This document shows, in pieces, positions 1-35,516 of a stretch of DNA of 35,516 nt. Position numbers and translations under genes: made by a program. Within the stretch, counting starts at the first letter, position 1, and every line of letters begins with the position of its first letter. This DNA comes from an uncultured beta proteobacterium. Lineage in GTDB: Bacteria > Pseudomonadota > Gammaproteobacteria > Burkholderiales > Rhodocyclaceae. The notes below the pieces were generated by a model. It searched no databases, was not told where the DNA came from, and was given only the letters and a program-made list of their open reading frames with translations. The DNA is taken from positions 1 to 35,516 of the forward strand of contig CAINHS010000016.1 in assembly GCA_903848955.1 (NCBI GenBank). The letters are read 5' to 3'.

Positions 1-1030
1 CGGGTGCCGGAATATCAGCCTGCAGCGCATTGAAGGCGCTGACCACCTGGTCGACGCCGATATCCTTGACATCCAGGGACGGTTGCTGCAACAGGCGATA
101 GGGCACTCCCCAGGGACGCCAGCGCTGCGCATCGGAGTCGCCGAACAGGCAGACGACGGGCAGCCCCAGGCCCGCCGCCAGATGCATGGCGCCGCCGTCG
201 GCGCAGATCAGGGCATCGCATCCGGCCAGCGCCGCGATCAGTTGCGCCAAAGTTTGCGTCGGCCTGGCGATCATGCGGGCGTCGGCGCCATCAAACGGGA
301 TGCCGCTGCGCCTGACTTCGTCCAGCACCGCGTGTGCCTTGAGGTCGTCGCCCGGATGCAGCGGGTTGTCTTCGGCGCCGGGTGACCAGAGCAGCATGAA
401 GCACAGCGGTCCCTGCGCGGCCAGCGCGCCGACGGTTGCGGCGAAGCGGTCTGCCGGCCAGCGCTGGGAAGGCTTGCGCGCGCTGATGTGAATGCCGATG
501 GTGAGCGCCGCTGAACGGGACTGCATCTTCGGCCCGATCACCCGACAGGCGGGCGGCGGGCCGTCGATGCCGTAGATCGATGCCACGCGGAATACGTCCT
601 CCACTTCGTGGCGGCCGGCGCTGTCCGGCGGCAGGGCAACATCCAGTGCTCCGCTTTCGCCGAAGCCGATGAGGCGCTTCGGTTTCAGCCAGCGTGCCAG
701 GGTGATGAGCCGCGGCTGCGGCGATGTGGTAGCGATGATCACGTCATCGAGTTGCATGTCGCGCAGTCTTTGCATCATCCGCAGGCGCCGCCACAGAATG
801 CCCGCCAGGGACTGGTCCGGAGCCCGGTGCTTGGCCTTGGTATAGGCCAGGACGTCGTCGAGATCGGGGTTGCCGTCCAGCACCGGCGCGTTGTAGCTGT
901 TGACCAGCGCACCCAGCCAGGCCGCGGCAAAGCGCCGGCGCAAGGCGCTGATCAGCGGCGTGGTGCAGACCAGGTCGCCGATGTTGTCGCGGCGGATGAT
1001 CAGAATTTTCGGGCTTGATGGAAGGCTCAA
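1..1030 (-). CDS. Glycosyltransferase family 9 (ADP-heptose:LPS heptosyltransferase-like), partial
   Basis: Family 9 transferases add heptose or related sugars to lipopolysaccharide core at the cytoplasmic face of the inner membrane. The frame is open from a TTG at 1030 to the left edge (343 codons visible), so the C-terminus is missing. The N-terminus reads [19 protein letters not shown], the family signature near residue 10. The acceptor/donor region [20 protein letters not shown] and LFGDSD follow near the left edge. No ATG or GTG lies in frame upstream of 1030, which is why TTG was chosen. The gene is divergent from apaH, with only 16 bp between the two start codons, so the promoters must overlap coding sequence. 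The exact sugar and acceptor cannot be told from sequence. Confidence 0.85.
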
Positions 1031-1046
1031 GGTAGACTTGTACGCT

Positions 1047-1883
1047 ATGGCTACATATGCAATCGGCGATCTGCAGGGCTGTTACGACCCGCTGCGCCGT
1101 CTTCTCGACTATATCAGCTTCGATCCGGCAGCCGACCGCCTCTGGTTCGTCGGCGATCTGGTCAACCGCGGACCGGCTTCGCTCGAGGTGCTGCGCTTCG
1201 TCAAGTCTCTGGGCGCCGCGGCCAGCATGGTTCTCGGCAACCATGACCTGCATCTGGTGATGCAGGCCGAGGGCTACGGCAAGCCCGGCAAGGAAGACAC
1301 GCTTGATGCCGTGCTCGCCGCTCCCGACCGCGACGAGTTGATGGCCTGGCTGCGGGCGCAGCCGCTGTTTCATGTCGAAGGCGACTGGGCCATGGTCCAT
1401 GCCGGACTGCTGCCGTCATGGACGCTGGCGCAGGCGCAGGCACTGTCCGACGAAGCCGCGGCGGCGCTGATGACATCCGACTACCGTGATTTCCTGGCCA
1501 ACATGTGGGGTTCCGAGCCGGCCGCGTGGCGCGACGACCTGACGGGCTGGGACCGGCTGCGCGTGGTGGTGAATGCGATGACGCGGATGCGCTATGTGAC
1601 ACCGGCCGGCGCCATGGAATTTCGCGCCGCGGGCAACAAGGCGCCGCCCGACAAGGGCCCGCCGGGCTGCGTGCCGTGGTTCGCCGCACCCGGGCGCGCC
1701 AGCGCCAACCACCTGATTGTTTGCGGCCACTGGTCGGCCCTGGGTTTTCGCGAGGAGCCCGGTCTGTTGGCGCTCGACACGGGTTGCCTGTGGGGCGGCA
1801 GCCTGACGGCGGTGCGGCTGGAAGACCGCCGGGTGTTCCGTCAGCCCTGTCCGCAGCAGGCCAGTCCTTCGGGCTGGGAGTAG
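1047..1883 (+). CDS. apaH: Symmetrical bis(5'-nucleosyl)-tetraphosphatase ApaH
   Basis: This enzyme hydrolyses Ap4A to two ADP in the cytoplasm, and is known to decap NpnN-capped RNA in other bacteria. The 278-aa product has the expected length. It carries metallophosphoesterase motifs in order: GDLQGCYD near residue 7, GDLVNRGP near 37, GNHD near 64, a HAG motif in the middle and CGHWSALGF near the C-terminus. The start is the first ATG, right before [12 protein letters not shown]; no strong Shine-Dalgarno is visible, only AAGG about 14 nt upstream. The gene diverges from the heptosyltransferase gene and is convergent with the secreted-protein gene downstream. Confidence 0.95.
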
Positions 1884-1937
1884 GCAAGCCCTGCGACGCC
1901 CGGACGTGCCGGCTCTATTTGCCGGATTGCTGTGGGA

Positions 1938-3301
1938 TTACGGTTTTGTGCCGACGTAGATAAACCCGTCTGAGCCGTCACTTTTCATTCCCATGACAAG
2001 CAACGACCGACGGGCACTATCGTAGTAACCGATTCCCGATGCAGAACTGCCATTTCCAAGGGCGCAGCTTGCGCCGGCAAAATTCAACGCGACGTCGAAG
2101 ATGTTTTTGCCTGATGCGCGCGGGGTCGCCGTTCCGGAAACAGCACAGCCGCCACTGCTTGCACTGATGATGCCGTGGTCAGTTATTGCAACGGAAATTG
2201 ACTGGGTTGAACTCAGCCCTGTTACGCCGCTGCCGGAGAAGGTGCCGCCAAGGGTGGCCAGCGATGCGGCTTGATCGTAGGCGGTATCGTACGTCCCGGA
2301 GAATTCGACGCCGGCCGATGTCGCAACCCTGATGCTCCCTTTTGCGGAATACGTACCCGAGTAGCTGCCGGGGGAGATCATTTTGTACAGGATGTAGAAA
2401 TCGGTGCCGGAACCGCTTAACGTCGTGCCGCTGGAAGATGTCGTGCCGTGGAACGCGCCCCAGATAAGACCCCCATCGATGTAAACCCCCCACGTGTCAC
2501 CGTTTTCAAGCACGGCGACCTCGACTGTAACGCCGCTTAATGTGGCCTGCCAGAGCCCCTCTGCAGTCGTCCGGGGTGAGGTGTCGGTTCCCGTCGTTGG
2601 CCCGGTTCCGATGTTTATCCAAAGGCCGTCTGCTGCAGCGGGGGGCGATGTGAATTGCAAATAGCCCTTGCTGCTTATGTAGTCGGCCAGCGCTGTTCCA
2701 CCTTGCGACTCCAATTCAGGCGCATAAAATCGCCACGTCGAGGTCGACGGATGCCATGCCCAAACCGTCACTATCGATTTACCGGCGCCGGTCAGGCTGC
2801 TGCTTAAACTTGAATTGAATTGAGTTGGGATGGGGTCTTGCCGTCGGCATTCCCTACCAGGTTCCACCCCAGCGCCAAATCAGTTTCGGTCAGTGTTGCC
2901 GATGGCACGGTTGCCCCGGCCGAAGGGGGTGCTGCAAACGGCTCAGATGAGGCTGTTATCGTCGCAGCTATCGCCGCGTTTACCCAGAAGCCGTCCTTTA
3001 CCGCGAGGGTCGTCAGTACATCGTAGCCCTTGCCCTGGGCGTATGCGGCTAACGCGGACGCAGATAGCGACGGGGCATAGAAGGCCCACGTGCGTGTCGT
3101 CTTGTTCCACTTCCAAACCGAATAAATCTTGCTGGTGTCGCTGAATGTTGCGGCAACAGGAATTGCGGCGTTCGTCCCGTTGCCGAGCAAGTTCCAGCCC
3201 GCCGTCAAGTTGTAGGTGGCTTGTGCGTGAGCAGTCGATAGATGGCTTAGAAGCAATAAGCCGACAGAAAATAGCCAGGTGCGAAGCAGTGGAGGAATCA
3301 T
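1938..3301 (-). pseudogene. Secreted protein with repeated GWNLxGN domains, broken by a 5-bp duplication
   Basis: The reading frame starts with ATG at 3301, preceded by AGGA. It encodes a signal peptide (about 26 aa, ending AHA) and a first domain with GWNLLGN, KIYSVWKWN, WAFYAPSL and DGFWVNA. A second copy of the domain begins with LGWNLVGN, then the frame stops at 2804. The rest of this second domain (VWAWHPSTSTWRFYAPEL, DGLWINIG) and a glycine/serine-rich C-terminal region continue in another frame to 1938. At 2811-2820 the unit TGAAT occurs twice in tandem; removing one copy joins the frames exactly (TPSQLNSSLSSSL). This is a mutation, an assembly error or a switchable frame. Function is unknown; the domain looks like a surface or adhesion-type module. 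No PEP-CTERM tail is seen. Confidence 0.75.
2811..2820. repeat. Tandem TGAAT x2 at the frameshift
   Basis: Two adjacent TGAAT units followed by a partial TGA lie exactly where the two halves of the secreted-protein gene change frame. One unit fewer restores a single open frame, so strand slippage here is the simplest cause of the break. Confidence 0.8.
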
Positions 3302-3589
3302 TTTCAGTTCCTGTCAAAAACATCGCTGCAACTGCTCTCAAAAAGTTCTGCTGTGGGAAAGTGGTATCAGCAAACGGCTCATCGCCCACCAAGCGAGCTA
3401 TTACTAAAGTAATCCCAGGGCCTACGTTGCACATAATAGCACTTGTCATAACACGGGTACTCGGCAAGGGGATTATGAAATTGCCGGCGGATTCCGGCGC
3501 GCCAACCAATCTGCGAACAAATCGCCGGATGTTGCGCTCTCTCAATAGTCGCACTGTCTTGTCAGCCAAGTGGCCGAACTTCGCATGGC
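3302..3589. other. Intergenic region with a small inverted repeat
   Basis: No gene is supported here. This AT-richer stretch lies upstream of the secreted-protein gene (minus strand) and after the end of the YpsA-like gene. At 3400-3413 there is an inverted repeat ATTACT-AA-AGTAAT that could be an operator for the secreted protein; this is only a structural observation. Confidence 0.4.
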
Positions 3590-4045
3590 CTAGCGGAACA
3601 TTGCATCAAGCACCTGCCAGGCAAAAGCGCCAACGTCAGGTTCCTTCGTTGCCCGTGGCCCGGCCACGTTGAGGACAAATGTTCCTCGAGGGCGCACCCA
3701 TCGGCCCGAAGCCGATTTCCAGTCCATCGACGGATAAACATGCAGCCAGGGCTTGCGCAACTCGACCGCGAAACGAACCGTCTCCTTGCTGCCGCCTGAG
3801 AGTGCTGACGAGAGGGTGATAATCAGCGTCGCATCGGAATCACGCACGTTGGCTCTTGTGCGTTCCAAATAGCCGCCTTGCAGCATTTCATCCAGAGCGT
3901 ATCGGGCCGGTACGACACCGTCCTCAGCCAGTCGTCCAACCGGGCACCATCCACCATAGGGGACACCATGTCCGATCGCCCAGTCCAGGGCAGCACGATC
4001 GACGCCTGTCTGGCCGCCGGAAATGATCTTGAAGTTCTTGATCAT
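3590..4045 (-). CDS. YpsA/putative molybdenum carrier-like protein
   Basis: The 151-aa product begins with KIISGGQTGVDRAALDWA, the nucleotide-binding signature of the small Rossmann-fold YpsA / 'putative molybdenum carrier' family (SLOG-like). It continues with GGWCPVGRLAEDG, DATLIITLS and GGSKETVRFA, all typical of that family. The molecular role is not established; binding of a nucleotide-derived ligand is likely, and the molybdenum link in the family name rests on homology only. No clear ribosome binding site precedes the ATG. The neighbours (a secreted-protein gene and a recombinase remnant) give no functional context, although a molybdenum enzyme (FdhA) occurs later in the window. Confidence 0.8.
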   Translation of the reverse strand: MIKNFKIISGGQTGVDRAALDWAIGHGVPYGGWCPVGRLAEDGVVPARYALDEMLQGGYLERTRANVRDSDATLIITLSSALSGGSKETVRFAVELRKPWLHVYPSMDWKSASGRWVRPRGTFVLNVAGPRATKEPDVGAFAWQVLDAMFR

Positions 4046-4148
4046 GAGGCGCGAACGGTAACAGATTGTCGCCGTCTTCGTTCGGCACCCCAGACAGAAA
4101 CCCCCTTTCCTGGGCGCCTTGGAAACTCTTGCTGGGCCTACACGTCTT

Positions 4149-4262
4149 TTATGAGTTCAGACCATTCCACATAGTCCGGCGCGGGAGATAGTCCAGTTTG
4201 GAGTGGCCCAGCAGTATCTGGATGGCCCGCAGGTTCTTGGAGCGCTTGCGGCGGGTATATCG
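4149..4262 (-). pseudogene. Remnant of a phage-type tyrosine recombinase (C-terminus)
   Basis: Read on the minus strand, the frame closing at TAA (4149) gives YTRRKRSKNLRAIQILLGHS followed by KLD. This is the well-known C-terminal block of XerC/phage integrases (compare RTKNLRAVQLLLGHTKLES). The catalytic Tyr segment and everything N-terminal are missing, and the peptide runs into unrelated sequence after KLDY. It is a decayed fragment. It sits about 0.9 kb from the 3' end of the tRNA-Sec gene, a classic integration target, together with higBA. Confidence 0.7.
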
Positions 4263-4274
4263 GTTTGATATAAT
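4246..4274 (+). promoter_or_regulatory. Promoter of higBA (TTGCGG-17-TATAAT), leaderless toxin mRNA likely
   Basis: A perfect TATAAT (4269-4274) lies 17 bp after TTGCGG (4246-4251). The higB ATG starts 6 nt after the -10 box, about where transcription should begin, and no Shine-Dalgarno sequence is present. The toxin message is therefore probably leaderless, whereas higA has its own ribosome binding site. Confidence 0.6.
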
Positions 4275-4280
4275 TCGCGC

Positions 4281-4583
4281 ATGCACATCATTTCACTAAA
4301 GATGCTGCGTGACTTCTGGCACAGGCATCCTGAAGCCGAGCAGTCTTTGCGCAACTGGCATGCCGTCGCGGAGAATTCTCGCTTCGCTGACTTTGCTGAT
4401 CTTCGGCAGAGCTTTGGCAGTGCGGATTATGTTCCGCCTTATACCGTGTTCGATGTCGGCGGCAACAACTATCGGGTCGTTGTCATCGTTCGCTACCGCG
4501 ATGGAAAGATGTTCGTGCGCTGGGTAATGACTCACCGGGAATACGACGACTGGTGCAAACGATACAGGAAAGGCGAGGTGTAA
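4281..4583 (+). CDS. higB: HigB-type mRNA interferase toxin
   Basis: The 100-aa product is a RelE-superfamily toxin of the HigB family that cleaves mRNA at the ribosome. Visible family features are the N-terminal MHIISLKMLRDFWHRHPEAE, the middle block FDVGGNNYRVVVIVRYRDGK and the C-terminal block FVRWVMTHREYDDWCK. It precedes its antitoxin by 2 nt, the toxin-first order typical of hig loci. Start choice: the first ATG matches the family N-terminus, directly after the -10 box. It is likely repressed by HigA binding at the overlapping promoter. Confidence 0.9.
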   Translation: MHIISLKMLRDFWHRHPEAEQSLRNWHAVAENSRFADFADLRQSFGSADYVPPYTVFDVGGNNYRVVVIVRYRDGKMFVRWVMTHREYDDWCKRYRKGEV

Positions 4584-4585
4584 CC

Positions 4586-5014
4586 ATGACAACCGCTATT
4601 GTTACTCTGGACATCAAGTCACTGCAAAAGACTTGGGCCGCGTTTGATCGCATCGCCCATTTGCGTCCGATCCGCACCGATGAAGAGTATGACCGTACGG
4701 TTTCGCTGATGAATTATCTGCTCGACATGGTCGGCGACCGGGAGGATCACGCCTTGTCCGGGCTTCTTGATCTCGTCAGCGAACTGGTGATGGACTATGA
4801 CACGAAGCACTTCGCCATTGAAGCGGCCGAACCCAAAGAAGTTCTGCGCTACCTGATCGAATTGCGCGGCCTGAAGCAAGGAGATCTCGCGGAGATCGTT
4901 CCACAAAGCAACCTTTCGGCGATTCTCGCCGGTAAGCGAAAAATCAGCGCGACCCTGGCGGGAAAACTAGCCAGGTTCTTCAGTGTCAGTCCAGCGGTAT
5001 TCGTGCCTGGCTAA
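4586..5014 (+). CDS. higA: HigA-type antitoxin with C-terminal helix-turn-helix
   Basis: The 142-aa product has an acidic N-terminal half (DEEYDRTVSLMNYLLDMV) typical of HigA partners of HigB. Its C-terminal XRE-like helix-turn-helix reads LRGLKQGDLAEIVPQSNLSA and continues ILAGKRKISATLAGKLARFF. It should neutralise HigB and repress the operon. The ATG at 4586 follows GAGGTG at good spacing, just after the higB stop. This placement makes the antitoxin the better-translated of the two genes. Confidence 0.9.
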   Translation: MTTAIVTLDIKSLQKTWAAFDRIAHLRPIRTDEEYDRTVSLMNYLLDMVGDREDHALSGLLDLVSELVMDYDTKHFAIEAAEPKEVLRYLIELRGLKQGDLAEIVPQSNLSAILAGKRKISATLAGKLARFFSVSPAVFVPG

Positions 5015-5199
5015 GAAGAAGGTTCTGCACGCCCCCGGTTCAGTATCACGTACGGCGGGTATCGGCCAGCTACCGGCCCTTCGAAATTGGCTTTTTCGGG
5101 CAAACTGCTTGTCCAAAGCTTGTCCAAATGAGGTGGACAAAAGCTTCGGTATCAGCAACGCATCAGAATCGGACAATCCTCTGAAACCCGCATGAATAC

Positions 5200-5295
5200 T
5201 GGCGGAAGAGAGCGGGAGTCGAACCCACCGGGGACCGCATGGCGACCCCTGCCGGTTTTGAAGACCGGCCGCCCCACCGGGGAACGTTCTCTTCC
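5200..5295 (-). tRNA. selC: tRNA-Sec (anticodon TCA)
   Basis: The 96-nt gene has an encoded CCA end (5200-5202), the long acceptor stem GGAAGAGA pairing with TCTCTTCC, and the anticodon loop CTTCAAA with TCA. The long variable arm and the T-arm GGTTCGACTCC are also present. All are diagnostic of bacterial tRNA-Sec. It begins 6 nt after the selB stop on the same strand, so it is probably processed from the selA-selB transcript. Its 3' end faces higBA and a recombinase remnant, suggesting past use as an integration site. Confidence 0.97.
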
Positions 5296-5301
5296 ATGTC
5301 C

Positions 5302-7227
5302 TTACGGGTTCAGCCATGCGTGGCCCGAAGCGGTGCTGCGCAGCACATGCCCGTCACGCACGCGACGAGTGTAGCCGATGCGGTCGAAGAATTCGAGGAT
5401 GTGGATCGCCACCTTGCGCCCGCCGCCGATGCGGTCGCGCAGGTCGGCGGCGCGCGCCGCGCCCTGTTCCGTGTTGAGTGCCGCGACGAGTGCGGCCAGT
5501 TGCGCCACGGCGTCGGCGGTGAAGTAGTGATCATGCGCCACCGGATAGAGTTCGCCGGCGCGGGCGAGGCGGCGGAACAACTGGCGCACCGTTTCCTCGG
5601 CGGTGCCCGAGGCCTGCGCCACGTCGCGCACCCGCGGCGGTCCGGAGGGCGCGGCGTCGAGCAGCGGCTTCAGTACGGCGAACAGGTCGCGGTCGCCGGC
5701 GGCGAGGCTGGCCTGGTGTTGCGGCAGGTGCAGCCAGGCGCGGGAGGCGGCCAGGTGCCCTGCGGCGAGCAGTTCGGCGACCAGGGCATCAAACGCGGCG
5801 CGGGCCAGCGCCGGCAGCGTCAGGCGGCGCAATCGTTCCCGTTCGACGCCGACCATGTCGGGTGCGCGCTGGTGCTCGGTCGCCAGCGCGGCCAGCAGCC
5901 GTTCGCCCAGGGCCTGCCAGCCGGCCGCGGAAAAGCCGGTCAGCTCCGCGCCATCGCGGATCACGCGCAGCGCAGCGTCTTGCCACAGGGCGGCGGCGGC
6001 CTCGCCGGCCAGATTCCAGTTGGCGGCAAAGCGGGCCAGATCGACTCCCGCTGCGGACTGCTCCGCCAGCAGGTGCAGGCTCGTCGCCGCATCGTCGTCG
6101 CCCAGAGCCGCCAGCAGTGCCAGCCGTGCCGGGCTGCGCTTGTGGCGTGCCGGCGGGAAGCCGTCGAGCACACGTCCGCCGGCGATGGTGTGCCGCGCCG
6201 ACGCATCGCGCAGTACGAAGCGGTCGCCGCGCACCGCGATGGTTTCGTGATCCAGCAGTATCTCCGCCAGTCCCGCCGCACCGGGTTCGATCTGATCGCC
6301 TTCGAGCAGGGCGACGCGGCCGGTGATGTCGGCGGCGCCCAGATGCACATGCACCGGCGTCCAGTGCTTTAGCGCCGCCTGCGCGGCCGGCACCTGCAAC
6401 CCGGCCTGGAAGCGTGTCAGAGGTCGTGCCGCGACGGGATCGACGACCCACATGCCGCGCCCGATGTCGGCCTTCTCAAAATCGCCGGTCAAGGCCAGCG
6501 CGCAGCGATCGCCGGCCTGCCCGCGTGCCGCAGGCCGGTCCTGCACATGCAGCGTCTTTACCCGTGCCTTGATGCCGTCGTGCCCTGCCGGAGCAATCAT
6601 TACCGTGTCGCCGGCGCCGATGCTGCCGGAGAAAGCCGTGCCGGTGACGACCGTGCCGATGCCCGCAAGCGAGAAGCAGCGGTCGATGGCGAGGCGGAAG
6701 CGGCCGTCGCTGCGGCGTGCCTGATGCGCTGCGGCGACGGCTTCGAGATGGGCGCGCAGCGCGGCCACGCCTTCACCCGTCGTCGCCGACAGCGCGAACA
6801 GCGGACTGCCCTGCAGTCGCGTGCCGGCCAGCAGCGCCTCGATCTCGCCGCGCGCGGCGCCGATGCGCGCGGCGTCTACCGCGTCGCACTTGGTCAGGGC
6901 CACGGCGCCGCGATGGATGCCGAGCAGTTCCACCAGTTCCAGGTGTTCGCGCGTCTGCGGCATCGGCCCGTCGTCGGCGGCGATCACCAACAGCACGAAG
7001 TCGATGCCGGTGGCGCCGGCCAGCATGTTGTGGATCAGCCGTTCATGCCCCGGCACGTCGACGAAACCGAGCACCGAACCGTCAGGCAGCGGCGTATAGG
7101 CATAGCCGAGGTCGACGGTGATGCCGCGCGCCTTCTCCTCCGGCAGGCGGTCGGCATCGACGCCGGTGAGCGCCTTCACCAGCGTCGTCTTGCCGTGGTC
7201 GATGTGGCCTGCGGTGCCGATGATCAT
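5302..7227 (-). CDS. selB: Selenocysteine-specific elongation factor SelB
   Basis: SelB delivers Sec-tRNA to UGA codons followed by a SECIS hairpin. The 641-aa product starts with the P-loop [17 protein letters not shown], followed by [10 protein letters not shown] (switch I), DVPGHE (G3) and TKCD (G4). A translation-factor beta-barrel region and a winged-helix C-terminal part that binds SECIS RNA come next; [20 protein letters not shown] is one such helix set near the end. The length fits the bacterial family (about 610-650 aa). The start lies 3 nt after the stop of the FccB-like gene, and selC follows after 6 nt, so the three are one transcription unit. The client in this window is fdhA. 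Confidence 0.97.
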
Positions 7228-7230
7228 GAT

Positions 7231-8592
7231 TTAGCCGAAGAGGTCCTCGCGCATGTAGCCGAACCAGCGGAAATCCTCGACGATCAGCTCGGGACGGCGC
7301 TCGTTGTCGTCGATCTGGGTCTGCAGGATGACCTTGCCCTTGTCCTGGAAGTCGCCGATCTTGTAGTCGAACTGGACATTGATGGCTTGCTGCGGATCGG
7401 CGCTGACCCACATGTAGCACAGGTTGTCGGGCAGGCTGTAGGCCGGCTCGCGCCCGGCGGCCCGCTCGGCGATGTAGCGGGCGACGATCTTGGCGTGGCG
7501 GTTGGCGACGTGGCCGGCCTTGGGGTAGAACAGGAACTGCGGCGAGACGATGCCGACGGCATCGCCGATGACATAGACGTCGCGGTCGTCCCTGAGGTTG
7601 AGGAACAGCGGATCGACGCCGCTCCATCCCGTCGGCTTGCCTTCGGCGTTCTTGCCGATGACGCCGGCCTTCCATGCCAGATCGCCGGCCTGGTGCGGGG
7701 CCATGAGGATGGCATGGTCGAACTTGAAATCGCCGGCGGCGGTCTTGATGCGCTGGTTGAAGGGATCGACCTCCTTGACCTGGGCGTTGGGCACGTAGGT
7801 GATCTGGTCCTTGTACAGTTCCTCGAAGGCCTGCCTGAAGCCGAGGCCGATGGGGCGGATGCCGTCCTTGTGGTCGAGGATGGTGATGTGGCCCTTGATC
7901 TTCTTCGTCTTCAGGTGCCAGGCCAGCAGGCAGGCGCGCTCGTAGGGACTGGGCGGGCAGCGCTGCGGCGGCGGCGGCAGGGTCATGACGATCTCGCCGC
8001 CCTTGAAGTCCTCGATCGCCTGCTTGAGGCGGAAGTGCTCGGCATTCGGCACATAGGCGGCGGGGAAGCGCGCCCGCGTGGCTTCGGCGGCGCGGCGGTC
8101 GTTGCCGAACCAGGCCTCGTAGTTGTAGCGGATGCCGGGGCTGAGGATCAGGTAGTCGTAGTCGAGGCTGCCGGCGGCGGTGACCACGCGCTTCCTGTCG
8201 CGCTCGACGGCGAGGATCTCGGTCTGGATGAAGCGGTAGCCGTATTTTTCGGAAACCTTGAGGTAGTCGAAGGTGAGAAAGTTGGTGTCGACCTGGCCGA
8301 CCAGCCATTTGTTGCTCATCGGGCAGGAGAAGAACACCGGATTCCTTTCCAGCACCACCACTTCCAGCTGCGGCGCCAGCTGCCGCAGCTGCTTGGCGGC
8401 GTTGAGTCCGCCCCAGCCGCCGCCGCAGATGACCACGCGCTGCGCCTTGCCTTTGGGCAGCAGGACATCGGTGGCACTGGTGATGAGGAAGGGCGCCGTC
8501 TGGGCCAATGCCGGAGGCATTGCCGCCGCTGCGACCAGGCCGCTCGAGGCGGCGAGAAAATTTCTGCGCGAAGAGCGCGTTTCATGTGTCAT
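7231..8592 (-). CDS. FccB-like FAD-dependent sulfide (selenide?) dehydrogenase flavoprotein, Tat-exported
   Basis: The 453-aa product resembles the flavin subunit of flavocytochrome c sulfide dehydrogenase. It has a twin-arginine signal ([12 protein letters not shown], residues 7-18), the dinucleotide fold [10 protein letters not shown] (53-62) and FFSCPMSN with Cys90 at the site of covalent FAD linkage in FccB. RCPPSPYE (Cys212) and LCYMW (Cys392) match the redox-disulfide positions as I recall them; VIGDAVG (341-347) and an FCSD-type C-terminal domain follow. ATG 8592 was chosen for its GGGAG site and position before the Tat motif. No cytochrome partner (FccA) lies beside it. It is wedged between selA and selB, 3 nt from selB, so a link to periplasmic sulfide or selenide oxidation is possible; that is inference. 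Confidence 0.8.
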
Positions 8593-8647
8593 GCCAACTC
8601 CCGTTTGAAACAACCGCCGCGGAGCGGAAGCCACCGCGGCTTACGAT

Positions 8648-8668
8648 GCAAGGGGACGAACCCCTTGC
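8648..8668 (-). promoter_or_regulatory. Stem-loop between selA and the FccB-like gene
   Basis: GCAAGGGG, a 5-nt loop and CCCCTTGC form a perfect 8-bp stem in the 92-nt spacer. No U-tract follows, so it is not a standard intrinsic terminator; it may be an mRNA-processing or stabilising hairpin that sets different levels of selA and the downstream genes. Confidence 0.45.
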
Positions 8669-8684
8669 GGCCATAGGGCGGTAC

Positions 8685-10097
8685 TCAGACCGCCGTCCGG
8701 CGCAGCGCCGCGGGCAAGCCCGCCAGCGCCGCACCAAATTCATTTTCTTCACCGGCTGCAAGGCAGCGCAGGTCGAGCAGCAGCGCGCCGTCGCCGATGC
8801 GGCCGATCACCGGTTTTGCCAATGCGCGCAGGCCCTGCTCGATGCGCTTGAGCACGCCGCCCTTCCTGCCTTGCGGCCGGATGGCGAAGCCGGAGGAGGG
8901 CAGGCGCTCGACCGGCAGCGAGCCGGAGCCGATCTGCGACATCAGCGCGACAACATCCACCGTTACCGGCAATGCGGCCAGCGCCGCCTGCAGCACCGGC
9001 AGCAGGCGTGCGGCCTGTGCCGCAATGTCGGCTTGCGGCCGCGTCAGCTGTCGCACCGCGGTGACGCGCAGGTGCAGCCTGTCGGGGTCGCGGTAGAGCG
9101 CCAGCACCGCCTCCAGCGCGGCGAGCGTCAGCTTGCCGACGCGCAGGGCGCGCTTCAGCGGGTTCTTCTTGATCTTCGCGATCAGGTCCTTGCGGCCGAC
9201 CAGGAGGCCCGCCTGCGGCCCGCCCAGCAGCTTGTCGCCGGAGAAGGTGACAAGGTCGGCGCCGGCGGCGATGGCTTCGGCCGCTGTCGGCTCGTGCGGC
9301 AGGCCGTAGGCGGCAAGATCGGTCAGCGTGCCGCTGCCGAGGTCGATGACGAATGGGAGTTGATGCCGGTGCGCCAGTTCCGCAAGTTCGCTTTCGGCGA
9401 CGGCATGGGTGAAGCCGTGTATGGCGTAGTTGCTGGCATGCACCTTCATCAGCAGCGCGCTGCGCGGAGTGATGGCTTCGGCGAAGTCCTTGAGATGAGT
9501 GCGGTTGGTGGTGCCGACCTCGACCAATTTCGCCCCGGCGCGGCTCATGATGTCGGGCACGCGAAAGGCGCCGCCGATCTCGATCAGTTCGCCGCGCGAG
9601 ACGATCACCTGTTTCTTCTGCGCCAGCGTGTTGAGCAGCAGAAACACGGCCGCGGCATTGTTGTTGACCACCGTCGCGGCTTCGGCGCCGGTGAGTTCGC
9701 AGAGCAGGTCATCGACGACATGATCGCGGTCGCCGCGGCCGCCCGTTTCGAGGTCGTATTCCAGCGCGCAGGGACTGCGTGCGGCGGCGATCAGGGCCTG
9801 CACGGCTTCTTCAGGCAGCGGCGCGCGACCGAGGTTGGTGTGCAGCACCGTGCCGGTGAGGTTGAATACCGGGCGCAGCCTGGGCTGCATCTGCGCCGTC
9901 ACGGCGGCGCCGACCCGTGCGACAAGCGCCGCGTCTGCGGGCAACGCGGCGCCTTCCCTGACGGCGGTACGGACCGCTGCCAGCAGGTCGCGGATCGCTG
10001 CAGTGACCACGGCGTGGCCATGGGCGTCGACCAGCGCTGCGAGTTCCGGGGCGCAGAGCAGGCGGTCGACCGAGGGCAACTGGGAGAGTGGGTTCAT
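8685..10097 (-). CDS. selA: L-seryl-tRNA(Sec) selenium transferase SelA
   Basis: SelA is a PLP enzyme that turns Ser-tRNA-Sec into Sec-tRNA-Sec using selenophosphate. The 470-aa product has the usual length. It carries the N-terminal SelA domain ([16 protein letters not shown]), the PLP-lysine segment [17 protein letters not shown] near residue 285, and [17 protein letters not shown] near residue 80. It is the first gene of the minus-strand run selA, FccB-like, selB, selC. The selenophosphate source, SelD, is not encoded in this window and must lie elsewhere. Confidence 0.97.
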
Positions 10098-10294
10098 GAT
10101 TTCACCCGGACCGGGCAGAAACGAGATGGAGTGATTGTAACGGCATCCACGCGGCTTCGCGCGGCAAGCGGAAGATCCGTCTGCGGCACTTGATCCGGGT
10201 CATTCCGCATGGCCGGCAGCTGTGCCAATCTGCCGCAACCCCGTGGGTGCGAGTATCGTAGGGCGCAAGGGCGGTCTTGATCGAGGAAAACGAA

Positions 10295-11029
10295 ATGACA
10301 GCGACGAATGCAGCGACAGATTCAGCGTGGCAAAAAATGCTGGGCATCGAATCGAGCCGGGTCAGCCATCGCGAGCGACTGGTGTCCGCGCTCGGCGGTT
10401 TTGCCGGCCTGCTCGCGGTGGCCCTTGTCAGCCACGCACTTGGCGGCGCCGCAGCGCAGCCGTTGCTGGTCTTTTCCATCGGCGCCTCGGCGGTGCTGTT
10501 GTTCGCCGTGCCGCACGGTGCCCTCTCGCAGCCCTGGCCGGTCGTCGGCGGGCACCTGGTTTCGGCATTGACAGGCGTTGCCTGCGCCCGCCTGGTACCG
10601 GATACGGGGCTTGCGGCAGCGCTCGCGGTAGGCCTTGCCATCGCCGCCATGCATTACCTGCGCTGCATCCATCCGCCGGGCGGGGCCACGGCGCTGGCCG
10701 CCGTTCTCGGCGGCGAGTCCGTGCGCGCCCTGGGCTTCGGCTTCGTCCTGTCGCCGGTGCTGCTCAATGTCTGCGTCATTCTGGCCGTGGCCGTCGCCTT
10801 CAACGCCGTGTTCCCCTGGCGTCGCTATCCCGCCTTTCTGGCACGTCGCGCCGCATCACCGCAAGCATCCGCTGCCGGCTACGCAGCGATTTCACACGAG
10901 GACTTTGTCTTTGCGCTGACGCAGCTGGATTCCTTCATCGACGTCTCCGAAGAGGATCTGTTGCGCATCTACGGTCTTGCCACCGGACGCCATCGTGCGC
11001 TGGAGGCGCAGGCGGCGGCGACCAAGTAG
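10295..11029 (+). CDS. HPP-family integral membrane protein
   Basis: The 244-aa product has the family motif RCIHPPGGATAL in its middle and four to five hydrophobic segments (for example FAGLLAVALVSHAL, LLVFSIGASAVLLFAV and LLNVCVILAVAVAF). A soluble C-terminal tail ends in an acidic stretch (LDSFIDVSEEDLLRIYGL). HPP proteins in plants and cyanobacteria have been linked to nitrite transport; the substrate here is unknown. ATG 10295 is preferred over an upstream TTG because GAGGAAAACGAA precedes it. It is followed after 54 nt by senB on the same strand and may be cotranscribed, which raises the possibility of transport tied to selenium metabolism (inference). Confidence 0.85.
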   Translation: MTATNAATDSAWQKMLGIESSRVSHRERLVSALGGFAGLLAVALVSHALGGAAAQPLLVFSIGASAVLLFAVPHGALSQPWPVVGGHLVSALTGVACARLVPDTGLAAALAVGLAIAAMHYLRCIHPPGGATALAAVLGGESVRALGFGFVLSPVLLNVCVILAVAVAFNAVFPWRRYPAFLARRAASPQASAAGYAAISHEDFVFALTQLDSFIDVSEEDLLRIYGLATGRHRALEAQAAATK

Positions 11030-11083
11030 TCCGCTGCTCCTTGAACCCCGGGTACGGCCGCGAAGCGCATGGTAGGATTTTCC

Positions 11084-12091
11084 ATGTCCAAGCAGATCGT
11101 CATCGTCACCCCGGCGCTGGCCGATGCCAACAACGGCAACTGGCAGACGGCCCGGCGTTGGCAGCAATTTCTCGCGCCGCTTTACCCGACGCGGCTGGCG
11201 AAGAGCTGGCCCGACGCCGAGGCCGACGGCGACGCGGCGATGATTGCGCTGCACGCGCGCCGCTCTGCGGCGTCAATTGCCGCCTGGCACGCACGTCACG
11301 GCGGCCGGAATCTGGCGCTGGTGCTGACCGGTACCGACCTCTATCGCGACATCGCTGCGGATGCGGCGGCACAGCGCTCGCTGGAACTGGCGCGGCTGCT
11401 GATCGTGCTGCAGGAACCCGGCTTGCAGGCCTTGCCGCCCGCGCATCGCGCCAGGACGCGGGTCATCCTGCAGTCGGCCACGGCGCGTTGCCCGGCGCAG
11501 AAGACATCCCGCCACCTGCGGGCGGTGGCGGTGGGCCACCTGCGCGCGGAGAAGGATCCGGCGACGCTGTTCGCGGCGGTGCGCCTGCTGGCGGAACGGC
11601 CCGACATCCTGATCGATCATGTCGGCGCCGCGCTCGAGCCCGCACTCGGCGCGCAGGCACGCCAGCTCATGGATGCCTGTCCCAACTACCGCTGGCTGGG
11701 CGGCCTGCCGCACGAGGAGGCGCGGCGTCGCATCCAGCGCGCCCATGTCCTGATCAACCCCAGCCTGATGGAGGGCGGCCCGCACGTGGTCATGGAAGCG
11801 GTCTGCAGCGGCACCCCGGTGATCGCCTCGCGCATCGACGGCAACCTCGGCATGCTGGGCGCGGATTACGAGGGCTATTTCGCCCAAGGTAATGCCGCCG
11901 GACTGGCCGCGCTGTTGGCGGCTTGCCGCGATGGTCAGGCGCGGCCGCGCGGCCTGCTGCAGCGCCTCGGCCGCCAGGCGCAGAGCCGGCGGCCGCTGTT
12001 TGCGCCGGAGGTCGAATGCGGCGCGGTGCGGCAACTCGCCGCCGATCTGCTGGCGGGCGGCGCTGCCGATGCGAAGAAGGGAAGGGCATGA
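11084..12091 (+). CDS. senB: SenB-type selenosugar synthase (TIGR04348-like glycosyltransferase)
   Basis: The 335-aa product begins IVIVTPALADANNGNWQTAR (residues 5-24), the hallmark of the GT4-like family TIGR04348. Further blocks are IALHARRSAASIAAWHARH, LVLTGTDLYRDI, VGHLRAEKDPATLF, HVGAAL, YRWLGGLPH and EGGPHVVMEAVCSGTPVIAS. The characterised member SenB makes a 1-seleno-sugar from a UDP-sugar and selenophosphate in selenoneine biosynthesis. ATG 11084 follows TAGGA and gives the family N-terminus. Neither SenA nor SenC is nearby; instead a methyltransferase gene overlaps its stop codon (ATGA). The surrounding sel and fdh genes support a selenium role. Confidence 0.85.
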   Translation: MSKQIVIVTPALADANNGNWQTARRWQQFLAPLYPTRLAKSWPDAEADGDAAMIALHARRSAASIAAWHARHGGRNLALVLTGTDLYRDIAADAAAQRSLELARLLIVLQEPGLQALPPAHRARTRVILQSATARCPAQKTSRHLRAVAVGHLRAEKDPATLFAAVRLLAERPDILIDHVGAALEPALGAQARQLMDACPNYRWLGGLPHEEARRRIQRAHVLINPSLMEGGPHVVMEAVCSGTPVIASRIDGNLGMLGADYEGYFAQGNAAGLAALLAACRDGQARPRGLLQRLGRQAQSRRPLFAPEVECGAVRQLAADLLAGGAADAKKGRA

Positions 12092-12681
12092 ACAAGAGCA
12101 TCGACTTCTTTGACGCGCAATTCCGCGACCAGGTCAGCGCCGGCGAGCTTGCGCTCAATCCGTTTGAGACCATCGCGTTGCCCCATCTTCGCGGCCGGGT
12201 GCTCGATTTCGGCTGCGGCCTCGGTAACCTCGCCGTCGCTGCGGCAAGGCAGGGTTGTTCGGTGCTGGCGCTGGATGCCAGTCCCACCGCGATCGCTCAT
12301 CTGCGCCGCCTGGCGGCAGCCGATGCCCTCGACATAGAGGCGATCGAGGCCGACCTGGCAAGCTACGCCCTGACGGAGGATTTCGACAGCATGGTTTCGA
12401 TCGGCCTGCTCATGTTCCTCGACTGCGCCGCAGCGCATGCCCGCCTGGCCATGCTCAAGTCCCGCCTGCGACCCGGCGGCACGGCGGTGATCAACCTGCT
12501 GGTGGCGGGCACGACCTATCTCGACATGTTCGACGGTGCCGGCTACTGCCTGTTCGGGCGCGACGAACTGCAGGCGAGCTTTGACGGCTGGACGGTTCTG
12601 GACGAGGAGTTCAGCGACTTCGCCGCGCCGGGCGGGACGACAAAGGCATTCGTGACGCTGACGGCGAGGAAGCCGGGCTGA
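12088..12681 (+). CDS. TehB-like class I SAM-dependent methyltransferase
   Basis: The 197-aa product has SAM motif I VLDFGCGLGNLAVAAA near residue 35, an acidic motif II (LALDASPTAIAHLRRL) and IGLLMFLDC. A C-terminal block ending VTLTARKPG resembles TehB, a family that methylates tellurium and selenium oxyanions. Its ATG overlaps the senB TGA (ATGA), indicating translational coupling. The likely role is methylation of a selenium compound, perhaps the selenosugar product of SenB; this is inference from context. The stop abuts the convergent fdhE stop without any gap. Confidence 0.75.
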   Translation: MNKSIDFFDAQFRDQVSAGELALNPFETIALPHLRGRVLDFGCGLGNLAVAAARQGCSVLALDASPTAIAHLRRLAAADALDIEAIEADLASYALTEDFDSMVSIGLLMFLDCAAAHARLAMLKSRLRPGGTAVINLLVAGTTYLDMFDGAGYCLFGRDELQASFDGWTVLDEEFSDFAAPGGTTKAFVTLTARKPG

Positions 12682-13599
12682 TCAGCCGCCCGGCACCAGC
12701 AGCAGGTTCGGCCCGCTGCGGGAGTAACCCGCCTCGTCGACCAGGATGTCCAGCGCCAGCGTCGCAAGGTCGTCGGCCACCGGGTCGACGGCATCCTTTT
12801 CCGCATAGACGATCTTGAGATAGCTTTTGCAGGCCTCGCAGGTTTCGGCGCGCACGGCACCGGCGGCCTTGACGCTGTCGGTTTCGAGATGACGATAGCT
12901 GATGCCTTCGGTGGCATCGCAACTGCTGCATTTGACGCGCACCAGGTTCCATTCGGTGTTGCACAGGGCGCAATGCAGGTAGCGCAGGTTGCCGACCTCG
13001 CCGCCGCCGCGCACCACGCTGGCCACCGGCAGGAAGCCGCAACAGGGGCAGACGCCGGGGACGTCGAGCGCCGCGATTTGACTGCCGCCAAGGCGTGCGG
13101 CGCTGGCGGTCCAGAGCACCTGCAGAGCTGCCGCGACATAGGGCAGCAGCGCGGCATCCTCGCCGTACAGCTCGGTGTGCAGCACGCGTTCGGCCAGCGC
13201 CTCGATGCGTCCGGCATCGAAGCCGCCGAGCCGGGCGAGATCCAGCCGGGCGGCCTGCGGCGCCGCTCCGGCAATGGCTGCAGCGATCTGCCGCAGGCTG
13301 GCATGCCAGGCCGGATCGCGCGGCCAGGACTGGGCCGGCAGCGGCGGCATGCGGTGTTCGCGGGAGCGGGCCAGTTGCGTCGCATCAGGCAGCGCGGGCG
13401 TCGGCAGGGCTTGCAGCGCCTCGTGCTGGGCGCGCGTGATGGCGGCGAGGAAGCGCAGCCAGTCGCCCAGGCTGTGGCCGGCGGCCAACTGATCGAAGCG
13501 CTGCGCGCGGGCGGCGAAGATCGTCGTCGCATCCGGCGCGATGACATGAGGCGGCTCGCTGCTCGACTTGATCGGGATGACGGGTTCAGTGGTTTTCAT
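12682..13599 (-). CDS. fdhE: Formate dehydrogenase accessory protein FdhE
   Basis: FdhE is a cytoplasmic chaperone needed for active membrane formate dehydrogenases; it binds the catalytic subunit and may protect its redox centres. The 305-aa product carries four CxxC pairs in its C-terminal half (CPCCGF, CALCNTEW, CSSCDATEG, CEACKSYL), as in rubredoxin-like FdhE. The N-terminal half is helical and alanine-rich. It is the last gene of the fdhA-fdhB-fdnI-fdhE group, but an intrinsic terminator lies directly upstream. The only GGAG before its ATG is inside the terminator stem, 13 nt away. Confidence 0.93.
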   Translation of the reverse strand: MKTTEPVIPIKSSSEPPHVIAPDATTIFAARAQRFDQLAAGHSLGDWLRFLAAITRAQHEALQALPTPALPDATQLARSREHRMPPLPAQSWPRDPAWHASLRQIAAAIAGAAPQAARLDLARLGGFDAGRIEALAERVLHTELYGEDAALLPYVAAALQVLWTASAARLGGSQIAALDVPGVCPCCGFLPVASVVRGGGEVGNLRYLHCALCNTEWNLVRVKCSSCDATEGISYRHLETDSVKAAGAVRAETCEACKSYLKIVYAEKDAVDPVADDLATLALDILVDEAGYSRSGPNLLLVPGG

Positions 13600-13604
13600 G
13601 GTCT

Positions 13605-13636
13605 ATAAAAAACTCCGCGGGCCGAAGCCCGCGGAG
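13605..13636 (-). terminator. Intrinsic terminator between fdnI and fdhE
   Basis: On the minus strand CTCCGCGGGC, a TTCG tetraloop and GCCCGCGGAG form a perfect 10-bp GC stem, followed by six T residues and ATAG. It ends 6 nt before the fdhE start codon, so fdhE expression needs read-through or a separate promoter, and its ribosome binding site is masked when the stem forms. Confidence 0.9.
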
Positions 13637-13659
13637 GGTGGAGAAAGATCAGGCGTGAC

Positions 13660-14283
13660 TCACGACTTGCCGGTGACCTGACGATACCACGCGCGGTGAT
13701 GCTGCTTGGCCCAGGCGCGCGTCACCGTGCCGTACCACATGGCGCGTACGGTGCCCTTGACCCAGGTCGCGGCATAGATGTGCACCATGATCATGGCAAT
13801 CATGACCGCCGCCGTGGCGGCGTGCACCACGGCGCCGAAACGTACCGCATTCACCGGAAAACCGAAGTAGGCGCGCCACAGCAGAATCCCGGAAACGGCC
13901 AGCAGCAGCATGCACGCCGACATGGCCCAGAACATCATCTTCTGGCCGCCGTTGTACTTGCCCTGTTCCGGCATGTTGTGGTCGTCGCCGGCCATCATCT
14001 CCCCGGCCCGGGAAAGCCACTCCTTGTCCACCGGCGTCATGACGTTGAGTGCCCTGAAGCGCAGGAAGATGACCAGGAAGGATGCCGCCATCAGCACGCC
14101 GATGAAGGGGTGCAGGATGCGGGTCCAGACGCCGCCGCCGAACAACTGGGTCAGCGGCCAGAACGCCGGATGGAAAAATGCCAGCCCGGAGAGCGCGAGC
14201 AGGATGAAGCAGATGCCCACGACCCAGTGGTTGGCGCGCTCGTCCGCCGTGTAGCGTGCGAGGTCTTTCGGATTGCGGATCAT
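13660..14283 (-). CDS. fdnI: Formate dehydrogenase cytochrome b556 subunit
   Basis: This gamma subunit anchors formate dehydrogenase in the inner membrane and passes electrons from the iron-sulfur subunit through two b haems to quinone. The 207-aa product has four membrane segments (for example [18 protein letters not shown] and [20 protein letters not shown]). Candidate haem histidines lie in [21 protein letters not shown] and IMVHIYAA. The length fits E. coli FdnI (about 217 aa). Its ATG overlaps the fdhB stop (ATGA), so it is translationally coupled. Confidence 0.95.
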
Positions 14284-15167
14284 TGTGCATCCTCCTTCTC
14301 GAGTTCATCCTCAAGTTCCTTGGATACTTCGTTCGGTCCCTTGGTGACGTAGTGGAACAGGGTGCCGAGCGCGACGGCGGCCATGGCCACGGTCGCCAGC
14401 GGCTTGGCAAAGCCCTTCCACAGCGACACCAGCGGGCTGATGCCGGGATCATTCGACAGGCCCTTGTAGAGTTCGGGCCGGTCGGCGTGGTGCAGCACGT
14501 ACATGACATGCGTGCCGCCCACTCCCGGCGGATCGTAGAGCCCGGCCTTGTCGTAGCCGCGCGACTTGAGGTCGCCGATGCGTTTGGCGGCGTAATCCGT
14601 CATCTGCTCTTTCGAGCCGAACTGGATGGCGCCCGTCGGGCAGGCCTTGGCGCAGGCCGGAGCCTGGCCGACGGCGACCCGGTCGGAACACAGCGTGCAC
14701 TTGTAGGCCTTGCTGTCCTCCGCAGAGATGCGCGGAATGTTGAACGGGCAGCCGGTGACGCAGTAGCCGCAGCCGATGCAGTTTTCCTGGTGGAAATCGA
14801 CAATGCCATTGGCGTACTGGATGATGGCGCCGGGGGCCGGGCAGGCCTTGAGGCAACCGGGGTCGGCGCAGTGCATGCAGCCGTCCTTGCGGATCAGCCA
14901 CTCCAGCTTGCCCTTCTCCTCGACTTCGGCGAAGCGCATCACGGTCCACGACTTGGCGGTCAGGTCGACCGGGTTGTCGAAGACCCCGGAGCAGCTGCCG
15001 ACGTCGTCGCGGATGTCGTTCCATTCCATGCAGGCGGCCTGGCAGGCCTTGCAGCCGATGCAGGTGGAAACGTCGATCAGCTTGGCCACTTCCGTGGTTT
15101 GCCGGATGCCCGGTGCCGGCGTGGTCGTCGCCGAGCGGCGGGCGATATCTAAACTTTGCAGTGCCAT
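14280..15167 (-). CDS. fdnH: Formate dehydrogenase iron-sulfur (beta) subunit
   Basis: The 295-aa product carries four [4Fe-4S] clusters that link the molybdenum or tungsten active site to cytochrome b. The cysteine groups are [35 protein letters not shown] and CTLCSDRV...CAKAC. A single C-terminal membrane helix ([19 protein letters not shown]) is followed by a charged tail, as in FdnH. It lies 20 nt downstream of fdhA and overlaps fdnI. The protein has no export signal of its own and is expected to travel with the Tat-targeted alpha subunit. Confidence 0.95.
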
Positions 15168-15187
15168 GCTTAGTTACCTCCCTTTTC

Positions 15188-18100
15188 TTATGCCTTCTCG
15201 ATGTTGACCAGGAACGCCTTGAATTCGGGCGTGTGGGAATTGGCGTCGCCGACGAAGGGCGTCAGGGTGTTGGTGATGAAGCCGGGCTTCGCCACTCCCT
15301 TGAAACCCCAGTGGATCGGGATGCCGACGGTATGGACTTTCTTGCCATCCACGTCGAGCGCCTTGATGCGCTTGGTGACCACGGCCACCGCCTTGATGAA
15401 GCCGCGGTTGCTGCGCACCTTGACCTTGTCGCCGCTGGCGATGCCCTTCTCCTTCGCCAACTCCTCGCCGATCTCGACGAACTGTTCCGGCTGCAGCACG
15501 GCGTTGATCTTCGCGTGCTTGGTCCAGAAGTGAAAATGTTCGACGAGCCGGTAGGTGGTGGCGACGTAGGGGAAGTCCTTGGCCTTGCCGAACACCTCCA
15601 TGTCCCCCTTGTACACCCGCGCCGCCGGATTGCTGATGACCTTGGGATGGTTGGGGTGGAAGGGATTCCTGTCCAGCGGCGTTTCGAAGGGCTCGTAATG
15701 CTCCGGGAACGGACCGTCGGCCAGAGCCGGAGCGAACAGGCGCGCAACACCTTCCGGATTCATGATGAAGGGCATCACGTTTTCTTCGGGCGCCGCGTCG
15801 GGGCGCATGTCGGGGACGTCGTTGCCGCCCCACTTGTCGCCCAGCCACTTGATCACCGCGCGTTTCGGGTCCCAGGGCTTGCCGGCGACGTCGCATGAGG
15901 CGCGGTTGTAGATGATGCGCCGGTTGGCCGGCCAGGCGAAGCCCCAGTTCAGCGTCTGCCCCAGACCCGACGGATCGGCATTGTCGCGCCGTGCCGTCAG
16001 ATTGCCGGCCTGCGACCAGGAGCCGCCATAGATCCAGTTGCCGCAGGAGGTGGAGCCGTCGTCGCGCAACTGGGCGAAGCCGGCCAGTTGCTCACCGGCT
16101 TTGGCCAGCACCTTGGTCTTGTCCTTGGGATCGAAGACATCGCCCAGCGCCTTGCCGGAGACTTCCATGAGGATCTCTTCCGGCGACGGCTTGTTGGCGA
16201 TGCGATGCGGCCAGGTCAGGTTGAGGATGGGCTCGGGCAGCTTGCCGCCGTCCTTGGCGTACATCTCCTTCAGCTTGAGGAACAGCGAGGCCATGATCTC
16301 GATGTCGCCCTTCGATTCGCCGGGCGCATCCGCCGCCTTCCAGTGCCACTGGATCAGGCGTCCGGAGTTGGTGAAGGAGCCCGCTTCCTCGGCGAAGAGG
16401 TTGGCCGGCAGGCGGAACACCTCGGTCTGGATCTTGGCCGGGTCGGCCTCGTTGAGTTCGCCGTAGGACTTCCAGAACTCGGCGGTTTCCGTCGCCAGCG
16501 GGTCCATGACAACCAGATATTTAAGCTTGGCCAGGCCGTCGCCGACCTTCTTCTTGTTCGACACCGAAGCCAGCGGGTTGAAGCCCTGGCAGAAGAAGCC
16601 GTTGAACTTGCCCTGGAACATGCGTTCGAACATCGCCAGCACGTCGTAGGAGGTGTCCTTCTTCGGCAGCCAGTCGTAGGCGTAGTCGTTCTTGTCGGTG
16701 GCGGCGCCGCCGTACCAGGCTTTCTGCAGGCTGGTGAACCACTTCGGGAAGTTCTGCGGGAAGTTCATCTGGTTCGGCCGCAGTGCCTTCGGCGTACGTT
16801 TTTCCAGATAGGTCTTGCGATCGACGTCCGCATCCAGCGGTGCGCCGATGTAACCGGGCAGGTTGTCCGAGTACAGACACATGTCGGTGATGCCCTGCAC
16901 ATTGGCGTGGCCGCGCAGCGCATTGATGCCGCCACCCGCCATGCCCATGTTGCCGAGCAGGGTCTGGATGATGGCCATGGTGCGGATGTTCTGCGAACCC
17001 ACCGAGTGCTGCGTCCAGCCCAGGGCGTAAAGGATGGTCATGGTCTTGTCCGGTGCCGCCGTTTCGGCGATCAGCTCGCAGACCTTGAGGAAGGCATCCT
17101 TCGGCGTGCCGGTGACCTTGCTGACCAGGTCCGCGTTGTAGCGGCTGTAGTGCTTCTTCAGCAGCTGGAAGACGCAGTTCGGGTTCTGCAGCGTCTCGTC
17201 GACCCTGGCAAAGCCGTCCTTGTCGAGCTGGTACTTCCAGGTGTCCTTGGCGTAGTTGCGCTTCTCGGCGTTATAGCCGGAATACAGCCCGTCCTCGAAC
17301 TTGAAGCCTTCGTCGATCAGGAAGCTCGCGTTGCTGTAGTTCCTGACGTAATCGTGGTGAATCTTGTCCTTCTCGATCAGGTAATTGATGACGCCGCCGA
17401 GGAAGGCGATGTCGGAACCGGGACGGATCGGCGCGTAGAAGTCGGCCACCGCCGCCGAGCGGGTGAAGCGCGGGTCGACCACGGCCAGCTTGGCCTTGCG
17501 GTCTTTCTTCGCTTCAATCGCCCACTTGAAACCGCAGGGATGCGCTTCGGCGGCATTGCCGCCCATCACCAAAATGAAGTCGGCATTCTTGATGTCGACC
17601 CAGTGGTTCGTCATCGAACCACGCCCAAATGTCGGACCCAGACTGGATACCGTGGGGGCGTGTCAGATGCGTGCTTGCGTGTCGAAGGCTACATTGCCGA
17701 GCGAGCGGAGAATCTTGTGGGTGAGGTAGCCGGCTTCGTTGTTGGCGGCGGACGAAGCGAGGAAACCGGTGGTGTTCCAGCGGTTGACCGTCACGCCGTC
17801 GGCATTCTTTTCGACGAAGTTGGCATCGCGGTCCTTCTTCATGTGGGTGGCGATGCGGGTGATCGCGTCATCCCATGAAATGCGTTTCCATTCGCTGCTG
17901 CCGGGCTCGCGCACTTCCGGGAACTTGAGCCGGTTGGGGCTCTTGACCATGTCGAGCAGGCCGGCGCCCTTGGGGCACAGCGAGCCGCGATTCACCGGAT
18001 TGTCGGGGTCGCCCTCGATGTGGATGATGTCCGCTTTCGCGTTCTTGGACTTGTCGCCCGTGGTGTAGATCAGAACCCCGCAGCTCACCGAGCAGTAGGG

Positions 18101-18250
18101 GCACATGTTGCGGGTTTCCGTGGCGCGGGCGAGCTTGAAGCTGCGCACCTCGGCCAGGGCCGACGTCGGCGAGAATCCCATCAGGGCGATGGAAGACCCG
18201 CTCAGGCCGGCGCCGCAGACCTTGAAGAACTGCCGCCGTGTAACTTGCAT
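15188..18250 (-). CDS. fdnG: Selenocysteine formate dehydrogenase alpha subunit (UGA read as Sec)
   Basis: This is the periplasmic molybdenum (or tungsten) bis-MGD subunit that oxidises formate to CO2. The single coding frame is interrupted only by TGA at 17663-17665. Codon 196 is the selenocysteine position of E. coli FdnG, in the context TQARI-U-HAPTV. Total length is 1020 aa (E. coli FdnG 1015). A Tat signal (TRRQFFKVCGAGLSG) starts at residue 4, and the [4Fe-4S] ligands CPYCSVSCG lie near residue 50, followed by NRGSLCPKG. The C-terminal molybdopterin-dinucleotide-binding domain contains VKVRSNRGFIKAVAVVT. GGAGA precedes the ATG. A SECIS hairpin follows the UGA, and selA, selB, selC, fdhE and fdhD are in the window. 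Confidence 0.97.
17620..17665 (-). promoter_or_regulatory. Bacterial SECIS element of fdhA
   Basis: Immediately after the UGA (17663-17665) the mRNA has CACGCCC (17662-17656), which pairs perfectly with GGGCGUG (17626-17620). Inside, an upper stem GG-U-AUCC / GGGU-CC leaves a bulged U at 17649 and an apical loop AGUCU (17644-17640). The bulged U and the loop GU are separated as in the E. coli SECIS (U17 and G23-U24 by my recollection), the contacts used by SelB. Confidence 0.88.
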
Positions 18251-18520
18251 TGCTGTCTCCTCTGCAGAAATGGAAACCCGGAGCGGCTGCTCCGGACCGA
18301 TCTGCTCTTTGGCAGATTCTCTATTCCTATGGGCATAGTACTCTGACTTGTGGCGGCGGATTGTCGCGGCGCAGCAAGAGCACGCGGAGCACGTGCAGGA
18401 GGGATGTTGCAGGCGGTCGCCGGTCCGCCGCAGCGGAGCGGCGCCGCCCCGGCATGGGGAAGTTCGGGTTAGCGCTACATCAGGTTGAACCGCCGGCCGA
18501 GCAGCCGGCCGAATAGCCGT
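18251..18520. other. Upstream region of fdhA and 3' flank of dsbC
   Basis: No gene is seen. Upstream of fdhA on the minus strand there is a GAGGAGA ribosome site, then a hairpin CGGAGC-GGCT-GCTCCG near 18279-18296, and an inverted repeat CTATG-GG-CATAG (18327-18338) that could bind a regulator. No confident promoter was assigned. Confidence 0.4.
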
Positions 18521-19219
18521 TCAGCCGCCGGGAGCGCTGAAGCGCTTCTCGATTTCGGCCGCCGGAATGTATCCGCCGACGCGTTCGCCGCCGGCGAAGA
18601 AAATCGCCGGGGTGCCGTTGATGCGCAACTTGCGGCCGAGTTGCAGCGTCTTGTCGAGGCCAGTGGTGTCGCACTTGGCAGGCACGGCAGGCAATGCCTT
18701 GCCGTTGTTCATCCAGTCGACCCAGGCTCTGGACTTGTCCGGCGCACACCAGATCGCCTTGGATTTTTCGACGGAATCATCGCCCAGCACGGGATAAAGG
18801 AAGGTATAGACCGTCACATCCTTCAAGCTCAGGATGTCTTTCGCCAGTTTCTTGCAATAGCCGCAGTTCGGATCCTCAAACGTCACCATGACGTGTTTTC
18901 CGGAACCGCGCACCTGCTTCACGGCAAGCTCAAGCGAGCCCGTGACGAGTGCCTTTTCGATATCCTTGACACGCTCTGCCGTGAGGTTCCTGCCCGTCTT
19001 TACTTCCATCAGATTGCCGAACATCAGGTAACCGGCCTTGTCGTCGGCGTAGAACACCTGACCGTCTGCGGTGACTTCCCAGATGCCGGTGATGGGCGCC
19101 TTCACCATCTTTTCGACCTTGCCTATCCGGGCTTCGACGGCTTTTCTCACATCGGCCTCGTCGGCAACGGCGGCAAGGGACACACAGGCCAGAGCGGCGG
19201 CAAGCAGAGGTAGTTTCAT
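18521..19219 (-). CDS. dsbC: Thiol:disulfide interchange protein DsbC
   Basis: This periplasmic disulfide isomerase corrects wrong disulfides and is kept reduced by DsbD. The 232-aa product has a signal peptide (MKLPLLAAALACVSLAAVA), an N-terminal DsbC/G dimerisation domain (ADVRKAVEARIG, GIWEVTADGQVFYADD), and a thioredoxin domain with active site CGYC in FEDPNCGYCKKLAKDI. The cis-proline loop is NGTPAIFF. The length matches the family. It follows the UbiH-family gene on the same strand after 32 nt, a pairing that may be cotranscribed. Confidence 0.96.
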   Translation of the reverse strand: MKLPLLAAALACVSLAAVADEADVRKAVEARIGKVEKMVKAPITGIWEVTADGQVFYADDKAGYLMFGNLMEVKTGRNLTAERVKDIEKALVTGSLELAVKQVRGSGKHVMVTFEDPNCGYCKKLAKDILSLKDVTVYTFLYPVLGDDSVEKSKAIWCAPDKSRAWVDWMNNGKALPAVPAKCDTTGLDKTLQLGRKLRINGTPAIFFAGGERVGGYIPAAEIEKRFSAPGG

Positions 19220-19251
19220 CAGTTCTCCAGAGGGGGCAGGATGCCGGCGAT

Positions 19252-20409
19252 TCAGGACGCGAGTGCGTAGCGGACCAGCAAGTCCTTTATGACCGGCAAA
19301 GCGTTGGTGAGGTTCAATCCGAAATTGCGCAGACGGGTGAGAGAGTCGGTTGCCGGGAGAAAGAGGTCTTGCAGGCTATCAGTCACCGTTTGCAAAGTCA
19401 CTACAGCCTCCTTGCGTGCCCGTTCGTAGCCGCGCAGCTGCGCCAGATCGCCGCAATCGACGTGTCCGGGCTTGTCGCACAGCACGCTTGCCAGAACCTT
19501 CGCGTCCTGAAAACCCATGTTGATGCCGTGGCCGGAAAGCGGATGGATGGTATGCGCCGCATCGCCGATCAGCGCCAGTCGCGGCGCCACGGTGTTCGGC
19601 GCGCGCATCAGGCGCAGCGGAAAGCCGGATGGCGGCGTAATCAGTTCCAGGTCGCCCAACTGCATATTGCCCGCCGCGGCGACTCGGGCGCACAGCGCGG
19701 CAGGATCCAGCGCCAGCAGTTCGCGTCCGTGGTATTCACCGGTAGACCAGACCATCGACATGCGATTGCCGGGCAGGGGCAGCCAGGCCAGTACGCCGTC
19801 CTCGCGGAACCACTGAAAGGCCGTGCCGCGATGCGGCAGCCCGGTGGCGAAGTTGGCCACCACGCCCAACTGGTCATAAGGGTTGAAGCGCACGCCGATT
19901 CCTGCCGCCGAGCGGGTCCAGGATTCGGCGCCATCGGCAGCAACGATCAGGCGCGCGGCAAGGCTGCGGCCGTCTTCCAGTGTCAGTTGCGCCGCATCGG
20001 CGGCAAATGTCAGCGCTTGCGGGCGCGCCGGACAAAGCAGCGTCAGGTTGCCCTGGCGCTTGACCGTCTCCCACAACTCGCGCTGCATCGACGAGGACTC
20101 GAGGATCCAGGCCAGTTCCGATACGCCGCTGCCATAGGCGGAGAAATCCAGGCGGCCGCCGGCGTCGCCGTGAATTTCCATGGTCCGCACCGCTTCCATG
20201 CGTGCAGCATCCAAGTGGCGCCAGACACCTACCTCATCGAGGAAGCGCGCATTGGCCGGGCTGATTGCGTAAACACGTGAATCCCATCCCTGCGGGATGG
20301 CCGGCGCCTGTCCTTCTACCAGTGCCACCGACAAACTCGAACGGCGCAAGGCCGCCGCCAGCGCCAGACCGGCCAGACCGCCACCCACAATTACGATATC
20401 GAAGTCCAT
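19252..20409 (-). CDS. UbiH/UbiF/VisC-family FAD monooxygenase (ubiquinone biosynthesis)
   Basis: The 385-aa product is a class A flavin hydroxylase of the UbiH/COQ6 family that hydroxylates the quinone ring. It starts IVIVGGGLAGLALAAALRRS (FAD Rossmann motif), has the middle motif VAADGAES and the second FAD block LIGDAAHTIHPLSGHGINMG followed by FQDAKVLA. ATG 20409 places the Rossmann motif at residue 5 as is usual; an upstream ATG would add a 12-aa non-conserved leader. Which ring position it hydroxylates (UbiH, UbiF or UbiI role) cannot be fixed from sequence. Confidence 0.92.
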   Translation of the reverse strand: MDFDIVIVGGGLAGLALAAALRRSSLSVALVEGQAPAIPQGWDSRVYAISPANARFLDEVGVWRHLDAARMEAVRTMEIHGDAGGRLDFSAYGSGVSELAWILESSSMQRELWETVKRQGNLTLLCPARPQALTFAADAAQLTLEDGRSLAARLIVAADGAESWTRSAAGIGVRFNPYDQLGVVANFATGLPHRGTAFQWFREDGVLAWLPLPGNRMSMVWSTGEYHGRELLALDPAALCARVAAAGNMQLGDLELITPPSGFPLRLMRAPNTVAPRLALIGDAAHTIHPLSGHGINMGFQDAKVLASVLCDKPGHVDCGDLAQLRGYERARKEAVVTLQTVTDSLQDLFLPATDSLTRLRNFGLNLTNALPVIKDLLVRYALAS

Positions 20410-20438
20410 GCCCCGATTGTCGCCTACCGGGGCTTGCC

Positions 20439-20468
20439 TTGACAAGCCGGGCGTGCGGCGACGATAAT
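20439..20468 (+). promoter_or_regulatory. Promoter of the tRNA(CAT) gene
   Basis: A consensus -35 TTGACA (20439-20444) and GATAAT (20463-20468) are 18 bp apart, and the tRNA begins 12 nt later at 20480. This is a strong sigma70-type promoter located just outside the start of the divergent UbiH-family gene. Confidence 0.8.
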
Positions 20469-20479
20469 TCCGCCCCTTT

Positions 20480-20556
20480 GGTGATGTAGCTCAGTCGGTT
20501 AGAGCATCGGATTCATAATCCGGGGGTCGGTGGTTCAAGTCCACCCATCACCACCA
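20480..20556 (+). tRNA. tRNA-Met (anticodon CAT)
   Basis: The 77-nt cloverleaf has acceptor stem GGTGATG / CATCACC, D-arm TAGCTCAGTCGGTTAGAGC, anticodon loop ATTCATAAT and T-arm GGTGGTTCAAGTCCACC, with an encoded CCA. The CAT anticodon reads Met. A tRNA-Ile2, in which the C is modified to lysidine by TilS, cannot be excluded by eye; it is not an initiator because the first base pair is a normal G-C. Confidence 0.93.
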
Positions 20557-20563
20557 GTAATAC

Positions 20564-20592
20564 CAAGGCCTCCAGCGATGGGGGCCTTTTTT
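20564..20592 (+). terminator. Intrinsic terminator after tRNA-Met
   Basis: AAGGCCTCC, a short loop and GGGGGCCTTTTTT form a GC-rich hairpin with a T-run, 8 nt after the tRNA CCA end. Confidence 0.88.
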
Positions 20593-21155
20593 GTGGTCGG
20601 GGTTACGCGGGGGGTGGCACCAAGGTAGATTTGCTCGTTGCCACCGTCACGCGAGCGCCGATTTTCCAGTAAATCGCCGGTATTAACAGGAAAAGCTTTG
20701 CGCTTGTCCCGCGTTTAATCCCGCAAGGGATTGCGCTCCCGCGAGGGAGTCCGCCGTAACGCGCCGACTATCCAATGTCGCCTTGTGGGCTTTCAGGTAT
20801 CCGGAACAGAAGCTTGTGAAGATCCCAGCCCGCTGGTATGCGGCTTTGGGCTGCCCTTTGAGCGGGTGAGGAGCGGGTGAGCGGCTCCGGAAGACCGTAA
20901 GGAGCAACATGCATAATGCATAGTCAATGGCCGGTCCGCTCAGTTTGCCGGCGGATAGAGATCCAATGCTGAAAATGTATGTTGCCTTTGACCAACATGG
21001 GGTGAAGCACTTGCTGTCTGCTACCGAATATAGACCCGGCCCGGATGCTTTTCTGCGGGTATTATCCGGCGACAGGGGTTCCGGGATGGCGCACGAGGTA
21101 CACGGGTTTTGGCGGCAAACCTGGTCCTCTGCCCCGAAGGTTCATGGACCAACAA
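20593..21155. other. Gene-poor region with tandem hairpins
   Basis: No coding region is convincing; the small open frames match nothing I know. At 20717-20732 AATCCC-GCAA-GGGATT and at 20736-20749 CTCCC-GCGA-GGGAG form two neighbouring stem-loops with GNRA tetraloops, 3 nt apart. At 20909-20921 ATGCAT-A-ATGCAT is a doubled palindrome. The region could hold a small structured RNA, or be decayed DNA. Confidence 0.35.
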
Positions 21156-21173
21156 CATACATACATACATACA
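21156..21173. repeat. CATA tetranucleotide repeat (4 full units) in the SGNH-gene leader
   Basis: Four perfect CATA units plus CA end one base before the GAGGAG ribosome site of the SGNH-hydrolase gene. Copy-number change here would alter promoter or leader spacing; four copies is short for an active phase-variable tract. Confidence 0.7.
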
Positions 21174-21186
21174 GAGGAGAACGGCA

Positions 21187-22332
21187 ATGATGCATTTCAG
21201 GACAACATTCACAGCCATTGGCGTGGCCCTGCTAGTGGCTGCGTGCGGCGGCGGAAGCAATGACGCGGGGTCTTCTGCCGCCAAGGTCACCTCGCTAAAG
21301 GTCATGGGCGACAGCCTGGCCGACAGCGGGACTTTCGGCGGACTAAAATTCACGGTGCAGGGTGCGGACACCAAGATTTATCCTGAACTCGTTGCGCAGA
21401 GTTACGGGCTCACACTCTGCAGCGCGTATGCCGGAAACCCGGCGACCGGGATAATCGGCACCTCGACGGCGCCAGGCTGCAGCAACTACGCTGTGGGTGG
21501 CGGCAGAATCAACTATTACGCGGCTCCTACCGCAAAGTATTCAATAGTTCAGCAGCTTCAGGACGCTTCGGCGAGCGGCAACTATGCGGCCGGCGACATG
21601 CTCTTGATCGATGGTGGCGGCAATGATGCGGCCGACCTCGTGGGCGCGTATCTGGGCGCATCAACAGGTGTCAACGGCGTCGCGGCCTACACCAGCTTCC
21701 TCGGCACGGTGCTGACCCAGGCCGATGTGGGGAGCGCGGTGAGTCTGGGCTCGATTGGCATGGCTGTCGCAGGAAATCAATACATGCTGGGACTGGCAGA
21801 CAAGTTTGCCAATGCGATCACGACCTATGCGCTCGATCGCGGAGCACAGCGCATCGTTATCCTGAACATGCCGGGCGTCACCAACACGCCGAGATTCCAG
21901 ATGGTGCTTGGCGGTATCGAAGCCGCCAGGGGGGCTCAGGGGCGTGCGGATGCCGAAGCCCTGTTCAAGAGCTGGATCGAATCCTTCAACGCTCGACTCG
22001 CTGCCCGGTTTGCCGGAAATTCGAAGGTGGCAATAGTGGATTTCTACACCACCTTCAACAACTGGGTTGCGAATCCGGCTCAATATTCCTTTGCCAATGT
22101 AAGGACGCCGGCTTGCCCGCCCACGGGATTGGGTTCCGATGGTCTTCCTACCTACACTTTCCCGACCTGCACCAGCACCGCGCTGTCGGCCGCACCGCCC
22201 GCCGGTGTGACCACCGGTGCCGGCTGGTGGAAAACCTACTTGTTCTCGGACGGCTTCCATCCCACTCCCTACGGACACCAGTTGGCCGCCACCGTGATTT
22301 CCGACACTCTGAAGAGTGCGGGCTGGATATAG
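21187..22332 (+). CDS. SGNH/GDSL-family hydrolase lipoprotein
   Basis: The 381-aa product has a lipoprotein signal with lipobox LLVAAC followed by GGGS, so it is exported and lipid-anchored. SGNH blocks are visible: block I VMGDSLADSGTFGG near residue 40, block III GGGNDAADLV near 140, and block V SDGFHPTPYGH near the C-terminus (Asp/His of the triad). It is probably an esterase or lipase; the substrate is unknown. The first ATG of ATGATG follows GAGGAG with good spacing. The gene stands alone and is followed by tandem GC hairpins. Confidence 0.88.
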   Translation: MMHFRTTFTAIGVALLVAACGGGSNDAGSSAAKVTSLKVMGDSLADSGTFGGLKFTVQGADTKIYPELVAQSYGLTLCSAYAGNPATGIIGTSTAPGCSNYAVGGGRINYYAAPTAKYSIVQQLQDASASGNYAAGDMLLIDGGGNDAADLVGAYLGASTGVNGVAAYTSFLGTVLTQADVGSAVSLGSIGMAVAGNQYMLGLADKFANAITTYALDRGAQRIVILNMPGVTNTPRFQMVLGGIEAARGAQGRADAEALFKSWIESFNARLAARFAGNSKVAIVDFYTTFNNWVANPAQYSFANVRTPACPPTGLGSDGLPTYTFPTCTSTALSAAPPAGVTTGAGWWKTYLFSDGFHPTPYGHQLAATVISDTLKSAGWI

Positions 22333-22348
22333 ACAACGATGTTTGACG

Positions 22349-22392
22349 CCCCCGCACATGCGGGGGTTTCCCCAACCCCCGCATACGCGGGG
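22349..22392. terminator. Two tandem GC hairpins after the SGNH gene
   Basis: CCCCCGC-ACAT-GCGGGGG-TTTC (from 22349) and CCCCGC-ATAC-GCGGGG-TTTC (from 22377) are near-identical hairpins 28 nt apart. They start 16 nt after the SGNH stop and most likely terminate transcription, although the T-run is only three bases. Confidence 0.55.
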
Positions 22393-22874
22393 TTTCGATG
22401 TGATGATGAAGGAAGCGAACCGCCATCGATCTTTTCGATGATGCGATTCGCATTGCCTTATCCGCATCAACTTTTCCATCGCCGTCCATCGTCCGGGCGC
22501 CACGTTCAATTTGCTCGGCGCCCGGGGGTGTCGCGTCTGCCGGTTTCCGATCTGCGGCACGAAAGGCGCGCCATGACTGGGTCGGCAATTGACATCGGAT
22601 GCCGCAGAAAACCATGTAAGTGTGATGGTTATCGCGGCCAGCCGTCGGCATTGAAGCCACCGGAAAAACCATGCTGCAGATTCCGCCAAAATCAGGGGCG
22701 AAACGCCACGGGGCGGGGCTAAGAAGGCATAATGCGAGCTTAAAGTTCGTCCGCCGCCTTTCCCTGTTCGTGCGCTCGAGGTGCATGGCAACGTTCATAA
22801 TGGGGATGGGGTGTTTGCAGCAGTGCGAACCGACCGACAACCTGCGGCCTCCTCAGATGAAAGCGACCAAAAGA
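22393..22874. other. Structured leader region before the 2-oxoacid oxidoreductase gene
   Basis: No gene is supported. Inverted repeats are dense: an imperfect stem-loop at 22415-22451 (GCGAA...TTCGC around CATCGA...TCGATG), CCGGGCGCC / GGCGCCCGG at 22493-22525, and TCTGCGGCA / TGCCGCAGA at 22551-22608. The region could be a long 5' leader; no known riboswitch motif was recognised. Confidence 0.4.
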
Positions 22875-25800
22875 ATGGCAAAGTACCCTGGCATTCCCAG
22901 CGTTATCCATGGCAACGGTGCCGTGGCCCATGTCATGGGCCACGTCTGCGGCGGCGTGATCGGCTACCCGATTACGCCCTCGACCGAAATATCCGAAATT
23001 TATGAATCCGTGAGGGCCGACGGCGGCGTCAACATCTGGGGCCGGCATCCATTTTTCTTCAGCCCCGAAGGCGAGCATTCTGCCCAGAGCGGCGCGCTCG
23101 GGGCGTCGCTCACCGGCGGTCAGTTCATCTCCAACGCATCGTCGAGCCAGGGCATTCTGTACGGACTCGAATCGCATTACGTCACGGTCGGCAAGAAGGT
23201 CGGCGGCTTCGTGCTGCAGGTCGCGGCGCGCGTGGTTTCAAAGCATTCGCTCAACGTCATGGCCGGACATGATGACGTCTATGCGCTGCTCTCTTCCGGC
23301 TACACGATTCTGTTCGGCGCCAACCCGCAGGAAGCCGCCGATCTGGCGGCGATCTCCTATCGTGTTTCCTCGCTGGCGCTGTTTCCGGTGGCCAACGCGA
23401 TGGATGGTTTCGCCACCAGCCACATGCTGAGCGAGGCGCTGCTGCCGGAGTCCGAGTTGCTCAAGGAATACCTCGGCGATCCCGGCGGCCGCATCAAGGC
23501 GCCGACGCTGGCGCAGGAGATGGTGTTCGGTTCCAAGGGCCGCGTGTTCCAGTTGCAGAATTATCTGTCCCGCCACAAGGCCGAAATCGAGCCCGCCAAC
23601 CTGGCGTTGGCCCAGAGCTATCTGGCGGCCAACGCCGCCGCCATTGAAAAGGACAACGATGGCGCGCTGGTGGCCAAGACCTTCGGCTGGATGCCCAGGG
23701 AACTGCACGGACCGTGGCGCCGGCAGTGGCAGAACGCGCACGAGAAGGGAACCCGCCAACGGGTGCCGGCACTGGTCGATTCGCATAACCCCGGACTCAC
23801 CGGCGCGGTGCAGAACCAGCCCGACTTCCAGGCCGGTGCGGTCGACCATCGCACTCACTTTGCCAACGCGGTTCCGGGTTTCGTGCGCCAGGCGATGGAC
23901 GAATATGCAGAACTGACCGGGCGCCGCTATTCACCGGTGCACACCTTCATGTGCGATGACGCCGAGACCGTCATGGTAGGACTCGGTTCGGTCACCGACG
24001 ACGTCGAGGCCGTGGTGAGTTACCTGCGCGGCAAGGGGCAGAAGGTCGGCCTGGTCGCCATCAAGCTGTTGCAGCCGTTTCCCGAAGCCGAACTGGTTGC
24101 CGCACTGGCGGGCAAGAAGGCCGTCACGGTACTCGAGCGCTGCGACCAGACCGCGCTCACCACCATGGTCACGCAGGCCCTGTTCAAGGCGCGCGAAAAC
24201 GCCGAGCAGTCGCGCCATGCCGACATCCCGGCGCTGAGCGTGGTGCCGACGGTGACGACCGCGATCTTCGGCCTTGGCGGCCACGACCTGCAACCGCGTC
24301 ATCTGATCGCGGCGTTCAAGAGCATGGCCGCCGGCGCCAGCGCCCCGCTGATCTATCTGGGCTCGCAGTTCTTCGCCAAGAATCCGACGCCGCGGGTTGC
24401 CGAACTTCAGGCGCGCCTCAAGCAGGCTTACCCCGAGACCGAACGCATGGCGCTCGAGACCGAAGAAAATCCCCGGCTGCTGCCGGACGCCGCCTTCCGC
24501 GTACGTTTCCACTCGGTGGGCGGTTACGGCACGATTGCCTCGGGCAAACTCCTGACCGACATCCTCGCCGGCGTCCTGGGCATGCACTCCAAGTCGGCGC
24601 CGAAGTACGGCTCGGAAAAGAGCGGCGCGCCGACCAACTACTACATCACCCTGAGTCCGGAGCCGATCAAGATCACCAACGCCGATCTGGAAGACGTCGA
24701 GATCGTCATTTCCCCCGACCACAAGGTATTCAGCCACACCAATCCCCTGCTCGGGTTGGCGCAGGGCGGCACCTTCATCCTGCAGACCAGCGCCACGGCC
24801 GAACAGGTCTGGCAGGAAATGCCGGCTGCCGCGCGCAAGACCATCCGCGACAGGAAGATCGGCTTTTTCATCATCGATGCCTTTTCCGTGGCGAAGAAGC
24901 ATGCACCGACTCCGGAACTGGAAATCCGCATGATGGGCATCGCCTTCATCGGCGCCATTGCCGGTCATGTGGCCCGGGTTTCCGCCGGCGCCTCCGCCGA
25001 AGTCATACTGGAAAAAATCCGTCAGCAGATTTCCAAGAAGTTCGGCGCCAAGGGCGGCGACGTCGTCGTCGGCAACATGGCGGTGATCCGCGAGGGGATC
25101 GAGGCGACACGCCGGGTCGACTACGAATCCGCTGCATTCGCCAGTGTCGAAGCCAGGCCGGTGACGATCCCGATCCGCAGCGTGGCGCTGTCGGCCTCGA
25201 TGTGTGGCTCCTCGGGCACGGCGGCCTGCGGCGGCCTGTTCGATCGCGAGTATTACGATGACATGATTGCCAGCCAGTTCCGCGAAGGCACCATGAGCGA
25301 AGCGCCGGTGCTGCCGGGAACAGGCCTGTTCATGCCGCCGGGCACCGCTGCCGCCAAGGACAAGGGGCTGTTCCGCCGCACCGTGCCCGAGTTCCTGGCC
25401 GACGTGTGTACCGGCTGCATGGAGTGCGCCGTGGTCTGCCCGGATGGTGCGATTCCGAATACCGTGCATGACATCAGTGATCTGCTGGCGACGGCAATCC
25501 GCCAGATCGACGTCAGCGCAGCGCAGCGAGAGGCTTTGCAGGAGCGCGTCGCCGCGTTGGCCGGCCTGGTGCGCGAAACCTACAGCCAGAGCAAGCATCC
25601 GCGGCCCTTGCACGAAATCGTCGCCGATGCGGCGTCCAGGCTTGAAACCGAAAATCCTGCCGTGTTGCGCGACTTCGGCAAGGTCGCCGCGGTGCTGGCG
25701 GTGTATCCGGTGGCCAAGTCGCGGCTGTTCTTCGACGTCATGGAAAAGGAGCAGGCGGGCAGCGGCGGCCTGTTCTCGGTCAGTGTCGATCCGTGGAAGT

Positions 25801-27785
25801 GCACCGGTTGCCAGGAATGCGTCGATGCCTGCGGCCCCGGCGCGCTGGTAACGCGCGAGCAGGATGCGGCGCTGCTGGAAACCATTCAGGCCCGTTTCGA
25901 ATTCCTCACCAAGACCGCCAACACGCCGGCGCGCTTCACCGAGGACGCCATCAGGCCGGGCGGCAAGATCAAGTACCTGCTGCTCGACCGCGCCAACTAT
26001 TACGCCACCACCGGCGGCCACGGCGCCTGCCGCGGCTGCGGCGAGGTCACCGCGATACGTCTGGTCATGGCCACCAACCGCGCCATCACCGATCAGCGCA
26101 AGCGCGACCACATCCGCGACCTGGAGGGCCTGCTCGGGCGCCTCGCCATCAAGCAGGCGACGCTGGGGGACAAGGAGGGCGTGCGGCGGCTGCGTATCGG
26201 CAAGGTCATCGCCCTGCTCGAAAAGCGGCTCTACTACTACGAAAGCGGTCCGACCGGCAACGGCCCGTGCGGCGCCGTGATCGCCAACTCGACCGGCTGC
26301 AGCAGCGTCTATGCCTCGTCGTTCCCGTTCAACTGCTACAACGATCCGTGGGTAAACAGTCTGTTCCAGGACGCCCAGCCGCTGGCCAAGGGCATCTTCG
26401 AAGGCATTTCGGCGCACACCGCCGGCGACGTGCGGGCGCTGCGCATGGCACGGCTGGAACTGGATGACGCCTACGAGCCGGAGAAGCATGAAGCGGTCTT
26501 GCGTCACCTGCAGTGGAACCAGTTTACGGTGGAGGAACTCGGCCTCATGCCGACCGTGATGACCATCGGCGGCGATGGCGCCACCTATGACATCGGCTTC
26601 GGCGCGCTGTCGCGCATCCTGGTGACCGATACGCCGATCAAGATCATGGTGCTGAATACCGGGGTCTATTCCAATACCGGCGGCCAGGCTTCCACGGCCA
26701 GTTTCCTCGGCCAGGATTCCGATCTTGCGCGCATCGGCACCGCCTACCCGGGCAAGCATGAACATCGCAAGGAATTCGGCCTGCTCGCATCCTTCCATCC
26801 CAACGTCTTTGTCGTCTCCACTAGCGCGGCGCTGCAGGGCCACTTCCTCAAGAACACGATGGAGTTCCTCAACTACACCGACTCGCCGGCCGTGATGGAC
26901 GTCTACACGCCTTGTCAGCCCGAGCACGGCATCGCCGACGACGCCTCGGACAGCCACGCCCGGCTGGCGGTCAGAAGCCGCATGAACCCGGTGTTCGTCC
27001 ATGATCCGCGCCGCGGCAACACGCTGCACGACTGGTTCGTCTTGGACGGCAACCCGGATCCGGAAAAGACCTGGACCACCATGTCGCTTGAATACAAGGA
27101 CGAAGCCGGCAAGCAGAAGAAGCTGCAGATGACGCTGACGCCGGCCCACTTCGCCCTGGGCGAGAACCGCTTCAAGAAGCACTTCCGCCGGCTCGACCCG
27201 GCCGATGTCGAGGTGGTGCCGATCGAGGACTTCATCAACCTGAGCAAGACCGACCGCAAGGGACGCACCCCGTACATCTGGACCACGGATACCAACCAGC
27301 GCCTGGTGCGGCTGAGCGTGTCGGGGGTGGTCATCGAACTGGTTGAAGAACGCCGCAAGTACTGGCAGATGCTGCAATACCTGGGCGGCCAGAATGTCGC
27401 CGCGCGGGATGCCTCGCATCTTGCCAGCATGGAGGCGATCCAGGCCGAGTACCGCAAACTGGTGGAGTCGCGCGACTCGACGCTCGACCTGATAGCCCGC
27501 GCCATGTCGGAACTTGGGACAGTCAAGCTGCCGCCCGCCGCCGCTGCAGACCGGGAGCCCCTGGTGACTTACGCGATCGAGGACCGTGCCAAGTGCACCA
27601 ACTGCAAGATCTGCTACCAGGACCTGTCCGAACTGTTCGAGAAGACCATGATAGAGGTCGACGGCGTCAGCAAGGAGGTCGGCCAGTTGATTCCCGGCGT
27701 GCTCGATCGCGTCGAATCGTCGCCGGAATTGAAGCTTCGCATCAGGCGCGTCGCAGCCAGTTGCGAAGGGGAGATCATTCGATAA
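22875..27785 (+). CDS. Giant 2-oxoacid:acceptor oxidoreductase (PFOR/NifJ-like, all domains fused)
   Basis: The enzyme oxidatively decarboxylates a 2-oxoacid to acyl-CoA and reduces a low-potential acceptor. Domain order is as in NifJ: alpha domain with GYPITPSTEISEIYE and PEGEHSAQSGA (near residue 62), then a gamma domain from VRFHSVGGYGTIASGK near 540. Two [4Fe-4S] motifs follow, CTGCMECAVVCP near 844 and CTGCQECVDACG near 975. The TPP domain has GACRGCGE near 1047, STGCSSVY, GDGATYDIGFG near 1232, VYSNTGGQ near 1264 and YTPCQPEHG. At about 1636 aa it is some 450 aa longer than NifJ. The extra length lies between the Fe-S motifs, within the TPP part, and in a C-terminal piece with CTNCKIC near 1573. 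ATG 22875 matches the likely conserved MAKYPG start; in-frame ATGs at 22857 and 22800 are alternatives. Substrate unknown. Confidence 0.88.
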   Translation: MAKYPGIPSVIHGNGAVAHVMGHVCGGVIGYPITPSTEISEIYESVRADGGVNIWGRHPFFFSPEGEHSAQSGALGASLTGGQFISNASSSQGILYGLESHYVTVGKKVGGFVLQVAARVVSKHSLNVMAGHDDVYALLSSGYTILFGANPQEAADLAAISYRVSSLALFPVANAMDGFATSHMLSEALLPESELLKEYLGDPGGRIKAPTLAQEMVFGSKGRVFQLQNYLSRHKAEIEPANLALAQSYLAANAAAIEKDNDGALVAKTFGWMPRELHGPWRRQWQNAHEKGTRQRVPALVDSHNPGLTGAVQNQPDFQAGAVDHRTHFANAVPGFVRQAMDEYAELTGRRYSPVHTFMCDDAETVMVGLGSVTDDVEAVVSYLRGKGQKVGLVAIKLLQPFPEAELVAALAGKKAVTVLERCDQTALTTMVTQALFKARENAEQSRHADIPALSVVPTVTTAIFGLGGHDLQPRHLIAAFKSMAAGASAPLIYLGSQFFAKNPTPRVAELQARLKQAYPETERMALETEENPRLLPDAAFRVRFHSVGGYGTIASGKLLTDILAGVLGMHSKSAPKYGSEKSGAPTNYYITLSPEPIKITNADLEDVEIVISPDHKVFSHTNPLLGLAQGGTFILQTSATAEQVWQEMPAAARKTIRDRKIGFFIIDAFSVAKKHAPTPELEIRMMGIAFIGAIAGHVARVSAGASAEVILEKIRQQISKKFGAKGGDVVVGNMAVIREGIEATRRVDYESAAFASVEARPVTIPIRSVALSASMCGSSGTAACGGLFDREYYDDMIASQFREGTMSEAPVLPGTGLFMPPGTAAAKDKGLFRRTVPEFLADVCTGCMECAVVCPDGAIPNTVHDISDLLATAIRQIDVSAAQREALQERVAALAGLVRETYSQSKHPRPLHEIVADAASRLETENPAVLRDFGKVAAVLAVYPVAKSRLFFDVMEKEQAGSGGLFSVSVDPWKCTGCQECVDACGPGALVTREQDAALLETIQARFEFLTKTANTPARFTEDAIRPGGKIKYLLLDRANYYATTGGHGACRGCGEVTAIRLVMATNRAITDQRKRDHIRDLEGLLGRLAIKQATLGDKEGVRRLRIGKVIALLEKRLYYYESGPTGNGPCGAVIANSTGCSSVYASSFPFNCYNDPWVNSLFQDAQPLAKGIFEGISAHTAGDVRALRMARLELDDAYEPEKHEAVLRHLQWNQFTVEELGLMPTVMTIGGDGATYDIGFGALSRILVTDTPIKIMVLNTGVYSNTGGQASTASFLGQDSDLARIGTAYPGKHEHRKEFGLLASFHPNVFVVSTSAALQGHFLKNTMEFLNYTDSPAVMDVYTPCQPEHGIADDASDSHARLAVRSRMNPVFVHDPRRGNTLHDWFVLDGNPDPEKTWTTMSLEYKDEAGKQKKLQMTLTPAHFALGENRFKKHFRRLDPADVEVVPIEDFINLSKTDRKGRTPYIWTTDTNQRLVRLSVSGVVIELVEERRKYWQMLQYLGGQNVAARDASHLASMEAIQAEYRKLVESRDSTLDLIARAMSELGTVKLPPAAAADREPLVTYAIEDRAKCTNCKICYQDLSELFEKTMIEVDGVSKEVGQLIPGVLDRVESSPELKLRIRRVAASCEGEIIR

Positions 27786-27891
27786 GCGCGGCCTCCAGAA
27801 TCGGCGCGGCCGCCGCTTGTCCGGGTTCGTGCCGGAAGCGGCATCAGTCCATGGAATGGTGCCAGGTGACAGTGCGGAACCGGAAAGGGAT

Positions 27892-28770
27892 ATGGCAGAT
27901 AGCAGCAGCGGCGATCCGGCGACGGAATCCCGCCTGACACCTCAGCTGACGGCGGCGGGACGTCCCGCCACCGTGACCGTTGATGCCATCAACGAACATG
28001 GCGCGGCGGTTCAGGCGTGCATTCCGGGAGAGCACCCGCTGACGCTGTATCTCGACAAGCGCGAGATCGTTACCCTGATGACCCTGGGCGCTGCGCCCGA
28101 ATCACTGGTGCTGGGTTATCTGCGCAACCAGCGGCTGGTGGCGAGGCTGGACGACATCGCCGCAGTCCAGGTCGACTGGGAAACGGACTCGGCTGCCGTC
28201 ACCACGCGCAGCGGCAACGCCGATGTCGGGCAGCGCCTGCAGCGGCGCACCGTCACCAGCGGCTGCGGGCAAGGCACCATGTTCGGCGACTTGATGGAGA
28301 GCCTCGACGAAATCGATCTGCCCGACGATGTCCGCCTCGACGCCGCGACCCTCGCCGCGTTGCTCGACAATGTGCGCCGGCAGGACTCGATCTACAAGGC
28401 GGCCGGAGCCGTACATGGCTGTGCCCTGGCGGCATCCGACGGCGAAATCCTGATGTTTGTCGAGGATGTCGGCCGCCACAATGCGGTCGATGCGATCGCC
28501 GGCCAGATGTGGCTGAAGAACATGCGCGGTGGCGACAAGCTGTTCTACACCACCGGCCGGTTGACCTCGGAAATGGTCATCAAGACCGCGCAGATGGGCA
28601 TCCCGTTCATGATCTCCCGGTCCGGCCTCACCGGCATGGGTCACGCCATTGCCCGCAAGATCGGACTGACGGTGATCGGTCGTGCCACAGGGAAACACTA
28701 TCTGCTGTTCTCCGGCGAGCATAGATTCGAGTACGACGGTGCGCCGGCCAAAGCCGGATCGCCGGCCTGA
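27892..28770 (+). CDS. fdhD: Formate dehydrogenase accessory sulfurtransferase FdhD
   Basis: FdhD moves sulfur from a cysteine desulfurase to the molybdenum cofactor, which formate dehydrogenase needs. The 292-aa product has family blocks PLTLYLDKREIVTLMTLGA, ESLVLGYLRNQ, SGCGQGTMFGD, AAGAVHGCALA and EDVGRHNAVDAIAGQ. The C-terminal block SRSGLTGMGHAIARKIG follows. The conserved cysteine loop has one Cys followed by GQG instead of the CxxC of E. coli FdhD, so this is a variant type. ATG 27892 follows GGAAAGGG closely; upstream in-frame ATGs are possible. It lies about 10 kb from the fdh operon it serves, downstream of the oxidoreductase gene. Confidence 0.92.
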   Translation: MADSSSGDPATESRLTPQLTAAGRPATVTVDAINEHGAAVQACIPGEHPLTLYLDKREIVTLMTLGAAPESLVLGYLRNQRLVARLDDIAAVQVDWETDSAAVTTRSGNADVGQRLQRRTVTSGCGQGTMFGDLMESLDEIDLPDDVRLDAATLAALLDNVRRQDSIYKAAGAVHGCALAASDGEILMFVEDVGRHNAVDAIAGQMWLKNMRGGDKLFYTTGRLTSEMVIKTAQMGIPFMISRSGLTGMGHAIARKIGLTVIGRATGKHYLLFSGEHRFEYDGAPAKAGSPA

Positions 28771-28806
28771 TCCGATCCTCGCTGCTGTCATAGTTGCGGG
28801 ACGGGC

Positions 28807-29952
28807 ATGAGCGCAACCATCCAGACATTCGAACTGGCCATTGCCGACGAGGTGCTCGCCGAACTGCGATCACGATTGGCGAGGACGCGCTGGCCGGAGC
28901 GCGAAACCGTCGACGACTGGAGCCAGGGCGTACCGCTCGAGCGGATCAAGGCGCTCTGCGATTATTGGAGGTGCGACTACGACTGGCGGCGCTGTGAAGC
29001 GCGGCTCAATGCATCGGGTCAATACCAGACCGGCATCGATGGTTTGCGCATCCATTTCCTCCACGTCCGGTCAAAGAACCCTGATGCCGTGCCGCTTATT
29101 CTCACCCACGGATGGCCGGGGTCGGTGGTCGAGTTCCTCGACGTGATCGGCCCCCTGACAGATCCCGTCGCCCATGGCGGCGATGCCGCGGATGCATTCC
29201 ACGTCGTCGTGCCGTCGCTGCCTGGCTATGGTTTTTCAGACAAGCCGCAGACCACCGGCTGGGGCGTCGAGCGGATTGCCGCGGCGTGGGTCAGTTTGAT
29301 GAAGCGGCTCGGGTATGAGCGCTTCTTTGCCCAGGGAGGCGACTGGGGGGCGGCCGTTACCACCGCCATCGGCATGCTCGGCGCGCCCGAATGCGCCGGA
29401 ATCCACCTGAACATGCCCCTGATATATCCTGAAGCGGCAGATCCGGCACAACTCACCGCAGCGGAACAAGCGTCAGTTGCCTCACTGAAGTTCTATCGTC
29501 GCAGCGACTCGGGCTACGCCAGAATCCAGAACACCCGGCCGCAGACGCTCGCCTACGGCCTGACCGACTCACCGGCCGCACAAGCCGCATGGATCTACGA
29601 GAAGTTTTATGCCTGGACCGACAACCGCGGCGAGCCGGCGCATGCTCTGACGCGCGATGCCATGCTGGACAACATCATGCTCTACTGGCTTCCGGCGAAT
29701 GCCGGCTCGGCGGCCAGGCTGTATTGGGAAAGCCTTGCGTTCTTCAAGGCCCGGCCGCTGACGCTACCTGTCGGCGTAAGTATCTATCCCAGAGAAATTT
29801 TTCGCCCCTCGCGGCGCTGGGCAGAGCGCTACTACGCCAACATCATTCACTGGAACGAGCTCGACAAGGGCGGGCACTTCGCCGCATTCGAACAGCCGGA
29901 ACTGTTCGTTGCGGAACTGCGAAACTGTTTTCGCAGGATCCGGTCCGCCTGA
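28807..29952 (+). CDS. Epoxide hydrolase (EHN-type alpha/beta hydrolase)
   Basis: The 381-aa product has the N-terminal epoxide-hydrolase domain (LARTRWPERETVDDWSQGVP, YWRCDYDWRRCEARLN) followed by an alpha/beta-hydrolase core. The core has oxyanion motif THGWPGSVVEF, nucleophile motif FAQGGDWGAAVT (Asp) and catalytic His in DKGGHFAAFEQPELF. Two lid tyrosines are likely in RRSDSGYARIQ and the following segment. It resembles juvenile-hormone/microsomal epoxide hydrolases and would convert an epoxide to a diol in the cytoplasm. The natural substrate is unknown. It starts 36 nt after fdhD on the same strand and is convergent with the GNAT gene. Confidence 0.9.
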   Translation: MSATIQTFELAIADEVLAELRSRLARTRWPERETVDDWSQGVPLERIKALCDYWRCDYDWRRCEARLNASGQYQTGIDGLRIHFLHVRSKNPDAVPLILTHGWPGSVVEFLDVIGPLTDPVAHGGDAADAFHVVVPSLPGYGFSDKPQTTGWGVERIAAAWVSLMKRLGYERFFAQGGDWGAAVTTAIGMLGAPECAGIHLNMPLIYPEAADPAQLTAAEQASVASLKFYRRSDSGYARIQNTRPQTLAYGLTDSPAAQAAWIYEKFYAWTDNRGEPAHALTRDAMLDNIMLYWLPANAGSAARLYWESLAFFKARPLTLPVGVSIYPREIFRPSRRWAERYYANIIHWNELDKGGHFAAFEQPELFVAELRNCFRRIRSA

Positions 29953-29989
29953 TGTCGCACCGGATTTGCCGGGGCTTCCGTGCCGTCGC

Positions 29990-30946
29990 TCAACCGACCG
30001 GTTTGACGAAGACAAGCCGCTGCGAGGGCTTGAACCCGGCGTCGTAGAAAAACCCGAGCAGCCGGAAATCCTTGCTTGCGACAACCGTCTCGACCCGCTC
30101 GACACGCAGTTCGGCAAGATCTGCAAACAATTGCGATAGCAGGGCATGACCGATACCCCGGCGCGAATAGTCGGGGTCTACGCCTATGGTGTCCAGCACT
30201 GCAACAGGTTCAGTGCGACCATAATCGCCGAAATTGGTACGCGCCATGACAAAACCGGCAGCTACGCCATCAACGCGCGCAACCAGTGAAACGCGCGCTG
30301 CAGAATCCTTCATCGCCTCATCAACCAGTTCATAGAAAAAGGCCTCGCGCCGCTGGCCGCCGACCCCCTTATCGATGCGAACAACGTCGTACAGGTCGTC
30401 GGGCCTCAATGTACTCAAGTCCATCCTGTTACGCGCGAGTGCTGCAGAATTCTTGCCTTCATGCAGCGCAAGCTTGCGGTCTGTTACCTGACAGTCGGCA
30501 ACAAGTTCGCTTCCCAGTTCGAAGCCTGCGTGATCGAGGAACTGCGTGATCGCGTGATCGCGCCAGGATGCGGTAGTGCGGATTTGGACCAGTTTGAGGC
30601 GCCTGGCTTCGTCTTCAAGCTTGGACAGCAGCGCAGAACCGATATTCTGCCCGCGCACCTCCGCTGCAACGGTAAACGCTTCGAGTCTGAGTACGGGTTC
30701 GGTGCGTCCGAACTGCCCTTGCGTTTGGCGCGCCATCATGAATCCGACCAGCTTTCCGTTCTGCTCCGCGCCGAACTGGACGTATAGCGCCGGCCGTGAC
30801 TTCGCCGTCTTCAAGCGTCGCTCGAAATAGGAAGTGCGGGGATGACCGACGGCTGCGGCGTCCATGTCGACGACCGCCTCGAAGTCCTCCGCAGTTAGAC
30901 GGCGAATCGTCAGACCATTCATTTGCTGCTGATCAATAGTGTCCAC
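29990..30946 (-). CDS. Tandem-domain GNAT N-acetyltransferase
   Basis: The 318-aa product contains two GNAT folds. The first has acetyl-CoA motif EVRGQNIGSALLSKLEDEA near residue 95, the second DYSRRGIGHALLSQLFADL near residue 260. Each is preceded by a matching FGRTEPV / YGRTEPVA strand, showing an internal duplication. GTG 30946 is chosen because GAGGA precedes it; an ATG eight codons in lacks a ribosome site. The acyl acceptor is unknown. It lies just downstream of the redox module on the same strand, 96 nt away, and could belong to that operon. Confidence 0.88.
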   Translation of the reverse strand: MDTIDQQQMNGLTIRRLTAEDFEAVVDMDAAAVGHPRTSYFERRLKTAKSRPALYVQFGAEQNGKLVGFMMARQTQGQFGRTEPVLRLEAFTVAAEVRGQNIGSALLSKLEDEARRLKLVQIRTTASWRDHAITQFLDHAGFELGSELVADCQVTDRKLALHEGKNSAALARNRMDLSTLRPDDLYDVVRIDKGVGGQRREAFFYELVDEAMKDSAARVSLVARVDGVAAGFVMARTNFGDYGRTEPVAVLDTIGVDPDYSRRGIGHALLSQLFADLAELRVERVETVVASKDFRLLGFFYDAGFKPSQRLVFVKPVG

Positions 30947-31042
30947 CGCGAATCCTCAAGTGTCAGGCTGCAGCCCGGTGTTTGAACTGACGAAACTCTT
31001 CATGACGAATGAACGGGACGTCCCTGTCCGGGGAAGCGCGAC

Positions 31043-31711
31043 CTACGTTGTCACAGGTGCAGGCATGATCGGAATCACCCGCTTGGGTTTAGGCGCCTTC
31101 TTGACCTTGACCGCCTCCTTGCGTTGTCCTGGAAACGCCAGGGCTTCGGTCAGCAGGTAGGCCGCCTGGGCGTAGGAAGTCGGGCAGATCGCAAAGCATT
31201 CCTGGCAGTCCCAGCATTCCTTCCTGGCGACTTCCGGAATAAAGCTGATTTCACGCCGGGCGCCGTTGTCGATGAAGCCGACGGCGTTCTTCTGCTTGAC
31301 CTCGTTGCAGTAGCGCACGCACAGGCCGCAGACGATGCAGAATGAAGCCGACCGCTCGAAACGGTCGCGGTCGGCGCCGTACTCTTCGGCCATCCGGATC
31401 AGTTCAGGTGAGTCGGGCGCATGGGCCATCAATTCTTCGACCAGCACCTTGCGAATTTTGTCCACCTTCTCCGAACGGGTGCGCACGACGATGTCCTTGG
31501 CCACCGGATAGACGCAGGACACGACATAGCTGGTCCAGCCGCGCGCTTCGACTTCGACCATGCACAGGCGGCAGCCGCCGAAGGCCTCCAGTTTTTCGTG
31601 GTGGCACAGCGTAGGGATGTATATCCCTTCCTGTTGCGCCGCCTGCAGGACCGTCATGCCGGCCCTGGCCTTGACTTCCTTGCCGTCGATTGTCAGGACG
31701 ATTTCAGTCAT
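31043..31711 (-). CDS. Short NuoG/HoxU-like iron-sulfur protein (BamI-like)
   Basis: The 222-aa product has an N-terminal [2Fe-2S] domain (VLTIDGKEVKA, PTLCHHEKLEAFGGCRLCMV, CVYPV) and two [4Fe-4S] motifs, CIVCGLCVRYC and CWDCQECFAICP. The His/Cys cluster segment of full NuoG is not evident and no molybdopterin domain follows, so it is an electron wire like HoxU. Its ATG overlaps the stop of the NuoF-like gene (ATGA), and it is the last gene of the five-gene module. The BamI name is inferred from order and composition. Confidence 0.85.
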   Translation of the reverse strand: MTEIVLTIDGKEVKARAGMTVLQAAQQEGIYIPTLCHHEKLEAFGGCRLCMVEVEARGWTSYVVSCVYPVAKDIVVRTRSEKVDKIRKVLVEELMAHAPDSPELIRMAEEYGADRDRFERSASFCIVCGLCVRYCNEVKQKNAVGFIDNGARREISFIPEVARKECWDCQECFAICPTSYAQAAYLLTEALAFPGQRKEAVKVKKAPKPKRVIPIMPAPVTT

Positions 31712-33375
31712 TTGTTGTCACTCCCGCCGGCGCTGCTAACAATCCGCGATTCATACTCGGGCTTGAAATAACGGAACATGCTCTTCAGCGGGTCGCCGGA
31801 GGTCTTTCCCAGCGCACACAGGCTGGCCACGCCTGTGACCTCGATCAGATCCTCGAGGAGTTCCAGATCGCCCTTCCTGCCCTGTCCCTCGGTAAGCCGG
31901 GTCAGGATCTGCAGCATCTGTTGCATGCCTTCGCGACAGGGCACGCACTTGCCGCAGGACTCGTTGACCAGAAAGTCCATCAGATAGCGCGCCACTTCGA
32001 TCATGTCGGTGTCCTCGTCCATCAGCAGCAGGCCGCCGGCGCCGATCGGCGCGCCCAGCTTGGACATGCCATCGAAGTCGAGCGGTGCGTCGATCAGGTC
32101 GGCCGGGATGGAGCCGCCCATGGCGCCGCCGAAGTGTATGGCCTTGAGGGTCTTGCCATCGCGCACACCGCCGCCGATGTCAAACACGAGAGTGCGCAGC
32201 GGCGTACCCATCGGCACTTCCACGATGCCGCTGTTCACCACATTGCCCGACAGGGAGATCAGCTTGGTGCCCTTGCTCTTCTCGGAGCCGATGCTGGTGA
32301 ACCATTCGGCGCCCTTGCTGATGATCTGCGGTACGTTGGCCCAGGTCTCGACGTTGTTGAGATTGCTCGGCTTGTCCCAGATGCCGTTGACCGAGGTGCG
32401 GATGTACTTCGGTCGCGGTTCGGGCGCATTGCCCTCGATCGAGCGCATCAGGGCCGACGACTCGCCGGAGACAAAGATGCCGACGTCGAAGTGCAGTTCG
32501 CACTCAAAGTTGAAGCCGGAGCCGAGGATGTTCTCGCCCAACAGGCCGTATTCCGTGGCCTGGGCCAATGCCTGCCTGACGTGCTTTTCCAGCAGCGGCA
32601 TGTCGTGCCGGGTGTACATGAAGCCCTTCTGCGCGCCGATGGCGTAGGCGCCGATGATCAGGCCTTCGAGGATCTTGTGCGGGTTGCCGGTGAGCATGGC
32701 ACGGTCCATGAAGGCGGCGGACTCTCCTTCATGGCCATTGACGATGACATACTTGGTCTTCTCCGGCGCATTTCGGGTGGTCTCCCATTTGGATCCCGCC
32801 GGAAAGCCGCCGCCGCCGCGGCCGCGCAGATTGGCTTTCTTCACTTCGGCGAGGACCTGCTCCGGCGTCATGGTGGTCAGGGCCTTGACCAGTCCGGCAT
32901 AGCCACCGACCGCAAAGTAGTCGTCGATGCGCATCGGGTCGATCTTCGGGTTGTCGCCGATCAGGAGGCGCGTCTGGTGCTTGTAGAAAGGCACCTCGCT
33001 CATGTGCACGGCCTTGGCGCCGGTAGCCGGATCCTTGTACACCAGGCGCTCGACCACCTCGCCTTTGAGTGTGGCCGCAATGATCTCGGGCACGTCCGTG
33101 GGCTGAACCTCGAAATAGCAGATGTCGCCGGGGGTGACCACGACGTTCGGCCCCTTTTCGCAGTAGCCATGGCAGCCGGTGGTACGGATCTCGAGCTTGC
33201 CGTCCAGCTTCTGCGTTGCTGCCTCGGCGAGGAAGGCGGCGGCGACCGCTGCCGAGTCCATGCCGTCGCACGCTGCGCCGGCGCAGACCGCGATGCAGGG
33301 TTTGGCGGGATCCCGTTTTGCCAGGAGTTCCGCCCTGAATTTTTCCAGTTCTGCCGCTGATTGGAGCTTTGGCAT
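31708..33375 (-). CDS. NuoF-like flavoprotein with altered NADH site (BamH-like)
   Basis: The 555-aa product joins an N-terminal thioredoxin-like [2Fe-2S] domain (CAGAAC at 31-36, GCHGYC at 67-72) to a NuoF/HoxF core. The FMN loop GRGGGGFPAGSKW lies at 185-197 and C-terminal [4Fe-4S] ligands CGKCVPC at 474-480 plus Cys520. The usual N-A-D-E-G-D-P-G loop reads NGHEGESA (213-220), and the usual GEETAL reads GESSAL (304-309). Acidic residues that hold NADH in complex I type proteins are thus changed, so the redox partner may not be NAD(H). It is tightly packed with the NuoE-like gene (8 nt) and overlaps the HoxU-like gene. Confidence 0.88.
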   Translation of the reverse strand: MPKLQSAAELEKFRAELLAKRDPAKPCIAVCAGAACDGMDSAAVAAAFLAEAATQKLDGKLEIRTTGCHGYCEKGPNVVVTPGDICYFEVQPTDVPEIIAATLKGEVVERLVYKDPATGAKAVHMSEVPFYKHQTRLLIGDNPKIDPMRIDDYFAVGGYAGLVKALTTMTPEQVLAEVKKANLRGRGGGGFPAGSKWETTRNAPEKTKYVIVNGHEGESAAFMDRAMLTGNPHKILEGLIIGAYAIGAQKGFMYTRHDMPLLEKHVRQALAQATEYGLLGENILGSGFNFECELHFDVGIFVSGESSALMRSIEGNAPEPRPKYIRTSVNGIWDKPSNLNNVETWANVPQIISKGAEWFTSIGSEKSKGTKLISLSGNVVNSGIVEVPMGTPLRTLVFDIGGGVRDGKTLKAIHFGGAMGGSIPADLIDAPLDFDGMSKLGAPIGAGGLLLMDEDTDMIEVARYLMDFLVNESCGKCVPCREGMQQMLQILTRLTEGQGRKGDLELLEDLIEVTGVASLCALGKTSGDPLKSMFRYFKPEYESRIVSSAGGSDNK

Positions 33376-33383
33376 AGTGTTTC

Positions 33384-33836
33384 CTACTCGTATTGTTTCA
33401 GAACGTCTTCGACTTTTTCCGGGGTCATGCGGCCGTAATGCTTGCCGTCGACGATCAGTTCCGGCCCGATGCTGCAGCTACCCAGGCAGGCGCCGGTCTC
33501 GTAAGTGAATCTGGAGTCGGCATCCGTCTCGCCGTCCTTGAGGCCGGTGAGTTCTTCCACCTTGGACCGCAGTCGCGCCGCGCCGCGCAGGTGGCAGGTC
33601 ATGCCGGTGCAGACATGCACCTCGTGGCGTCCCTTCGGCGTCAGGCTGAAGGCCTTGTAGAAGCTGGCGATCTGCATCACCTGTGCAAAGGGCACTTGCA
33701 AAGCGTCGGCTACCTTGTGCATCACTTCCCTGGGCAGCCAGTGGTTCTCGTGCTGGATCTCTACCAGAGCGTGGATCAGTGAGCCCGGCTGGCCCCGGTA
33801 TTTCTCGATGATGCCGTCGATATTCTGTTCAGACAT
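33384..33836 (-). CDS. NuoE-like [2Fe-2S] protein (BamG-like)
   Basis: The 150-aa product is a 24-kDa-subunit homologue with a helical start (IDGIIEKYRGQPGSLIHALV) and a thioredoxin-fold [2Fe-2S] domain. The ligands are CTGMTC and CLGSC, followed by a typical tail (YGRMTPEKVEDVLKQYE). ATG 33836 follows GGTGGAG; the longer upstream open frame is not conserved in style. It pairs with the NuoF-like subunit in the same operon. Confidence 0.9.
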   Translation of the reverse strand: MSEQNIDGIIEKYRGQPGSLIHALVEIQHENHWLPREVMHKVADALQVPFAQVMQIASFYKAFSLTPKGRHEVHVCTGMTCHLRGAARLRSKVEELTGLKDGETDADSRFTYETGACLGSCSIGPELIVDGKHYGRMTPEKVEDVLKQYE

Positions 33837-33876
33837 TATGTTCGCTCCACCCCTGTTTGCATTTTGGTGATTTGCT

Positions 33877-34647
33877 TCAGGCAGCAACCGCGAGTTGTGC
33901 CTGATTGCCGTCAAGGCGGACGATGCCCTGTTTCGACAGGAGTTCCAGATGAGCGGCCACTCGCGCGGGCTCGAGGCCGAGTTTCTGCGAGATGTCTCCA
34001 GGTGACCCCTCTCCTGCGCGAAGCGCACCCATGATGCGGGCCATGGCCAGCTTGTCCAGGATCAGTTCCTTGAACAAACGGTCGTAGTCCGGCCGGGCGA
34101 AGAATTCCTTGTAGCCGTCTTCCGTCCGCTTCGGCACCCGGAAGCGCTCCCGTTCGACCAGCTTGTAATAGGGCACCAGTTGCGTCGCGGCCTCCAGGCC
34201 GGCTTGCAGGTCGGCAACGTCACGACCTTCTGAAGAGCCGAAGGGACCGAGGCTTTTGATCTTCGCCCCGAACTCGTTCATGACTTCGGCAAAGCGTATG
34301 CCCTCGCCCGCAGACACCCACTCGAGGCGCAGCCGGTCGGGATTGACGCCGATGTCGGCCAGGATGCGCTTGGCGACGAAGCTGTTGCCCAGGGCGTCGT
34401 AGTTGCCTTCGGGGTTGTAGTGGCAGTCGCCGAGATGGCAGCCGCCGATGAACACCCCGTCGGCCTTCTTGGCGAAGGCGCGGAAAATGAACTCCAGGTC
34501 GACGCGACCGGAGCACATCAGGCGGATCACCCGCAGATAGGGCGGATACTGGAAGCGCGAGACGCCGCACAAATCGGCGCCGCCATAGCAGCACCAGTTG
34601 CAGAGAAAGCCGACGATGATCGGTTTGAAATCGGATGGGGCAGCCAT
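33877..34647 (-). CDS. MvhD-like hydrogenase/heterodisulfide reductase delta subunit with C-terminal extension (BamF-like)
   Basis: The first 140 residues match MvhD/FlpD: GFLCNWCCYGGADL, RVIRLMCSGRVDLEFIFRAF, GVFIGGCHLGDCHYNPEGNY. They bind a [2Fe-2S] cluster and pass electrons to HdrA. The remaining roughly 115 residues form an extension ending in a winged-helix-like segment (GDISQKLGLEPARVAAHLEL). All cluster positions are cysteines; no in-frame UGA is present. It lies between the HdrA-like and NuoE-like genes in the same orientation. Confidence 0.88.
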   Translation of the reverse strand: MAAPSDFKPIIVGFLCNWCCYGGADLCGVSRFQYPPYLRVIRLMCSGRVDLEFIFRAFAKKADGVFIGGCHLGDCHYNPEGNYDALGNSFVAKRILADIGVNPDRLRLEWVSAGEGIRFAEVMNEFGAKIKSLGPFGSSEGRDVADLQAGLEAATQLVPYYKLVERERFRVPKRTEDGYKEFFARPDYDRLFKELILDKLAMARIMGALRAGEGSPGDISQKLGLEPARVAAHLELLSKQGIVRLDGNQAQLAVAA

Positions 34648-34698
34648 GCTCAGTCCCTTATCGGTTGCATTGCAATTGCGTTGTCATAGCGGTGCGCT

Positions 34699-35516
34699 TC
34701 AGACCAGTTCCAGCGCTGCGTCGATCTGGTTGAACACTTCGTCGTCCGTGTAGTGGGAGAGGCTGATGGCCGAAGTAGGGCACTTGGAGACGCACAGTCC
34801 GTCGCCCTTGCACAGCACCGCATTGACCACCGCCTTCTTGCCGCGCGGCGTGTCCATGAAGTCGATGGCACCGTAGGTACACACCGAGATGCAGGCACCG
34901 CAGGAAACACAGTCCATACCCTTCACTGCGCAAACCGCACCCGAGGCCACTACGGTGTCGCGCGACAGCAGGGTCAGGGCCCGGCCCGCTGCGCCATAGG
35001 CCTGGGTGATGGTTTCCGACAGGTGCTTGGGATACTGCGCCGTGCCGCAGAGGAACACGCCTTCCGCGGCGAAGTCGACCGGCCGCAGCTTGGCGTGGGC
35101 TTCCTGGAAGAAGCCGTCGGGGCCCAGCGGCACCTTGTACATGCGCGCCAGCTCGGCGGCACCCGGGGCCGGGATCACCGCTGCGGCGAGGATGATGGCA
35201 TCTACGTCCAACTCCAGCTTCCTGCCGAGGACGGGGTCAAGCGCCGTGACGCGGATGAAGTTGCGCCCGCGCTCATCCTTCGCTTCCACCAGGGGCTTGT
35301 CGTCCGCCTCGTAGCGGATGAACTTGACGTTCTGGTTCGATGCCTTGAGGTAGTAGTCCTCGCGAAAACCGTAGGTGCGAATGTCGCGGAAGAGTACGTA
35401 GATCTCCACGTCCGGCTTGAGTTCCTTCATCTTCAGGGCGTTCTTCATGGCGCCGCTGCAGCAGACGCGGGCGCAGTAGTTGCGGTCCTCATTGCGGCAG
35501 CCGACGCACTGGATCA
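34699..35516 (-). CDS. HdrA-like flavoprotein, C-terminal part (BamE-like), runs off the window
   Basis: The frame is open to the right edge, so about 272 C-terminal residues are visible and the N-terminal FAD fold is missing. Visible motifs are CVGCRNEDRNYCARVCCSGA near the edge, FRDIRTYGFREDYY, and FLCGTAQYPKHLSETITQAY. Two C-terminal ferredoxin motifs follow, CVSCGACISVC and CKGDGLCVSKCP. This matches HdrA, the flavin-bifurcating subunit of heterodisulfide-reductase-type complexes. With the four downstream genes it makes the order seen for bamE-bamI of class II benzoyl-CoA reductases. Other HdrA-MvhD complexes are an alternative. Confidence 0.88.
   Translation of the reverse strand, partial: IQCVGCRNEDRNYCARVCCSGAMKNALKMKELKPDVEIYVLFRDIRTYGFREDYYLKASNQNVKFIRYEADDKPLVEAKDERGRNFIRVTALDPVLGRKLELDVDAIILAAAVIPAPGAAELARMYKVPLGPDGFFQEAHAKLRPVDFAAEGVFLCGTAQYPKHLSETITQAYGAAGRALTLLSRDTVVASGAVCAVKGMDCVSCGACISVCTYGAIDFMDTPRGKKAVVNAVLCKGDGLCVSKCPTSAISLSHYTDDEVFNQIDAALELV

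Follow-up and report, generated by a model that had tools for sequence, protein, structure and literature searches.

A methyltransferase family tied to the selenosugar synthase SenB, and a possible SenA-independent branch of its pathway

We found that the methyltransferase encoded by the gene overlapping senB in an uncultured betaproteobacterium belongs to a family that is tied to SenB at the genome level. This membership is what is new here. The coupling between the methyltransferase (MT) and SenB across genomes is well supported, and the pairing is genuine, conserved in relatives and extends far beyond the window, the 35,516-nucleotide stretch of DNA analysed here.

The overlapping gene pair and its selenium locus

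The first gene of the pair, senB (positions 11084-12091, forward strand), encodes a 335-residue selenosugar synthase, a Se-glycosyltransferase of the GT-B type. It is followed on the same strand by the MT gene (12088-12681; PF13649, PF03848), encoding a 197-residue class I SAM methyltransferase of the SenB-associated family. Both genes are intact in the window and share the four bases ATGA (12088-12091, forward strand), in which the ATG of the MT gene overlaps the stop codon of senB. The original prediction of a TIGR04348/SenB-type gene overlapping a TehB-like methyltransferase gene by ATGA was borne out by this sequence and by the SenB profile score (TIGR04348, 421 bits, E 2.3e-126), which lies above the curated cut-off of 300.

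The selenium island that was predicted around the pair is also present. On the reverse strand, we located selC, the gene for tRNA-Sec (5200-5295, ARAGORN), selB (5302-7227; TIGR00475, 481.7 bits), selA (8685-10097; TIGR00474, 588.7 bits), fdhE (12682-13599; TIGR01562, 283.1 bits), which is convergent with the MT gene, and a formate dehydrogenase alpha subunit gene (15188-18250), named from its sequence and its neighbours. The last of these contains an in-frame TGA (17663-17665, residue 196), read as Sec in the context ARIUHAPTVSSLGPTFGRG. An HPP-family membrane protein gene (10277-11029, forward strand; PF04982, 172.6 bits) lies 54 bases upstream of senB; it adjoins senB at none of the 118 other SenB loci of the order and is not conserved there. 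Scanning upstream for a sigma-70-like promoter revealed none. Between selB and selA lies a reverse-strand gene (7231-8634) for a flavocytochrome c/sulfide dehydrogenase-like flavoprotein (PF21706), the N-terminus of which reads as Tat-like; it matches NF049943, the selenoprotein subtype of type III sulfide quinone reductase, weakly (84.7 bits, against a cut-off of 525).

Judged by its residues, the window SenB looks active. Among solved proteins it is closest to SenB (8k5u, 8jjq, 8jjn and 8fbx), with alignments of about 320 residues (phmmer against 8k5u, E 8e-115). Residues N19, T22, R154, K157, E230 and E238 correspond to N20, T23, R155, K158, E231 and E239 of Variovorax SenB, the numbering and roles of which are given in the available text of PMC10891094 and PMC10702425, and the equivalents of R155, K158, E231 and E239 are kept in all 134 SenB sequences compared. 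The window protein departs from the EGGAHV motif in reading EGGPHV (11771-11788), with the named catalytic residues present. Across the compared sequences the motif is EGGA(H/N)V, its H position being variable; A is found in the other 133 of 134, and P solely in the window. Such a substitution could alter donor choice. The key residues displayed no signature of MT-bearing genomes when 38 sequences from genomes with MT were compared with 96 from genomes without it. According to the available text of PMC10891094, Variovorax SenB transfers selenium from selenophosphate onto a UDP-sugar, accepts six UDP-sugars and is the only Se-glycosyltransferase identified. SenB was also carried on three plasmid records, NC_010727.1 and NZ_AP014810.1 (Methylorubrum) and NZ_CP044550.1 (Hydrogenophaga), and senB can therefore move; a plasmid search for MT returned no match.

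The 'TehB-like' label given to the second protein in the original prediction proved apt. MT passes the Pfam TehB model (PF03848, 48.6 bits; gathering score 20.4), which matched all 62 MT family members (E <= 0.001), but scores below the cut-off of the TehB equivalog TIGR00477 (60.7 bits, cut-off 219.5); 'TehB-like' is thus right and 'TehB' wrong. The TPMT model PF05724 had no match in the window MT at E <= 0.001 and matched 1 of the 62 family members (E 4e-4). We used AlphaFold to generate an MT model (mean pLDDT 93); the model and the MT tree draw on 62 chosen MT sequences rather than on all those fetched. The ten best PDB fold matches of the model were all TehB chains, with TM scores of 0.74-0.79 (query length) and 21-25% identity, while lower-ranked matches included the sugar-tailoring enzyme AtmM (6uv6) and a bacillithiol methyltransferase (9ri2). 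In the profile comparison with TehB, MT aligned from position 34 onwards to its C-terminus (34-194), and the N-terminal signature of the MT family, FFxxQF...LNPFE, falls outside this alignment. The GELHRT/GELHKT stretch, which we take to be important for TehB, has no conserved counterpart in MT: the profile alignment shows the five residues that precede HR/HK as an insertion and places HR/HK on variable MT columns. On these sequence and fold comparisons, MT is a TehB relative with its own signature and not a TehB.

Pairing of MT and SenB by position and by genome

We next analysed how often MT lies beside senB in other genomes. In a survey of the bacterial family, MT adjoins senB in 4 of the 47 SenB neighbourhoods, namely the window and three relatives (G187, G401 and G415) from four genera in all; in the order survey, MT was in the senB neighbourhood in 2 of 119 SenB genomes (the window and G187). 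The MT genes of the three relatives lie on the same strand as senB and encode proteins 63-66% identical to the window MT. In G187 MT precedes senB, and adjacency is thus seen in either gene order. Among the best 80 of 215 MT relatives from named genomes, SenB was encoded in the same stretch at five loci (L250, L251, L252, L255 and L280), of which L251, L252 and L255 are the same three relatives. At L250 (Herbaspirillum sp. ST 5-3), 48 bases (measured between aligned ends) separate MT from senA, and senB is on the far side of senA, while at L280 SenB is 2.5 kb from MT, with SenA beyond. In the MT tree, the six linked MTs group within a single region (13 rows, SH-aLRT 85), which excludes the MTs of G506 and G628, two further genomes from the same genus as the window. 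The expectation that the pairing would be conserved in relatives held: it recurs in four genera and is much stronger at the genome level, although strict adjacency is uncommon (4/47; 2/119). Since adjacency alone made a weak test of pairing, we used genome-level co-occurrence instead.

In some genomes, MT sits in unrelated neighbourhoods. No shared neighbourhood of unlinked MTs was dominant, the largest recurring neighbour cluster being present at 11 of 80 loci in a clustering based on a crude gene caller, which recovered MT itself in 63. Automatic ORF clusters contained many antisense ORFs and were kept out of the conclusions. At L240-L242 and L245-L247, the unlinked MT is beside or between genes that, from their sequences, are presumably bamB-like and der-like, a housekeeping neighbourhood. 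Near the sen cluster of L280 (7629-10606), MT comes after what we take to be look-alikes of an ArsR-type regulator, a DsrE-type protein and a PLP sulfhydrylase/lyase; ArsR-type and DsrE-type neighbours each occur at 6 of the 80 MT loci.

Co-occurrence by genome revealed a far closer relationship. In the family survey, SenB was found in 47 of 249 genomes and a strong MT (E at most 3.5e-57, at least 49% identity) in 18, all 18 of which also encode SenB (hypergeometric p 4e-15; here and below, genome- and genus-level p values were computed without species-tree correction). By genus, all 7 MT genera lie within the 20 SenB genera of 68 (p 8e-5). The three family searches (SenB, SenA and MT) were taken as one draw of 249, and G420, with a weak match (5e-13, 41% over 102 residues), was not counted as MT. 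In the order survey, SenB was found in 119 of 399 genomes. A draw of 300 of these contained a strong MT (259 bits or more) in 24, with SenB in 23 of the 24; four f44 genomes with longer proteins scoring about 80 bits were not counted. The one exception, G033, carries MT without a detected SenB, yet SenA is present. With SenB in 90 of the 300, the association gave a Fisher p of 2e-12, on the assumption that the draw corresponds to handles G000-G299, where all 48 listed handles fall, the other 252 being unlisted; the count of 23/24 is independent of this assumption. By genus, all 18 MT genera lie within the 49 SenB genera of 135 (p 1e-9).

Starting from MT loci instead, the record titles of which include Polaromonas, Hydrogenophaga, Ramlibacter, Methylibium, Rugamonas, Massilia and two Deltaproteobacteria, we found SenB in 45 of the 50 genomes reached (44 over cut-off), and five had MT with SenB undetected. 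This set covers 50 of the 80 loci, mostly on longer contigs, and is not random; L251, L252 and L255 were left out because SenB had already been seen there, and L268, L281, L283 and L292 as second loci of a genome. It repeats at least five genomes of the other surveys (G637, G645, G671, G680 and G684, with identical coordinates) and is therefore not independent of them. SenB was counted at E <= 1e-60 in the order, 1e-50 in the family and 1e-40 in the MT-locus genomes.

Placed on a SenB tree built with FastTree, the presence of MT takes 24 changes at fewest, so that MT has often been gained or lost and still stays with SenB. Strong MT was found in 0 of the 202 SenB-negative genomes of the family, although the selenophosphate synthase SelD was over cut-off in 35 of 41 SenB-negative genomes searched, as it was in 19 of 20 SenB-positive ones. 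MT thus follows SenB, not selenium use.

SenA and the selenoneine route

The window is contig C16 of an assembly of 3.6 Mb that is 99.97% complete with 1.48% contamination. The genome encodes a single SenB over cut-off and one SelD over cut-off (TIGR00476, 440 bits, on contig C32), so that selenophosphate synthase is present. Across the assembly, window included, the SenA signature (TIGR04373) had 0 matches, as did the FGE-sulfatase domain, and EgtD (TIGR03438) had 0 matches at E <= 1e-10. The SenA search also returned 0 in control genomes and was over cut-off in 107 of the 399 order genomes; all eight other sampled SenB genomes of the window's genus have SenA. The original prediction held that the linked pair does not feed selenoneine and had set a genome search for senA as one of its checks beforehand. 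No senA was found elsewhere in the genome and, with SenA, FGE-sulfatase and EgtD all unmatched, selenoneine is, judged by gene content, not makeable there by the known route.

Across other genomes the relationship between MT and SenA is looser. Of the SenB genomes of the order, 12 of 19 without SenA and 11 of 71 with SenA carry MT (p 9e-5), raw counts the denominators of which, like the 90/300 above, depend on the assumed draw. In the family, MT was in 13 of 18 SenA-unlinked SenB genomes and in 5 of 29 SenA-linked ones (p 5e-4, also raw counts). 'SenA-less' is here defined by a 50-position signature: SenA was counted with TIGR04373 over cut-off in the order, and with TIGR04373 at E <= 1e-14 in the family (37 genomes, 30 of them over cut-off and G401 just below). 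Independent pairs on the SenB tree, a FastTree tree with long-branch warnings in which G589 was set as SenA-present because SenA lies beside SenB at a contig end, gave the same direction without significance (median p 0.63). Loss of SenA as the driver of MT, which the raw counts favour, is thus given no support by independent pairs and is not claimed here. As MT is also found with SenA, it is not confined to SenA-less genomes.

EgtD was unmatched in 13 of the 16 genomes with MT and without SenA, the window's own included, and matched in G415, G521 and G062; it was matched in all five SenA-bearing genomes searched alongside. Some FGE-sulfatase protein was found in 13 of the 16, and none in the window's own genome. 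In those that carry such a protein, the signature may have missed SenA.

In seven of the 19 SenA-less genomes (G017, G050, G069, G106, G182, G277 and G286), SenB is encoded, but no SenA signature reaches cut-off and MT is absent. These may harbour a further SenB partner, or their SenA may have been missed. In addition, SenA was over cut-off without SenB (E 1e-60) in 10 of the 399 order genomes, including G033, G059, G104, G147, G242 and G275.

A proposed Se-methyl selenosugar

On the basis of these observations, we consider it somewhat probable that MT methylates the selenosugar made by SenB, capping it as a Se-methyl selenosugar, in a SenA-independent branch of the SenB pathway; the acceptor, the product and its use are what we infer. 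SelD, encoded elsewhere in the genome, would make selenophosphate. SenB would then move the selenium onto UDP-GlcNAc, UDP-GalNAc or UDP-Glc, the probable UDP-sugar substrates, generating a 1-seleno-sugar with a reactive selenol, which MT would methylate with SAM. The resulting stable Se-methyl selenosugar would be kept or released, and this branch would end without SenA and hercynine. Methylation of the selenol by MT is suggested by the coupling across genomes, the gene overlap, the resemblance of the fold to TehB and the chemical nature of what SenB produces. Several observations speak against the proposal: MT is present alongside SenA in 11/71 genomes, 7/19 SenA-less SenB genomes have no MT, MT seldom adjoins senB and in some genomes sits in unrelated neighbourhoods, independent pairs give no support to an anticorrelation of SenA and MT, SenB was undetected in G033 and in five of the 50 MT-locus genomes, and the window SenB carries the unusual P in its EGGPHV motif.

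MT might instead be a general selenium- and tellurium-detoxifying methyltransferase of the TehB type that volatilises selenide, methaneselenol or tellurite, with SenB a mere correlate, a role that would be favoured in bacteria handling much reduced selenium. By both fold and sequence, MT is closest to TehB, and it often lies away from senB. We nevertheless regard this as fairly unlikely, given that no strong MT occurs in the 202 SenB-negative family genomes, most of those tested (35/41) having SelD, and that the GELHRT/GELHKT stretch of TehB coincides with an insertion and variable columns in the MT alignment.

It is unlikely that MT acts after selenoneine or on another histidine-derived selenol, forming for example Se-methylselenoneine, and is a relic where senA has been lost. 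MT does occur in 11 of 71 SenA-bearing genomes, and the L250 and L280 loci hold MT, senA and senB together. Against this reading, EgtD was unmatched in the window's own genome and in 12 further genomes with MT and without SenA, MT is commoner without SenA by raw counts (12/19), and in the window both genes of the pair are intact and overlap.

More than one acceptor is compatible with the fold, and the matches to AtmM and to the bacillithiol methyltransferase among the lower-ranked hits would fit an enzyme that methylates the sugar itself at O or N, or acts on a conjugate formed later from what SenB makes, and not on selenium. The free selenol, however, is the most nucleophilic group of a 1-seleno-sugar, and we consider modification elsewhere quite unlikely. 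It is highly improbable that the pattern reflects chance or the shared ancestry of patchy betaproteobacterial accessory genes, with an accidental overlap in the window: although the counts lack species-tree correction and MT is beside senB in few genomes, MT is nested in SenB by genus in two nested samples, despite at least 24 MT changes on the SenB tree, and the six linked MTs share one part of the MT tree.

The proposed capping of the SenB selenosugar can be set beside known selenium systems. Selenoneine biosynthesis by senABC of Variovorax paradoxus has in common with the window a SenB with catalytic and donor-binding residues and a SelD in the genome; here, in contrast, SenA, EgtD and FGE-sulfatase are unmatched, an MT gene lies beside senB, and EGGPHV replaces EGGAHV. 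The tellurite methyltransferase TehB (2xva, 4dq0, 2i6g and 3m70) shares the class I SAM fold with MT (TM up to 0.79), whereas MT is 21-25% identical to it, falls below the equivalog cut-off, has the FFxxQF...LNPFE signature and no conserved GELHRT-type counterpart, and tracks SenB. The mammalian urinary selenosugar, Se-methyl-N-acetylselenohexosamine, is of the same chemical kind as the proposed MT product and is known from animals. The ovoselenol pathway resembles the proposed branch in making a small selenium compound with the help of a SAM methyltransferase, OvsM, which matches MT weakly (9bxh, 19.8 bits, E 0.005). The selenium methyltransferases TPMT and INMT, described in the available text of PMC10844679, belong to other families than MT. 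In the literature covered, including the available text of PMC10891094, PMC10702425, PMC10844679 and PMC13188914, we found no bacterial selenosugar methyltransferase; the 2022 founding SenABC paper, outside this coverage, may discuss other SenB contexts.

SenB was previously known for selenoneine, and the MT family is found almost only with SenB, SenA-less genomes included. A known selenium enzyme is thereby joined by a new SenB-bound partner family, for which we hypothesize the reaction set out above. Quite possibly, the SenB pathway has a second terminus that does without SenA in many betaproteobacteria, where this SenB-dependent family makes Se-methyl selenosugars. If so, SenB would be a selenosugar synthase of general use that supplies two or more metabolites, and selenosugars would be a branch point leading to a second dedicated selenium metabolite common among betaproteobacteria. 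Animals excrete selenosugars, of which this metabolite would be the bacterial equivalent; its existence would also have implications for how selenium is exported and for where selenosugars in the environment come from.
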